A DNA stretch of 64,000 bases from a bacterium (GTDB lineage Bacteria; Zhuqueibacterota; Zhuqueibacteria; Residuimicrobiales; Residuimicrobiaceae): assembly GCA_029565685.1 (NCBI GenBank), contig JAKQNR010000008.1:41493-105492 (forward strand). The letters run 5' to 3'. The notes beneath the pieces were generated by a model. That model saw only the letters and a list, made by a program, of their open reading frames with translations. It had not been told where the DNA came from and searched no databases. Below, piece by piece: positions 1 through 64,000 of this stretch (positions within the stretch are counted from its first letter, which is position 1; every line of letters starts with the position of its first letter). The position numbers and the translations under genes are program-made.

Positions 1-2
1 CC

Positions 3-722
3 AAAGCTCATTTTGATCCTGAAAGCGAAGGGGAGCTGGTCATCACCACAGCAGACACCACGTTCAGCTTTAACGGCCCGGAATTGCGCAAGTACTTTTG
101 CGTGCGCGCCATCGACAGCGACAATGAATCCGAAATCACCAACCGCGTCGGCAAGTATGGATTCACCATCAACCGGCCGACGGTTCCGACCCAGACTGCT
201 TACACGTATCTTTCCCTGCCGCTGATCAACGGCATGCTGACCAAAGCCAGCCAGGTGGCCGCTTCGGTCGGCAGCGTGGTGGCGGTGGTCAAACTGGATT
301 CAACCACCAACCGGTTCAGCAAGGTCTTCATCCCCGGCATCAGCCGCGCCAAGGACGATTTCACCCTCAGCGTCGGTTCACCGGTGCTCGTTGCGGTCAA
401 CCATTTGGCGGCTGAAGACTGGTTCATGACCGGCGCCGTGCCTGATCCCGCTTCCATTCAGTTCCCCATAAACCGGAGCGCTGCGGGCAAATACACGGAA
501 ATCACTCTGCCTCTGGACAAGCTCGCGATTCAGAACGCCTCCGGTCTGGCGGCGGCCATCGGCGGCGTACGCGCGGTGCTCAAGCTCGATCCGGCGAAGA
601 ATCGCTTCAGCCAGGTCTACATTCCCGGCATCTCGCGTCAAACGGAAAATTTCTCCATCGCCCCTGGTGAACCCGTGCTGATCAACGCCAGCACCAGCGC
701 ACCAGCCACATGGCCGCAATAA
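3..722 (+). CDS. C-terminal part of a secreted repeat protein (5' end outside window)
   Basis: The frame is open from base 3, so the gene begins upstream of the window; the first in-frame start-like codon (TTG, 84) lies inside the protein. The first residues (YFCVRAIDSDNES and preceding strands) look like the last strands of a fibronectin type III module. They are followed by two copies of a ~66-residue unit, each carrying a KLD..(T/K)NRFS(K/Q)V(F/Y)IPGISR core. The copies lie near bases 200-405 and 500-705. I do not recognise the repeat family. No sorting tail follows the second unit; the protein ends shortly after it. It lies 63 bp upstream of a T9SS-tailed secreted protein in the same direction, so an extracellular or surface location is inferred. 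Confidence 0.7.
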   Translation, partial: KAHFDPESEGELVITTADTTFSFNGPELRKYFCVRAIDSDNESEITNRVGKYGFTINRPTVPTQTAYTYLSLPLINGMLTKASQVAASVGSVVAVVKLDSTTNRFSKVFIPGISRAKDDFTLSVGSPVLVAVNHLAAEDWFMTGAVPDPASIQFPINRSAAGKYTEITLPLDKLAIQNASGLAAAIGGVRAVLKLDPAKNRFSQVYIPGISRQTENFSIAPGEPVLINASTSAPATWPQ

Positions 723-785
723 GCGAGTCAAACTGGGGGGCGGCCTTCGCCTCCCCTTTACCCAGAACTGTTTGGAGGTTATACC

Positions 786-1751
786 ATGAAATACAGAACG
801 CTTATAGCAACGGTCATGCTGAGCTTTATACTGGGCACGGCCGGAATTGGGTTCGCCCAATTGGACAACATCATCTATGGCACGGTGCAAAATCCCGATG
901 CCTCGATTCCTTTGGAAAAAGAGATCGTCTATCGCGCCTATCTCACCAGCGATATCGCCGATACGACAGCGGCGGATTCCTGCTCTGATACCGGCGGCTG
1001 GCAGATTAACCTGATGGATTTCGCCGCGATTCTGCCTTCCTGGCAGGCCGGCGATACCCTAGTGGTGCTGTTCACCAACATCGGTACCGGCACCTTTGCC
1101 GGCGCCCGGAGCTCCAGCCGCTATGTAACCAAGAGTGAAGCGGAAACCGGCGGACTGCAGAACGTGGGCAATACCGCCCTGCCGGTGGAGATGGTCTCCT
1201 TTGCCGCCGCCTGTCGCGATCGCGGCTGGGGCTATGAAGTGGCCTTGGACTGGAAGACGGTCAGCGAGACCAACAACTTTGGTTTTGAAGTGCTGCGCAG
1301 CCAAAACGGCCAGACCTTTGAAAAAATCGCCTTTCTCTCCGGCGCCGGCTCCACCACGGCCGCGCAATCCTACAGCTATGTGGACAAAGACGTGGTCAGC
1401 GGCAAATATTATTATCGCCTGAAACAGATCGACACCGACGGCCAGGTGATGCTCTCCGATATCAAGGAGATCAACTTGGCTGTTCCGGATCGTTATGAAC
1501 TGGGCCAGAATTTCCCCAATCCCTTCAATCCCACTACGGAGATCATGTTCAAGGTGAAGGAAGAGGGACGCGTTCAGCTGGTGGTCTTTGATCTGCTCGG
1601 CCGAGAAGTGGCCACGCTGGTGGACGGCAAGCTCGCCGCCGGCATTCACAAGATCAATTTCGACGGCCGCTCCCTGCCTTCGGGCATGTATCTGTATGTA
1701 ATGAAAGCGGGCTCCTATCATCAGGTCAAGAAAATGGCGCTGATCAAGTAG
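786..1751 (+). CDS. Secreted protein with T9SS type A C-terminal sorting domain
   Basis: The 321-residue protein starts with a typical Sec signal peptide (MKYRT, hydrophobic LIATVMLSFILGTAGIG, likely cleavage near GFA-Q). The start is supported by a GGAGG site about 8 bp upstream. The middle (about residues 130-230) has the pattern seen in FCB surface proteins: LPVEMVSFAA, WKTVSETNNFGFEVLRS, YYYRLKQIDTDG. The last ~85 residues are the sorting domain: YELGQNFPNPFNP, then FDLLGREVATLVDGKLAAG and YLYVMKAG. By family knowledge this tail sends proteins to the type IX secretion system. The binding or enzymatic role of the first ~130 residues is not recognisable. A strong terminator follows. Confidence 0.85.
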   Translation: MKYRTLIATVMLSFILGTAGIGFAQLDNIIYGTVQNPDASIPLEKEIVYRAYLTSDIADTTAADSCSDTGGWQINLMDFAAILPSWQAGDTLVVLFTNIGTGTFAGARSSSRYVTKSEAETGGLQNVGNTALPVEMVSFAAACRDRGWGYEVALDWKTVSETNNFGFEVLRSQNGQTFEKIAFLSGAGSTTAAQSYSYVDKDVVSGKYYYRLKQIDTDGQVMLSDIKEINLAVPDRYELGQNFPNPFNPTTEIMFKVKEEGRVQLVVFDLLGREVATLVDGKLAAGIHKINFDGRSLPSGMYLYVMKAGSYHQVKKMALIK

Positions 1752-1850
1752 CCCCGGCCTTGATCCAGACCGGCGTCCGGGGTTCACCGTCGGTTGCCGA
1801 GGTCGAGATGCAGCAACCATCCGTTCGTTCCTCCCAAACGGATACCTCCC

Positions 1851-1881
1851 AAAGGCCTGCGGTTTTTCCGCAGGCCTTTTT
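1851..1881 (+). terminator. Rho-independent terminator after the T9SS-tailed protein
   Basis: A perfect 12-bp inverted repeat (AAAGGCCTGCGG / CCGCAGGCCTTT) with a 5-nt T loop, followed by T residues. It lies about 100 bp after the stop at 1751 and insulates this gene from the downstream ppiD-like gene. Confidence 0.85.
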
Positions 1882-1987
1882 CATACAAAAGCGCCGCCCC
1901 TTCCGGAAAAACCCTTGATTCTTTGAGGAATTTATCTTAATTTGACATGTTTTAGCTCTTTAGCTCATCCTAACAAGAGGAATCCGT

Positions 1988-3790
1988 ATGGGAATGATGA
2001 ATAAACTGCGCGAAGGCACCAAGACCATCCTGATGATTCTGGTCTTTGCCTTCATTGCCACCATTGTCGTGGACTGGGGTATGGGGGGGCTGAAACGGGA
2101 CACCCCCCAGGGCGTCATCGCCTCGGTAAACGGCAATGAAATTCACTATGAAGAGTTCACCCAACGCTACCAAAACGAACTCGCTCAGCATCGCGAACAA
2201 TCGGGCAGCGATCCGGAGGGCTATCAGCTGCAGCAGATCGAAAACCAGGTGTTCGAATCCCTGGTGCAACAGCGCCTGCTCAGCGCCGTGGTCAAAAAGG
2301 TCCATCTCGACGCTTCCGACGATGAGATCCTCGAAGAGATCTACAACAATCCGCCTCAGGAGCTGCGCCAGAACCGAGTGTTCCAGGACAGCACCGGCGC
2401 CTTTGACATGAAGAGTTATCAGGCCGCGCTGGACAATCCCGGCGCCGGCCAGTTCTGGACCGCGGTGGAAGACTATCTGCGCTCCTCCCTGCCCATGCGC
2501 AAACTGGACAACCTCATCCGCGCCTCGGCGGTGGTGACCGAAGATGACGCCCGGCAGGAATACATGAAGCGCAACCTCAAAGCCAAAGCAGAGTATGTGC
2601 TCTTTTCAGCGGATCAGTACGCCGCCGGTGCGGCCGCCCCCTCTGAAAACGAAATCAAAAAATATTATGATGAAAACAAAAAAGATTATAAACAGGCGGA
2701 ACAGCGGATCATCGATTATGTGCTGCTAGAGTTCAAAGCCACCAAAGCGGACAGCGAGGCGATCCTCAGCCAGGCCGCCGATATTATGACGGAGGCCAAA
2801 TCCGGATCCGACTTTGCCAACCTGGCGCAAATCTACTCCCAGGACGCCGGATCGGCCAAAAACGGCGGCGATCTCGGCTGGTTCGGCAAAGGCCAGATGG
2901 TCAAGCCCTTTGAAGAAGCGGCCTTCGCAGCCGCCAAGGGCGAAATCGTCGGCCCGGTCAAGTCCCAGTTCGGCGTGCACATCATCAAAGTCGAAGATAA
3001 AAGAATCGAAAACAAGGAACCGCAGGTCCTGGCCAAACATATCCTGCTCAAATATGAGATCAGCCCCAAGACGCGGGAAAACCTGCGCGAGGAAGCGGCC
3101 TATCTTGCCGAGGCGGCCAAGGAATCCAACCTCGCCGCCATCGCCAAAGCGGAAAACCTGGTGTGCAAAAAAAGCCAGCCGTTTTTCTCCGGAGCCTTTA
3201 TCCCAGAAGTGGGCATGGAATCCCGGGTGAACAATTTCGTCTTCCGCAGCAAAAAAGGCACGGTCAGCGATGTGTTCCAGATCGAACGCGGCTACCTGGT
3301 GCTGCAGGTTCTGGACATCCTTCCTGAACACGTGAAAAGCCTGGCGGAAGTGAAAGAACAGATCGTCAACAAACTCAAACACGAAAAAGCCATGGCTGCG
3401 GCCAAAGAAAAATGCCAGGCGGCCTACAGCCGAGCGGCATCCGCAGCTTCGCTGGCCGCCGTGGCCGCGGAAAACGGACTGACCGTACAGATCACCGATT
3501 CTTTCCCCATGACCGGCTATGTGCCCAATGTCGGCAGAGAACCTGCGTTCGTGGGCGCCGCCTTTGCCCTGAATCCCGGCCAGGTGTCCAAGCCGGTGGA
3601 AGGCAGCCGAGGCTACTTTCTCCTCCGCCTGCTGGAGAAAAGCAGCTTTAACGAACAAGAGTTCGCTTCGCAAAAGGAAAATCTCAAAACCCAGATCCTC
3701 AACCGGCGGCAGCAGAGCATGTTCGGTCAGTGGTATGCGGCCTTGAAAGAGAAATCCAAAATCAAAGATTTTCGCAAAGATTATCTATAA
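1988..3790 (+). CDS. PpiD/SurA-like peptidylprolyl isomerase, membrane-anchored
   Basis: A 600-residue folding factor of the SurA_N/parvulin type. There is one N-terminal membrane segment (about residues 12-30, ending VVDWG), so the bulk should face the periplasm. A SurA_N-like chaperone region follows (VNGNEIHYEEF..., about 45-200). The parvulin rotamase domain is at about 240-345, with the family signatures NGGDLGWFGKGQMVKPFEEAAF and FGVHIIKV. A second, degenerate parvulin-like half lies at about 345-570. The length fits PpiD (about 620 residues). AAGAGG lies upstream of the ATG, and a terminator follows, so the gene is probably monocistronic. Its likely role is assisting folding of exported or outer-membrane proteins. 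Confidence 0.85.
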   Translation: MGMMNKLREGTKTILMILVFAFIATIVVDWGMGGLKRDTPQGVIASVNGNEIHYEEFTQRYQNELAQHREQSGSDPEGYQLQQIENQVFESLVQQRLLSAVVKKVHLDASDDEILEEIYNNPPQELRQNRVFQDSTGAFDMKSYQAALDNPGAGQFWTAVEDYLRSSLPMRKLDNLIRASAVVTEDDARQEYMKRNLKAKAEYVLFSADQYAAGAAAPSENEIKKYYDENKKDYKQAEQRIIDYVLLEFKATKADSEAILSQAADIMTEAKSGSDFANLAQIYSQDAGSAKNGGDLGWFGKGQMVKPFEEAAFAAAKGEIVGPVKSQFGVHIIKVEDKRIENKEPQVLAKHILLKYEISPKTRENLREEAAYLAEAAKESNLAAIAKAENLVCKKSQPFFSGAFIPEVGMESRVNNFVFRSKKGTVSDVFQIERGYLVLQVLDILPEHVKSLAEVKEQIVNKLKHEKAMAAAKEKCQAAYSRAASAASLAAVAAENGLTVQITDSFPMTGYVPNVGREPAFVGAAFALNPGQVSKPVEGSRGYFLLRLLEKSSFNEQEFASQKENLKTQILNRRQQSMFGQWYAALKEKSKIKDFRKDYL

Positions 3791-3809
3791 CCGCTCGGTT
3801 TGATGCACC

Positions 3810-3842
3810 AGGCGATCCGTTCGACGGGTCGCCTTTTTTTTT
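3810..3842 (+). terminator. Rho-independent terminator after ppiD-like gene
   Basis: Stem AGGCGATCCGT / ACGGGTCGCCT (11 bp with one G-U pair, 3-nt loop) followed by about nine T residues. It separates the ppiD-like gene from the suf operon. Confidence 0.85.
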
Positions 3843-3898
3843 GCCCCGAATGAAGGGCGGAATAGACCGAAGAAAAAGACTGTTTAGAATATAAATAG

Positions 3899-3911
3899 GA
3901 CTAAAATAGTC
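3899..3911 (+). promoter_or_regulatory. IscR/Rrf2-type operator core upstream of the suf operon
   Basis: GACTAAAATAGTC is an exact match to the core GACTRWWWYAGTC of the known IscR type 1 binding motif, with dyad symmetry between GACTA and TAGTC. It lies 10 bp upstream of the ATG of the Rrf2 gene and just after a TATAAA-like element at about 3891. Binding here would block transcription or translation initiation. Autoregulation of the operon by its first gene is inferred. Confidence 0.7.
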
Positions 3912-3921
3912 TTGATTTAGG

Positions 3922-4314
3922 ATGCTCAGACTTTCGAGAAAAACCGAATATTGCATTTTGGCTCTGCGCCATCTCTCCCGCCAGGGGGATCGGAGCGCCA
4001 CGGTCAAAGACCTGGCCGCTGCGCTCGACCTCTCCCGTCCCCTGCTGGCCAAGCTGCTGCAGGAACTGGCGCGCAAAAGAATCGTGGTCTCCAGCCAGGG
4101 CGCTTCCGGCGGCTTTAGCCTGCACAAGGATCTGCGGCGGCTGTCGCTGATGCAACTGATCGAAATCATCGACGGCCCGGTCAGCCTGACGGCCTGCCGA
4201 CGCGGCGGCCGCATGTGCTCCAGAGCGCCGGGATGCACGTTAAAAAAGTCCCTGGCCGTGGTGGAGGCGCGCATGCGCCTGGTGTTGAAAACCGTTAATG
4301 TGGCGGATCTATGA
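3922..4314 (+). CDS. Rrf2-family regulator (IscR/SufR-like) of the suf operon
   Basis: A 130-residue protein of the Rrf2 winged-helix family. The N-terminal region [18 protein letters not shown] and the wing segment [10 protein letters not shown] are diagnostic. Three cysteines at about residues 92-105 are spaced C-X6-C-X5-C (ACRRGGRMC then SRAPGC), close to the C-X5-C-X5-C [2Fe-2S] site of IscR, so it probably senses Fe-S status. Its stop overlaps the sufB start (ATGA), which ties it to the operon. The perfect IscR-like operator 10 bp upstream of its start suggests autorepression. No strong Shine-Dalgarno is visible, only TTTAGG. Whether it is functionally IscR or SufR cannot be settled by reading. 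Confidence 0.88.
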
Positions 4315-5756
4315 ACGACGATGCAAACGCCCTGGAACAGCTCGCTCGGCAAGAGTACAAATACGGCTTTACCTCCGATATCGCCGCCGAGCAGGTCCCC
4401 AAAGGGCTGAACGAAGAGATCATCCGTATGATCTCGGCCAAGAAAAACGAACCGCCGTTCATGCTCGAATGGCGGCTGAACGCATTTCGCCATTGGCAAA
4501 AGATGAAGGAGCCGGCCTGGGCCAACGTACGCTACGGAACCATCGACTATCAGGACATCATCTACTATTCGGCGCCGAAATCGCACAGCGGGCCGAAAAG
4601 CCTGGCCGAGGTCGATCCAGCCATTCTCAGGCTGTATCAAAAACTGGGCATCCCCTTGACTGAACAGGAACAACTCGCCGGCGTAGCGGTCGATGCGGTG
4701 CTGGACAGCGTATCCGTGGCCACGACCTTTAAGGACAAGCTGGCGGAATTGGGCATCATCTTTTGTTCTTTTTCAGAGGCGGTGCAGCAGCACGCCGACA
4801 AGGTGGAGAGGTATCTCGGCTCCGTGGTGCCGTATACGGACAACTTTTTCGCCGCGCTCAACTCTGCGGTGTTCACCGACGGCTCCTTCGTCTATGTGCC
4901 CCTGGGCGTGCAATGCCCGATGGAGCTCTCCACCTACTTTCGCATCAACGCCGCCAATACCGGCCAGTTCGAACGCACGCTGATCATCGCGGATGAGGGC
5001 AGCAGCGTCAGTTATCTGGAGGGCTGCACCGCGCCCATCCGCGACGAGAACCAGCTGCACGCCGCCGTGGTCGAGCTGGTGGCGCAAAAGGACAGCCGCA
5101 TCAAATACTCTACGGTGCAGAACTGGTATCCGGGCGACCAGGAAGGCAAAGGCGGCGTCTACAATTTCGTCACCAAGCGCGGCCTGTGCGCGGGCGATCG
5201 CGCCAGAATCTCCTGGACCCAGGTGGAGACCGGCTCCGCCATCACCTGGAAGTATCCGGGCTGCGTGCTCAAAGGCGATGATTCGGTCGGTGAGTTCTAC
5301 TCCGTCGCCTTGACCACCCACCGACAGCAGGCGGACACAGGCACCAAAATGGTGCACATCGGTAAAAACACCCGCAGCACCATCGTATCCAAGGGCATCT
5401 CCGCCGGATTCGGCCAGAACAGCTACCGCGGTCTGGTCAAAATGACCAAAAGCGCGACCAACGCACGCAACTTTTCCCAGTGCGACTCGATGCTCATCGG
5501 CAACCGCTGCGGCGCACACACGTTCCCCTATCTGGAGGTGCATAACCGCACAGCCAAGGTGGAGCATGAGGCGACAACGAGCAAAATCGGCGACGACCAG
5601 ATCTTTTATCTCAACCAGCGCGGCCTCAGCCGGGAGGATGCGGTCTCCATGATCGTCAACGGTTTTTGCAAAGAGGTGCTGGCCGAGCTGCCCATGGAGT
5701 TTGCGGTGGAAGCGAAAAAGCTGTTGAGCATCAGCCTCGAGGGCAGTGTGGGCTGA
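4311..5756 (+). CDS. sufB: Fe-S cluster scaffold protein SufB
   Basis: A 481-residue SufB with the usual length and the C-terminal beta-helix core. Family landmarks: [26 protein letters not shown] at about 188-213; [12 protein letters not shown] with C391 at the position of the E. coli cluster/sulfur-transfer cysteine; and [15 protein letters not shown] with H419 and E420, the pair known to matter for assembly. SufB forms a cytosolic SufBC2D complex that builds Fe-S clusters with sulfur from SufS. The ATG overlaps the stop of the Rrf2 gene by 4 bp, so translation is probably coupled. A 62-bp gap separates it from sufC. Confidence 0.97.
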
Positions 5757-5818
5757 TGCATCGGAAGAGCGATTAATTTTTTTAACTCGTAGAAGAGCCT
5801 CTTTCACGGAGCAAATAC

Positions 5819-6580
5819 ATGTTAGTCATCGACCGCCTTCACGCTTCCGTCGAAGGCAATAAAATACTCAAAGGCATCAGCCTGCACATTCTGCCGGGCG
5901 AGGTGCACGCGATCATGGGCCCCAATGGGTCCGGCAAGAGCACCTTGGCCCAGGTGCTGACTGGACGGCCCGAGTACACGGTCACCGCCGGCTCTGTACA
6001 TTTTCAGGGCAAGGATCTGCTGGCCATGGCTCCAGAGGAGCGGGCGCGTGAAGGGCTTTTTCTCGCCTTTCAATACCCAGTGGAAATCCCCGGCGTCAAC
6101 ACCTCCTACTTTCTTCATACCGCGTTGAACGAAGTGCGCCGCCATCGCGGGCTGCCGCCCATGTCCGCCGGCGACTTTATCAAATGGATTCGCGAAAAAG
6201 CCGCAGGCGTGGAAATGGATTCCTCCTTCCTTAACCGCTCGGTGAATGAAGGTTTTTCCGGCGGCGAAAAAAAACGCAACGAGGTTCTGCAGATGGCCGT
6301 GCTGGAACCGCGCCTGGCGGTTCTTGACGAGACCGATTCAGGACTGGACATCGATGCGCTCAAAATCGTCGCTCAGGGCGTCAACCGTCTGCGCCGCCGG
6401 GAGAACAGTTTTCTGGTGATCACGCACTACCAACGGCTGCTGAACTATATCGTTCCGGATGTGGTCCACGTGCTCTACGACGGCCGCATCGTCAAAACCG
6501 GCGGCAAAGAGCTGGCCCTGGACCTGGAGGCCCATGGCTATGATGAGATAAAAACACAACAATCCCTCAGGCCCTCATGA
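5819..6580 (+). CDS. sufC: Fe-S assembly ATPase SufC
   Basis: A 253-residue ABC-type ATPase of the SufBC2D scaffold. Walker A is GPNGSGKS (34-41), the signature is [10 protein letters not shown] (146-155), and Walker B with the SufC-specific DSGLD is [12 protein letters not shown] (166-177). QYPVEIPGV, typical of SufC, is in the Q-loop region. ATP binding remodels SufB/SufD to expose the assembly site. CGGAG lies upstream of the ATG. The stop overlaps sufD by 4 bp. Confidence 0.97.
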
Positions 6581-7878
6581 AACCTTTTGCTGAACTCTTG
6601 GCCGGGTGGGAGAAAAAAAATCAGACCCGGATGCCGGAATCGTTGCAGGCGCTCAAACAGACTGGACGGGAGCAATTTTTCCGTCAAGGACTTCCGACCC
6701 GACGCCATGAAGCATGGCGTTTTACCGACATAGAGCAGATCAGCGAGATCGACTGGCGCGCTGCGGCTGCGCCGCCGCTCACAGGGGCGATCGATCTGCT
6801 GCGGCCGCTGACCTACTGGGACAGCGACGCGTTTCGCCTGGTCTTCGTAAACGGCCGTTTGAATCCGGAATGGTCCACACGCCGCACGGATATCAAAGGA
6901 TTACGTCTGACCACGGCAGCGGAGATTTTGCAGGGCAACGGAAAAGCCGCGTGGCAACAGCACCTGGGCCGGATTGCCGATTCGGCGGAGTTTCCGTTCA
7001 CCAGCCTCAACACCGCTCTGTTTGAACAGGGCGCTTTTATCGAGGTGGAGAGCGGCGTTGAACTCAGCCGCCCTATCCACCTTTACTATGTCAGTGTGGG
7101 CGACGGCGCAGCCGCGGTGCATCCGCGCAATCTATTTGTCCTCGGCCCTTCCAGCCGGACCACCATAGTGGAAACGTTTATCGGCCTTGGCGGTTATCTC
7201 ACCAACCATGTTTCAGAATGGCTGTTGCACGACAACGCTGCGGTGGATCATTATAAAGTGCAAAGAGAGGCGCTCTCCGCTTTTCATGTGAGTCGGACAG
7301 CGGTCCATCAACAGGCTAACAGCCGCTATCAATGCCACGTTTTTTCCTTTGGCAGCCGTCTGGAGCGCACCGATCTGACCGTGACTCTGGACGGCGCCGA
7401 AGTTGAGACCGGGCTGGATGGGTTATACCTGGCCCAAAGTGGACAGTGGATCGATCATCATACGCTGCTCCACCACCAGCAGCCTCATGGCAACAGCCGT
7501 CAATTATACAAAGGCATTCTAACCGGCGAGGGCGGAGCGGTGTTCAACGGCCGCATCAAAGTGTCGGCGGACGCGCAAAAAACCGACGCGCTGCAATCGA
7601 ACAAAAACCTGCTCCTCTCCGACGGGGCGACGGTACACGCACAGCCGCAGCTGGAGATTTCAGCCGATGATGTGCGCTGCACCCATGGCGGCACAGTCGG
7701 ACAACTGGATCCAGAGGCGCTGTTCTACCTGCAGACCCGTGGATTAAGCCGAAAGGACGCCGTCGGTTTGCTCGTGCACGCCTTTGCCGGAGAGATCGTC
7801 GACCGCATTCGTACGCCAATTCTGCGCGGGCAGGTGGAGACCTGGGTGCACGAGTTTCTGCAGCGGGAAACAGAATGA
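6577..7878 (+). CDS. sufD: Fe-S assembly protein SufD
   Basis: A 433-residue SufD, the SufB paralogue and partner in SufBC2D. Recognisable pieces are the N-terminal helical stretch with [11 protein letters not shown], the beta-helix core ([23 protein letters not shown]), the turn [31 protein letters not shown], and [22 protein letters not shown] at the C-terminus. The DVRCTHG segment holds the conserved Cys/His close to the assembly site at the SufB interface. Overlaps at both ends (4 bp each) place it within one translational unit with sufC and the SufT-like gene. Confidence 0.95.
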
Positions 7879-8198
7879 AAACGGAAAAGAGCGACACAGA
7901 GCGCCGGGAGCAGACGATTCATGCGCTGCGCCTCTGCTATGATCCCGAAATTCCGCTCAACATCTACGATCTGGGTTTGATCTATGATATCGATGTGGAC
8001 GATCCTGATCGCATTTCGATCCGCATGACCCTCACCTCGCCGCACTGTCCGGCGGCGGAAATTCTGCCGCGTCAGGTCAAAAAGGCGGTCGCCGCGATGA
8101 CCGGCGTGAAAGAAGTGGCTGTCACTTTGGTATGGGATCCGCCCTGGAGCATAAATCGTATGAGTGAAGAGGCCCGGCTGGAGTTGGGCTGGTTGTAA
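7875..8198 (+). CDS. sufT: SufT-like MIP18-family (DUF59) Fe-S maturation protein
   Basis: A 107-residue single-domain MIP18/DUF59 protein. Diagnostic segments are YDPEIPLNIYDLGLIYDIDVD, MTLTSPHCPAAEILPRQVKKAV with the conserved Cys, and VTLVWDPPWS. In Firmicutes and Actinobacteria SufT works as an auxiliary factor in Fe-S protein maturation. It overlaps sufD by 4 bp, which supports that role here. The C-terminal SINRMSEEARLELGW is the usual PaaD-like end. The symbol is assigned from family and context. Confidence 0.88.
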   Translation: MKTEKSDTERREQTIHALRLCYDPEIPLNIYDLGLIYDIDVDDPDRISIRMTLTSPHCPAAEILPRQVKKAVAAMTGVKEVAVTLVWDPPWSINRMSEEARLELGWL

Positions 8199-8236
8199 GC
8201 TGGGTCAGAACTGTTAAGTGCATACAGGAAAAAACG

Positions 8237-8566
8237 ATGCCCTGGATTTCATTGATGGCTTTGTCCGAACTGGTGGAGAACATCCCGCGTTCGGTCAGAG
8301 TGTCCGGAAAAAAGCTCCTCGTGCTGAGGCAAGGGGATCGAGTGTACGCGATGGAGGACCGCTGTACCCATGAAGACAATCCCCTGGTCGACGGCGCTGT
8401 GAGCGCTGGAAAAATCGCCTGTCCCAGGCACGGCGCTCTGTTCGATCTGGCGTCGGGCGCAGCCCTGACGCCGCCGGCGTACGAGGCGGTGAACGTGTAT
8501 CCGGTGACGGTGGAGAAAGATGTGGTTCAAATCGATGTAACGAAAGAGACCGGTTATGGCTCTTGA
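8237..8566 (+). CDS. Rieske [2Fe-2S] ferredoxin-like protein in the suf operon
   Basis: A 109-residue soluble Rieske protein of the NirD/biphenyl-dioxygenase ferredoxin type. Ligand pairs are C43-T-H45 and C62-P-R-H65 (EDRCTHEDNPL and IACPRHGALFD), and there is no transmembrane anchor. It sits between the SufT-like gene and sufS and overlaps sufS by 11 bp. The most economical guess is that it supplies electrons to, or is a client of, the SUF machinery. A more general redox role is equally possible. Confidence 0.9.
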   Translation: MPWISLMALSELVENIPRSVRVSGKKLLVLRQGDRVYAMEDRCTHEDNPLVDGAVSAGKIACPRHGALFDLASGAALTPPAYEAVNVYPVTVEKDVVQIDVTKETGYGS

Positions 8567-9782
8567 GGTGGATAAAATCCGTCGGGACTTTCCCCTCTTT
8601 CAGCAGGCGGATAAAGAAGGCTGGGTATATCTGGACAGCGCGGCCACTTCGCAAAAGCCTCGAAGCGTGTTGGCGGCCATGAATCAGTTTTACGAGCAGG
8701 AGAACGCCAACGCCCATCGCAGCAGCTATGCGCTGGCAGAGCGAGCGACGCTTCGTTATGAAGCGGCGCGGGAACGCGTTCGCAGGTTCATCAACGCGGC
8801 TGCGACCGAAGAGATCATCTTCACCCGCAACACCACGGAATCCATCAATCTGGCTGCTTTCGGCTGGGCGGGCAAATTTCTTCGCCCCGGCGATGAGATT
8901 CTGATCAGCGAAATGGAGCACCACAGCAACCTGGTGCCGTGGCAACGGGTGTGCCAAAGCACTGGCGCACAGCTGAAATTCGTCGAGTTCGACGAACAGG
9001 GCCGGTTAGTCATGAAGCAGTTCCACCAGCTGCTGGGGCCGCGCACCCGACTGGTCGCAGTGGCGCACATGTCCAACAGTCTGGGCACCATCCATCCGAT
9101 GGAGGCGATGATCGCAGCCGCGCATCGAGCCGGCAGCCTGGTTTTAATCGACGCAGCCCAAAGCGCCCCCCATGCCCGCCTGGATGTGCAGGCTTTGGAC
9201 GCGGACTTTATCGCTTTCTCAGCTCATAAGATGCTCGGCCCCCTGGGCATCGGCGTATTATATGGCCGGCGTTCATTGCTGGAGGAAATGGATCCGCTGT
9301 TATTCGGCGGCAACATGATCGGCCGGGTCGAACACTTGAAAACCACCTGGAACGATCTGCCTTGGAAGCTGGAAGCCGGCACGCAGAATCTGGCCGGCGC
9401 CGTCGGTCTGGCGGCAGCCCTGGATTACCTGGACGAACTCGGCATGGAGGCGATCGAAGCGCACGATAGGATGCTCGGCCAGATGGCGATACAGCAACTT
9501 TGCGCCATCCCCGGTATTCGTGTGTATGGCCCGCCGGACGCTCACGGGCCGGTGGTGTCGTTCAACCTGGAGAACATTCACCCCCATGATTTGGCCACCT
9601 TTCTGGACCAGGAACGCGTGGCGGTTCGCTCCGGCCATCATTGCTGCCAACTGGTCATGAAACGGCTCAGGGTGGCGGCCACGGCGCGTGCCAGTTTCTA
9701 CCTGTATAACGATGAGGAAGATGTACGCCGGTTGGCCGCCGCGCTTTATCAAGCGAAGGACTATTTCAAAAAATGGCTCTAG
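8556..9782 (+). CDS. sufS: Cysteine desulfurase SufS
   Basis: A 408-residue group II cysteine desulfurase, PLP-dependent, making enzyme-bound persulfide from cysteine. The PLP lysine is K225 (SAHKMLGPLG). The catalytic cysteine is in RSGHHCC: C363 by alignment to E. coli SufS, with an adjacent C364. RYEAARERVRRFIN and TESINLAAFGW are family segments. It overlaps the Rieske gene by 11 bp and sufU by 10 bp, which indicates tight co-expression. In this SufS-SufU arrangement the acceptor is normally the zinc protein SufU rather than SufE; no sufE is present in the operon. Confidence 0.96.
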   Translation: MALEVDKIRRDFPLFQQADKEGWVYLDSAATSQKPRSVLAAMNQFYEQENANAHRSSYALAERATLRYEAARERVRRFINAAATEEIIFTRNTTESINLAAFGWAGKFLRPGDEILISEMEHHSNLVPWQRVCQSTGAQLKFVEFDEQGRLVMKQFHQLLGPRTRLVAVAHMSNSLGTIHPMEAMIAAAHRAGSLVLIDAAQSAPHARLDVQALDADFIAFSAHKMLGPLGIGVLYGRRSLLEEMDPLLFGGNMIGRVEHLKTTWNDLPWKLEAGTQNLAGAVGLAAALDYLDELGMEAIEAHDRMLGQMAIQQLCAIPGIRVYGPPDAHGPVVSFNLENIHPHDLATFLDQERVAVRSGHHCCQLVMKRLRVAATARASFYLYNDEEDVRRLAAALYQAKDYFKKWL

Positions 9783-10249
9783 ATGAACTCTACCAGGAAA
9801 TCCTGCTGGATCATTACAAACATCCGCGCAATAAAGGTCGAGTGGAAAATGCCGATCTCTCTGTGGAGCTGAAAAATCCGTTTTGCGGCGATGAGATCCT
9901 ATTGACCGTGCGTTTTGAGCAGGATAAAATTTCCGACATGGCCTTTGAAGGCCAGGGCTGCGTCATCAGTCAGGCGTCCGCTTCATTGATGACCGAAAAG
10001 ATCAAAGGACTTGGTATCGACGACGCCAAGCAGGTGATCGAGCGGTTTCAGCGCATGCTAAAGAGGGAGGAGGACGAGCACAGCGACGCGGTCTGCAGCG
10101 CCGCCTGCCGTCACCATGCGTCGGATGAAGAGCTGGATGAGTTGAACGCCCTGCAGGGCGTTTGTGAGTACCCCTCGCGCGTCAAATGCGCGATGCTGGC
10201 CTGGCGATCTCTGATGCAGGCCCTTGAGCAAAGAAAGCAGACCCCTTAA
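9773..10249 (+). CDS. sufU: SufU zinc-dependent sulfurtransferase (variant with extra Cys/His)
   Basis: A 158-residue SufU of the IscU fold. Canonical ligands are C38 and D40 (NPFCGDE), C63 (GQGCVISQASASLM) and C139 (RVKCAMLAW). SufU accepts persulfide sulfur from SufS. The protein differs from the usual pattern between residues 103 and 133: it contains C108, C112, H114, H115 (CSAACRHH) and C131 (GVCEYP), a region that in ordinary SufU has no cysteine ligands. This could form a second metal site or be a lineage insertion. It is the last gene of the suf operon. Confidence 0.92.
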   Translation: MALDELYQEILLDHYKHPRNKGRVENADLSVELKNPFCGDEILLTVRFEQDKISDMAFEGQGCVISQASASLMTEKIKGLGIDDAKQVIERFQRMLKREEDEHSDAVCSAACRHHASDEELDELNALQGVCEYPSRVKCAMLAWRSLMQALEQRKQTP

Positions 10250-10273
10250 ACCGCGGCGGACAGACTCGTCGCT

Positions 10274-10645
10274 CTACTCGGACTCGATGCTGGGCGCCGG
10301 AAAGGAGATGTGAGGAAAGCAGGGCAGGGTTCCATCTTCATACATCTCCCGGGCCTCTTCCTCATCGCGTGGAAATACGTTGCAAACCTCTGGTTTGACA
10401 TCGAACTCATGCAAACGGCAGCCGCGCGCGTTTTCTTTCAAGAACACGCAGCCGCGTCCGTTCGTGCGGGTGCGGTAATAAAGCTCTCCGTCCTCCTCGG
10501 TCGGACCGGTAAAATCCTCGGCCGTGGCGTAGCCATCGCGGATGAGTCGTTCGCGCTCTTCCGGCCGCACGTCCACGCCGTAAAAACAACAAGCGTCGTG
10601 ACAGGGGAAATTCAAGCAATCAAAGACAAACGCTTCCTCGCTCAT
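10274..10645 (-). CDS. YkgJ-type CxxCxxCC-family protein (copy 1)
   Basis: A 123-residue cysteine-rich protein. Cysteine-bearing elements: FDCLNFPCHDACC near the N-terminus, GRGCVFL (about 65), ARGCRLHEFDVKPEVCNVFP (about 74-92) and LPCFPH near the end. The arrangement fits the YkgJ/UPF0153 family, proposed to bind zinc or iron; no reaction is established. AAAGG lies 8 bp upstream of the ATG on the minus strand. It converges on the suf operon, 24 bp from the sufU stop, and has a paralogue (10757-11116) immediately upstream. Confidence 0.8.
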   Translation of the reverse strand: MSEEAFVFDCLNFPCHDACCFYGVDVRPEERERLIRDGYATAEDFTGPTEEDGELYYRTRTNGRGCVFLKENARGCRLHEFDVKPEVCNVFPRDEEEAREMYEDGTLPCFPHISFPAPSIESE

Positions 10646-10756
10646 ACTCTTACCTTTTCAGTTGTGGTTTGCCTGCAGCCGGCTGAAGAACCACGGCGGC
10701 GCGCCTTTGCGGCAACTCGATGCATGGTCGGCATGATATAATTACATTGCAAAGTC

Positions 10757-11116
10757 TTACCAGGTGCAGCGTCCCGTGTCTCGATCAAAAATCCGGTGAT
10801 GAAAACACGGCATGGCGCCTTCCTCATACATCTCTTGTGCATCCTCCAGATCATAGGGAAAATAGATGCAGATCTCCGGCTTGACGCCTTTCGCATGCAG
10901 ACGGCAGCCGCGGTCGGGATGCAGAAACACACATCCTCGTTCAGTCACCTGCGTGTGATAATAGACGCCGTCCTCTTCAACGATCGGATGAGGATCAAAA
11001 TCCTCCTCGGTCCCCAGTCCGGAGGCGATGATACGATTCTTTTCCTCTTCCGTGGCACGCACCCCCAGGCGGCAGCAGCCGTCCTGGCAGGGAAAAGTCA
11101 TACAGTCAAATGTCAT
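10757..11116 (-). CDS. YkgJ-type CxxCxxCC-family protein (copy 2)
   Basis: A 119-residue paralogue of the neighbouring copy. Same cysteine layout: TFDCMTFPCQDGCC, ERGCVFL, RGCRLHAKGVKPEICIYFP and MPCFHH, with the same spacing of the acidic (E/D)EDG..Y(Y/H) block. It is most simply a tandem duplication that has since diverged. AAGGAAGG precedes the ATG. The ~104-bp gap to the divergent methyltransferase gene is AT-rich and should hold promoters for both directions. Metal binding is inferred from the cysteines. Confidence 0.8.
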   Translation of the reverse strand: MTFDCMTFPCQDGCCRLGVRATEEEKNRIIASGLGTEEDFDPHPIVEEDGVYYHTQVTERGCVFLHPDRGCRLHAKGVKPEICIYFPYDLEDAQEMYEEGAMPCFHHRIFDRDTGRCTW

Positions 11117-11220
11117 GAGTACCTTCCTTGAAAAAAATTCAGTCTTTAATATAAAACTTTTTTATTTGTATTGCCAGAGGATATTTGTAATTTTCAAAAA
11201 AAATATACAACACCAAGGCC

Positions 11221-12621
11221 ATGGAACTAATCGCCTACTTAAAAACATTGTTCGGCGACGAATTGCCCGCCTTTCTCGCCGCCGCGCCGGAACCGCCGAC
11301 GGTAGCGGTGAATGTGTTTAAATGCGATCGCAGGCGTTTTGTCCATAAACTGGACCAGTGGGGGATGAGTTACAGTCCGCATCCTGTAGAACCGGCAAGC
11401 TATATCCTCGAATCCGATCCCCTGCCGCTCAGCCACACGCTCTCTTTTTTTATCGGCGATTTTCGCTATCAGGGCGTCTCGTCGCAGCTGCCCGCTTTGG
11501 CTCTCGATCCACAGCCCGGAGAGACGGTGCTCGATCTTGCCGCTGCCCCCGGCGGCAAATCCATTCAGATCGCCGCGTTGATGAACAACCAGGGGCGCTT
11601 ACTGTTGAACGACTCGTCCCTCAAACGCATGGAACCTTTGATGGCCAACCTCAGTCGGGCGGCAGTGGTCAACGATGTGCTGCTGAATCTGCCCGGACAG
11701 AAGATCGGCCGGCTGTTGCCCGAGTTCTTTGACCGGGTTCTGGTGGATGCGCCGTGCTCAGGTTTGAACTTTTACAGCGACCGGCTGCAGCGACAGCAGT
11801 GGAACGCTCATTATCTGCAGACGATCGTCAACATTCAGGAGCAGCTGCTCATCTCCGCGGTCAAGGCGGCCAAGGTCAACGGCGTGATCGTGTATTCGAC
11901 CTGTTCCATGACGCCGGAAGAAAACGAAATGGTGCTGCAGCGCATTCTGCAGCGTTACCCGGTGAGGGTGGAGACTGCGCCGAAGTGGACGCTGCGTTCA
12001 GCCAGGCCCGGGTGGCGCTATTATCAGGAACGGGCTTTTCCCTCCGACCTGCAAAAGACGCTGCGCATCTATCCCTTTCCAGATCCCATGGAGGGCTTTT
12101 TCCTCGCGCGTCTGCGCAAGACCGCAGGCCTGCCGATCAGGCCGGTGAACCAGCCGGTCCGCTGGCTGCCGACCCAGCGCTTTGATGATCCGCGAATTTT
12201 GCCCATCCTGACCAATCTGCACCAACTCTGGGGCATCGAACCGTCCTTCTTTGCACCCTACCGGTTCCGCGTCAATACGCACAAACTCTGGCTTACCACG
12301 GATGCCTGGCCGGAGATCCCGGACACGGGTCTGGTCAAGACCGGCCTGCCCCTGGCAGTGAAAAAATCCCATTTTTGGAAGCTCACCAGCAGTGCTGCCC
12401 AGTGGTTGAGCGGCCGCATCACGGCCTCGCTGATGGAGCTCTCCTCCAATCAGCTGCACCAGCTTTTAAGTAAAGGGGAAACACCCCATCCCGGTGAGGC
12501 TCTGCGCTATTACGCGGCCACCCGCCATGGCAAGCCCATCGGCGTGGTTTCACAGTCACATGGAGTGCTCAAGTTAAAGATTCCCCATTCCTTCAAGTTG
12601 GTGCAGGATGCGGACGTCTGA
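11221..12621 (+). CDS. RsmF/NOL1-NOP2-sun-type rRNA (cytosine-C5) methyltransferase
   Basis: A 466-residue SAM-dependent RNA m5C methyltransferase. The SAM motif is LDLAAAPGGKS (104-114). The two catalytic cysteines are C179 in VLVDAPCSGLN and C228 in YSTCSMTPEENE, the TCS(M/I) nucleophile. The C-terminal ~150 residues (from about 310) look like the RsmF-type RNA-binding extension. The probable target is a 16S rRNA cytosine, but the exact site cannot be read. The usual DAPCSGEG motif is replaced by DAPCSGLN. The gene stands alone, divergent from the YkgJ-type genes. Confidence 0.88.
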   Translation: MELIAYLKTLFGDELPAFLAAAPEPPTVAVNVFKCDRRRFVHKLDQWGMSYSPHPVEPASYILESDPLPLSHTLSFFIGDFRYQGVSSQLPALALDPQPGETVLDLAAAPGGKSIQIAALMNNQGRLLLNDSSLKRMEPLMANLSRAAVVNDVLLNLPGQKIGRLLPEFFDRVLVDAPCSGLNFYSDRLQRQQWNAHYLQTIVNIQEQLLISAVKAAKVNGVIVYSTCSMTPEENEMVLQRILQRYPVRVETAPKWTLRSARPGWRYYQERAFPSDLQKTLRIYPFPDPMEGFFLARLRKTAGLPIRPVNQPVRWLPTQRFDDPRILPILTNLHQLWGIEPSFFAPYRFRVNTHKLWLTTDAWPEIPDTGLVKTGLPLAVKKSHFWKLTSSAAQWLSGRITASLMELSSNQLHQLLSKGETPHPGEALRYYAATRHGKPIGVVSQSHGVLKLKIPHSFKLVQDADV

Positions 12622-12804
12622 CGGCCGCATTCCGGTTGCCAAGACCTGCCAGTCTGTCGCCCATGTCCAAGCCGCTTTTTTGCTTGTAAATGCTGACACG
12701 TTTTAATATATTTGCTTTCAATGGAGCAAAAATGCACACGCCGGGGGCTGACAGGAGCCGGCGCCTGATTTCTGTTTTTGAGCACTCTAACAAGGAGGTC
12801 GGAA

Positions 12805-13953
12805 ATGCAATCTATTCGTACAGCGATCATCGGTGCGGGTTTTATGGGCCCGACGCACACGGAAGCGCTGCGACGCCTCGGCATCGAGGTCGCAGGCATT
12901 CTGGGTGTGGATGAAGCCGAATCGACCAAGGCGGCGCAGAAACTGGGGCTGCCCCGGGCCTATTTAAGCTATACCGAAGTGCTTAAAGATAAAAACGTCC
13001 ATGCCGTTCATATTACTACGCCCAACCGGCTGCACTTTCAAATGGCGCGCGACGCGCTTAAAGCCGGCAAACACGTGCTGTGCGAAAAACCGCTGGCCAT
13101 GAACACGCGCGAGACCGCAGCGCTGGTGGATCTGGCCAAGAAAAGCAAACTCGCCGCCTGCGTGAATTACAATCTGCGCTACTATCCGCTGTGCATGGAA
13201 GCGCGCGAGATGGTGCAGGAAAACCGGCTGGGCAAAGTGCATTCGATCGTCGGCAGTTATGTGCAGGATTGGCTGCTTTATCAAACGGATTACAACTGGC
13301 GCATCCTGGCGGAAGAGGGCGGCAGTCTGCGCGCCATCGCCGACATCGGCACCCATTGGCTGGATATGGTGCAATATATCACCGGACTGCGGGTCGTCGC
13401 CCTGTGCGCCGACTTGCTCACCATCTTTCCGATCCGCAAACGGCCTAAAGGAGAGGTGGAATCCTTTTCCGGCAAGGTGCAGAAAATCCAGGCTACGGAA
13501 GACATAACGGTCAACACCGAAGACGGCGGCGCCATTCTCCTGCGCTTTGACAACGGCGCCAAAGGCACCCTGTTCGTCTCGCAGATCAGCGCCGGCCGCA
13601 AAAATTGCCTGCGCTGGGAGATCAGCGGCAGTAAGAGCGGCGCTTATTGGGACAGCGAAACGCCCAACGAAATGTGGCTGGGCTATCGCGACAAACCCAA
13701 TGAAAAGCTAATCAAGGATCCAGGCCTGCTTTCCGAAGCAGTGCGACCCTACGTGAGCTATCCCGGCGGCCACAATGAAGGCTATCCGGATACATTCAAA
13801 CAATGCTTCAAGGCTTTTTACGCCTATATCGCCAAAGGCGATTATAAAGCCAAACCGACTTTTCCGACGTTTTTGGACGGTCACCGCGAACTGGCCTTGT
13901 GTGAAGCCATCGCCAAAAGCAACAAAAAGAACAGCTGGGTGACTGTGGAGTAA
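12805..13953 (+). CDS. Gfo/Idh/MocA-family oxidoreductase
   Basis: A 382-residue NAD(P)-dependent sugar dehydrogenase. The Rossmann motif GAGFMG is near the N-terminus, the family EKP motif is in CEKPLAMN, and the C-terminal Gfo/Idh domain follows. The start at 12805 is chosen because AAGGAGGT lies just upstream; a longer open frame to a TTG at 12778 has no such site. It is followed after 42 bp by a sugar phosphate isomerase, a pairing common in carbohydrate or inositol catabolism. The substrate is not evident. Confidence 0.88.
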   Translation: MQSIRTAIIGAGFMGPTHTEALRRLGIEVAGILGVDEAESTKAAQKLGLPRAYLSYTEVLKDKNVHAVHITTPNRLHFQMARDALKAGKHVLCEKPLAMNTRETAALVDLAKKSKLAACVNYNLRYYPLCMEAREMVQENRLGKVHSIVGSYVQDWLLYQTDYNWRILAEEGGSLRAIADIGTHWLDMVQYITGLRVVALCADLLTIFPIRKRPKGEVESFSGKVQKIQATEDITVNTEDGGAILLRFDNGAKGTLFVSQISAGRKNCLRWEISGSKSGAYWDSETPNEMWLGYRDKPNEKLIKDPGLLSEAVRPYVSYPGGHNEGYPDTFKQCFKAFYAYIAKGDYKAKPTFPTFLDGHRELALCEAIAKSNKKNSWVTVE

Positions 13954-13995
13954 ACCGCAGCCTGCCGCAGCGGTTTCATCAGCAAGGAGCTTGTC

Positions 13996-14913
13996 ATGAA
14001 ATTGGGATTTGTCAGCGCCATTCTGGGGGAATTGGATTTCGAGCATGTGCTGGCCTTTGCGAAGGAAAGCGGTTACTCGTGCGTTGAAATGATGTGCTGG
14101 CCCAAAGGCAAGGCGGAACGGCGCTATGCCGGCGTAACCCATATCGATGTGACAAACCTGGACAAAGCGGCGGCGAAGAAGATGCGCAGCAAAGCCCTCA
14201 AATCCGGGATCACCATCAGCGGGTTGGGATATTATCCCAACCCGCTGTCTCCGAATCCGGTGGAGGCGGCGGTTTACATCAAGCACCTTCAGGAGTTGAT
14301 CAAAGCAGCCGAACTGCTGGGGGTTCAGGTGGTCAACACTTTTATCGGCCGTGATTGGACCCGAAGCGTGGACGACAATTGGCCGCGGTTCAAACAGGTG
14401 TGGCCCGGATTGATCAAATTCGCCGAAGAACGCGGAATCAAAGTGGCGATCGAGAATTGTCCGATGTTTTTCACCAAGGACGAATGGCCGGCGGGCAAGA
14501 ACCTGGCGCATGCGCCGGCCATTTGGCGTCGCATGTTCGAGGAAATTCCGTCGGATCATTTCGGTCTGAACCTCGATCCTTCCCACCTGGTCTGGCAACA
14601 GATCGACTATTTGGCTGCGGTGCGCGAGTTCAAGGAAAAGATCTTTCATGTGCACGCCAAAGATTGCCGCGTGGATCAGCACCGGCTCAACCAGGTGGGC
14701 ATTTTGGCCTGTCCGCTGGAATTTCACACCCCCAAGCTGCCGGGGTTGGGCGACGTCGATTGGGGCCGGTTCATCTCTGTGCTGGGCGACAACGGATACG
14801 ACGGAGCGGTCTGTGTGGAGGTGGAGGATCGTGCGTTTGAAGGATCGTTGCAAAGCCGCAAGATTGCGCTCTTTCAGAGCGGCGCCTATCTGCGCCAGTT
14901 CATTGCCGAGTGA
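13996..14913 (+). CDS. Xylose isomerase-like TIM barrel sugar isomerase/epimerase
   Basis: A 305-residue protein of the AP endonuclease 2/IolE-like TIM barrel family. Visible family segments are [40 protein letters not shown] with a metal-site Glu, NLDPSHLVW with conserved Asp and His, and [10 protein letters not shown] near the end. AAGGAG lies upstream. It is paired with the preceding Gfo/Idh enzyme, so both probably act on the same keto-sugar or cyclitol. A terminator follows. Confidence 0.85.
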
Positions 14914-14933
14914 ATGCGCTCCTGTTTTTCACG

Positions 14934-14960
14934 GCGACCCGATGGGTCGCTTTTTTTTTT
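14934..14960 (+). terminator. Rho-independent terminator after the sugar isomerase
   Basis: Stem GCGACCC / GGGTCGC with a 3-nt loop and a run of ten T residues. It ends the Gfo/Idh-isomerase transcript. Confidence 0.9.
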
Positions 14961-15119
14961 ACCGATCTGCGATGACCTTTCGCGATGAGGCCGTCGCCTG
15001 GTCTCCAAGCTCGAAAAACCTCTAGCGTCAATATTCAGCGATGAATTTGTATATTTCCACCCAACCTCGGGAGCTTGGCAACGAAAAAATATTAAGGCGG
15101 TTCCAACGCAGCCGGCGCT

Positions 15120-16439
15120 CTAGGATTTTTCCTCCAGTCGGACCAGCTCGCCGCTCAATTTGAGCAGTTGGATCTCGTGGATTTTAGCCGAATACTGGGC
15201 GCTGATCAGACGGCTTTCGGCATCAAGGTATTTGACCTGAATATCGCGCATCTGCAGCGCGCTGATGCTGCCCAAGCGGTATTTCTCCATGGAGATGGCC
15301 ACGTTTTCCCGCGCCACCTGAACGTTCTCCCGCTCTATGTCGATCAACGCCATGTTGGCCTGGTAGTGTTGAAACAGACGGGTCAGCTCCGCTTCCAGCT
15401 GGTTTTGCAGCTCCAACACTCTCAGTGCTTGGCTGCGTTCCATCACTCGGGCGTTTTGCCGATTGCGATGGATCGAGAATCCATCAAAGAGTGTATAGCT
15501 GGCGTTCACGCCGTAATTATAGCCGTGGCTTTTATTGCTGTGCATAAGGCCGGATTGCGATTCGGAACGGGCAATGGTGTAACCGACGTTGACGCCGAGG
15601 CGCGGCAGCATGGGCGCGCAGGCGGCTGCCACATCGAACTCTGCTGCCCGGTGGTTCTTCCTCGCCCACAACAGATCGGTATTGTGCTGCAGCAGTCCCT
15701 CCCGCAGGTCCGGCAACGTCAACCGGCGGGAAAAAGAGATGGTATCCACCACTTCAAAGTGCAGGTCGCCGGCGCGGCCCAACAGCTCGTTGAGCGAGGT
15801 CCTGGCATTGTTCAGGCTGATCTCCTGGTTCATCAATCTGGAACGATCCTGGTTCAAATCGACCCGTGCGTTGAGCAGATCGAACCGGGATTCAGAACCC
15901 ATCGCATGCTTGGCCTCACTGATTCTCATCCGCTGCTCCGAGATCGTCACCGCCTCCTCCAGAGACTGCTGGATCTGCTTCTGTCGGAGAATGTCATAAT
16001 AGGCTGAAATCACCTCGTTCAGCGTCGTTTCCACCGCCCGGCGCGCCTCCAATTCACCCATATCACGAAACTCGCGCAGTTTATTCAGGTTGGCGAACAT
16101 GGCCAGACCATCGAACAGCGTCCAGTTGAAATTCAACGCCAGGTTCTTGGCGTCCGAAACCGCGTTGGTGCGGTCGATCACATTGCCGGTGACATAGGTC
16201 TGTTTCGAATTGCTGACGCTGTGGGTGGTGGACGCGGTCGCGGCCAGTTCCGGCAGCATGCCGGCGTTGCCCGGATGGAAGTTGTTGCGGCTGATCTGCG
16301 ACTCAGTGCGGGCCACGCGGATGGCGTAATTGTGCTCCATCGCCAGCTCGATGGCCTGGTCCAGGGTCAACCGTTCCTGGCCCATAGCCCCCGTTATCAG
16401 CAGCAGTGAAAAAATCAGCCAAAGCCGCTCAATTTTCAT
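15120..16439 (-). CDS. TolC-family outer-membrane efflux protein
   Basis: A 439-residue outer-membrane factor with an N-terminal signal peptide (LWLIFSLLLITGAMG-Q). The TolC repeats begin with LTLDQAIELAMEHNYAIRVARTE, and NFNWTLFDGL and NASYTLFDGF are the paired strand segments. Long heptad-rich stretches between them form the periplasmic tunnel. It is last in a minus-strand operon with an RND pump and a membrane-fusion protein, so it should be the exit duct of that tripartite pump. An AGGAAA site precedes the ATG. Confidence 0.92.
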   Translation of the reverse strand: MKIERLWLIFSLLLITGAMGQERLTLDQAIELAMEHNYAIRVARTESQISRNNFHPGNAGMLPELAATASTTHSVSNSKQTYVTGNVIDRTNAVSDAKNLALNFNWTLFDGLAMFANLNKLREFRDMGELEARRAVETTLNEVISAYYDILRQKQIQQSLEEAVTISEQRMRISEAKHAMGSESRFDLLNARVDLNQDRSRLMNQEISLNNARTSLNELLGRAGDLHFEVVDTISFSRRLTLPDLREGLLQHNTDLLWARKNHRAAEFDVAAACAPMLPRLGVNVGYTIARSESQSGLMHSNKSHGYNYGVNASYTLFDGFSIHRNRQNARVMERSQALRVLELQNQLEAELTRLFQHYQANMALIDIERENVQVARENVAISMEKYRLGSISALQMRDIQVKYLDAESRLISAQYSAKIHEIQLLKLSGELVRLEEKS

Positions 16440-16450
16440 GATGATGTTTC

Positions 16451-19400
16451 CTATTCCTTAACCTCAAGATATTCGAACGAACGGTGGCGTTTGGAGAGAT
16501 AGCTGTAGATCGCCGGTATGATGAACAGCGTCAGAAACGTTGAGAACACCAGACCGCCGCACACGGCGATGCCCATGGGAATGCGGCTTTCGCTGCCGGC
16601 GCCCAGAGCCATGGCGATAGGCAGGATTCCGAGAAACGTGGACAGACTGGTCATCACAATGGGACGGAAGCGGGAGACCGCAGCATCCTGAATCGCGGAC
16701 ATGAGGTCCAGCCCCTGAGCGCGGCGCTGATTGGCGAACTCGACGATGAGAATGCCGTTTTTGGTCACCAGACCGATCAGCATGATTAAACCAATCTGGC
16801 TGAAAATATTGATGGTCTGATTAAAGTACCACAGCGACAGCAGCGCGCCGGCCAACGCCAAAGGCACGGTGAACATGATGACGAACGGATCGCGAAAACT
16901 CTCGAACTGGGCCGCCAGAATCAGAAAAATCAACACCAGTGCGAGGAAAAACGCAAACAGGACGCTGGAGGAGCTTTCGCTGAAATCGCGCGACGGACCC
17001 GTGAGCTCGGTGCGGAACGAATCGTCCAACACGCGGTCGGCGATCTCATCCATAGCCTGGATGCCGTCGCCGATGGTCTTGCCGCGAACCAGGCCGGCGG
17101 ACACCGTGGCAGCGACATAGCGATTGAAACGGTACAGAGTCGGAGGGCTGCTTTGCTCTTCCAGCTCCACCAGATTATCCAGACGCACCATCTGACCGTT
17201 CTTGTTGCGCACATAAAGCATCTTCAAGTCCATCGGTTCATCGCGATCGCCGCGGCCGAGCTGACCGATGATCTGATATTGTTTGGCGTTGCGGATGAAA
17301 TAACCCCAGCGCCCGCCGCTGTAGGCCAGCCGCAGCGTCTCCGAGATGTCCTGAGTGGAAACCCCCAGAGTGCGGCTTCGTTCCCGGTTGATGACCACCT
17401 GAAGTTCCGGCTTGTTGAACTTTAAATCCGTATCGACAAAATTGAATATGGGATTTTTACGCGCCTCCTCGACGAACTTGGGCAACGCCTCCTTCAGCTT
17501 TTCGAAATCAGGCGCTTGGATCACATATTGCACCGGCAGAGAGGAACGCCGGCTGGTGCTGAGCGACTGATCCTGGGCGACAAACGCCCGCGCACCGGAA
17601 AGGCGGTTGACCTTGGGCGCCAGCTCCTCGGCGATCTCCTGCTGGCTGCGGATTCGTTCTTCAGGCTCCTTCAGGGTCAAACGCATGAACCCGCTGTTGG
17701 AGGCGCCTGCGCCCATGGCGGTCATGCTGAAAAGCGAGGCCCGCTCCGGCACCGCCTGCTCCACCACCTGCTCCAGCTCATCCATATAACGGCTCATGTA
17801 TTCGAACGACAGCCCCTCCGGCCCGGTGGCGCGAATCTGAATGCTGCTGCGATCCTCGTAGGGCGACAGCTCGCTGGGCAGCGCGATCCAGGTCGCCACA
17901 ATGATCAGCAGAGCCACGGCCACACCCACGAAGGCCCAGTAGCGATGCTGCATAAAACCCGCCAGAGCCCGGCGGTAGGTCTCGGTGATACGAGCGAAAA
18001 ACGGTTCAGACCAATAGTAGAAACGGCTGTGCTTTTCCTTTTCCCGCAGAATGCGCGAGGACATCATCGGCGTCAGCGTCAGCGAGATGAACGCCGAAAT
18101 GATGATGGATCCGGCGAGGACGATGCCGAATTCCCGGAACAGGCGGCCGATCAATCCTTGCAGAAAGATGACCGGCAGGAACACGGCCGCCAGCGTCACC
18201 GTGGTGCTGATGATGGCAAAGTAGACCTCCTTGGAGCCGGAGATGGCCGCCTGCAAAGGCGGCAGATGATTTTCGACTTTGGCGTAAATGTTCTCCAGCA
18301 CCACAATGGCATCGTCCACCACCATGCCGATGGACAGAACAATGCCGAGCAGCGTCAACACATTGATGGAAAATCCGGCGGCGTACATGATGAAAAAAGA
18401 ACCGATCAACGAAATGGGGATGGCGATCACCGGAATGACCGTGGTGCGCCAATCGCGCAGAAACAAAAAAATGATCAACACCACCAGCGCAAAAGCGGTG
18501 ATCACCGTCTCCGCCACTTCCTTAATGGATTTGCGGATGTACTTGGTGTTGTCAAAACCGATGCTCAGTTTGATGTCCGGCGGCAGATCCCGCTGCATCA
18601 GGTCGATGCGCCGGTAAAATTCGTCGAGGATTTCGATGTAGTTGGCGCCGGGCTGGGGGATCAGCACCAGGCTGACCATGGGTATGCGATCCCGTTTGAC
18701 CCCGGAACGATAGTTTTCCGGGCCCAGCTCGGCATAGCCCACATCCTTGAGGCGGACGATGGACTGACCGCTTTCCTTGATGATGAGATTGTTGTACTCT
18801 TCAGGGGTGTTGAGCCGGCCCATGGTGCGCACCGTCAACTCGGTGGCAGCTCCGTCGATGCGGCCGGAGGGCAGTTCCACATTTTCCCGGGTCAGGGCGG
18901 ACTCGACATCCATGAGAGTGAGGTTAAATGCGGCCAGCTTGCCTGGATCGAACCACAGTCGCATGGAATACATTTTGCTGCCCCAAACCTGCACTTCGCT
19001 GACGCCCGGAATGGTGCGCAGTTTTTCCCGCAGATTGTTGGTGGCAATGTCGGTCATTTCCATTAGATCGCGGCGATCGCTCATGACGCTCAGATTGCAG
19101 ATCGGCACGGCATCCGCATCCGACTTGGTGACAATGGGCGTGTCCGCGTTGCGCGGCAAATACTGCATGGCGCGCGAAACACGGTCGCGCACGTCGTTGG
19201 CCGCCGTCTCCAGATCGGACTCAAGATTGAATTCCACGGTGATGCGGCTTCGGCCCTCACGGCTTGAAGAGGAGAGTGTGCGAATCCCTTCGATGCCGCT
19301 GAGGGATTCTTCCAATGGTTCGGTGATCTGCGACATGATGACGTCGGCGTTGGCGCCGGTGTATGAGGCATCGACCGTGATGATGGGCGGGTCCACGCTG

Positions 19401-19513
19401 GGATACTCGCGCACGCCTAGACGTGTGTAGCCGATGAAACCGAACAAAATGATGACCAGGGACATAACAATGGCCAGGACGGGCCGGCGGATACTGGTGG
19501 CAGATAGACTCAT
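16451..19513 (-). CDS. RND-family multidrug/hydrophobe efflux pump (HAE1/AcrB type)
   Basis: A 1020-residue inner-membrane proton-driven pump. N-terminal SIRRPVLAIVMSLVIILFG and REYPSVDPPIITV are hallmark RND segments. Two large periplasmic loops separate two six-helix membrane halves; the helix with VLSIGMVVDDAIVVLENI holds the paired aspartates of the proton relay. GLVTKNGILIVEFANQ belongs to the second half. GGAG lies before the ATG. Gene order on the minus strand is fusion protein, pump, TolC, with 12-bp and 11-bp gaps. The substrate range cannot be read. Confidence 0.95.
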   Translation of the reverse strand: MSLSATSIRRPVLAIVMSLVIILFGFIGYTRLGVREYPSVDPPIITVDASYTGANADVIMSQITEPLEESLSGIEGIRTLSSSSREGRSRITVEFNLESDLETAANDVRDRVSRAMQYLPRNADTPIVTKSDADAVPICNLSVMSDRRDLMEMTDIATNNLREKLRTIPGVSEVQVWGSKMYSMRLWFDPGKLAAFNLTLMDVESALTRENVELPSGRIDGAATELTVRTMGRLNTPEEYNNLIIKESGQSIVRLKDVGYAELGPENYRSGVKRDRIPMVSLVLIPQPGANYIEILDEFYRRIDLMQRDLPPDIKLSIGFDNTKYIRKSIKEVAETVITAFALVVLIIFLFLRDWRTTVIPVIAIPISLIGSFFIMYAAGFSINVLTLLGIVLSIGMVVDDAIVVLENIYAKVENHLPPLQAAISGSKEVYFAIISTTVTLAAVFLPVIFLQGLIGRLFREFGIVLAGSIIISAFISLTLTPMMSSRILREKEKHSRFYYWSEPFFARITETYRRALAGFMQHRYWAFVGVAVALLIIVATWIALPSELSPYEDRSSIQIRATGPEGLSFEYMSRYMDELEQVVEQAVPERASLFSMTAMGAGASNSGFMRLTLKEPEERIRSQQEIAEELAPKVNRLSGARAFVAQDQSLSTSRRSSLPVQYVIQAPDFEKLKEALPKFVEEARKNPIFNFVDTDLKFNKPELQVVINRERSRTLGVSTQDISETLRLAYSGGRWGYFIRNAKQYQIIGQLGRGDRDEPMDLKMLYVRNKNGQMVRLDNLVELEEQSSPPTLYRFNRYVAATVSAGLVRGKTIGDGIQAMDEIADRVLDDSFRTELTGPSRDFSESSSSVLFAFFLALVLIFLILAAQFESFRDPFVIMFTVPLALAGALLSLWYFNQTINIFSQIGLIMLIGLVTKNGILIVEFANQRRAQGLDLMSAIQDAAVSRFRPIVMTSLSTFLGILPIAMALGAGSESRIPMGIAVCGGLVFSTFLTLFIIPAIYSYLSKRHRSFEYLEVKE

Positions 19514-19525
19514 GGATGTGGGCTC

Positions 19526-20590
19526 CTAGTTCAATTCTGTCACCTTGACAAGGCTGCCCGGTCGCACCTGCAGCAAGCCGGTGGTCATCACGGTATCGCC
19601 GGCAGCCAGGCCGCTGACGATTTGCACTTTGTCAGCGGTGCGCAATCCGATCACCACGGTCTTGTCAAAGGCCCTGCCGTTACGAACGACAAAGACCGAT
19701 TGATTTTGTGCATCGGGGATCAGCGACTCACTGGGAATCATCAACGCGTCCTCCAGCTTTTGCAAGGTGATGCGAACCTGGGCAAACGCGCCGGGTTTAA
19801 TGCGGCCGTCGGGATTGGGACAAAGGGCGCGGCAGCGCACGCTGCGAATGTCAGTGTCGATCTGCGGCTCCACGGCATAGATGCGGCCGCTGTACTCCTC
19901 GGACTCGCCCTGCACGCGGAACAGGACCGGCTGCTCTTTGGACAACAACGATTGATAGCGCTCCGGAACGGCAAAATCGATCTTGACCGGATTGATCGAA
20001 ACCAAAGTGGCGATGCGGCTGCCGGCGTTGAGATACGCGCCCTCGCTGACTGAACGCAGGCCGATCACGCCGTCGAACGGCGCCTGGATTCGCGCTTTAT
20101 CGATCTGCGCCTGAATCAATTGCACATCCGCCTTTGCGGTGTTCAACCGGTTGAGCGCTGCTTCATACTCCTCCTGGCTGATCGCTTCGATGGCCAGCTG
20201 CTTTTTCTGCCTCGCTTCGGTGTCCTGGGCCAGCTTGAGCAGGGCCGAAGCACGGTTGAATTGCGCCTGCAGTTCAGCGTCATTGATCTGCAGCAGCAGA
20301 TCTCCTTTGCGCACCCGGCTTCCTTCACGGAAATTGATCCGCGTCACTCGGCCGGAGATCTCACTGGTAAGCGCCACCGATTCATTGGCAAGGATGGATC
20401 CGGTGGCTGAAATTTCGTTTTCCACATCCTGGGGTTTGACTTGATAAGCGCGCACCTCGATCACCTCGCCGCCGCGGCCGCCGCTCTGCCGGCGGTCCGC
20501 TGCCGCCGGTTTGGCCCAAGGACGCCATTTATTCAACCCCAATAATAAAAGAACCAGGCCCAGAATGAGCCAACGGACTGTTTTCTTCAT
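19526..20590 (-). CDS. RND efflux membrane-fusion (periplasmic adaptor) protein
   Basis: A 354-residue HlyD/AcrA-type adaptor. N-terminal MKKTVRWLILGLVLLLLG is a membrane anchor or signal. The lipoyl-like half-motifs are SALTSEISGRV-type strands (ATGSILANESVALTSEISGRV...) and IQAPFDGVIGLRSVSEGAYL, separated by a coiled-coil hairpin (about 105-165). The start at 20590 is preferred over an upstream in-frame TTG at 20626 because AAGGA lies 7 bp before it. First gene of the pump operon; it links the RND protein to TolC. Confidence 0.92.
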   Translation of the reverse strand: MKKTVRWLILGLVLLLLGLNKWRPWAKPAAADRRQSGGRGGEVIEVRAYQVKPQDVENEISATGSILANESVALTSEISGRVTRINFREGSRVRKGDLLLQINDAELQAQFNRASALLKLAQDTEARQKKQLAIEAISQEEYEAALNRLNTAKADVQLIQAQIDKARIQAPFDGVIGLRSVSEGAYLNAGSRIATLVSINPVKIDFAVPERYQSLLSKEQPVLFRVQGESEEYSGRIYAVEPQIDTDIRSVRCRALCPNPDGRIKPGAFAQVRITLQKLEDALMIPSESLIPDAQNQSVFVVRNGRAFDKTVVIGLRTADKVQIVSGLAAGDTVMTTGLLQVRPGSLVKVTELN

Positions 20591-20741
20591 AGTGCATCCT
20601 TGCGCAATGTTACACCCCCCGGACAAATCATCCTTGATTTAAACTTTTAATATAATTATTTTTTATTTTAGATGGAACAAGAAAAAGTCGACGGCTAAAC
20701 CGAACAGGCTTTTTTGCCTGGCATCACACCAAGAGGCGGTT

Positions 20742-21791
20742 ATGCAGGACACCGATAAGGACGCGTTGTTTGAAATGCTGCGTTCCCGTTTGCACCATGT
20801 GATTCCGGTGGCGGAGATACGCCATAAAGCGGAAATCGCGGCGGAGATCAACCGGCTTAAAAAAGAGCGCCATGCCGTCATATTAGGACACAACTATATG
20901 GAGCCGGCGCTGTATCTTTCTGTGCCGGATTTTAAGGGCGATTCGCTGGAGTTGAGCCGCCAGGCGGCGAAAACGGATAAAGACCTCATCGTCTTCTGCG
21001 GCGTCCGTTTTATGGCCGAAACCGCAAAAATTCTCAATCCGGAAAAAACCGTGCTGATCCCTTCCCCCAAAGCCGGCTGCTCGCTGGCGGAAAGCATCAC
21101 CGCAGAGGATGTGCGCCGGCTCAAGGCGCTTCACCCCGGCGTGCCGGTGGTGACCTACATCAACACCTACGCCGACGTAAAAGCGGAGAGCGACATCTGC
21201 TGCACCTCGGGCAATGCGGTGCGCGTGGTGCAGTCGCTGGCAAACGATCGAGTGATTTTTTTGCCCGACCGCTACCTGGCCGGCAATGTGGCGCGGGAAA
21301 CAGGCAAACGCATCGTGTTCCCAGTCAAAACCGCAGCCGGGTTGCAGCCAGCGGAGCCCGGCCTGGAATACGCCATGATCGGTTGGGACGGCAAATGCGA
21401 GGTCCACGACCAATTCACCGTCGAAGACGTCGAGGACATCCGCAAACAATTTCCCGACGTGGTCATTCTGGCGCACCCCGAATGCCGACCGGAAGTGACT
21501 GCAGCGGCGGATTTCTCCGGCTCCACCTCGGCGATGATCAAGTACATTCAACAAAAAACGGCGCCGCAGTTCCTGCTGCTGACGGAATGCAGCATGGCGG
21601 ACAACATCGCTGCGGAGAATCCGGACAAGGAGATGCTGCGGCTCTGCAGCGTCCGTTGCCCGCATATGAACGAGATCACCTTGGAGCAGACCCTTCTCTC
21701 CCTGCAGCGAATCCAATATGTAGTGCATGTTGAAGAGTCGATCCGCCGGCGTGCACTGCGTGCGGTGCAAAGAATGTTGGAGATCGGTTGA
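20742..21791 (+). CDS. nadA: Quinolinate synthase NadA
   Basis: A 349-residue [4Fe-4S] enzyme that condenses iminoaspartate with dihydroxyacetone phosphate to quinolinate in NAD biosynthesis. Landmarks are AVILGHNYMEPAL, FCGVRFMAETAKILNP (cluster Cys C86), PSPKAGCSLAE, VTYINTYADVKAESDICCTSGNA (cluster Cys), LAHPECRPEV, and the final cluster Cys in VRCPHMNEITLE. It is divergent from the efflux operon across an AT-rich 150-bp gap. No nadB or nadC is present in the window. Confidence 0.96.
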   Translation: MQDTDKDALFEMLRSRLHHVIPVAEIRHKAEIAAEINRLKKERHAVILGHNYMEPALYLSVPDFKGDSLELSRQAAKTDKDLIVFCGVRFMAETAKILNPEKTVLIPSPKAGCSLAESITAEDVRRLKALHPGVPVVTYINTYADVKAESDICCTSGNAVRVVQSLANDRVIFLPDRYLAGNVARETGKRIVFPVKTAAGLQPAEPGLEYAMIGWDGKCEVHDQFTVEDVEDIRKQFPDVVILAHPECRPEVTAAADFSGSTSAMIKYIQQKTAPQFLLLTECSMADNIAAENPDKEMLRLCSVRCPHMNEITLEQTLLSLQRIQYVVHVEESIRRRALRAVQRMLEIG

Positions 21792-21905
21792 ATGTCCTCC
21801 TGCCAGCGAGGACGCCCCCTGCGTCATCAACTCCTTTAATCATGGTCAGTGTTCATAATCAGAGGTTCACCCTTATCATGTCTAAGCTCACGCGATTATA
21901 AAGCC

Positions 21906-24900
21906 ATGAATCCTTGTGTTCAAGTCATACCCCAGATCGGACTGGATATAGGTTCCGTCGAGGCCAAACTGGTCCTTCTTTGTTCGCACCCCCCTGCCGC
22001 CGACTTGGCCGCACGCTTTGAACGGATTCGTCCCTTTGGTGCGGGTTGGCTCCTCGCCGGCCGCACCGCAGTAGCCGGCAATCCGGAACAAGCGGCGCTG
22101 ACCCTGCTGGAGCTGGTCCGTTCCTGGCCGGAGCCGCTGCGAATACTAATCACCGGCAGCCACGGGCGAATACTTTGCGAGCGCTTGCAGGCGCCGCTGA
22201 TCAACGACTTTAAGGCGATCGGACGCGGCGTGGCCGCTCTTCTACCGCAGGTCAAAACCATTCTGGAGATCGGCGGCGACCATTCGCGTTATCTGCGGAT
22301 TCGCCTGAACGAGGATTCGAGCGAACCTACCATCGTGGACTATGAACGCAACGGCGACTGCGCCGCAGGCACCGGTTCCTTCATCGATCAACAGGCGCAG
22401 CGGCTGCGCTATCAAATTGACGAGATCGGCCCGCTGGTATTGAGCGCCGATATCGCGGCCAACATCGCCGGCCGCTGTTCGGTGTTCGCTAAATCGGATA
22501 TGGTGCATGCCCAACAACGCGGCTACTCTCCGGCCGCTATCTTTAAAGGATTGTGCGAAGCCGTAGTGCGCAATTACAAAGGCGCCATTCTTCGCGGCAA
22601 GACCATCGAGCCGCCAGTGGCCTTTATCGGCGGCGTGGCAGCCAACGCCGGCGTGGTGCAGGCCATGCGCAGCCTGTTGCACCTGCAGGAACATGAACTG
22701 ATTGTGCCGCAGGAGCATGCGTTCATCGCTGCTCTGGGGTGCGCATCGCTGGCCGGCGCCGCGCCCTTTGACTCGAAAAAACTGAAAAACAAAACGCACA
22801 TCGCGTTGAACGAAGAACAGAGCTATCGGCCGGAAAAACTCACCACCGATCTGGTGGTCTTTGCCCAGCCTCCAGTACGGCCGCTGCCCTCCGCGGGCCG
22901 GCTGAGCGTGTACTTGGGCATCGATGTCGGCTCCGTGAGCACGAACCTGGTTCTGCTGGACGAACAGGGCTGGGTCGTGGACGAAATCTATACGCGCACC
23001 GAGGGCCGGCCGGTGGAGGTTGTACAGCGGGAGCTCGCCGTGTGGAAGGAAAAATGGGGCGACCAGGTGCGCGTGCTCGGCGTAGGCGCCACCGGTTCAG
23101 GCCGCGAATTGGCGGGTGAACTGGTGGGCGCGGATACGATCAACGACGAGATCACCGCGCACAAGACCGGCGCTACGTTCATCGCAAACCGCCTGTACAA
23201 CGAAGCGGTGGACACAATTTTTGAGATCGGCGGCCAGGACTCAAAATTCATCGCCATAGAAAACGGTGTGGTGGTGGATTTCACCATGAACGAGGCCTGC
23301 GCAGCAGGTACCGGCTCCTTTCTCGAAGAACAGGCGGCCAAGCTGGGCATCTCGATCATCGACGAATTCGCTGAACTGGCGCTCTGCTCAGAGACCCCGG
23401 TGCAAATGGGCGAACGCTGCACCGTGTTCATGGAAAAGGATGTGTCCGCTTATCTGCAGCAGGGCGTAGCCAAAAAAGACATCGCCGCCGGCCTGGCGTT
23501 CAGCGTGGTACAAAACTATCTGAACCGGGTGGTGCGCGACCGAAGGATCGGCGACAAAATTTACTTTCAGGGAGGCACCGCTTATAACAAAGCGGTGGCC
23601 GCAGCGTTCGCCGCAATCTTGCACAAGCGCATCGTGGTGCCGCCGCATAACGGCGTGATGGGCGCCATCGGCGCTGCCCTGCTGGCGCGTGATCATATGG
23701 CGCAGCAGAACCATGCCAGCCGGTTTTACGGCTTTGAATTGAAAACCGAGTTCTCCATCACCCATTTTCGCTGCAAGGCTTGCTCCAATCAGTGTGAGAT
23801 CCAGCAAATCACGGTCAACGGCGAAAAAACCTTTTGGGGGGATAAATGCTCGGACCGCTACCGCAAGAGAACGAACGCGGTCCAGCGCACCGTGCTGCCC
23901 GATTTAATCGGGCTCTACACCAATCTGCTGAATCAGGACATTCCCGGGCCGGATGGACTGGGAATCCGCATCGGCATACCCAAAGCGCTTTATTACTATG
24001 ACCGTTTTCCGTTTTGGCGCAGCTATTTCGGCGCCCTCGGCGCCGAGGTGGTGATCAGCGAAACCAGCAACCGCCCCATCATCGCCCTCGGCCGTGAGCA
24101 CAGCATTGCGGAACCCTGCTTTCCCATCATCGCCAGTCACGGTCATGTCGTGCGCTTGTTTGAAAAGACGGATATCGATTATGTGTTCGTCGCCAATGCC
24201 ATCAACGGCGAAACCGAATTCCCGCAAACGGAGTCGTGGTTCTGCCCCTGGGGCCAAACCTTGCCGCTGGTGCTGAAGAACAGCTTTACGGACGAAGGGT
24301 GGCGGCGCCGACTGCTAGCGCCGGTGATCCGTTTCCGCGATGGAGAGGAATCTGTGGAAGCGTCGTTGTTCGCGATGGCGAAAAAATTCGGCGTGTCCAG
24401 AAAACGCCATCGCCAGGCGGTGCGCTGGGCCTATGCGGCGCAGAGAGCCTTTCAACAGGAAGTTCAAGAGGTCGGTCGACAGGCGTTGCAGACGCTGCGG
24501 CAAAACCGCAAGCCGGCCATCGTGCTGGTGGGCCGCGCCTACAACCTGTATGATCCGGGCCTGAATCTCAACATTCCGGCCAAACTGCGTGAAGGGTACG
24601 GCATCGACGTACTGCCCATGGATTTTGTGCCGTATCGAGGCATCGACATCTCCGCCTGGCATGAGAACATGTTTTGGAATTACGGCCGCAAAATTCTCCA
24701 GACCGCGGCGTGGATGGCCGGACAAAAAAACCTGCATCTGATATACATCACCAATTTCAAATGCGGCCCGGATTCTTACATCAAGCATTTTGTCCGCGAT
24801 GCCGTCGGCGCTCCCTATCTCACCCTGCAATTCGACGAACACAGCAACGATGCCGGCGCTCTGACCCGATGTGAAGCTTTTTTGCAGAGCAAGGGGATTT

Positions 24901-24989
24901 TGGCCGGCATGATCCGTCCGACGGTTCCCAGCCCGCAGGCGAACCTGGCCGCAGAGGGGCTGACAAATTCGAGAAAGCCGCATGCGTAA
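21906..24989 (+). CDS. Tandem BcrAD/BadFG ATPase fused to a DUF2229-type (COG3580-like) domain
   Basis: A 1027-residue protein related to activators of 2-hydroxyacyl-CoA dehydratases. Module 1 (about 8-290) and module 2 (about 336-600) are both actin/Hsp70-fold ATPases. Each keeps a DIGS/DVGS phosphate loop and the two cluster cysteines of activators: C152 and C191 in module 1, C464 and C505 in module 2. A Cys-rich segment follows (C623, C626, C630, C648), then a DUF2229-like region starting IGIPKALYYYDRFPFW. ATP-driven delivery of low-potential electrons to the partner encoded next is inferred; the substrate is unknown. The ATG at 21906 is chosen over an in-frame GTG at 21849; neither has a clear ribosome site. 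It overlaps the next gene by 8 bp. Confidence 0.85.
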   Translation: MNPCVQVIPQIGLDIGSVEAKLVLLCSHPPAADLAARFERIRPFGAGWLLAGRTAVAGNPEQAALTLLELVRSWPEPLRILITGSHGRILCERLQAPLINDFKAIGRGVAALLPQVKTILEIGGDHSRYLRIRLNEDSSEPTIVDYERNGDCAAGTGSFIDQQAQRLRYQIDEIGPLVLSADIAANIAGRCSVFAKSDMVHAQQRGYSPAAIFKGLCEAVVRNYKGAILRGKTIEPPVAFIGGVAANAGVVQAMRSLLHLQEHELIVPQEHAFIAALGCASLAGAAPFDSKKLKNKTHIALNEEQSYRPEKLTTDLVVFAQPPVRPLPSAGRLSVYLGIDVGSVSTNLVLLDEQGWVVDEIYTRTEGRPVEVVQRELAVWKEKWGDQVRVLGVGATGSGRELAGELVGADTINDEITAHKTGATFIANRLYNEAVDTIFEIGGQDSKFIAIENGVVVDFTMNEACAAGTGSFLEEQAAKLGISIIDEFAELALCSETPVQMGERCTVFMEKDVSAYLQQGVAKKDIAAGLAFSVVQNYLNRVVRDRRIGDKIYFQGGTAYNKAVAAAFAAILHKRIVVPPHNGVMGAIGAALLARDHMAQQNHASRFYGFELKTEFSITHFRCKACSNQCEIQQITVNGEKTFWGDKCSDRYRKRTNAVQRTVLPDLIGLYTNLLNQDIPGPDGLGIRIGIPKALYYYDRFPFWRSYFGALGAEVVISETSNRPIIALGREHSIAEPCFPIIASHGHVVRLFEKTDIDYVFVANAINGETEFPQTESWFCPWGQTLPLVLKNSFTDEGWRRRLLAPVIRFRDGEESVEASLFAMAKKFGVSRKRHRQAVRWAYAAQRAFQQEVQEVGRQALQTLRQNRKPAIVLVGRAYNLYDPGLNLNIPAKLREGYGIDVLPMDFVPYRGIDISAWHENMFWNYGRKILQTAAWMAGQKNLHLIYITNFKCGPDSYIKHFVRDAVGAPYLTLQFDEHSNDAGALTRCEAFLQSKGILAGMIRPTVPSPQANLAAEGLTNSRKPHA

Positions 24990-26211
24990 TCCCCTGAGCG
25001 GAAGAACACTGTATATTCCGCAAATGTCGCTGGAGGGCAGCGCCTGCATGGCCGCCGCTTTCCGCTCCATCGGCGTGCAGGCGCAGCCGGCGCCGGAGGC
25101 GACCACCGCCACCTATCAGCTGGCGAAAAAGTATTTATCCGGCGATGAATGCCTGCCCGAAGCCGTGACCCTGGGCAGTCTGCTGCAGATCACCCAACAG
25201 CCAGGTTATGACCCGGCGAAAACCGCGGTCATGATGCCGACCTCCAACGGACCCTGCCGCTTCGGCCATTATCTTCCTTTGCTGCGCAAGGTGTTCAGTC
25301 AACGGGGCGAAGACGAGGTGCTGCTCTTTTCCCCCTCCAGCACCGACGGCTATGCGGACATCGGAGCGCACGCGCGGGAGCTGGTGCGCACCGGCTGGCG
25401 TGCAGTGGTGGCTTCGGATATTCTGCGCAAATTATTATTCTCCACCCGGCCGTACGAGTTGCAGCCGGGCGCCAGCGACGCGGTCTATCGCCGCTCGCTC
25501 GATCTGCTCTGCGAGGCCATCGCCACGCCGCAGGTTTCCCAGCGGAAACGGCTGCAGCGAATGGTCGCTGCGTTGGAGACCATTCTTGCCGATTTTTCCG
25601 CCATCGCCCAGGATCGCACCCGGCCGCGGCTGCTCATCGGCGTCGTCGGAGAAATTTTCTGCCGCCTGGATGAATTCAGCAACGACCAGCTGGTGCGAAC
25701 GGTGGAAAAGTTCGGCGGAGAGGTGTGGATGTCCGATGTCTCTGAATGGGTCTGGTACACCAGCGACGAAGCGGAAAAACGGCTCATCCGCACCGGCAGG
25801 CGCTGCTCCTTCAGCATGCTGGGCGAAAAAATAAAAAACTCGATCATGGCGGCGGATGAGCACAGGCTGCTGCAGCCGTTTCACCAGGCTTTTAAAAAAT
25901 ATCCAGAGCCGCGTCACATAGGTGAAATTTTGCAGCTGAGCCGTCCGTATCTGCCGAGGGAAGGCGCGCATGGAGAGATGGTGATCAGTCTGGGCAAAGC
26001 CATCTGGTATCACCACCACGGTGTCCGTGGAGTCATCGACATCAGTCCGTTCACCTGCATGAACGGCATCGTGTGCGAAGCGGTCTATCCGCGCGTGAGC
26101 CGCGATCTGAACGGCTTTCCGCTGCGCGTGCTCTATTTCGACGGATTGCGCTCCCGAATCGAGACCGAGGTGGAGATCTTTATGGAATTGGCGAGGAATT
26201 ATCACTCATGA
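24982..26211 (+). CDS. COG3581-like 2-hydroxyacyl-CoA dehydratase-related partner protein
   Basis: A 409-residue protein that accompanies BcrAD/DUF2229 proteins. Visible cysteine motifs are GSACMAAAF, SGDECLPEAVTLG and TSNGPCRFGHY; they could hold an Fe-S cluster as in the dehydratase family. DISPFTCMNGIVCEA near the C-terminus and YFDGLRSRIETEVEIFMELAR at the end are family-like. It overlaps the upstream ATPase by 8 bp and the acyltransferase by 4 bp. The best reading is the catalytic or electron-accepting half of a two-protein reductase. No dehydratase alpha/beta genes or CoA-transferase are nearby, so an ordinary amino-acid fermentation role is unlikely. Confidence 0.75.
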   Translation: MRNPLSGRTLYIPQMSLEGSACMAAAFRSIGVQAQPAPEATTATYQLAKKYLSGDECLPEAVTLGSLLQITQQPGYDPAKTAVMMPTSNGPCRFGHYLPLLRKVFSQRGEDEVLLFSPSSTDGYADIGAHARELVRTGWRAVVASDILRKLLFSTRPYELQPGASDAVYRRSLDLLCEAIATPQVSQRKRLQRMVAALETILADFSAIAQDRTRPRLLIGVVGEIFCRLDEFSNDQLVRTVEKFGGEVWMSDVSEWVWYTSDEAEKRLIRTGRRCSFSMLGEKIKNSIMAADEHRLLQPFHQAFKKYPEPRHIGEILQLSRPYLPREGAHGEMVISLGKAIWYHHHGVRGVIDISPFTCMNGIVCEAVYPRVSRDLNGFPLRVLYFDGLRSRIETEVEIFMELARNYHS

Positions 26212-26915
26212 TCTATGTTACCAGTGCCCTGCGCTGGCTGATCGGGCTGCCGCTGGCTGCGTTGGCCCTGCTCAGCATCACCCTGATGGCCATGGTGTTG
26301 CCGATGAAAATTTACAATCGGCCCGGCCGTGCGCTGCTGCGCGGACTAGTGCGGCTGTTCGGCGGCCGGGTTCGGGTCGAGGGATTGGAACAGGTGGATC
26401 CGGCTAAAGGCTATCTATTCATGTCCAATCACGTCAGCCTGTTTGATATTCCAGTGCTCGGCGGGTATATTCCCAACCTGGCCCGGGGCCTGCAGGCGGC
26501 GGAGCAATTCAACTGGCCCATTGTGGGGTGGTTTCTCCGCGCCATCGGCAACATTCCCATTTCGCGCAAAAACGCCCGGGCGTCCTGGGCCAGCATGCAA
26601 CGGGCGGCGCAGATCATAAAAAACGGCACCTCGGTCATCATTCTGCCTGAAGGCACGCGTACGCGCACCGGAGGGCTGAGCGAATTTAAAAAAATGCCGT
26701 TCCATTTCGCCAAAATGGCGGACGTGCCGATCGTGCCCATCGGCCTGTCCGGACTGTATCAATTTAAAAACCGCGGCAGCTGGTTGGTTCGGCCGGGCCT
26801 TATCAAGGTACGCTTCGGTCGGCCCATTCCCGTGGAACAGATCGCCGGCTGCAAGGTCGATGAGCTGCGCCTGCTCGTCCGCGAGCGTATCAGCGAGATG
26901 ATTGAAACACCGTAA
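26208..26915 (+). CDS. PlsC-type 1-acyl-sn-glycerol-3-phosphate acyltransferase
   Basis: A 235-residue membrane acyltransferase. An N-terminal hydrophobic segment (about 8-35) is followed by the catalytic HX4D motif NHVSLFD (H75, D80) and the substrate motif PEGTRTR (147-153). The product would be phosphatidic acid in phospholipid synthesis. The ATG overlaps the previous stop by 4 bp, so it is translated from the BcrAD transcript; a functional link with that pair is not obvious. A longer reading frame to 26073 lies inside the upstream gene and is rejected. Confidence 0.9.
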   Translation: MIYVTSALRWLIGLPLAALALLSITLMAMVLPMKIYNRPGRALLRGLVRLFGGRVRVEGLEQVDPAKGYLFMSNHVSLFDIPVLGGYIPNLARGLQAAEQFNWPIVGWFLRAIGNIPISRKNARASWASMQRAAQIIKNGTSVIILPEGTRTRTGGLSEFKKMPFHFAKMADVPIVPIGLSGLYQFKNRGSWLVRPGLIKVRFGRPIPVEQIAGCKVDELRLLVRERISEMIETP

Positions 26916-27016
26916 AAATAAAAGATCCTACAGCAGGTAGGGCGGCGGAGCATCCGAGTGGGAAGCAATGGGTGGATGTACGGACAGGTCATTTTCAGCT
27001 TGGCCATGCCGATCAT

Positions 27017-27036
27017 CGCGGAGCAGGAGCTCCGCG
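27017..27036. terminator. Intergenic hairpin between convergent genes
   Basis: An 8-bp perfect stem CGCGGAGC / GCTCCGCG with a 4-nt loop, between the convergent plsC-like and ABC permease genes. There is no long T run on either side. A bidirectional stop is plausible. Confidence 0.4.
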
Positions 27037-27043
27037 CTCCCCT

Positions 27044-28330
27044 TTACGAATACTTGATCCACTTGACCACCTCCGGCAGCGTCGCCCGTTTGCCGTACAG
27101 CAGAATGCCGACGCGGAACACACGGCCGGTCAGCCAGATCAAGCCATAGATCGAGGCGATCATAACGGCGATGCTCAACAACACCTGATAGAGCGGGGCG
27201 GCGCCCACCGTGTAGCGCAAGAACATCAGCAGAGGCGCAAAGAAGGGTATGAGCGACAGCACCACTGCCAGGGTGCTGTTGGGATTATTGATGATGAAAA
27301 ACATGGCGAGAAAGCCCATCAAAATCAGAATCGTCACCGGCCACTGCAGACTCTGAGCGTCCGCCTCATCGTTCACCATGCTGCCGAGCGCGGCGTACAA
27401 TGTCGCATAAATGAAATAGCCAAAGATGAAAAAGATAAAAAAGAACAAATAGATGGAAAAGGAGATGGTGGGCAGCGCAAGGCTCTCCGCACCCGGGGCC
27501 ATCTGTTTGACCATCAGCATGCCATAGGTGGATCCCAGGGCGACGAACAGCGCCCAGACGAGGAACTGGGTGAGTCCGGCGCCGCCGATGCCGATGATCT
27601 TTCCCGCCATGAACTGATCTGGCCGCACGGAAGACAGCAGCACCTCGACGACGCGCGAGTTCTTGTCCTCATACACTCCGCGCATGACGAATTGTCCGTA
27701 CATGAGCAGTGCGGTGTACAGAATCAGGATCATCGCATAGCTGATGCCGAACATCACCATTCCGCTCTCCTCCTTGGTGCCTTCCTCACTGACCTTAAAG
27801 GTCCTGAGCTCCAGACGCTGAGTCAGCCGGCGCACCAACGCCTGATCGAGGCCGCTCTGCTCCAGTCGCAATCCAGATACCACATACGACACCGCCCGTT
27901 CCAGATTGGAATTAAACTCCATATTACTGATGTTCCTGGCATACACTTCAAACGCGTTCTTGTCAAAGACGTCCTGCGGCAGCACGATCAGCGCGCTCAC
28001 CTTTTCACTCTGCACCCGTCGGGTGTAGCGCGCTTTCAAGGACGCCAGGCTTTCCGGTATGACGGCGACGTGTTCGAATTGGTATAAGGGTTCGTTCTGA
28101 GAATTTTTATAGGTCTCCGACATGTGTTTTTGCAAAACCGGAGCGATCCGGCCGGTCAGATCCATGACCGCCAGCGTCTTTTTCTCCCGGGCGCCCATCT
28201 GCGCCGTCAACATCTGGACGCCGATCAAAATGAAAACCAAAAACGGCATGGCCAGGGTGCCGATGATAAAGCCCTTGGTTCGGACGCGGGCGAGGTATTC
28301 TCTTTTTATCAACGTGAGCGTTTTTTTCAC
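27044..28330 (-). CDS. ABC-2 type transporter permease (NatB-like)
   Basis: A 428-residue permease. It has an N-terminal helix (GFIIGTLAMPFLVFILIGV), a long extracytoplasmic domain (about 40-170) and five to six C-terminal helices. The segment MRGVYEDKNSRVVEVLLSSVRPDQFMAGKIIGIGG is typical of NatB/YhaP-type exporters. The start is GTG with AAGGAGAG upstream. It lies 18 bp after the ATPase gene on the same strand, forming an exporter. Sodium export is only one possibility; the substrate cannot be inferred. Confidence 0.85.
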   Translation of the reverse strand: MKKTLTLIKREYLARVRTKGFIIGTLAMPFLVFILIGVQMLTAQMGAREKKTLAVMDLTGRIAPVLQKHMSETYKNSQNEPLYQFEHVAVIPESLASLKARYTRRVQSEKVSALIVLPQDVFDKNAFEVYARNISNMEFNSNLERAVSYVVSGLRLEQSGLDQALVRRLTQRLELRTFKVSEEGTKEESGMVMFGISYAMILILYTALLMYGQFVMRGVYEDKNSRVVEVLLSSVRPDQFMAGKIIGIGGAGLTQFLVWALFVALGSTYGMLMVKQMAPGAESLALPTISFSIYLFFFIFFIFGYFIYATLYAALGSMVNDEADAQSLQWPVTILILMGFLAMFFIINNPNSTLAVVLSLIPFFAPLLMFLRYTVGAAPLYQVLLSIAVMIASIYGLIWLTGRVFRVGILLYGKRATLPEVVKWIKYS

Positions 28331-28348
28331 GACGACTCTCCTTACAAG

Positions 28349-29248
28349 TCATGAACCCTTGACGACGGTGATGAAAATTTCGTTAAGCGAAGGTTCGGTG
28401 ACGTCAAACCCGGACACCGTCACCTGCTCCATGGCCTTGGCGAGGATCGTCTGCGGCTTGACGTGGTCGCAGGGTTGAATTTCCACATATTGGCCGTAAT
28501 CGTCATACCGGCTCACCAGCGAACGATCCTGCAGAAAACGGGCATCGCCGTCATAGCGGATTCGGCATCGGTTCCTGCCAAAACGGGCTTTGATGTCCGT
28601 GAGTTTGCCCTGGAGCATGCTCTGGCCGCGATGGATCAAACACAGGCTGTCGCACAGTTTTTCCGCCTGGTCCATCAGGTGGGTGGAAAAGATAATCGTG
28701 CTTCCGTTATGCACCAGTTCCAGCATAATGTCCTTGATCAGGCCGGTGTTGACTGGATCTAATCCGGCAAAGGGTTCGTCGAGGATCACCAGTTTAGGCT
28801 GATGTAGAATGGTGCTGATGAATTGAACTTTTTGCTGCATGCCTTTGGAAAGCTCTTCCACTCTTCGGTTGCGCCACTCCTGCAGATCCACCCGCTCCAG
28901 CCACTTGTCCGCCAACGGCCCAGCCTTCCTGGCGGAGAGGCCCTTCAGTTCAGCGAAAAATTTGATGGTGTCGATCACCCGCATCTTTTTAAACAGGCCG
29001 CGCTCCTCAGGCAGATAGCCCACCTGATCAGTGATCTTGCGAGAGCCCGAGTCGCCGAGAATTTCGATGATCCCGGAGTCCGGCATCAGAATATGCAGCA
29101 GCATGCGGATGGTGGTGGTTTTGCCGGCGCCATTGGGACCCAAGAGTCCGAAAATTTCGCCGGCTGGAATGTCCATGGACAGATTCTGCACCGCCCGGAC
29201 CTCATCAAAGCTCTTCTGGACGTTTTTCAAACTAACCGCATTGGCCAC
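28349..29248 (-). CDS. ABC transporter ATP-binding protein (NatA-like)
   Basis: A 299-residue ATPase. Walker A is GPNGAGKTT, the signature is LSKGMQQKVQ, and Walker B is LVILDEPFAGLDP, with the switch His in STHLMDQAE. A C-terminal extension after residue 220 is the usual DUF4162-like tail of NatA/CcmA-type proteins. GTG start with AAGGAG upstream. It pairs with the downstream NatB-like permease. Confidence 0.92.
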   Translation of the reverse strand: MANAVSLKNVQKSFDEVRAVQNLSMDIPAGEIFGLLGPNGAGKTTTIRMLLHILMPDSGIIEILGDSGSRKITDQVGYLPEERGLFKKMRVIDTIKFFAELKGLSARKAGPLADKWLERVDLQEWRNRRVEELSKGMQQKVQFISTILHQPKLVILDEPFAGLDPVNTGLIKDIMLELVHNGSTIIFSTHLMDQAEKLCDSLCLIHRGQSMLQGKLTDIKARFGRNRCRIRYDGDARFLQDRSLVSRYDDYGQYVEIQPCDHVKPQTILAKAMEQVTVSGFDVTEPSLNEIFITVVKGS

Positions 29249-29311
29249 GACAATAGACTCCTTGGTTAAATGTTAAGATGCCGCTGTGAGAAGGGCTCCG
29301 TATAAAGGCGA

Positions 29312-30286
29312 TCAGGTCTCATAGATCAGGTCCAGTATACGTGAAACCTCTCTGGCTTGTTTCCCGGAAAAAGCCGGCTCCCGGTCTTCCCGGATCGACC
29401 GGCTGAAATCATCAATAAGGGGCGCATGTAGGTTGGCATGCGGCGGATGCTGTTCGACGCGCCGGCCCTGCTCGGTGGTGATGATCAGCGAGCCCTGATT
29501 GAGGGGGTCCGCCTGTAGGGTGCCGTACTCACCGAACACCTCTACGCTGTCGCGGGCATCCATAGACGCGTGGGTGACAGACAGCACGGCGATGGCGCCG
29601 GTCTGCATTTCCAGCACCGCCACAGCGGTGTCTTCCACATCCCGGTCCCGGTACGCAGCCCGCGTGGTGAAGGACTTTACGCCGACAACCGGGCCCAGCA
29701 GGTGAAGCAGGACTTCGATGCGGTGACAGCCGATATCCATCATCGGCCCGCCGCCGGACAGGGCTTTTTGCAGCAGCCAGTGGCGCGGCTGGCCGGCTTG
29801 CACTTGAAAAGGGGAGAAGGCGTTGATCTGGATCAGGGAGACGGCGCCCAAGCTGCCGCCGTCAATGAGCTCTTTCATCCGGTGGATCAGTGGATAAAAA
29901 TGACGATAATAGGCGACGCTGAATTTGACCGCCTGTCGGCTGCAGGCGTCGAGCATACGGTCGCATTCAGCGACGCACAGGGCCATGGGTTTTTCGCAGA
30001 GGACGTGTTTGCCGGCCTGGGCTGCGGCGATGGTTTGTTCCTGATGGAGATATACCGGCGTGGCGATATACACCGCCTCTACCTCTGGGTCCTGCAGCAG
30101 GGTTCGCCAGTGATCATGGCGCCTGGGGACGCCAAAAGCTTGAGCAAAAACTGCCGCAGCCTCGGGCCGACGGCTGCTCACCGCCACCAGCTCGCTGGAG
30201 TGCAAGGCTTGCAACGCCGGTGCAACCCGTTTGCGGGCGATATCGCCGCAGCCGATCAATCCCCATTTCACCGCGGACATAGCCAT
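29312..30286 (-). CDS. Gfo/Idh/MocA-family oxidoreductase
   Basis: A 324-residue NAD(P)-dependent dehydrogenase. The Rossmann motif is GLIGCGDIA, the EKP motif is in LCEKPMALC, and GGGPMMDIGCHRIEVLLHLLG contains the conserved Asp and His of the active site. Two possible ATG starts (30286 and 30280) are six bases apart; a GAAAGAGA stretch favours the first. It is encoded singly, downstream of no clear operon partner. The substrate is not identifiable. Confidence 0.87.
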   Translation of the reverse strand: MAMSAVKWGLIGCGDIARKRVAPALQALHSSELVAVSSRRPEAAAVFAQAFGVPRRHDHWRTLLQDPEVEAVYIATPVYLHQEQTIAAAQAGKHVLCEKPMALCVAECDRMLDACSRQAVKFSVAYYRHFYPLIHRMKELIDGGSLGAVSLIQINAFSPFQVQAGQPRHWLLQKALSGGGPMMDIGCHRIEVLLHLLGPVVGVKSFTTRAAYRDRDVEDTAVAVLEMQTGAIAVLSVTHASMDARDSVEVFGEYGTLQADPLNQGSLIITTEQGRRVEQHPPHANLHAPLIDDFSRSIREDREPAFSGKQAREVSRILDLIYET

Positions 30287-30446
30287 TTTCTCTTTCCCAT
30301 CATTGCGGAAGGCGTTCCCTAAGCCACCCGGGCAGCCCCAATGACCCCACTTTAACGATATTTCAAAAATTAATCAAGCATAAAAATATCACTTGAAAAA
30401 ATTGGATATTAAAAGTAAGTTGTATTCCAATTTAAAAGAGGGTGTC

Positions 30447-30911
30447 GTGAGACTATTAGATTATCTGGCTCCCAATCTTGTCTTTCTGGATCTCACCGGC
30501 AAAGACAAAAACGACGTCATCACCAAAGTCGTGCATCTGATGAAACAGCAAAAGGCCATTGACGACGAAAAGAATTTTCTCCAGGAGGTGTTCCAGCGCG
30601 AAAAGCTGGGCTGTACCGCCATCGGCGGCAATGTGGCGATCCCGCACGCGCGCACGCGCACGGTGAAAAACATCGTCATCGCCTTTGCCCGCTTGACTCC
30701 GGGCGTGGATTTCTGCGCCATGGACCAGGAGCCGATCCGGCTGTTGTTTCTCTTGGGTACGCCCATGGAGGCGGTGGGCGACTATCTTAAGGTTCTGGCC
30801 AAGCTCTCCAAGTTGCTCAAAGACGGGGCCAACCGGAACAGATTGATTCAGGCAGGGTCGGCGGAAGAGATCTACGCCATCCTGGAGGAGCTCGAGCTGC
30901 AAGCCGACTGA
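30447..30911 (+). CDS. PTS EIIA (fructose/nitrogen-type) domain protein
   Basis: A 154-residue single EIIA domain. The phospho-acceptor histidine is H67 in GGNVAIPHART, typical of EIIA-Fru/EIIA-Ntr. No EIIB, EIIC or HPr is nearby, which favours a regulatory rather than sugar-transport role. I prefer the GTG at 30447 (AAAAGAGG a few bases upstream, and the family starts at this point: LLDYLAPNLVFLDL). The open frame extends to a TTG at 30393 with no ribosome site. Confidence 0.8.
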   Translation: MRLLDYLAPNLVFLDLTGKDKNDVITKVVHLMKQQKAIDDEKNFLQEVFQREKLGCTAIGGNVAIPHARTRTVKNIVIAFARLTPGVDFCAMDQEPIRLLFLLGTPMEAVGDYLKVLAKLSKLLKDGANRNRLIQAGSAEEIYAILEELELQAD

Positions 30912-30936
30912 GGGGGCGGCGGGGCGATGAAAAGGG

Positions 30937-30965
30937 TTGACTTTTTCGCACCCTATTAGTATATT
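30937..30965 (+). promoter_or_regulatory. Sigma70-type promoter of the tRNA/tadA/SRP RNA cluster
   Basis: -35 TTGACT (30937-30942), a 17-bp spacer, and -10 TATATT (30960-30965). The first tRNA begins 23 bp after the -10 box. Strong consensus agreement fits a stable-RNA promoter. Confidence 0.8.
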
Positions 30966-30987
30966 AATAGGCTAAAATCGTACTTTC

Positions 30988-31060
30988 GGCGCGTTCGTCT
31001 AGGGGTCTAGGACACCGGCCTCTCACGTCGGTAACACGGGTTCGAATCCCGTACGCGCTA
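30988..31060 (+). tRNA. tRNA-Glu (anticodon CTC)
   Basis: A 73-nt cloverleaf: acceptor GGCGCGT / ACGCGCT (one G-U pair), anticodon stem CCGGC / GTCGG with loop CTCTCAC (anticodon CTC), T arm ACGGG-TTCGAAT-CCCGT. The 3' CCA is not encoded. It reads GAG codons. Confidence 0.95.
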
Positions 31061-31084
31061 CGCTGTCACCGCACTGGTTTGTCC

Positions 31085-31161
31085 GCGCCCGTAGCTCAAC
31101 TGGATAGAGCATCTGACTACGGATCAGAAGGTTGGGGATTCGAACTCCTCCGGGCGCGCCA
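31085..31161 (+). tRNA. tRNA-Arg (anticodon ACG)
   Basis: Perfect acceptor GCGCCCG / CGGGCGC, anticodon stem TCTGA / TCAGA with loop CTACGGA (anticodon ACG), T loop TTCGAAC, discriminator G, and an encoded CCA at 31159-31161. The wobble A34 must be deaminated to inosine by TadA to read CGU/CGC/CGA. The tadA gene starts 19 bp downstream. Confidence 0.95.
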
Positions 31162-31179
31162 GAAGGAAAGGCTCTTGCC

Positions 31180-31659
31180 GTGCAGGATCACGCCGATTGG
31201 ATGGCCTTGGCCCTCCGCGAAGCGGAAAAAGCGTTTGACAAAGGGGAAGTGCCGATCGGTGCGGTGGTAATTCATCAAGGCCGCATCGTCGGCCGCGGTC
31301 ACAACATGATGGAGACGCTGCAGGATCCGACGGCGCACGCCGAAATGCTGGCCATCACCTCGGCCGCCAACACGCTGGCGTCCTGGCGGCTGGAGGGGTG
31401 TGTCTTGTATGTCACCCTCGAGCCTTGTATCATGTGCATGGGCGCCATTCTCTTATCACGCATTCCCACCATCGTTTTTGGAGCTCAGGATCCCCGCTAC
31501 GGCGCTTGCGGCGGTGCGATTCAGCTTGCGCAGCACGAGCGGATCGACGTGCATACGAACGTGATCCGCGGCGTGGCCGAGGCCGAGTGCAGCGAGCTGA
31601 TCAGGCGTTTTTTCCAGCAGGTCCGTAGGGAAAAGACGAGCCGACGCGACGCAGGCTGA
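31180..31659 (+). CDS. tadA: tRNA-specific adenosine deaminase TadA
   Basis: A 159-residue zinc deaminase that converts A34 to inosine in tRNA-Arg(ACG). The active-site HAE motif is TAHAEM and the zinc cysteines are in LEPCIMCMGAI. DPRYGACGG and FGAQDP are family segments. The start is GTG at 31180 with AAGGA about 12 bp upstream; the open frame extends back into the tRNA-Arg gene but has no plausible start there. It lies inside a stable-RNA cluster between its own substrate tRNA and two tRNA-Ser genes. Confidence 0.95.
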   Translation: MQDHADWMALALREAEKAFDKGEVPIGAVVIHQGRIVGRGHNMMETLQDPTAHAEMLAITSAANTLASWRLEGCVLYVTLEPCIMCMGAILLSRIPTIVFGAQDPRYGACGGAIQLAQHERIDVHTNVIRGVAEAECSELIRRFFQQVRREKTSRRDAG

Positions 31660-31679
31660 AGCGGACAGTAAAACGAGCA

Positions 31680-31767
<88 letters not shown>

Positions 31768-31815
31768 AACCCGGTGGGATGTTCATTCAAAGGGCGATGA
31801 CCGCCGAGTCAATTA

Positions 31816-31902
31816 GGAGAGGTGTCCGAGAGGCTGAAGGAGCACGCTTGGAAAGCGTGTGTAGGTTTACGCCTACCGCGGGTTCGAATCCCGCCCTCTC
31901 CG
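31816..31902 (+). tRNA. tRNA-Ser (anticodon GGA)
   Basis: An 87-nt type II tRNA with acceptor GGAGAGG / CCTCTCC, anticodon stem CACGC / GCGTG with loop TTGGAAA (anticodon GGA), variable arm GTAGG..CCTAC, and discriminator G. The acceptor stem is identical to that of the upstream tRNA-Ser. Confidence 0.95.
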
Positions 31903-31923
31903 CAGGTGTTATAGAGCAAGTAT

Positions 31924-31996
31924 GGGGCTGTAGCTCAGCTGGGAGAGCGATACGTTCGCAACGTATAGGTCGTGGGTTCGAATCCCATCAGCTCCA
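31924..31996 (+). tRNA. tRNA-Ala (anticodon CGC)
   Basis: A 73-nt cloverleaf: acceptor GGGGCTG / CAGCTCC (one G-U pair), anticodon stem ATACG / CGTAT with loop TTCGCAA (anticodon CGC), T loop TTCGAAT, discriminator A. No encoded CCA. Only 4 nt separate it from the SRP RNA. Confidence 0.93.
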
Positions 31997-32000
31997 CAAT

Positions 32001-32271
32001 GGCTGTGCTAGATGGGGAGCTAGCGGTGCCCTGTAACCTGCAACCCGCTCCAGCAGGATCGAATTCCCATTCTGAGGTCTGCTTATTTCCCTGCACTTCT
32101 GCGGTCAGCAACGTTGATCATTCAAGCCCTACGCAATAGAAAGGTGCCCAACCCCGCCAGGATCGGAAGAGAGCAACGGTAAGCATTCTGACTTTGTGCC
32201 GTGGGAGTACTTGAACGGAGTTGTGAACCGCGGTCCCAGGAAACAGAGGGATCGAAGGTGGGTGCACAGCC
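32001..32271 (+). ncRNA. ffs: Signal recognition particle RNA, large bacterial type (with Alu domain)
   Basis: The conserved SRP54-binding core GCCAGGATCGG-AAGAGAGCAACGG sits at about 32156-32179, followed by the typical TGCCGTGGGAGTACTTG. The 5' part has the Alu-domain signature GGTGCCCTGTAACC and a CCTGC/GCAGG hairpin. The ends pair perfectly: GGCTGTGC (32001-32008) with GCACAGCC (32264-32271), giving a 271-nt molecule. An inner helix TGCGGTCAGCAAC / GTTGTGAACCGCG is also visible. A short T-rich tract follows. It lies 4 nt after tRNA-Ala and 40 nt before dnaX, the same position the gene holds in Bacillus. The stretch 31997-32311 without protein genes is accounted for by this RNA. Confidence 0.93.
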
Positions 32272-32311
32272 ATTCTTTCTTGAAACACCATCCTAATCGT
32301 CGGAACACGCC

Positions 32312-33943
32312 ATGTCGTACCTGGTCCTCGCGCGCAAGTATCGTCCCATGTTTTTCGATGACGTGGTGGGGCAGCAGCATGTCACCCACACGCTGCAGAA
32401 TGCCATCCGGCAGAACCGAATCGCCAACGCTTATCTTTTTTCCGGTCCTCGCGGCGTGGGTAAAACCACGGTGGCGCGCATTTTAGCCAAAGCGCTCAAT
32501 TGCGATCAAGGTCCGACCGTCACCCCCTGCAACCAGTGCTCCTCCTGCATCGAGATCAACGAAAGCCGCAGCCTCGACGTGTTTGAGATCGACGGCGCTT
32601 CCAACCGCGGCATCGATGAAGTACGCAACCTGCGTGAAGGATTGCGCTACTCCCCCACGCCGGGCAAATACCGCATCTATATCATCGACGAAGTGCACAT
32701 GCTCACCAACGAGGCGTTCAACGCGCTGTTAAAAACCCTGGAAGAACCTCCGCCGCAGGTGCTCTTTGTCTTTGCCACCACCGAAGCCCACAAGGTGCCG
32801 GCCACTATTCTCTCTCGCTGTCAGCGGTTTGATTTCAAACGCATGAGTGTGAAAAAAATCATGGAACAGCTGGCTGAACTGTGCCGGCAGGAAAATATCG
32901 AAATCGAGGAAGAGGCTCTGCGGATGATCGCAGTGAAAGCAGACGGCAGCATGCGCGATTCACAGAGCGTCCTGGATCAGATCATCGCCTATGCCGGCGA
33001 CACCGTCTCGGCGCAAGGCGTGGCCGCTCTGCTGGGCATCATCGACCAGCAGCTGTTCTTTGAGGTGACTGATCTCATTCAATCCGGGGACGTGCTGGCG
33101 GGTGTGCGCCTGGCCAGCCGTATTTTTTCCGAGGGCTATGATTACAGTGAATTCATGATCGGATTGCAGGAACATCTACGCAATTTTCTCGTCGTCGCAG
33201 CCACCGGTTCCCCGGCCGAGATCGACGCTTCGGAGGAGAGCAAGGGGCGCTATTTGGCGCAAAAAGACGCCTTTTCGGTGGAGGACCTCTTAAGGCTGAC
33301 GAAAATCTGCGCCGATGCGGAAAATCTCCTGCGCCGCAGCGCCAACGCCCGCCTGCATTTGGAAGTCACCATCGTCAAGCTGATCAAGCTCAACCGCAGC
33401 GTGCGCCTGTCGCAGCTTTTAGAGCAATTGGATGTAAAAAAAAACCCTAATTTAGAAACCGGCCTCGCTGCCGGCCCACCGCCCGTTCCGCCCAGCGCGG
33501 CTGTCGCAAAGCCGCACTCTATTGCCGCAGCGGCCCCGCCGGCGCCCAGCGCTGGTGCAAAAATCACTCTGGCTGAGCTGGAGGCCCGCTGGCCGGAGAT
33601 CACCGATCACATCAAAAAGACCAGAATCGCGCTTGGCGCCCTATTGAGTGAAAGCTGGCCGCTGAGCTTGGCCGACAACCGGCTGGAGATCGGCTTTGCC
33701 CCGCACAATGGGTTCAGCATCAGCTCGCTGGAGGCCAACCGGGAACAGGTGCAAACCCTGCTCTTCGACCTGCTGGGCGTGCGCCTGCAGGTCTCCGGAG
33801 TGCGTGACGCCGAGGGACGCGTACCGAAAAATCCCAACGCCGTTCTGCCGTCCGACCGCAAACGCGAATTCGAAAAACTGGCGGAAGAGAATGAATTGAT
33901 TAAAAAAATTGTTGATACCTTTGATACGGAATTTTTGAAATGA
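32312..33943 (+). CDS. dnaX: DNA polymerase III subunits gamma/tau
   Basis: A 543-residue clamp-loader ATPase. Walker A is GPRGVGKTT, the zinc module has cysteines in LNCDQG and CNQCSSC, Walker B is IIDEVHML, the SRC sensor 1 motif is in ILSRCQRF, and domain III ends near residue 370. A Pro/Ala-rich linker (about 385-415) and a C-terminal tau domain follow. An A9 run at codons 375-378 marks a probable frameshift or transcript-slippage site that would make a shorter gamma-like product of about 379 residues. No clear ribosome site precedes the ATG; the gene follows the SRP RNA directly. Confidence 0.96.
   Translation: MSYLVLARKYRPMFFDDVVGQQHVTHTLQNAIRQNRIANAYLFSGPRGVGKTTVARILAKALNCDQGPTVTPCNQCSSCIEINESRSLDVFEIDGASNRGIDEVRNLREGLRYSPTPGKYRIYIIDEVHMLTNEAFNALLKTLEEPPPQVLFVFATTEAHKVPATILSRCQRFDFKRMSVKKIMEQLAELCRQENIEIEEEALRMIAVKADGSMRDSQSVLDQIIAYAGDTVSAQGVAALLGIIDQQLFFEVTDLIQSGDVLAGVRLASRIFSEGYDYSEFMIGLQEHLRNFLVVAATGSPAEIDASEESKGRYLAQKDAFSVEDLLRLTKICADAENLLRRSANARLHLEVTIVKLIKLNRSVRLSQLLEQLDVKKNPNLETGLAAGPPPVPPSAAVAKPHSIAAAAPPAPSAGAKITLAELEARWPEITDHIKKTRIALGALLSESWPLSLADNRLEIGFAPHNGFSISSLEANREQVQTLLFDLLGVRLQVSGVRDAEGRVPKNPNAVLPSDRKREFEKLAEENELIKKIVDTFDTEFLK
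33436..33455 (+). other. Probable programmed slippage site in dnaX (A9 with stops in both other frames)
   Basis: Nine A residues (33436-33444) give in-frame GTA AAA AAA AAC, containing the canonical heptamer A AAA AAA. A -1 shift reads AAA CCC TAA and stops at 33450. A +1 shift reads ACC CTA ATT TAG and stops at 33455. Any length change in the A run therefore terminates the protein within four codons, right after domain III. Confidence 0.75.
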
Positions 33944-33955
33944 GCAGGAGTTGAA

Positions 33956-34303
33956 ATGATGAACAAAGGCGCCATGTCGGGATTGCTGAAACAAGCGCAA
34001 AAGATGCAGGAAGAACTGGCCAAAGCGCAAGCCGCACTGGCGGACCTCAGAGTCATCGGCAGCGCCGGCGGCAATATGGTGACGGTCACTGCCAACGGCA
34101 GTCAGGAAATTCTCCAAATCAAGATCGATCCGGAGGTGGTTAATCCGCAGGATGTGGAGATGTTGGAAGATTTGGTGCTGGCCGCGGTGAACCAGGCGCT
34201 GGTCAACTCCAGAGCCGCGGCCGAGGAACAGATGGCCAAGGCCACCGGCGGTTTTAATCCCGGCGACATGCTGGGTGGTCTGAAAATCCCGGGGCTTTCT
34301 TGA
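33956..34303 (+). CDS. YbaB/EbfC nucleoid-associated protein
   Basis: A 115-residue YbaB-family DNA-binding protein. The N-terminal helix SGLLKQAQKMQEELAKAQAAL and the core GSAGGNMVTVTANG and LQIKIDPEVVNPQD.EMLEDLV are typical. The C-terminal tail is Gly/Met-rich. It lies between dnaX and recR, its conserved place in many bacteria, consistent with a role near DNA replication or repair. Confidence 0.93.
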   Translation: MMNKGAMSGLLKQAQKMQEELAKAQAALADLRVIGSAGGNMVTVTANGSQEILQIKIDPEVVNPQDVEMLEDLVLAAVNQALVNSRAAAEEQMAKATGGFNPGDMLGGLKIPGLS

Positions 34304-34357
34304 TGAGACCGAGCGCCGACATCCAGTCCAGCTGTATGTTCTGCGAGCCAAGTGGCC

Positions 34358-34954
34358 ATGCGCTATTATTCTGAAACCGTGGAGCGGGCCATCCATGAGC
34401 TGGCCAAGCTGCCCGGCATCGGTCGCAAAACCGCACAACGGCATGTGTTCTATCTGTTAAAAACTTCTGCCGCTGAGGTGGACTCGCTGTCGCAAGCGCT
34501 GCTGGACCTCAAACGCAAGGTGGGCTATTGTTCGATCTGCTACAATATCACCGAACAAGACCCCTGCCCCATCTGTAGAAGCGAACAGCGAGACCGGTCG
34601 ACGATCTGTGTGGTGGAAGAGGCCAACGACGTGCTGGCGTTTGAAAAGATCGGGGAATATAAAGGCCTGTACCACGTTTTAGGGGGCGCACTCTCGCCCC
34701 TGGACGGCATCGGGCCCGATGATCTGAAAATCAGGGAATTGCTCGCCCGTTTGCAGAACGACGTCAGAGAGGTGATCATCGCCACCAATCCCAGCACTGA
34801 GGGTGAAGCGACCCTCTTTTACTTGACCAAACTCATCAAACCTCTGCAGATCAAGCTATCGCGCATCGCTCAGGGCATTCCCATGGGTGCAGATATCGAA
34901 CACGCCGATGAGGTCACTCTGTCCAGAGCTTTGGACGGGCGCCTGCCGTTATAG
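34358..34954 (+). CDS. recR: Recombination mediator RecR
   Basis: A 198-residue protein. The helix-hairpin-helix LAKLPGIGRKTAQRH is at the N-terminus, a four-cysteine zinc finger follows (CSIC...CPIC), then the Toprim domain (ICVVEEANDVLAFEK) and the C-terminal SRIAQGIPMGADIEHADEVTL. RecR forms clamps with RecO/RecF that load RecA on gapped DNA. The ATG at 34358 is preferred to a GTG two codons upstream (34352); the ribosome site is weak for both. Confidence 0.96.
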   Translation: MRYYSETVERAIHELAKLPGIGRKTAQRHVFYLLKTSAAEVDSLSQALLDLKRKVGYCSICYNITEQDPCPICRSEQRDRSTICVVEEANDVLAFEKIGEYKGLYHVLGGALSPLDGIGPDDLKIRELLARLQNDVREVIIATNPSTEGEATLFYLTKLIKPLQIKLSRIAQGIPMGADIEHADEVTLSRALDGRLPL

Positions 34955-35058
34955 TTGTCCCCGCAGAATCGTTTTTATCTCTTGCCTTTATGCTTTTTTT
35001 TTATAATATTTTAATTTTATTATAACAAAATATGGACAGGCAGACAAAAAGGAACCTG

Positions 35059-35538
35059 ATGCGCTCTGATGCCATTCGCTTAAAAGATTATCCGGCGCTG
35101 GTTCTCGCGACTACACTGGGAAGCGGCTTTTTCCCCATAGCGCCGGGTACAGTCGGCTCTTTTCTGGCCGTGCTTGCGCTTTTTCTGCTGCCTGAGCTGA
35201 CCGCCGCTGACCTGCTCGCCGTCATCCTGGCTGCCTATTTTCTCGGCGTCTGGGCCGCCGGCTACTGTGAGTCGATCTGGGGCAAGGATCCCGGCCGGGT
35301 GAACTGGGACGAAGTGGTCGGCCAATGGATCGCTGTATGGTTCCTTCCACGAACTACGTTCCTGCTTTTAAGCGGATTCTTGCTGTTTCGCTTTTTTGAC
35401 ATTTTCAAGCCGCCGCCGGTTCGCGATGCTGAAAACCTAGCCGGCGGCTGGGGCATCATGACCGATGATGTGGCGGCAGGCGTCTATGCCAATCTGGTTT
35501 TGCAGATCGGCCGGTATCTGTACACATCCCTGTTCTAG
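35059..35538 (+). CDS. pgpA: Phosphatidylglycerophosphatase A
   Basis: A 159-residue membrane phosphatase that makes phosphatidylglycerol. Family landmarks are GSGFFPIAPGTVGS, the membrane segments AVLALFLLPEL and DLLAVILAAYFLGVWAAG, NWDEVVGQWIAVWF, FRFFDIFKPPPV and MTDDVAAGVYANL. The ATG at 35059 with AAGGA 6-7 bp upstream is chosen; an in-frame ATG at 35032 lies in an AT-rich stretch without a ribosome site. First gene of a run of closely spaced genes (pgpA, cinA, thpR). Confidence 0.93.
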   Translation: MRSDAIRLKDYPALVLATTLGSGFFPIAPGTVGSFLAVLALFLLPELTAADLLAVILAAYFLGVWAAGYCESIWGKDPGRVNWDEVVGQWIAVWFLPRTTFLLLSGFLLFRFFDIFKPPPVRDAENLAGGWGIMTDDVAAGVYANLVLQIGRYLYTSLF

Positions 35539-35544
35539 GACTGC

Positions 35545-36783
35545 ATGCACGCGGAAATTATATCGATCGGCGATGAGCTGATCAGCGGAAAAACCATCAA
35601 CAGCAACGCCGCCTGGATGGGGCGGCAGTTGTTGCTGATCGGCGTGCCGGTGTTACAAGTGACCACCGTGGGCGATGACGCGGCCATGATCCGCGAAGCC
35701 CTGGCAACAGCGGAGCGCCGGTCGGAGATCATTTTGATCACCGGCGGCCTGGGACCGACGCACGACGACATCACGCGCTCGGCTCTATGCCAATACTTTC
35801 AATGCGATCTGGTCCTGAACCCGGTGGTTCTGGAACAGATCCGCGAACGATTTCGCCACCGCGGTCTACCGCTGGCCAAGTCCAACGAAAGTCAGGCCAT
35901 GGTGCCCTCGGCCGCACAGGTGATTTACAACCGGCAGGGAACTGCGCCGGGATATCATTTCGAACAGTCCGGCCGGCATGTCTACGTCCTGCCCGGCGTG
36001 CCCCATGAGATGCAGGGCATGATGAACGAGAGCATTCTTCCGGAGATCCGCGCACGGCAAACCGAATGGTTCATCGAATCGAAAACTTTCTGCACCAACG
36101 GCATTGCCGAAAGCATGCTATATGAAAAGATCGGCAATCCCGCCGAGGTCGAACGTTGGGCCAAGATGGCCTTTTTACCCGCGCCCTCCGGAGTGCAGGT
36201 CCGCCTGATCGCTCAGGGAACCTCGGCCGCTGAAGCGCGGCAAAAGCTGGAGCAAGCGGCCGCCCGCGTGCTGGAACGAGCGGGCCGCTATATCTATGCG
36301 GACTATGAGTGCACTCTGGAACAGGTGGTCGCAGAGCTGTTAACCCAAAGGAAAGCCACGGTGGCTACGGCAGAGTCCTGCACCGGTGGACTGATCGCGC
36401 ACAAGTTGACCAGCATTGCCGGCAGTTCGGCTTATTTCGAACGTGGGGTGGTATGCTACAGCAACCGCGCTAAAACCGAGTTGCTGCATGTGCCCACGTC
36501 GTTGATCGAACGACACGGCGCTGTGAGCGAACAGGTGGCAATGTCCATGGCGGAAAATGTGCGGCGCATCGCCGGCGTGGATTACGGGATTGCCACCACC
36601 GGCATCGCCGGGCCGGGCGGCGGCAGCGACGATAAACCAGTCGGCCTGGTGTTCATCGGCGTGGCGGACAAATCCGGATCGCAATGGGAGCGGCACATTT
36701 TCAGCGGCGAACGCTGGCTGAACAAGGAACGGTTCGCCAACAGCGCCCTGAACCTGCTGCGAAAAAGAATCATAGGGTTTTAA
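35545..36783 (+). CDS. cinA: CinA-family nicotinamide-nucleotide amidase / competence-damage protein
   Basis: A 412-residue two-domain protein. The N-terminal MoaB/COG1058 domain (ISIGDELISGKTINSNAAWM, ITGGLGPTHDDITR, LPGVPHEMQGM) is followed by the C-terminal amidase domain (ATAESCTGGLIAHKLTSIAGSSAYFERGVVCYSN and ATTGIAGPGGGSDDKPVGLVFIG). In this family the C-terminal domain deamidates NMN in pyridine nucleotide recycling. It sits upstream of thpR and recA, an order seen in several bacteria. Confidence 0.95.
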   Translation: MHAEIISIGDELISGKTINSNAAWMGRQLLLIGVPVLQVTTVGDDAAMIREALATAERRSEIILITGGLGPTHDDITRSALCQYFQCDLVLNPVVLEQIRERFRHRGLPLAKSNESQAMVPSAAQVIYNRQGTAPGYHFEQSGRHVYVLPGVPHEMQGMMNESILPEIRARQTEWFIESKTFCTNGIAESMLYEKIGNPAEVERWAKMAFLPAPSGVQVRLIAQGTSAAEARQKLEQAAARVLERAGRYIYADYECTLEQVVAELLTQRKATVATAESCTGGLIAHKLTSIAGSSAYFERGVVCYSNRAKTELLHVPTSLIERHGAVSEQVAMSMAENVRRIAGVDYGIATTGIAGPGGGSDDKPVGLVFIGVADKSGSQWERHIFSGERWLNKERFANSALNLLRKRIIGF

Positions 36784-36786
36784 TCT

Positions 36787-37362
36787 ATGCCGAGCTGTCG
36801 ATCCTTCGTCTGCATCGAACTGCCGAAGGAGATCAAAGAAAACCTGGCCGTTCTGCAGAGCCGGCTCCGGCCTCTGGCCAAGGGAACAGCCAGTTGGCCC
36901 AAGCCCGAGGGGCTGCACCTGACGCTGAAATTTCTCGGTGATGTGACCCCCGGTCGACTGGAAGCGGCAGCCGATGCTCTGAAACGCGGCTGTGCCGAAA
37001 GCCAAAAATTTCAAGTGTGCCTTCGCGGCACAGGCGGCTTTCCCGATCTGCGAGCGCCGCGGGTGCTCTGGGTCGGCCTTGCCGACCCCAGCGGCGAGCT
37101 GGAAAAACTGCAGCTGCGGATCGAACAGACCTTTCGCGCCGCTGGTTTTGCGGCTGAAGAGCGGCCTTTTTCCCCGCATCTGACCATTGCCCGCATCAAG
37201 GCGCCCAAAGAGGCGGCTGTGCTTGCGCGTCAATGGCAGGCCACCTCCCTCGAGAACCTCTGTTTCTCTGTCGACGAGGTGGTGCTGATGCGCAGCGACC
37301 TGCGTCCCGACGGAGCGCTGTATACGCCGATGCGACGCTTGGGATTAGCGACGCCTGTTTAG
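36787..37362 (+). CDS. thpR: RNA 2',3'-cyclic phosphodiesterase (ThpR/LigT)
   Basis: A 191-residue 2H phosphoesterase. The two catalytic HxT motifs are LHLTLKFLGD and PHLTIARIK. The N-terminus RSFVCIELPKEIKENL is typical. The biological substrate in bacteria is uncertain; family members hydrolyse 2',3'-cyclic phosphates or ligate tRNA halves in vitro. The start is 3 bp after the cinA stop. Confidence 0.92.
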   Translation: MPSCRSFVCIELPKEIKENLAVLQSRLRPLAKGTASWPKPEGLHLTLKFLGDVTPGRLEAAADALKRGCAESQKFQVCLRGTGGFPDLRAPRVLWVGLADPSGELEKLQLRIEQTFRAAGFAAEERPFSPHLTIARIKAPKEAAVLARQWQATSLENLCFSVDEVVLMRSDLRPDGALYTPMRRLGLATPV

Positions 37363-37368
37363 GATACT

Positions 37369-37387
37369 AGAGCGGGCAAACCGCTCT
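37369..37387 (+). terminator. Hairpin between thpR and recA (possible terminator)
   Basis: A 7-bp stem AGAGCGG / CCGCTCT with a 5-nt loop, followed by TAATATA rather than a T run. It may be a weak terminator. Confidence 0.45.
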
Positions 37388-37459
37388 TAATATAAATCAT
37401 CGTTGCAAAGAGAATTATCGATTGATCGGCGCACCGCATCAATCAGAGAGGAGCCCAAC

Positions 37460-38503
37460 ATGCCAGAGGAGAAAGACGAAAAGCGCAAAGCCCTTGAATT
37501 GGCGATGACGCAGCTGGATCGTCAATACGGCAAAGGTTCGGTGATGTGGTTGGGGGATGACCGGGCGGAAGGGATTGACGTCATTTCAACCGGTTCCATT
37601 TCCTTGGATGCGGCTTTGGGCGTAGGCGGCGTTCCGCGCGGCAGAATCATTGAAATCTTTGGCCCTGAATCCTCGGGCAAAACCACGCTCGCGCTGCACA
37701 TCGTCGCAGAGGCGCAACGCAAGGGCGGCCTGGCGGCCTTTATCGATGCTGAACACGCGTTGGATGCAAAATACTCGCGCCAGCTGGGCGTGGATATCGA
37801 CAACCTGTTGATCTCGCAGCCAGACACCGGCGAGCAGGCGCTCGAGATCACCGAAACCCTGGTGCGCAGCGGCGCTTTGGACGTGGTGGTCATTGACTCG
37901 GTGGCTGCTTTGGTACCGCGCGCAGAAATTGAGGGCGAAATGGGCGACGCCCAGATGGGCCTGCAGGCCCGCTTGATGTCGCAGGCGATGCGCAAATTGA
38001 CCGCAGCCATCAGCAAATCCGCAACCTGTGTGGTTTTCATCAACCAGATCCGTGAAAAGATCGGCGTTATGTTCGGCAGTCCGGAAACCACCACCGGCGG
38101 CCGAGCGTTGAAATTCTACTCGTCCGTGCGCCTCGACATCCGCCGTATCGCTTCCATCAAGGACGGAGAGAACGTCATCGGCAACCGCACCAAGGTCAAG
38201 GTGGTCAAGAACAAGGTCGCTTCCCCGTTTCGCGAAGCCGAATTCGACATCATTTACGGCGAAGGCATCTCCAAACTCGGCGATCTGCTGGATCTGGCGG
38301 TGAACGCCAAGATCATCGACAAGAGCGGCACCTGGTTCAGCTACGGCGAGGAACGGTTAGGACAGGGTCGTGAAAACGTCAAACGGTATCTGCTGCAAAA
38401 CCCGGAGATGGTCGACGCCATCGAACGCCGTGTGCGCGAATCCCTGGGACTGATCCGCACAACGCCGGCTGAACCGGACAAAGAAGAGAAAAAAGGGAAA
38501 TAA
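37460..38503 (+). CDS. recA: Recombinase RecA
   Basis: A 347-residue RecA. The Walker A motif is [24 protein letters not shown] and [12 protein letters not shown] (loop 2 region) are conserved, and the C-terminal acidic/lysine tail ([10 protein letters not shown]) is present. The ATG at 37460 with AGAGGAG upstream is chosen; the open frame continues to 37403 with no support. It forms the strand-exchange filament and the SOS co-protease. I saw no clear LexA box upstream, so SOS control is undecided. Confidence 0.98.
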
Positions 38504-38530
38504 CCGGCGCGCGCTCCGGGGCAGGGAAAC

Positions 38531-39169
38531 GTGTCTGCGACCAGAAAAGTCACCGCACTGGAAATCCAAAAGGCGAAAAAAAACCGCGTCTCTGTTTTTC
38601 TTGACAACGTTTTCGCCTTTGGCCTGGATCAGGATGTGCTGGTCGAATCCGGCATTGCCCGGGGCGACGAGCTGTCCGAAGAGCGGGTGGCGGAGATTCT
38701 CGACCTGGAGGAGCGCCATCGCGCGAAACAGAAAGCCCTGCGATTGCTGGCCGTGCGGGCGCGCAGCCGCCGTGAGCTCGCCGATCGTCTGGCTATGGCG
38801 AAATTCTCCGCAGCGGTGATCGATGGCGTGCTGCAAGAGTTGGAGCGATTGCAGCTGATCGATGACGATGCCTTTGCCCGCTCTTTCAGCCAGAACCGCA
38901 TGGCGACGCGGCCGGCGGGTAAGATTCTGCTGCAGCGGGAATTGCAGCAGAAAGGCCTGTCGGAGACAGAGATCAACGCAGGCATTGCCAAGGCCTACGA
39001 AAACCAGACGGAAAGCCAGGTAGCCCGGGCGTTGGCGGAAAAGCGTAAAAAGAGCTGCGGCTCTCTGGACGAACGAAAGGCCAAACAGCGGGTATCCGAC
39101 TTTTTGCTTCGCCGCGGATTCTCCTGGGATGTGGTCTCAGAGATTCTCGAGGATTGGGATCAGTACTAA
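38531..39169 (+). CDS. recX: Regulatory protein RecX
   Basis: A 212-residue RecX that modulates RecA filaments. Three-helix repeats are recognisable: KALRLLAVRARSRRELADRLAMAKFS, LERLQLIDDDAFARSFSQNRM and KQRVSDFLLRRGFSWDVVSEIL. The start is GTG at 38531, 27 bp after the recA stop, with GGGAAA nearby. The order recA-recX is the normal one. Confidence 0.92.
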   Translation: MSATRKVTALEIQKAKKNRVSVFLDNVFAFGLDQDVLVESGIARGDELSEERVAEILDLEERHRAKQKALRLLAVRARSRRELADRLAMAKFSAAVIDGVLQELERLQLIDDDAFARSFSQNRMATRPAGKILLQRELQQKGLSETEINAGIAKAYENQTESQVARALAEKRKKSCGSLDERKAKQRVSDFLLRRGFSWDVVSEILEDWDQY

Positions 39170-39445
39170 ATATGAAATTAAAAGGATCGACACGGATTGC
39201 TTCTCTGATCGTTTGCTGGTGCGGACCTGCATTATTCATAAACAACAAATAAACTTTTAACACTTGTTTTTTCATTCAGAGATTTAAAATTTATTCTACC
39301 ACGAGAGCTCGAAACGCACGAAGAATAAATCATTGACCTAAAATTTCTAGTAATATTATCCAATGGATTTTCTTCGTTTTTTTGCGGCCTTTGTGGATAT
39401 GAATTATTCAAGCTATATACATAACAAGGGAAAAAAGACCGGTTT

Positions 39446-42070
39446 ATGATGACCTCCAATGAAATACGACAATCGTTTCTTGATTTTTTCGCTTCAAAGC
39501 AGCATCACATCGTTCCCAGTGCGCCGGTGATCCCACAAAACGATCCCACGCTGATCTTTACCAACGCCGGCATGAACCAATTCAAGGACATCTTTCTCGG
39601 CGCCGCCCGGGCCGAGCATCCGCGCGTGGTGGATTCGCAGAAATGCATCCGCGTGTCGGGCAAGCACAATGACCTGGAAGAGGTCGGCCGTGATACCTAT
39701 CACCACACTTTTTTCGAGATGCTTGGCAACTGGTCCTTCGGCGATTATTTCAAAGCCGAGGCCATCGCCTGGGCTTGGGAGCTGCTGACCCAAGTCTGGC
39801 AATTGCCTAAGGACCGACTCTGGGCCACAGTCTTTGCCGGCGACCAGTCCGATAACGTCGAGGCGGATGAAGAGGCGGCCGCGATGTGGGAAAAACACAC
39901 GGACATCAATCCGGCGCAGATTCTGCGGTTCGGCAAAAAGGACAATTTCTGGGAGATGGGCGACACTGGTCCGTGCGGCCCCTGTTCAGAGATCCATCTG
40001 GACCGCGGTCCGGATTTCTGCGACCAGCGCGGTCCAGGCCATGTCTGCGCAGTCAATGGCGGCTGTGCGCGCTATATCGAGCTGTGGAATCTGGTTTTCA
40101 TTCAATACAATCGCCATGAAAACGGCGAGCTGCGGATGCTGCCCGCTAAACACGTGGACACCGGCGCCGGCTTTGAGCGGCTCTGCTCCGTACTGCAGCG
40201 CAAGCGTTCCAATTACGACATCGATCTGTTCCAGCCGATCATCGCGGAGATCAGCCGCTTGACCGGCAAACCCTACAACGACGGCGAAGCGGGTGTGCCC
40301 TTCCGGGTGCTGTGCGACCATATCCGCAGCTTGAGCTTTGCTATTGCCGACGGTGCGGTTCCGGGAAACGAAGGCCGCGGTTATGTATTGCGCCGGTTGC
40401 TGCGCCGCGCCGCCCGTTTCGGCAGAGTGCTGGGCATGCAGGAACCGTTCATCCACCAGCTGGTGGCGCCGTTGGCCGTATCCATGGGCGACGCCTATCC
40501 GGAGATCCGGCAGCGCCAGGAGTATATCAGCCGCGTGCTGCATGCGGAGGAGGAGGGCTTTGGCCGCACCTTGGACCGCGGCATTGAAATTTTTGAAGCC
40601 AAGGCCAACCAGACCCTGGCAAAAGGTCAAACCGTGTTTCCCGGCGTCGATGCCTTTGTCCTCCACGACACCTATGGCTTTCCCCTGGACCTCACCCAGT
40701 TAATGGCTGAGGAGAAACAGCTCAGCGTCGACGTCGCTGGTTTTGATCTGGAGATGGAACGCCAGCGCGAGCGCTCCAGCAAAGCCCAGGACAACAAGTA
40801 CGCCACGATAGAGATCGTGACCCAGGAAACCGGCTCGCAATTCGTCGGCTATGAACAGGATCAGATCGAAACCGTGACCATCCACGTGGAGCCTGACAAG
40901 ATCGTACTCAAGCAGACGCCGTTTTACGCCGAGTCCGGCGGCCAGGTGGCGGACACCGGTGTGATCTCGGGAAAAGAGTTCATCTTTCAGGTGTCGGACA
41001 CGCGCAAGCTGGGGGAGCATATCGTCCATTTCGGCCGTGTTATACAGGGCCGTACCCCCGGCGTCGGCGAAACGGTATTGGCTGAGATCGACCGGGCCAA
41101 GCGCCGGGCCACGGAGCGCAACCATACCGTGACCCATCTGACGCACAAGGCGCTGCGCACCGTATTGGGCGAGCATGTGCACCAATCAGGCTCCTGGGTC
41201 GGGCCGCAGCAAATGCGTTTTGATTTCTCCCATTTTGAAAAAGTGACTGCCGCCCAATTACGGCAGATCGAAGATATCGTCAATGAGCAGATCCAGACCA
41301 ATCGCTTGGTCTCCTGGCGGGAGATGCCTCTAGAGCAGGCGCGGGCGATGGGCGCCATGGCGTTGTTCGGTGAAAAATACGGCGAACGGGTGCGCATGGT
41401 GGAGGTCGCCGGTTTTTCCCGCGAACTATGCGGCGGAACCCATGTGCGCGCCACCGGTGAGATCGGTGTTTTCGCCATCACCGCCGAGAGCGCGGTGGCG
41501 GCCGGCATCCGCCGCATCGAGTGCGCCACCGCCACCGGCTTTATCGACCTGTTCCGCGCGCAGCAGGTCGGAATGAACGAATCGGCCGCGCTGTTGGGGT
41601 GCCGGCCGGATGAGATCAGCGAGCGAGTGCGCAGACTGATCGAAGAGCGGAAAATACTGGAACAGGAATTGCGCAAACTGCGGCAGCAATCGGCAGCCGG
41701 GGAAACCGACGATCTGCTGGCGCGCATTCAGACGGTGCGCGGGGTTCCCTTGATTGCCGCCGAAGTACAGGCATCCGGCATCGATGAACTACGACAGATG
41801 GGTGATCTGTTGCGTGAAAAAATGAAATCCGGCGTGGCCGTCCTGGCGCTGATCCTTGACAACAAAGCCAATTTTCTCTGCGTGGTCAGCAAGGATTTGA
41901 TCGAATCGAAAAAGCTCAAAGCGGGCGAAATCGTCAAACGCGTAGCCGCCCTGGCCGGCGGCAGCGGCGGCGGACAGCCGCACATGGCGCTTGCCGGCGC
42001 CAAAGAGACCGCCAGAGTCGCATCCGCCTTGCAGCAGACGCCGGAGATCCTCGCCGGAATGATCAAATGA
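39446..42070 (+). CDS. alaS: Alanyl-tRNA synthetase
   Basis: An 874-residue class II synthetase. The N-terminal segment is EIRQSFLDFFASKQHHIVPSAPVIP..DPTLIFTNAGMNQFKDIFLG. Editing-domain zinc ligands are HTVTHLTH and CGGTHV. The C-terminal DHHA1-type region with GGSGGGQPHMALAGAK is complete. Length matches family members. A second ATG at 39449 is equally possible. The 276-bp upstream gap (39170-39445) is AT-rich and holds no gene; a promoter is expected there. The position after recA-recX is common. Confidence 0.97.
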   Translation: MMTSNEIRQSFLDFFASKQHHIVPSAPVIPQNDPTLIFTNAGMNQFKDIFLGAARAEHPRVVDSQKCIRVSGKHNDLEEVGRDTYHHTFFEMLGNWSFGDYFKAEAIAWAWELLTQVWQLPKDRLWATVFAGDQSDNVEADEEAAAMWEKHTDINPAQILRFGKKDNFWEMGDTGPCGPCSEIHLDRGPDFCDQRGPGHVCAVNGGCARYIELWNLVFIQYNRHENGELRMLPAKHVDTGAGFERLCSVLQRKRSNYDIDLFQPIIAEISRLTGKPYNDGEAGVPFRVLCDHIRSLSFAIADGAVPGNEGRGYVLRRLLRRAARFGRVLGMQEPFIHQLVAPLAVSMGDAYPEIRQRQEYISRVLHAEEEGFGRTLDRGIEIFEAKANQTLAKGQTVFPGVDAFVLHDTYGFPLDLTQLMAEEKQLSVDVAGFDLEMERQRERSSKAQDNKYATIEIVTQETGSQFVGYEQDQIETVTIHVEPDKIVLKQTPFYAESGGQVADTGVISGKEFIFQVSDTRKLGEHIVHFGRVIQGRTPGVGETVLAEIDRAKRRATERNHTVTHLTHKALRTVLGEHVHQSGSWVGPQQMRFDFSHFEKVTAAQLRQIEDIVNEQIQTNRLVSWREMPLEQARAMGAMALFGEKYGERVRMVEVAGFSRELCGGTHVRATGEIGVFAITAESAVAAGIRRIECATATGFIDLFRAQQVGMNESAALLGCRPDEISERVRRLIEERKILEQELRKLRQQSAAGETDDLLARIQTVRGVPLIAAEVQASGIDELRQMGDLLREKMKSGVAVLALILDNKANFLCVVSKDLIESKKLKAGEIVKRVAALAGGSGGGQPHMALAGAKETARVASALQQTPEILAGMIK

Positions 42071-42183
42071 GCCCGAGCAGCTGTTTCATGCATGTATGGA
42101 TCATGGATTCGGGCTGCGCCCGGCAGCGATGCGGTTCAGCGCCGGCGCATGAGCAGTCTCCACCCTAGAGACCGAGGTACGAA

Positions 42184-42945
42184 GTGAACGTTCAGAAAAA
42201 CCTGTTGCAAACAAAAGAAAAAAAAGGCGCCGGCTATCTTGTGCTGATCGACCCGGACAAGCAGCCTGTTGAGGAAGCCGTGCGACTGGCCGGGCTTTGC
42301 GAGCAAGGGGGCGTGGATGCGCTGTTGATCGGCGGCAGTCTGTTGTTCTCCCATCTGTTCGATGATCTGATCAAAGCCATCAAGGAACGATGCTCGCTGC
42401 CGCTGATCATTTTTCCGGGCAGCACACGCCAGCTGTCCCCGTATGCGGACGCCATTCTGTTTATCTCCCTGATCAGCGGACGCAATCCCACCCATTTGAT
42501 CAGCGATCAGGTGTTTGCCGCACCGATCATCCGTTCGATGAATCTAGAGGCCATCTCCACCGCTTATATGTTCGTGGAATCGGGCAATGCCACCTCCGCC
42601 CAATTTCTCAGCGACACCCAACCGTTGCCGCGGAAAAAACCCGAGATCGCCATGGCCCATGCCATGGCGGCGGAATACCTCGGCTTTAAACTGATCTACC
42701 TGGAGGCGGGCAGCGGCGCCAGGCAATCCGTTCCGGAATCCATGATCCACGCCATTAACAATTCTTGTTCACTGCCGATGATCGTCGGCGGCGGCATCCG
42801 CACACCGGAGGAGGCGGCCGCCAAGGTGCAGGCGGGCGCCGGCTTTATCGTCACAGGCAACATTCTGGAAAAGCATCGGGATCTGGGATTGATACAGGCT
42901 TTCAGCCAGGCTATCCATTATAAAGAAACAGCGCTTTTATCCTAA
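42184..42945 (+). CDS. Geranylgeranylglyceryl-phosphate synthase family protein (PcrB/GGGPS type)
   Basis: A 253-residue TIM barrel prenyltransferase. Family segments are YLVLIDPDKQPVEE, GGVDALLIGGSL, IIFPGSTRQLSPYADAILFISLISGRNPTHLI, KLIYLEAGSGARQSV and IVGGGIRTPEEAAAKVQAGAGFIVTGN. In archaea the enzyme joins geranylgeranyl diphosphate to glycerol-1-phosphate for ether lipids. Related forms occur in FCB bacteria and Firmicutes. The start is GTG with GAGG 8 bp upstream. No glycerol-1-phosphate dehydrogenase or digeranylgeranyl transferase is in the window, so the product is uncertain. Confidence 0.9.
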   Translation: MNVQKNLLQTKEKKGAGYLVLIDPDKQPVEEAVRLAGLCEQGGVDALLIGGSLLFSHLFDDLIKAIKERCSLPLIIFPGSTRQLSPYADAILFISLISGRNPTHLISDQVFAAPIIRSMNLEAISTAYMFVESGNATSAQFLSDTQPLPRKKPEIAMAHAMAAEYLGFKLIYLEAGSGARQSVPESMIHAINNSCSLPMIVGGGIRTPEEAAAKVQAGAGFIVTGNILEKHRDLGLIQAFSQAIHYKETALLS

Positions 42946-42973
42946 CGGCTTTGTTCTCGAGAGATCACCGTTT

Positions 42974-43777
42974 ATGTCTTTCATCGACCTGCACGCACAT
43001 TTATTGCCGCATTGGGACGACGGCTCGGATTCCTGGAAAACGACGATGGAGATGCTGCGTCAGGGGGCGGCGGACGGCATCAGCCAGGTGGTCTGTACGC
43101 CGCATGTGATGTCCAAAAAAGACCTGGATGAAGAATCGACCATCATCAAGCTTTATAATGAACTGCTTCAACGCGCCGCAGCGGAACACCTCGACATCCG
43201 CCTTCATCTCGGCGCTGAATTGTTCATTCAACCCGACATCGATTTTAGTCGCCGGATCGCCACCTACGGCGGCAATCGCCGCTACTTTTTGGTGGAATTT
43301 CCCATGAACCTGATCCCCGATTTCGTGGCCAAGACGTTTTTCGATTGCCTGCTCGAGGAGCATATCCCGGTGGTGGCCCATCCGGAACGATACGCCAGGA
43401 TTCTGGCGGATTCGAGCAAGGCCTTTGATTTTGTCGAACGCGGCGCTTTGCTGCAGATCAATGCCGGCAGTCTGCTGGGAACCTTCGGCCAAAACGTCCG
43501 CGCCACTGCGATCACCCTGCTGGACCACCAGCTGGCAGCGGTCGTCTCTTCTGATGCGCACGATGTCAAGATGCGGCCGCTCAAACTCAAGGCCGCGTTC
43601 CAATTTGTCTGCGATCGCTGGGGGTCAGAGCAGGCCCAGCGCCTGTTCGTGGACAATCCGCGCCGAATCCTGGCGGGCGAAGAGGTGACCGTGGAACCGA
43701 TAAGACCGGCGGAAGGCCCACAGGATGCAACTGAAAAATTCAAGTCGTTATTGAGAAAGGTTGGAATAAAAAAATGA
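42974..43777 (+). CDS. PHP-domain tyrosine-protein phosphatase (CpsB/YwqE type)
   Basis: A 267-residue PHP-family metal phosphatase. Metal ligands are visible in DLHAHLLP, QVVCTPHV, HLGAELFI, VVAHPERY and VVSSDAHD. In Gram-positive bacteria CpsB/YwqE dephosphorylates tyrosine kinases that control polysaccharide export; that role here is inference. It overlaps gmhA by 4 bp, which fits a surface-carbohydrate link. Confidence 0.85.
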   Translation: MSFIDLHAHLLPHWDDGSDSWKTTMEMLRQGAADGISQVVCTPHVMSKKDLDEESTIIKLYNELLQRAAAEHLDIRLHLGAELFIQPDIDFSRRIATYGGNRRYFLVEFPMNLIPDFVAKTFFDCLLEEHIPVVAHPERYARILADSSKAFDFVERGALLQINAGSLLGTFGQNVRATAITLLDHQLAAVVSSDAHDVKMRPLKLKAAFQFVCDRWGSEQAQRLFVDNPRRILAGEEVTVEPIRPAEGPQDATEKFKSLLRKVGIKK

Positions 43778-44361
43778 GCGAACTGGTTCGAGGACGATTG
43801 ACGGAAAGCGCCCATGTGATGGAGCTGCTTCTTAAAGAGAGCGAAAAAATTCAAGCGTTGGCGAATGAGATGGTCGCCTGTCTCCAGCGCGGCAATAAAC
43901 TGATGATCTGCGGCAACGGCGGCAGCGCGGCCGACAGCCAGCATTTCGCCGCTGAACTGGTGGGCCGGCTGCAAAAAGATCGCGCCCCGCTTCCCGCCGT
44001 AGCCTTGAGCACCGACACCTCCATCCTCACGGCCATAGGCAATGATTACGGTTATGATCAGGTGTTCTCCAAGCAGGTCGAAGCGCTGGGTCAGAAGGGC
44101 GATATCCTTATCGGTCTGAGCACCAGCGGCGGTTCTCCCAACGTGCTCAAAGCCATGGCTGCAGCAAAGCAAAAACAAATGCGCACCATTGTGCTGTCCG
44201 GCAAAACCGGCGGCGAGATGGCCCGGCAGGCGGATGCCGCTCTGGTCGTGCCCTCTTCCACCTCGCAACATGTGCAGGAAGGACAGATCGCCATCATCCA
44301 TATCTGGTGTGAGATCATCGAAGACGCCTTATTCCCAGCTGGAGGGACCGCTTTACGCTAA
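43774..44361 (+). CDS. gmhA: Sedoheptulose-7-phosphate isomerase GmhA (SIS domain)
   Basis: A 195-residue SIS-domain isomerase making D-glycero-D-manno-heptose-7-phosphate for lipopolysaccharide or other heptose glycans. GNGGSAADSQHFAAELVGR and LIGLSTSGGSPNVLKAM are characteristic, as is VPSSTSQHVQEGQIAIIHIWCEIIE at the C-terminus. The start overlaps the phosphatase stop. Its tail overlaps the likely start of the BatA-like gene by 7 bp. Confidence 0.93.
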   Translation: MSELVRGRLTESAHVMELLLKESEKIQALANEMVACLQRGNKLMICGNGGSAADSQHFAAELVGRLQKDRAPLPAVALSTDTSILTAIGNDYGYDQVFSKQVEALGQKGDILIGLSTSGGSPNVLKAMAAAKQKQMRTIVLSGKTGGEMARQADAALVVPSSTSQHVQEGQIAIIHIWCEIIEDALFPAGGTALR

Positions 44362-46433
44362 GTTTTCTGCATCCGGCTGCCCTGATCGCCCTCGCGGCCG
44401 TCCTGCTTCCCTTGCTGATTCATCTGTTCACACGATCACGGTCGCGCATCATTCCCTTCAGCACGCTTCGCTTTCTGCTGGAACTGCGGCAGCAAAAAAT
44501 CCGCAAAGTGAAATTGCGGCAACTTTTACTGCTGCTGGTGCGCATGCTGATTGTGCTGGCCCTGGTCCTGGGCTTTGCCCGACCGACCTGCCGCTCCCAC
44601 TCGGCCGGCGCCTCCTCGACGCGGGCGAAAACAACCGCGGTGCTCATCCTCGATAATTCCAGCAGCATGGGCCGTCGTGCTTCAGGCCACACTCTGTTTG
44701 AACTGGCCGCCGGCATCGCCGCGGAACTGACCGAAGCCTTCCAGCCCGGCGATGAGGTTTATCTGGTCACCACCACCGATACCACGCTGGAGCTCTCCCA
44801 TACCAGCTTTCACGATTTCGCCCTGCTGAAAAAGCAGATCCAGGAGCTGCCGCTGGACGCACGCGCCACCCGCTTCGACGATGCTCTGGAGTTCAGCGAA
44901 CGGCTGTTGACCGCCTCTTATTCGATCAACAAAGAGCTCTATCTGATCGCGGACCTGCAACGCTCGGGCTTCTCACCGGATTCTTTGCGCAAAAAGCCCG
45001 CCGGCATCCGTCGCTATGCGCTTCCAATCTATGACCGGACGCTCAACAATCTCTCTTGCAGCCGGGTTCATCTCACCTCCGCCATTCTGCAAAAAGACAA
45101 ACTCCTCGAAGGCACTGTGTCAGTGCTCAATACGGGCGACATCCGCCAGGCCAACCGACTGGTGCAGATCGTAATCAACGGGAAGCAGGTGGCCCAGAGC
45201 GCCGTTCATCTGGAACCGGGCGCCGGCGTCGCTCTCAGCTGGAACTGCGTGCTGGACCAGAGCGGATTCTTATCCGGCTATGCACAGCTGGAGGAGGATG
45301 ATTGGCGCGAGGACAACCGCAGCTATTTCTGTTTTACCGTAGCGGAGAACATTCGCATCGGCCTGGCAGGCGCGGAAACGACCGACGGTTATTTTCTCCA
45401 AACCGGTTTACGGCCGGATGCCAATCGCCCGTCGCCTTTCCTCATCGAGCCGGTCACGCCGGACCAACTGGCTTTCCAGCCGCTGGAGGCGTACGATGTG
45501 GTAATCCTCTGCAACGTGACCGCGTTATCCCCGGAGACGGTTGATTGGCTGATGCGCTTTGTCGATTCCGGCAGGGGACTGATGCTGGTGCTGGGCTCTC
45601 AGCTGGATTTGAATTCCTACAATCAGGGTTTGAACAGCCGCCTGGGGCTGCCGCTCTTCAGCGAGGTCCTTGGATCCAGCGAAAACCAGCAGACCACGTT
45701 CTCCCTGGGCAAAGCGGATCTGCAGCACCCGATATTTTCCGGCCTGTTTGAACCGGAGAACGCTCATCTGGGAAATCCGAATTTCCATTTTGCCGTCCAA
45801 TGTGAAGCCACGCCGACCATGAGCCCGGTCATCCAGTACAGCTCCGGGGATCCCTTTTTGTATGAAGTGCGCCGGGCTTCGGGCGCTGTTCTGGTCTACA
45901 CCACCGGGTTCGACGACCGGCTCACCGATCTGCCCTATCGCGCTCTTTTTGCGCCGTTGATCCACCGCAGCGTGACCTATCTGAGCAGCGCAGGACGATT
46001 TGTGACAGCCCCTGCGGTCGTCGGCGATGCATTGCGCTTTCTGGTGCCGGCCGCATGGTTGGACAAAACGCTGATGATGCAACGGCCGGACCAAAGCCTG
46101 GAGCGGACTCTGCTGAACACTCACGGAAGCGCCGGGCCTGTCGTTGAATATTCGCACACAGATCAGATCGGAGTGTATCGACTCATGGCCGCGGAGCGCA
46201 CGGTCAATCAGTGGGCGGTCAATCTACCAGAACAGGAGCTGGATCTGCGGACCGTGGACAGCGAAATTTTGAAATCCCATTATGATCTTCATCTGTTGGA
46301 AGGGGCCGGCTCTGTAGTCGAAACCGTGCGCCAACAGCGCATAGGCCGGGAATGGTGGCGCTATTTTCTGCTGGCCGGCCTGGCGCTTATGCTGGTGGAA
46401 ATGGCCTTGTATTATGAAAAATCAGAGGAATGA
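44355..46433 (+). CDS. BatA-type membrane protein with von Willebrand factor A domain (probable ACG start)
   Basis: A 692-residue protein if started at 44355. The N-terminus (L)SFLHPAALIALAAVLLPLLIHLF, then IPFSTLRFL, is the BatA family start with two membrane helices. A vWA domain follows with the MIDAS motif LDNSSSMG, then a large periplasmic region, and a last helix (YFLLAGLALMLVEMALYY) near residue 670. The first in-frame ATG/GTG/TTG is the TTG at 44412, which would cut off most of the first helix. An ACG at 44355, 8 bp after GGAGGG, gives the full family start and overlaps gmhA by 7 bp. Function is probably in envelope or stress homeostasis. Confidence 0.8.
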   Translation, partial: TLSFLHPAALIALAAVLLPLLIHLFTRSRSRIIPFSTLRFLLELRQQKIRKVKLRQLLLLLVRMLIVLALVLGFARPTCRSHSAGASSTRAKTTAVLILDNSSSMGRRASGHTLFELAAGIAAELTEAFQPGDEVYLVTTTDTTLELSHTSFHDFALLKKQIQELPLDARATRFDDALEFSERLLTASYSINKELYLIADLQRSGFSPDSLRKKPAGIRRYALPIYDRTLNNLSCSRVHLTSAILQKDKLLEGTVSVLNTGDIRQANRLVQIVINGKQVAQSAVHLEPGAGVALSWNCVLDQSGFLSGYAQLEEDDWREDNRSYFCFTVAENIRIGLAGAETTDGYFLQTGLRPDANRPSPFLIEPVTPDQLAFQPLEAYDVVILCNVTALSPETVDWLMRFVDSGRGLMLVLGSQLDLNSYNQGLNSRLGLPLFSEVLGSSENQQTTFSLGKADLQHPIFSGLFEPENAHLGNPNFHFAVQCEATPTMSPVIQYSSGDPFLYEVRRASGAVLVYTTGFDDRLTDLPYRALFAPLIHRSVTYLSSAGRFVTAPAVVGDALRFLVPAAWLDKTLMMQRPDQSLERTLLNTHGSAGPVVEYSHTDQIGVYRLMAAERTVNQWAVNLPEQELDLRTVDSEILKSHYDLHLLEGAGSVVETVRQQRIGREWWRYFLLAGLALMLVEMALYYEKSEE

Positions 46434-46504
46434 TTCCACGGACCATTGCATCATCATAGAACACGACGGACGCCGACGATGCGGCTCGAGTCCAAGGATG
46501 CCGT

Positions 46505-47818
46505 ATGCACACTCTTGAATCCGAATCGCGCGAACGCGCCATTCTGGTGGGGGTGATCACCCACCGGACAGACCGGCGACAAGTCGAAGACTATCTGGAT
46601 GAATTGGAGCTGCTGGCCGACACCGCGGGCGCCGAAGTGCTGGAACGGGTGCTGCAGGTGCGCGACCGCATCGATTCGGCCTTTATGATCGGCCGCGGCA
46701 AAGTCGACGAACTGGCGCGAATGGCCAAATACCTGGATGCGGATTTGATCATCTTTGACGATGACCTGACGCCGGCCCAGGCGAAAAACATCGAAGAGCT
46801 CTGCGGCATAAAAATCATCGATCGCAGCGGCCTCATTCTGGATATTTTTGCCAAACATGCGCGCACCCGCGAGGCGCGCACCCAGGTCGAACTGGCGCAA
46901 CTCAAGTACCAGTTGCCGCGGCTGACCCGGCAATGGCGCCATCTCTCACGTCAGGTGGGCGGCATCGGCGTACGCGGCCCCGGTGAAACCCAGTTGGAAA
47001 CCGACCGCCGGCTGATCCGTAAACGCATTGCTGTGCTGGAATCAGAACTGGAAAAAATCTCCAGCCAGCGCACCATCCGCCGCAAAAACCGACAGGAATC
47101 GTTCAAAGTCGCCCTGGTGGGTTACACCAACGTCGGCAAATCTACGCTGCTCAACGCGCTGACAAAGGCCGACGTGCTGGTGCAGGATCGGCTTTTCGCC
47201 ACCCTGGACGCGACCGTGCGCTCCCTGGAGCTTGCGAATCATCTGCAGGTGCTGCTCATCGACACCGTCGGTTTCATCCGCAAGCTGCCGCATCATCTGG
47301 TGGCGTCCTTTAAAAGCACGCTGGAAGAAGCGGCGGCCGCTGATCTGCTGTTGCATCTGATCGACATCTCACATCCAGCCTGCGAAGAACAGATCCGCGT
47401 GGTCGACGGCGTTTTGGCGGAGTTAAAGTTGGACGATCGACCAATCATTCGCGTGTTCAATAAAATCGACCGTCTGCCGGACCAGTCTCTTCTGCAGTAC
47501 CACGCCATGCACTCGCAACCCTGCGTGTTCATCTCCGCTGAACGCGGCATCCATCTTTCCCACCTGCTGGCCGTGCTGAACGAACAGGTGGAAAAATCGT
47601 ACAGCGATATGGAGCTCGTGCTGCCCATGGACCGCGCTTCGCTGGTGGCTAGACTGTACGATCTCACCACGGTCAAGCAGGTCGTCTATGAACACGATCG
47701 TATTCTGGTCCAATGCCGGGTAAGCCGTCAAATCAGAGCCAAACTGGAGCAGTGGCGGGAAAAAGGTTGGGCGGGGAATGCAGTGGAAACCCTTTGCTCC
47801 ACAGGAAACCTGTCATGA
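46505..47818 (+). CDS. hflX: Ribosome-associated GTPase HflX
   Basis: A 437-residue GTPase. The N-terminal HflX domain includes GRGKVDELA and DDDLTPAQAKNIE; GGIGVRGPGETQLE is the linker signature; G1 is GYTNVGKS, G3 is DTVGFIRKLPHHLV, G4 is NKID. HflX splits stalled ribosomes under stress. The stop overlaps the ATG of the next gene (ATGA), so translation may be coupled. Confidence 0.96.
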   Translation: MHTLESESRERAILVGVITHRTDRRQVEDYLDELELLADTAGAEVLERVLQVRDRIDSAFMIGRGKVDELARMAKYLDADLIIFDDDLTPAQAKNIEELCGIKIIDRSGLILDIFAKHARTREARTQVELAQLKYQLPRLTRQWRHLSRQVGGIGVRGPGETQLETDRRLIRKRIAVLESELEKISSQRTIRRKNRQESFKVALVGYTNVGKSTLLNALTKADVLVQDRLFATLDATVRSLELANHLQVLLIDTVGFIRKLPHHLVASFKSTLEEAAAADLLLHLIDISHPACEEQIRVVDGVLAELKLDDRPIIRVFNKIDRLPDQSLLQYHAMHSQPCVFISAERGIHLSHLLAVLNEQVEKSYSDMELVLPMDRASLVARLYDLTTVKQVVYEHDRILVQCRVSRQIRAKLEQWREKGWAGNAVETLCSTGNLS

Positions 47819-49512
47819 CCTTAGCCCGCAAACATCGCCGCTGTTGCACTCTGAGCAAACGCCTTGCCCTGCATGTCTGGCTCTTGGTGCTGGCGTGGGC
47901 CGGCGGAGCTCAACCGCAAGAGCGCATTCACCGCAGCAACACGCACTATGAACAAGGCGATTGGATCACCTACACCACCACCCGCTTTGTCCGTCACCTC
48001 TGCCTGGGGGATCGCTATGTCTATTTCGCCACCACCGGAGGCCTCAGCCGGCTTGATTTCTACACCAACCGCTATGATCCCCCCTGGACCGTCAGCAACG
48101 GTTTGGCAAGCAACAACCTCTATCTGGTGGCGTATGATTTTAACACCGGCCTGCTCTGGTGCGTGACCGATGTGAGCGTCAGCTTTCAAGAACCAGCGAC
48201 CCAGATCTGGAACAATCGCTACTTTGATGAAAGCGAAATCGGCAACCGGCGGATCACCTCCATCGGCTTTGGCGATGACCGGCGGGTTTATCTAGCCACG
48301 TCGCAACGACAATGGTTCGTGTCTGACAACACATCGGCGGATTTCCGCGCCAGCACCTCATCCAGCGCGGTTATCCAATGGCACGGCGCCCTGGCGCCGC
48401 TGGAGCCGGACCCCCCTTTTCTGTTCATGTCCGACGGCTATCTGTACAACGAACTGGATCGGACCATCACCGATTTCAAATTGCGCAAATTTCCGCTGAC
48501 CTGTTGGCTGCGCGACCGTTTTCAGAACCTCTATGTCGGCACCTGGGGATTGGGCGCGGGTGTGGCGAACCTGGCCACATTTCGCCTCGAGCTCTATCCC
48601 TACGGTTTGTGGAATCCCGCGGTGGACGCCATCGAACCGGACCGGGACGCCTTTTGGCTGGGAGGCGTTCAAAAAGAAGAGCCGGGCCGCGCCGGCGTGA
48701 CCGAATGGGCGATTGACCGGCATGCGCCGTATTACTACGAAGCCTATCTGCATACAGGGTTCAGCGACGACCGCGTCACCTGCATCGCTGTCGATGATCC
48801 GCACGTGTGGCTCGGCACTCACAACGGGCTGGTGCTTTACCACCGCGACAAAGACCAGTGGCGCTCCTTTCATCAGGTCCATCACCTGCTGGATGAACGC
48901 ATCAACGATCTGCTGGTGGATGACCGCTATCTCTGGGTGGCCACCGAAGCCGGCGTCTCCCGGGTGATGAAAAAAACGGTGAACACAGATTCAATGCGCA
49001 TCCAGACGATCGCCTATCGCGATCTCGGCGGCCTGGCGGTCTATGATCTGGATCAACAGGGCTCTTCCATCTGGATGGGCACAGAGTACGGCGTCTATCT
49101 CTACGACAGCGCGGCGGACTCGGGGGGCTTTTATCAGGGGCTCGAGGATCCGGGCAGTCAAAGGATCTATTCGGTTTCGGTGTGTGAAGACGAAGTGTGG
49201 TTCGGCGGAGAGGATGGCATCGCCGGTTTGGACCTTGCGGCCGATGAATGGATCAAAGGCGCCGGACGGCTGTACGATCTGGAGCTGAACGTGTATCGGA
49301 TCAGAGCGACGCCCTCAGCGGTGTGGGCAGGAACAGACCAGGGTGTTCTGAAGTTTGACCGCGAGCGGCAACGGTGGGTGCACTTTACCACCGCCGATGG
49401 CCTGCCGGACAACCGCGTGCGCGCGATCCATCCGGACGGCGACTATATCTGGTTCGGCACAGCTGCAGGATTGACGCGGTTTTACTGGAACTCGCCCTTT
49501 CGCATCGATTGA
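47815..49512 (+). CDS. Secreted two-component-regulator-propeller-like beta-propeller protein
   Basis: A 565-residue protein with an N-terminal signal (LALHVWLLVLAWAGGAQ) and repeated propeller blades: VWLGTHNGLVLY, LWVATEAGVSRV, IWMGTEYGVYLY, VWFGGEDGIAGL, VWAGTDQGVLKF and IWFGTAAGLTRF. These match the Reg_prop blades found in hybrid sensor kinases, but no kinase or membrane segment follows. It may be a stand-alone periplasmic ligand-binding protein. The start at 47815 overlaps hflX by 4 bp; an upstream extension to 47713 lies inside hflX. Confidence 0.8.
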   Translation: MTLARKHRRCCTLSKRLALHVWLLVLAWAGGAQPQERIHRSNTHYEQGDWITYTTTRFVRHLCLGDRYVYFATTGGLSRLDFYTNRYDPPWTVSNGLASNNLYLVAYDFNTGLLWCVTDVSVSFQEPATQIWNNRYFDESEIGNRRITSIGFGDDRRVYLATSQRQWFVSDNTSADFRASTSSSAVIQWHGALAPLEPDPPFLFMSDGYLYNELDRTITDFKLRKFPLTCWLRDRFQNLYVGTWGLGAGVANLATFRLELYPYGLWNPAVDAIEPDRDAFWLGGVQKEEPGRAGVTEWAIDRHAPYYYEAYLHTGFSDDRVTCIAVDDPHVWLGTHNGLVLYHRDKDQWRSFHQVHHLLDERINDLLVDDRYLWVATEAGVSRVMKKTVNTDSMRIQTIAYRDLGGLAVYDLDQQGSSIWMGTEYGVYLYDSAADSGGFYQGLEDPGSQRIYSVSVCEDEVWFGGEDGIAGLDLAADEWIKGAGRLYDLELNVYRIRATPSAVWAGTDQGVLKFDRERQRWVHFTTADGLPDNRVRAIHPDGDYIWFGTAAGLTRFYWNSPFRID

Positions 49513-49533
49513 TCCGTTTCCGGGTCCCCGGCG

Positions 49534-49932
49534 TCACTGCATTTTTTCTCTGAACGGCGCCGGAATGCGGACCACCTTTTCCAATTGATTGACAAAAGCG
49601 AATTTCATCTGCGCCTCGGCCGCCAGGCGGCCGCTGCTGTGATTGAACAGCTCATAGGACATCACAAACCCCGTCCGCGACCACGCGGAGATCCAGCCGC
49701 GTATCTCCAAATCGTCATGCACCCGGCACGACGCTCGATAGCTGATCTCCACATGGACCACAAAGGGCCTGGCATCCCATTGGTGAAAATCGGCAAAAGA
49801 CAAACCCCGCTGACGCAGATAGTCGCCGCGGGCGTACTCGAGATAGTTGAGATAGGTCGCATTATTGACGTGTCCGAACGAATCCAGCTCATAGCTGCGC
49901 ACGTTTAACCGGGTGGTAAAGATCGTTGCCAT
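49534..49932 (-). CDS. Acyl-CoA thioesterase (4-hydroxybenzoyl-CoA thioesterase fold)
   Basis: A 132-residue single hot-dog domain. VRSYELDSFGHVNNATYLNYLEYAR contains the family Asp and the GHVNN motif of the YbgC/FadM-type thioesterases. The following core VEISYRASCRVHDDLEIRGWI fits. AAAGGGGAT precedes the ATG. It lies 16 bp after the SerB-SerA gene on the same strand and converges with the propeller gene. Substrate unknown. Confidence 0.88.
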   Translation of the reverse strand: MATIFTTRLNVRSYELDSFGHVNNATYLNYLEYARGDYLRQRGLSFADFHQWDARPFVVHVEISYRASCRVHDDLEIRGWISAWSRTGFVMSYELFNHSSGRLAAEAQMKFAFVNQLEKVVRIPAPFREKMQ

Positions 49933-49948
49933 CGCTGCCGATCCCCTT

Positions 49949-51895
<1,947 letters not shown>

Positions 51896-51909
51896 GGATG
51901 AATCATTCC

Positions 51910-54504
51910 TTATTTTACCAGCAGCAGCCGGATGGTGTGTCGCCGGCCCGGCGTCAGCAGCCGGCAGAGATATAATCCGCCGGCCGTCGTTCCACCGGAT
52001 TCATCTGTGCCGTTCCAATAGAATTGACCTTGAGCAAGTACGCCGCGATACAGCGTCTTCACCCGTGCGCCGGTTAAAGAATAAATCTCCACCGCAGCGG
52101 TCTCGGGTTGAGGCAACTGCACCCGAATCGTCGCTTGCAGATTAAACGGATTCGGATAAGCGGCAAAAAGAAAAGACGAGGTAGGCGTCTGATCCGCCAG
52201 CACGCCGGTTTGCGGTGAAAGGGTGAACCGCCAAGACCGCTCGTTGGCAAAACCCGCTTGATTGACCGCGCGTACGAACACCGTGTGTTCCCCGGCCTGC
52301 AGCGGTTCAGCCGGGTGATAGGTGGTAAACGCCTCCTGCCTCTCCGCCTGCTCGGAGACGTCCCGGCCGTCCAGCGCGATGCTCACCTGCTCCGGATCAA
52401 CCGGGCTGATCTTGTCCAGATGAAAACAGGAGATAAGCGGCCGCGGTTCAGCGATGACTGAATTTTCCGCCGGCGTCATGCCGTAGAGCTTGGGACGGCC
52501 GATGACCGTCAGCCGCGTATATTGAAAATTATCGGTCTCGCTCAATTCGAGGTTGTCGCCGTCGGCATCGACCTGCACACCCAACGCATATACCGCGCTG
52601 AGCAGCGTGTCCGGCAGGACAAAGTCCAACTGTACGCGATAGGTGTCCGCCACGGCCAGCGCCGGCGCCGTGCATTCCGCCAGGCGCAGATCTGTGGAAT
52701 CGTAATAGGCGTTGGTGGAAAGCACCAGGCGCAGCGGACATTCGTCACTGGCAATCATGCCGGTGTTGCTGATCGTCACCGAGACCGCGCTGCTCTCATT
52801 CACCCTCAGCGTATCGGCCTTGGCCAACCCCTGAACACGGAGATTGGAACGTTGACTACGGAAATAGATAAAGCAATGCACGATCTCCAGGCCGGCGTGA
52901 CCGTTGTTAAACCCAGGCCAGTCATAGATGGCGCCGGCGCCGAGAAAGCTGGGATAGGCATAGTTTTTATTGCCCCAGGGGTCATTGCAAACCACCGACG
53001 TCGCTTCCTGATCATAGCCCACCGCAGCGACATAATGGCCGCTGGAGGTCAAGCTGTTTAGAATGACGACGGGCATTTTCGCCCTGATCTCGTTCTGTAA
53101 TTTTGCTCGCGAGGGGAACCAGTCCACGTTCGAGTTCACTCCATGCAACCGGGCGTACTCGGCCATATACTCCTTGGTGTTCTGCCAATTATTGCGGATG
53201 ATGTAGCCGTAGCCGCCGTAGCCGATGACGCCGTCAGGATCCTGGCCGCCGATATCAAAGGTGAATCCATTGATCGTATATTTTTCACAGATGTAACGGC
53301 CGTAATCGCTAGTGTGCGGATAAGGACGGGAACAGGTCACCGTCCATTTGGGCAGCACGCCGTAATACGCCAGGCACATGACCGCGGAGGCTGCGCCGCA
53401 GGCCGAATTGCCGTTAAACCAATCAGGCGAATCATAGGCCTGATGCAAATAAGGGATGGCGAACGAAACGGCGCTGGGGCCGGCGGCCGGCATCTCGGAT
53501 TGCAGCGGTGCAGCCGGTCTGAATGCGGCCGGCAGGTCCATGCGATCGCAGCGGCTGATCAAGGCCGGCGAACCCGTTATCTTGCGCAATTGTCCATCCA
53601 CGCCGTCCTTGAAAATCCATTGGCCTGCTGAACAGGCGGCATAATCATGGTCGCCCCGAGTGAGATAGAACCCCTCGGATCCGTCACAACGCATGGAATA
53701 AAGGCCCTGACGGACCACCCGGCCTTCGCTGGACAGGGTGATGCGGGTAAAGGTGATCCATTCGCCCTGCTTGTCCCAGATGGCATGCAGACCGGGACCG
53801 AGATCCTTCACGCAGCCGCTGCTCGAGTCAAAGATTAACACGCGGCCGTCGATGGAATGCGCCAGCAGAGTGCGATTGTTCGGCGACCATTGCGGCGCGA
53901 AACAGCCGACGGCATCAGTGCTCAGGCGCCGAATGCGGCCGTCCGCCATGGTCAGCACATGCAATTGGTCGTCCTGATCGGTAAACGCCGCCCTAGATCC
54001 GTCCGGGGAGATCGGAGTCTGATTGCAATAAGCCGGCAGTGGAAAGGTGCGCAGCACCCGGCCCTGCAGATCCACGAGGTACAGGGTTCGGTCGATGGTG
54101 AACGAGATCCGGCCGTCAGCGGAAAAAGCCGGAATTCCGACCTGCGCGCTAGGTTCGCACAGATCCCGCAGCGTTCTGTTCATCACATCATACACCGAGG
54201 CTACCTGCAGGCGGCCGATAAACCGCTTAAAGCCTACATGGCGGCTGTCCTCAGACCAGCTGGCGCGATAAGCAACGCCATAGCCCAAAGCGATGGTCTC
54301 CGTGGCGCCGGTGGCCAAGTCAGCAAGATAAAGACCGGGCTGTTCCAGCAGATCAAAGAGCAGACGATCGCCTGCCGGCGAAAGCGAAAGATGCGCGAAT
54401 CCTTGGTCAACAGCCGGCGCTGCATTGGTTCCTGCCGCGCGGGACAGGCCGACAGACTGCAGCAGCAGGCAAACGCACATGGTTGATATGGCCGATTTGG
54501 ACAT
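51910..54504 (-). CDS. Secreted TolB-like propeller protein with C39-type peptidase domain and sorting tail
   Basis: An 864-residue exported protein. Signal peptide STMCVCLLLQSVGLSRAAG; TolB/DPP-like WD40 strands (about 30-320: SWSEDSRHVGFK, ISPDGSRAAF, WSPNNRTLLAH); a papain-like C39_2 peptidase domain (about 345-545) with Cys C369 in GNSACGAAS, His H490 in SGHYVAAV and Asp D508 in NDPWGN; CARDB/Ig-like modules; and a PNPFN-type sorting tail (AYPNPFN...GGLYLCRLL). The start at 54504 is preferred because an in-frame extension to 54609 runs through the terminator of the upstream gene. Its natural target is unknown. Confidence 0.82.
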   Translation of the reverse strand: MSKSAISTMCVCLLLQSVGLSRAAGTNAAPAVDQGFAHLSLSPAGDRLLFDLLEQPGLYLADLATGATETIALGYGVAYRASWSEDSRHVGFKRFIGRLQVASVYDVMNRTLRDLCEPSAQVGIPAFSADGRISFTIDRTLYLVDLQGRVLRTFPLPAYCNQTPISPDGSRAAFTDQDDQLHVLTMADGRIRRLSTDAVGCFAPQWSPNNRTLLAHSIDGRVLIFDSSSGCVKDLGPGLHAIWDKQGEWITFTRITLSSEGRVVRQGLYSMRCDGSEGFYLTRGDHDYAACSAGQWIFKDGVDGQLRKITGSPALISRCDRMDLPAAFRPAAPLQSEMPAAGPSAVSFAIPYLHQAYDSPDWFNGNSACGAASAVMCLAYYGVLPKWTVTCSRPYPHTSDYGRYICEKYTINGFTFDIGGQDPDGVIGYGGYGYIIRNNWQNTKEYMAEYARLHGVNSNVDWFPSRAKLQNEIRAKMPVVILNSLTSSGHYVAAVGYDQEATSVVCNDPWGNKNYAYPSFLGAGAIYDWPGFNNGHAGLEIVHCFIYFRSQRSNLRVQGLAKADTLRVNESSAVSVTISNTGMIASDECPLRLVLSTNAYYDSTDLRLAECTAPALAVADTYRVQLDFVLPDTLLSAVYALGVQVDADGDNLELSETDNFQYTRLTVIGRPKLYGMTPAENSVIAEPRPLISCFHLDKISPVDPEQVSIALDGRDVSEQAERQEAFTTYHPAEPLQAGEHTVFVRAVNQAGFANERSWRFTLSPQTGVLADQTPTSSFLFAAYPNPFNLQATIRVQLPQPETAAVEIYSLTGARVKTLYRGVLAQGQFYWNGTDESGGTTAGGLYLCRLLTPGRRHTIRLLLVK

Positions 54505-54550
54505 GAGTTTTTCAGGATTGTATAAAAACCCGTGCAGAAAATTCTTGTCA

Positions 54551-54583
54551 GAAAAGCAAAAAGCCCGGACGAGCCGGGCCTTT
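54551..54583 (-). terminator. Terminator of the minus-strand sugar isomerase gene
   Basis: A GC-rich 6-bp stem (GCCCGG / CCGGGC, loop ACGAG-side) with a T-rich tract on the minus strand. It lies immediately after the stop at 54587 and 47 bp upstream of the C39-like gene start. Confidence 0.65.
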
Positions 54584-54586
54584 GGA

Positions 54587-55582
54587 CTACTTTTTGGTAA
54601 AGGCTTCATCGAACATACCCGCTGGGATGGGATAGTTCAGGTCTTGAAGGAAGCGGCACGCATCGGCAGCGCCGAACTCGCGATCCATGCCCGGATCCTC
54701 CCATTCGACCGAGAGCGGACCTTGGTAGCCGATGGCGTTGAGAGCGCGTATAATGGCTTCGAAATCCACATCGCCGCGGCCCAGGGAACGGAAATCCCAA
54801 CCGCGGCCGGCCGCGCCGAACTGCAGGTGGGAACCGAGAATGCCGGTGGTCCCGTCCAGAGTAACCGCACAATCTTTCATGTGACAATGGTAAATGCGGT
54901 CGGGAAACGCCTCGATGAATTTGACTGGATCGATGCCCTGCCACTGCAGATGGCTGGGATCGAAATTGAAGCCAAAGGACTTGCGATAGTTGAGCGCCTC
55001 CAGCACGCGTTTGGTGGTGACGATGTCGTAAGCGATCTCGGTGGGGTGCACCTCGAGAGCAAAGCGCACGCCGCACTCGTCAAACACATCCAGGATCGGA
55101 TTGAACATGCTGGCAAAATAGGCATATCCCTCCTCCACGACTTTGAAATCCGTGGGCGGAAAAGAGTAGAGCAAATGCCAGATGGAAGAACCGGTGAATC
55201 CGTTGACCACGGAGACGCCGAGGTTTTTGGCGGCGCGGGCTGCGGCTTTCATGGAATCCACGCCAAACTGACGTTTCTTGTCCGCATCGCCGGCACAGGA
55301 GGCCGGGGCAAAACCGTCGGAGCGGCTGTCATTGTTCGGATCGCAGATCAGCTGGCCCGCGAGATGGTTGCTGATGGCCCAGGTCTTTAATCCATGCTTA
55401 GCCAACAGATTAATTTTCTCTTCGCAATACCTCTTATCCTTCGCCCCTTGAAACACATCAAAATGGTCGCCCCAGCAGGCGAGCTCCAATCCTTCATAGC
55501 CGAAGGCCTTGGCTTTTTTCGCCGTGATCTCCAGCGGCAGGTCAGCCCACTGGCCGGTGCAAAGCGTGATTGGTCGTGGCAT
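54587..55582 (-). CDS. Xylose isomerase-like TIM barrel sugar isomerase/epimerase
   Basis: A 331-residue member of the IolE/YcjR-like TIM barrel family. Segments are AKAFGYEGLELACWGDHFDVF, VNGFTGSSIWHLLYSFPP, FALEVHPTEIAYD with a metal-site Glu, FNFDPSHLQWQGIDP, HCHMKDC and LSVEWEDPGMD. The ATG at 55582 has GGAGA 7 bp upstream; the frame can be read to a TTG at 55594. A related isomerase at 13996 keeps the same order of motifs, but here no Gfo/Idh gene is adjacent. Confidence 0.86.
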   Translation of the reverse strand: MPRPITLCTGQWADLPLEITAKKAKAFGYEGLELACWGDHFDVFQGAKDKRYCEEKINLLAKHGLKTWAISNHLAGQLICDPNNDSRSDGFAPASCAGDADKKRQFGVDSMKAAARAAKNLGVSVVNGFTGSSIWHLLYSFPPTDFKVVEEGYAYFASMFNPILDVFDECGVRFALEVHPTEIAYDIVTTKRVLEALNYRKSFGFNFDPSHLQWQGIDPVKFIEAFPDRIYHCHMKDCAVTLDGTTGILGSHLQFGAAGRGWDFRSLGRGDVDFEAIIRALNAIGYQGPLSVEWEDPGMDREFGAADACRFLQDLNYPIPAGMFDEAFTKK

Positions 55583-55664
55583 GGCGTTCTCCAATTTTTA
55601 ATTCAATTCATAAATTACAAAAAAAATGTTCAGAGTCAAGCAAAGGTTTTCCCGGCAAAAATAC

Positions 55665-55693
55665 TTGCTTTTTGAAAATAATTCATTTACATT
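55665..55693 (+). promoter_or_regulatory. Candidate promoter of the cold-shock gene
   Basis: -35 TTGCTT (55665-55670), a 17-bp spacer, -10 TACATT (55688-55693) in an AT-rich stretch. Start point near 55700, giving a leader of about 180 nt before the ATG at 55880. Confidence 0.5.
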
Positions 55694-55699
55694 ATTCGA

Positions 55700-55879
55700 G
55701 CACATGTACACCGTGTAGTGCCCTTGTAACCTTTGCTGCACGGACGTTTTGCCCGCACCAGCAATGCACGCTTGTGAACGACGGTTCTCGTAACGCACTC
55801 GGGTTTACGGTTCATTTACAAGTCGGCCGGAAGAGGTGTACGTAACTTGTACACAATTATAAGAAAGGGTTTCAACACT
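55700..55879 (+). promoter_or_regulatory. Long 5' leader of the cold-shock gene
   Basis: About 180 nt without an open frame between the candidate promoter and the ATG. It contains inverted repeats such as GTGTAC...GTACAC at about 55834-55852 and TACAC/GTGTA near 55706-55717. E. coli cspA has a comparably long leader that acts as a thermosensor; such a role here is inference. Confidence 0.45.
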
Positions 55880-56080
55880 ATGGAAAAAGGCACTGTCAAG
55901 TGGTTCAACACTTCAAAGGGTTATGGTTTTGTCACCAGAGAATCGGGCGGTGACATCTTTGTCCACTTTTCCGGCATTGTTGGCGATGGCTTCAAATCTC
56001 TGAACAACGGCGACGCAGTCGAGTTTGAAGTGGAGGAAACGCAAAAAGGCCCGCAAGCGGTCAAGGTAACGAAAATATAA
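55880..56080 (+). CDS. Cold-shock protein (CspA family)
   Basis: A 66-residue cold-shock domain. RNP1 KGYGFV and RNP2 DIFVHF are intact, as are [12 protein letters not shown] and QKGPQAVKV. It binds single-stranded nucleic acid, probably as an RNA chaperone. The ATG at 55880 with AAAGGG upstream is the family start; an in-frame extension to 55847 has no support. A terminator follows 20 bp downstream. Confidence 0.96.
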
Positions 56081-56101
56081 ACCTGGCCTACGAAACTTCC
56101 C

Positions 56102-56133
56102 AGCCCCGGCGGAATTCCACCGGGGCTTTTTTT
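56102..56133 (+). terminator. Rho-independent terminator of the cold-shock gene
   Basis: Stem AGCCCCGG(CGG) / (CCA)CCGGGGCT followed by seven T residues. Confidence 0.88.
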
Positions 56134-56636
56134 ATTTTCATCTCCCTTCCTGCTGGGACCGCTGCCGCTCGCGTTCATCTTCGGCCGCCAATGCGCTGCA
56201 CCGGTGCGAAGGTTCAAATTTTAGATGAATCTTTCTCTTTTTTTATGTAAGTTATTCATGTGGCAGTTAATTATTTTATTGCCGTATTGCCGCTCTATAA
56301 ACAGTTTAAAAACGGACCAACGCACTGATTGCAAAAAATTAATCACTTGCAACATCATCTTATCCTTCCGAGCCCGCAACCCCGTGTTCTAAAAATTCAG
56401 AGGCCGTTGCGAAGGACGAGGAATCTATCGACGAACAGCTCTTATTCCTTTCATAGGTTTGGTTCGTCGCTAGATCCTTCGGCGCTTAGAATCTACAGAC
56501 AGACGCTGCAACAGATTGCCTTGCGCCTCAGGATGACAAAATGGTTGTTGTGGAAATTAATTATTAGACCGCCGTATGAATTGCAATAACTAAATTGCTG
56601 ATATGATAACAGTCAAAGACGACATAAGGAGCTGCC
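56134..56636. other. 503-bp non-coding stretch with a repeat-like segment
   Basis: No convincing gene is seen between the csp terminator and gcvP. The middle (about 56370-56545) looks like a mobile intergenic repeat. It has partly inverted arms around GCGAAGGACGAGGAATCTA and TAGATCCTTCGGCG, and it ends in GCCTCAGGATGACA, a wording I know from dispersed repeats in several phyla. Only one copy lies in this window. The short open frame at 56329-56589 has no ribosome site and no recognisable product. AAGGAG (about 56624) serves gcvP. Confidence 0.4.
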
Positions 56637-59510
<2,874 letters not shown>

Positions 59511-59520
59511 CTCCTAATCC

Positions 59521-59548
59521 GCCGCACAGAGGCAGACCTCTGTGCGGC
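59521..59548 (+). terminator. Strong hairpin after gcvP
   Basis: A perfect 12-bp stem GCCGCACAGAGG / CCTCTGTGCGGC with a 4-nt loop, 10 bp after the gcvP stop and 18 bp before the photolyase start. There is no T tract, so it may be a processing or attenuating hairpin rather than a full terminator. Confidence 0.55.
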
Positions 59549-59566
59549 CAACACGCTGACTGCCCT

Positions 59567-60865
59567 ATGCCCAAACAACCCATCGCTCTCTTTTGGTTCC
59601 GCCGTGACCTGCGGTTGACCGACAACGCCGCGCTCTTTCAAGCCCAGCAAAGTAATCTGCCCGTGCTGCCGCTTTTCATCTTTGATAAAAACATTCTGGA
59701 TGCGCTGCCGGATCGCCGGGACGGCCGAGTGGAATTTATTTTGCGTACGCTCGCCGCGCTGCAACGGTCGCTGCAAAAATACGGCGGCGGGTTGCTGGTG
59801 CGCATCGGCGATCCCCTGCAGGTATGGAAGAGCCTGATCCGGGAATACCGAATCCATTCTGTGTACGTCAACCGGGACTATGAGCCCTATGCGGTGAAAA
59901 GAGATGAACAGGTCGCCAGCCTGCTGCAGGCGCACGGGATCGCATGGCACAGTTTTAAGGATCAGGTCGTTTTTGAAAAAGGAGAGGTGTGCAAAGAGAA
60001 CGGCGAGCCCTACACCGTCTTTACGCCCTACATGAAAAAATGGCGTTCGCTGTTGCGGCCGGAATCGTTGAAATCCTGGACAATAAAAGACCGCGCCTCG
60101 TGGTTTGCTATTGAGAGCAACCTGCCCGAGCTGAAACAGTTGGGCTTCCAACCCTCGAATCTGACCTTCCCGGCCGCGGACCTGCCGGAGGAGATCGTTT
60201 TACATTACGACCAGACGAGAAATTTTCCCGCCCTGGCCGGGACCACGCGGTTGGGCCTGCATCTGCGCTTCGGCACAGTCAGCCTGCGCGAGCTGGTGCG
60301 CCGGGGCATGCTGCTGAACGAAACCTGGGTCAACGAACTCATCTGGCGGGAATTTTTTATGCAGATCATGCATCATTTCCCCCATGTGGTCGACGGCCCT
60401 TTCAAAGCCGCCTACGCCGGCATTCGCTGGCAGAACGATGAGACGCTGTTCGCAAAATGGTGCGAAGGCAGGACCGGCTATCCGCTGGTGGACGCCGGCA
60501 TGCGCGAATTAAACGCCACGGGATTTCTGCACAACCGGGTGCGCATGGTCTGCGCCAGCTTTCTTGCCAAACATCTGTTGATCAACTGGCAGTGGGGGGA
60601 GAAATACTTTGCGGACAAGCTGCTGGATTTCGAGCTGTCGTCCAACAACGGCAACTGGCAATGGGCCGCGGGCTGCGGCTGCGATGCCGCGCCGTATTTC
60701 CGCATCTTTAGTCCAGAGTTGCAGCAGAAACGATTTGATCCGAAACGCGCCTACATCAAGAAGTGGGTCGCTGAAGTGGATACGCCGGAATATCCCAAAC
60801 CGATTGTGGAACACAAGCAGGCGCGACTGCGCGCGCTGTTGGCGTATCAGAAATCACTGCGATAA
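59567..60865 (+). CDS. phr: Deoxyribodipyrimidine photolyase (cryptochrome/photolyase family)
   Basis: A 432-residue flavoprotein that repairs cyclobutane dimers with light. N-terminal antenna domain ALFWFRRDLRLTDNAAL; FAD/DNA-binding segments LIWREFFMQIMHHFPHV, TGYPLVDAGMRELNATGFLHNRVRM, ASFLAKHLLINWQWGEKYF and NNGNWQWAAGCGCDAAPYFRIF. The C-terminal FDPKRAYIKKWVAE is intact. The start at 59567 is the family start; the frame can be extended into gcvP without support. A terminator follows. Confidence 0.95.
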   Translation: MPKQPIALFWFRRDLRLTDNAALFQAQQSNLPVLPLFIFDKNILDALPDRRDGRVEFILRTLAALQRSLQKYGGGLLVRIGDPLQVWKSLIREYRIHSVYVNRDYEPYAVKRDEQVASLLQAHGIAWHSFKDQVVFEKGEVCKENGEPYTVFTPYMKKWRSLLRPESLKSWTIKDRASWFAIESNLPELKQLGFQPSNLTFPAADLPEEIVLHYDQTRNFPALAGTTRLGLHLRFGTVSLRELVRRGMLLNETWVNELIWREFFMQIMHHFPHVVDGPFKAAYAGIRWQNDETLFAKWCEGRTGYPLVDAGMRELNATGFLHNRVRMVCASFLAKHLLINWQWGEKYFADKLLDFELSSNNGNWQWAAGCGCDAAPYFRIFSPELQQKRFDPKRAYIKKWVAEVDTPEYPKPIVEHKQARLRALLAYQKSLR

Positions 60866-60868
60866 ACG

Positions 60869-60892
60869 AACGGCCGCCACGGCCGTTTTTTT
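60869..60892 (+). terminator. Rho-independent terminator of phr
   Basis: Stem AACGGCC / GGCCGTT with a 5-nt loop, then a run of T residues, 3 bp after the photolyase stop. Confidence 0.85.
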
Positions 60893-61090
60893 ATTTCCCG
60901 TAACAACCAAACAGATTCGCCGAACAAAGGCACGTCGAGAGTAGGGTCAAAAATATTATGAATGACGCCTCTCGGCGCTCTTGGCGACCTTGGCGGTTCA
61001 TGAGAGGTTACGCCGACCAAAGTTAAAGAGTTTTGACCATGCGTAGCCGAGCCGGAGGAGAAAAAAGAGTGCAGAAACAGAAGGGAGGCT

Positions 61091-62830
61091 TTATGTTTCG
61101 TTGTCGCCCGGAAGGTAGGGATACCAGGTCTTTGCCAGCGCGGCCGTTGCCGCCAGTGCCACGACCAGGCAGAGCACAGCGATACCGTGCCAGTGTCCGA
61201 CCAAGTACATGGGGAACAGATAGTATCCGGTAACGGCGATCATGCCAAGAAGCGTGTTGCCGAGGGAGCGAAAGGCGCTCTCGGAGGCCTTTTCCCGGCC
61301 GTTAAGATGTAACTGCGCTCGATCGCGGACAGGCGCCCACAGACCAAACGGCCTGACGGTTCTATAAAACGAGATGAGAATGGGCATCTCCACCGGCGCG
61401 GTGACAAGAGACACCAGAAGACTCATGATCAGTGAAGCAACGCAGATCGGTGGAAACACCACATACATGGGGGCGTCAGGCCTGAACAGAGCGATGAGCG
61501 AAAGAGCAATGCCGCCAAGGATACCTGCGGCATAGCCCCAACCATTCATGCGCCACCAGTACCACCTGAGCACATTGGGCATGATCACCCCGGCGCCCAG
61601 AGCCATCATCGTCCAGTTCCATATCTGAGTGATGGAATCAGCCTGAAAGCCGATGGCCACGCCGACCAGGACGACAACAACCGTTGCGATGCGGCTGGAG
61701 GAAACCAGCCGGCGTTCGGTCACCTGCGGCATAAAAAACGGCTGAAGAATATCACGGACGACAAACGACGCCGCACTGTTGACCGTAGCGCTAAAAGTGG
61801 ACATGAACGCTGCGAGAAGCCCAGCCAGCACCAACCCTCTGAATCCCGCCGGAAGGTAGTCGCGCAGCACGACAGGCATCACCTGTTCCGGATCAGCGGT
61901 CGAGGCGATGCCGGTCAGGGCTAAAAGGGTGATGCCGGCGCACATCCCCCAGCGGACAATGAGAAAAAAGCTCCACGCGGCGCCTGTTTTTGCCGCATCA
62001 CGAGGGTTGCGGGCGGCGAGGAAAAGTTGAAAATCGCACATCTGCGCCGGGCCGCCCAAGTTCAAAAGCAGTCCTTTCAGCACCCAGACGATGACCAAAG
62101 CTCCGAACAGCTCATACGCCGCGTTTGCAGTTCCCGCCAGTTCGGCAAGACGCCAATGGGGGAGCAGCGAAGTGTAATCGACGGGGACGCTCGCGGCGAT
62201 GATCTCCGGCGTAAGCTTGACATAGGCGATCACCGTGATGATGATGGCGGCGATGGTGAGTATAACAGTCTGTACCACCTGGGTGATCACCACGCTATAG
62301 AGACCGCCGAGTATGACATAAACGGTGGTCGAGGCGATGATCGCCACACCGCACACGGTGGGAGAAAAGGGAACATAGATGGCGGCGAATTTGCCGATCC
62401 CCTGATAGGCGTAGCCGATAAAGCTCGACAAGGTGAGCACCGCCATGAACGCGTAGGTGGTGCGGGCAACGACTCCGCCTCGGTCCGAGCCAAAACGCGT
62501 CACCATCCACTCGGCGGCCGTGATGACATTGGAGCGCCGCACCCACTTGCCCATGTAGGCCATAAAAAAGGCGCCCATCATGACGCCCCACATCCAGTGA
62601 ATCCACAGCGATTTCATGCCGAGAATGAACAGGACCGAGACAATCCACATGGTACCGGAAATATCGAAGGTGCCGACCGAGCCGGACATGGCCAGAGCGA
62701 GCCAATGCATGCTCCGTCCGCTGAGAAAGTAGGACTCGAGACTCTGCGACGCCTTTTTCTGATACCAGAATCCCATGATGATCATGACGAGGAAATACGC
62801 CACGATGATGACGACATCGATTATGCTCAT
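61091..62830 (-). CDS. Sodium:solute symporter family (SSS) transporter
   Basis: A 579-residue membrane carrier with about 13 hydrophobic segments. DVVIIVAYFLVMIIMGFWYQKKA and SYFLSGRSMHWLALAMSGSVGTFDISGT are the first two helices with the SSS motif; SFIGYAYQGIGKFA and GGLYSVVITQVVQTVILT lie in the middle. The substrate (sugar, carboxylate or other) cannot be inferred. No clear ribosome site before the ATG. It converges with phr; about 200 bp with no gene separate them. Confidence 0.9.
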   Translation of the reverse strand: MSIIDVVIIVAYFLVMIIMGFWYQKKASQSLESYFLSGRSMHWLALAMSGSVGTFDISGTMWIVSVLFILGMKSLWIHWMWGVMMGAFFMAYMGKWVRRSNVITAAEWMVTRFGSDRGGVVARTTYAFMAVLTLSSFIGYAYQGIGKFAAIYVPFSPTVCGVAIIASTTVYVILGGLYSVVITQVVQTVILTIAAIIITVIAYVKLTPEIIAASVPVDYTSLLPHWRLAELAGTANAAYELFGALVIVWVLKGLLLNLGGPAQMCDFQLFLAARNPRDAAKTGAAWSFFLIVRWGMCAGITLLALTGIASTADPEQVMPVVLRDYLPAGFRGLVLAGLLAAFMSTFSATVNSAASFVVRDILQPFFMPQVTERRLVSSSRIATVVVVLVGVAIGFQADSITQIWNWTMMALGAGVIMPNVLRWYWWRMNGWGYAAGILGGIALSLIALFRPDAPMYVVFPPICVASLIMSLLVSLVTAPVEMPILISFYRTVRPFGLWAPVRDRAQLHLNGREKASESAFRSLGNTLLGMIAVTGYYLFPMYLVGHWHGIAVLCLVVALAATAALAKTWYPYLPGDNET

Positions 62831-63111
62831 TGGACACTCATCCGCATGATGTGGTGTGGCAACTCCAGACTGGATTCATTGACAGGAATTTTTTTCTTAA
62901 CGCTGTGGGAAGCGATGGATTCAAGCGATGACAGGCGGTGGAACACCCCCAAAATACAGATCGAGCCTTTGGGCCATACCGGACTCTCTTTCCGCTCCCA
63001 ACTCGATGAAATTAGCTAATCATGATATGAAAACCAAGCGCAATTTTAAAAGACTGTCCTTAAAAAATGCGCGCTATGCGGATTTGAGCAGCGACGGCTG
63101 TCAGGGGGCAC
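62831..63111. other. 281 bp without a recognisable feature
   Basis: Upstream of the symporter gene and before the repeat field I see no gene, hairpin or clear promoter. It should contain the symporter promoter. Confidence 0.5.
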
Positions 63112-63254
63112 TTTGTTCTCGTTACCAAGCTCCAGCTTGGTAACGCAACTGCCGGCGAAGCTCTGCTTCGCGCTCCATGGACTATAAATTAAGCTGCCGA
63201 ATCACCCCATAGAGAATCTAATTTGATTATCGATTCATCCTCCAAATAATAATT
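63112..63254 (+). repeat. 143-bp direct repeat, copy 1 (REP palindromes plus transposase tail)
   Basis: Nearly identical to 63419-63561, offset 307 bp, with a few substitutions. It carries a 24-bp palindrome (63121-63144), a second hairpin (GCGAAGC-TCT-GCTTCGC, 63155-63171), and a copy of the last ~22 codons of the adjacent transposase gene. This copy has no upstream transposase, so it is a remnant or duplication. Confidence 0.85.
63121..63144. repeat. REP-like palindrome A
   Basis: GTTACCAAGCT-CC-AGCTTGGTAAC, 11-bp arms. The same sequence recurs at 63328 and 63428. Confidence 0.85.
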
Positions 63255-63270
63255 TTATTGCTGCCCAGTT

Positions 63271-63302
63271 CCTCGTTCCCAAGCTGGAGCTTGGGAACGA
63301 GG
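63271..63302. repeat. REP-like palindrome B (variant, opposite centre)
   Basis: Perfect 15-bp arms CCTCGTTCCCAAGCT / AGCTTGGGAACGAGG around a GG centre; it differs from A by TTCCC in place of TTACC and by the inverted centre. Confidence 0.85.
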
Positions 63303-63327
63303 GGGAATCAGTCACGACACATTTCTC

Positions 63328-63351
63328 GTTACCAAGCTCCAGCTTGGTAAC
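63328..63351. repeat. REP-like palindrome C
   Basis: Identical in arms and centre to palindrome A. A truncated half-copy (CTCGTTCCCAAGCTCCAG) follows at about 63363-63380. Confidence 0.85.
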
Positions 63352-63418
63352 GCAGCTTATTTCTCGTTCCCAAGCTCCAGAGGCTGTGTGAAAACTAATT
63401 GTAAATAGCCAGAAAATT

Positions 63419-63561
63419 TTTGTTCTCGTTACCAAGCTCCAGCTTGGTAACGCAGCTGCCGGCGAAGCTCTGCTTCGCGCTCCATGGACTACAAATTAAG
63501 CTGCCGGATCACCCCATAGAGAATCTAATTTGATTATCGATTCATCCTCCAAATAATAATT
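63419..63561 (+). repeat. 143-bp direct repeat, copy 2 (spans the 3' end of the transposase)
   Basis: The copy attached to the transposase gene: palindrome E (63428-63451), hairpin at 63462-63478, then the last 22 codons of the minus-strand transposase (63496-63561). Likely the original, from which copy 1 was derived. Confidence 0.85.
63428..63451. repeat. REP-like palindrome E
   Basis: Same 24-bp palindrome as A and C, 45 bp from the transposase stop codon. Confidence 0.85.
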
Positions 63562-64000
63562 TCTCGCTGAAGAGTATTTCCAATATTCCGGGCGCTCTAC
63601 ATATCTCCGGCGAACCGGATTGAAATGGATATATTCCATTTTTTGCATCCAAGCTTGTTCAGTCGACAATAATTGCGGATGAAAACCTTCTTGCCATACC
63701 TGGAAGGCGCTCTCTTGTTTATAATTTTTTTTATAGAATTGCAATTGGTTCAACACACGGTCTTTTCCGTCTAGGCGCAGTTTTTCGATAATTCTCTTTG
63801 AAGTATAGCTCTTCACGGACTGCAAAGTATTGGCTAGCGAGGGGCCAATCACCAGAGCATGAAAATGGTTTTCCATGATGACATACGCATAGAGGCGCAA
63901 AGCTTTATTTTTCTGCGCATGCTTGAACGCTTCGATGATGAGTTGAAAGTAGGGTTCAGAGTTGAATACTGGAATCCATTGAACGATTGTGCTGGTGATA
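63496..64000 (-). CDS. REP-associated tyrosine transposase-like protein (Y1/HUH, IS200-like), 5' end outside window
   Basis: The minus-strand frame is open from the window edge (first residues seen are ITSTIVQWIPVFNSEPY) to the stop at 63496. Y1-transposase landmarks are YAYVIMENHFHALV with the HUH pair, SVKSYTSKRIIEKL with a candidate catalytic Tyr, and EYIHFNPVRRRYVERPEYWKYSSARNY near the end. The gene is flanked on its 3' side by REP palindromes, as RAYTs are. Reading starts inside the gene, so length is unknown; the TTG at 63900 is not the real start. Confidence 0.85.
   Translation of the reverse strand, partial: ITSTIVQWIPVFNSEPYFQLIIEAFKHAQKNKALRLYAYVIMENHFHALVIGPSLANTLQSVKSYTSKRIIEKLRLDGKDRVLNQLQFYKKNYKQESAFQVWQEGFHPQLLSTEQAWMQKMEYIHFNPVRRRYVERPEYWKYSSARNYYLEDESIIKLDSLWGDPAA

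Follow-up and report, generated by a model that had tools for sequence, protein, structure and literature searches.

How a single dnaX gene comes to specify two products, tau and gamma, has more than one answer among bacteria. In Thermus thermophilus, dnaX is subject to transcriptional slippage (Larsen 2000, as described in the available passages of PMC1088944 and PMC5009743). In Escherichia coli, as far as the available parts of PMC5009743 and PMC3711429 describe it, dnaX undergoes a −1 ribosomal frameshift at A_AAA_AAG, accompanied by a hairpin and an upstream Shine-Dalgarno-like sequence. In Caulobacter crescentus, the short gamma is formed by proteolysis of tau and not by frameshifting (PMC5009743, in part). 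The window analyzed here, the whole stretch of 64,000 nucleotides, contains a dnaX gene with nine consecutive adenines (A9) inside its coding sequence, which raises the question of what this run does. Judged from sequence, the A9 is probably a programmed transcriptional-slippage site that makes both tau and gamma, as in Thermus. The relevant features of the window are as follows.

32312..33943, + strand: dnaX open reading frame, zero-frame product (tau) of 543 residues; NCBIfam TIGR02397 dnaX_nterm, 463.9 bits (cut-off 250)
32312..33427, + strand: codons 1–372, encoding the ATPase, lid, and domain III (Pfam PF13177, PF22608, and PF12169, the last at residues 232–372), common to tau and the predicted gamma
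33436..33444, + strand: A9 run, read GTA AAA AAA AAC, the predicted slippage site, kept in relatives
33448..33450, + strand: TAA, stop of the −1 frame (AAA CCC TAA), which would terminate A7, A10, and A13 transcripts
33453..33455, + strand: TAG, stop of the +1 frame (ACC CTA ATT TAG), which would terminate A8, A11, and A14 transcripts
33548..33805, + strand: tau-only C-terminal domain (Pfam PF20964 DnaX_C, residues 413–498), a weak match under its cut-off (22.4 bits against 26.2; E 1.3e-4)

The three N-terminal domains and the curated dnaX model are all matched by the window gene. The A9 begins within the codons from 375 on, and a Pro/Ala-rich linker lies between the end of domain III at residue 372 and the C-terminal match from residue 413. 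Because domain III ends there and the weak tau C-terminal match starts only at 413, the A9 sits at the border between the part shared with gamma and the part specific to tau. The original prediction, that the run is followed by stops in both alternative frames and lies after domain III ahead of a Pro/Ala linker, is therefore borne out, with positions 33436–33455 spanning the run through the +1 stop. An uninterrupted run of at least nine A's at the domain III/tau border and near stops after it in both non-zero frames are the marks of a Thermus-type dnaX, and both are present in the window gene. Its surroundings are five tRNA genes (Glu, Arg, Ser, Ser, and Ala) at 30988–31997, directly 5′ of dnaX, and, at 33956–34954 on its 3′ side, two open reading frames (115 and 200 residues) that from gene order may be ybaB and recR, after which a T9 run occupies 34994–35002.

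In the proposed mechanism, RNA polymerase would insert or lose A's at the run. Transcripts with A9 or A12 would yield tau of 543–544 residues, and other counts would run into the nearby TAA or TAG and yield gamma of 378–382 residues. The computed products for A6 to A12 are 542, 378, 380, 543, 379, 381, and 544 residues, so that the gamma of about 379 residues proposed at the outset has the correct length for an A10 transcript. Gamma would presumably then be produced in a useful amount and used in the clamp loader.

As a fact about a single genome, an A9 is weak evidence. The window holds five A9 matches where 0.9 are expected, and the whole genome has 148 overlapping matches; a script placed 19 of 30 genomic A9 loci, nine of the 19 inside an open reading frame of at least 150 residues. 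Elsewhere in this genome, an apparent single 473-codon open reading frame (loci L159 and L160) contains two A9 runs, and is possibly another slippage gene or merely an AT-rich one. The run in dnaX rises above chance because it is conserved across relatives.

A sample of 22 genomes from the same order gave dnaX across the site in 20; G004 and G019 had no dnaX match at E 1e-60, and the genes of G014 and G021 were obtained through split or weaker matches. All 20, the window genome and 19 relatives, have A9–A10 at codons 371–377, and a −1 stop follows 1–8 codons away in all 19 genomes whose zero frame encodes tau (tau-first genes). Within the family, the A9 and a −1-frame TAA two codons on are found in 5/5 members, with the codon ahead of the run and the bases after it varying. 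The phylum was sampled with 82 genomes, of which 75 have dnaX and 74 are readable, since the contig of G073 stops ahead of the site (the raw tally of 28/75 without a run entered this gene as run-less, and the gene is also part of the tally with the 80 named loci considered below). An A9–A11 run lies in the linker of 47/74. It is present in every readable member of families f1–f6, f9, f12, f16, f19, f22, and f23, in part of the members of f8, f11, f18, and f20, and in no member of f7, f10, f13, f14, f15, and f21. In G051 (f10), A8 stands at the equivalent codon, and the longest linker A run in the other genes without an A9 is 2–7. The original prediction had named interruption by AAG codons or missing stops in relatives as evidence against it; the site withstands this within the order, and the 27 of 74 phylum genomes without a run show that it does not extend to the whole phylum. 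The absence of the run from these 27 suggests that gamma, or this route to gamma, is dispensable there. No general substitute ribosomal site was found in the 27 readable run-less genes, only G040, G051, and G065 having an in-frame X_XXY_YYZ (Y = A or T) with a −1 stop within 10 codons. One relative, G017 (locus L009), has two A10 runs in the same dnaX, at codons 377 and 384, seven codons apart.

Long A runs are concentrated in one part of the gene. In the 75 phylum genes, the stretch up to about codon 355 (78,258 bases) contains no run of nine or more A's, codons 355–435 (17,723 bases) contain 48, and the remainder (31,167 bases) contains 3; the same regional count gave no T9+, G9+, or C9+ run. 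The stops in the other frames accompany the run. In the 44 tau-first run genes of the phylum (a count that excludes G060, G021, and G027), the median stop distance is 3 codons in the −1 frame and 5 in the +1 frame, against 16 and 24 for linker positions sampled from run-less genes. Relative to a local linker null, family means were below 0.5 in 16/16 families for the −1 frame and 14/16 for the +1 frame (sign tests 1.5e-5 and 0.002). In the window, the string after the A9 is CCCTAATTTAG, with the −1 and the +1 stop within a few codons. Similar strings (CTCTAA then TTAG) follow the A9 of L300, L302, L303, L311, and L003, so that they occur, with that of the window, in both phyla sampled.

The second of these is the phylum of Pedobacter, and the trait reaches it and some others. 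Of 593 named loci in a scan that left out near relatives, the best 80, all from other phyla, were compared, and a run lies 15–130 codons past residue 340 in 20 of them: Bacteroidota 15/20, Chlorobiota 1/1, Ignavibacteriota 2/3, Thermodesulfobacteriota 1/6, Verrucomicrobiota 1/8, Bacillota 0/18, and others 0/24. In a FastTree of dnaX, the window's own phylum falls next to Bacteroidota, Ignavibacteriota, and Chlorobiota. For the Pedobacter phylum, 128 evenly drawn genomes yielded 126 dnaX genes, and the site can be read in 125; the contig of G180 (locus L355) stops ahead of it, and this gene was entered as run-less in the raw tally (32/126) and included in the tallies made with the 200-gene FastTree. 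An A9–A11 run is found in 94/125, and no A9+ occurs in 127,734 bases of codons 1–340. Median stop distances are 2 (−1) and 5 (+1) codons in 58 tau-first genes against 14 and 31 without a run.

The remaining 36 run-bearing genes of the Pedobacter phylum are gamma-first: read in the zero frame they stop as gamma, and tau requires a shift, into the −1 frame for 35 and into the +1 frame for one (L248). In L327 and L330, the tau frame is open up to the end of the available DNA. Three of the 20 run-bearing named loci (L085, L089, and L097) are likewise gamma-first, with A10, and in the window's own phylum so are G021 (L174) and G027 (L140), in both of which tau is in the −1 frame and the zero frame stops 2 and 23 codons past the run, respectively. 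In the two samples together, all 38 gamma-first genes have at least nine A's, and none of the 58 readable run-less genes has a split frame, the 31 of the Pedobacter phylum all having a long zero frame. L100, from an uncultured member of the Bacteroidales outside both samples, was considered as a split frame without an A9+ run and rejected, for its C-terminal part lies in the same frame past a TAG; this first stop is at the domain III border, and read-through, error, or loss of tau are candidate readings of it.

The gamma-first layout is that of the 17 predicted two-ORF dnaX genes from 12 genera, making tau only by recoding, that the available portion of Antonov et al. 2013 (PMC3711429) describes. 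There, nine of the 17 have A10 and hence likely share the same mechanism, others have only 7 or 8 A's, and 5/17 lack a poly-A stretch, which means that a run of nine is not generally required. The window gene is a single tau-first open reading frame, so a search for ORF-to-ORF frame transitions would presumably miss it. It resembles the T. thermophilus gene, to the extent that the cited sources describe that gene, in its sense-strand A9, its zero-frame tau, its near stops in both frames, and the presence of two lysine tRNAs. It differs in belonging to another phylum, in slippage being predicted from sequence, and in having relatives with runs up to A11 and a shifting codon phase. The genome encodes tRNA-Lys UUU (L194) and CUU (L196), for AAA and AAG; the available text of PMC5009743 suggests this two-tRNA state as maybe relevant to slippage in Thermus, where it is an accompanying rather than a defining trait of such genes.

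The strongest alternative, though an unlikely one, has the ribosome produce gamma by a −1 shift on A_AAA_AAN, as in E. coli; the long run would be a very slippery site for it, and a hairpin would be unneeded. An in-frame A_AAA_AAN heptamer is present inside 47/47 phylum runs, and the −1 stop lies closer to the run than the +1 stop in 28 of the 44 tau-first genes. In available passages of PMC3711429, frameshifting reached 10, 40, and 63% in E. coli cassettes of another gene whose runs had 7, 9, and 11 A's, the shares of polymerase and ribosome not being separated, and those two-ORF dnaX genes described there that have only 7 or 8 A's also suit a ribosomal site. The bias of tau toward the −1 frame (35/36 and 2/2) is predicted equally well by −1 ribosomal shifting, and slippage accounts for it only if single-A insertions dominate. 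The conservation of +1 stops, on the other hand, agrees with slippage and disagrees with −1 ribosomal shifting, and a heptamer needs only seven A's where the gamma-first genes of both samples have nine or more. L248 (G172) also speaks against the ribosome, since −1 shifting could not produce its +1-frame tau; it is the only gamma-first gene seen with this layout, and its layout possibly comes from an assembly error.

The signals around the site bear on the same choice. E. coli and window dnaX would be alike in giving two products per gene, the short one ending just past the poly-A site, as the E. coli gene is described in the sources cited. The window gene differs in having A_AAA_AAC and in lacking the upstream motif and any unusual downstream structure. 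In-frame A_AAA_AAG is absent from the site in the window and from 16/20 order sites; according to the available part of PMC5009743, a heptamer ending in AAC is less prone to shift in E. coli. The downstream 50 nt are no more structured than other parts of the gene (mean percentile 0.62, n = 47, in the own phylum; 0.54, n = 94, in the Pedobacter phylum), and in the window the 50 nt from +4 show no stimulatory hairpin (percentile 0.54 of its own gene). The GC-rich linker folds there at −19.4 kcal/mol over 60 nt and −35.7 kcal/mol over 100 nt, lengths other than the 50 nt at which the comparison within the gene was made. No Shine-Dalgarno-like sequence about 10 nt upstream stands out in the window (percentile 0.49), nor does its 22-nt upstream segment hold a strong motif; such motifs occur at 7/47 and 12/94 sites, 17 of these 19 at only 0–4 nt from the run. 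A hairpin or Shine-Dalgarno sequence as stimulator is thus not supported, and only mild upstream signals are left. Anti-Shine-Dalgarno pairing upstream of the run is in mild excess over other parts of the gene, which would favor the ribosome (mean percentile 0.39, KS p 0.014, in the own phylum; 0.36, p 1.1e-5, in the Pedobacter phylum), with no significant difference from run-less genes (p 0.31 and 0.07). Upstream 50-nt structure is also stronger than elsewhere (0.41, p 0.048; 0.34, p 1.2e-6), and against run-less genes the values are p 0.65 and 0.008. The initial preference for a Thermus-type site is supported by the unremarkable downstream structure, the conserved +1 stops, and the two tRNA-Lys species, and the polymerase is clearly favored over the ribosome.

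It is quite improbable that nothing slips and that the run merely reflects a conserved basic lysine patch after domain III with AAA as the favored codon. Lys-Lys-Lys is common at the site, and under a synonymous-codon null 16.1 of the 47 runs would be expected, with P of 0.016 for the window and 0.003 to 0.85 across the 47 genes. These values are not tiny, so for AAA-rich genes the run by itself is weak support and other controls weigh more. Clusters of Lys-Lys-(Lys/Asn) reach A9 or more in 45/47 cases in the linker against 2/21 elsewhere in the same genes (Fisher 1e-12, kinship ignored), although 10/21 of the latter reach A8. The run is conserved while both its phase and its peptide change: phases 2, 0, and 1 number 30, 7, and 10 among the 47 genes, and the peptide over the run may be VKKN, LKKK, QKKS, or EKKN. 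G022, G027, and G032 retain the A9 with 2–4 AAA against 11–13 AAG codons, and the run is accompanied by near stops in both frames.

Least probable of all is a phase-variable tract at which DNA replication slippage toggles cells between the two layouts, for although one A or one base separates some relatives (L346, A9 and gamma-first, from L341, A10 and tau-first; L344 from L354; and G027 from G032, a tau-first member of its genus) and a FastTree of 200 genes requires at least 17 layout changes among the 141 run-bearing genes, the longest run is only 11, dnaX is a core replication gene, the tract is kept throughout the order, and the 17 changes fall below the mean of 33.6 (lowest 30) for shuffled labels, so that layout is largely inherited. 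Presence of the run changes at least 20 times on the same tree, against a shuffled mean of 51.4.

Programmed slippage of RNA polymerase would give the window gene a place among known routes to gamma. The C. crescentus case, as partly available in the source cited above, is alike in that the short gamma derives from the tau gene product and differs in that it does so by cleavage. No published report of such a dnaX site in this lineage was found by title or abstract, a search that did not use the phylum name, and neither the two-phylum extent nor conservation of the second stop nor recurrent flips were found in titles, abstracts, and some passages of the literature.

There is about an even chance that dnaX is as a rule read by slippage of RNA polymerase across the window's own phylum and that of Pedobacter. 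The frame of the DNA would then hardly matter, one-base changes would flip the gene repeatedly between tau-first and gamma-first, and the run and the stops of the unused frames would be under selection. Where there had been a single proven case, that of Thermus, plus 17 two-ORF genes known from prediction, there is now a trait whose presence, absence, and frame flips can be traced over about 200 genomes. The purpose of gamma becomes a comparative question of which lineages do without the site and what else changes alongside. A dnaX gene whose frame is broken at an A run, finally, is thereby suggested to be more likely a functional gene than a pseudogene or an error.
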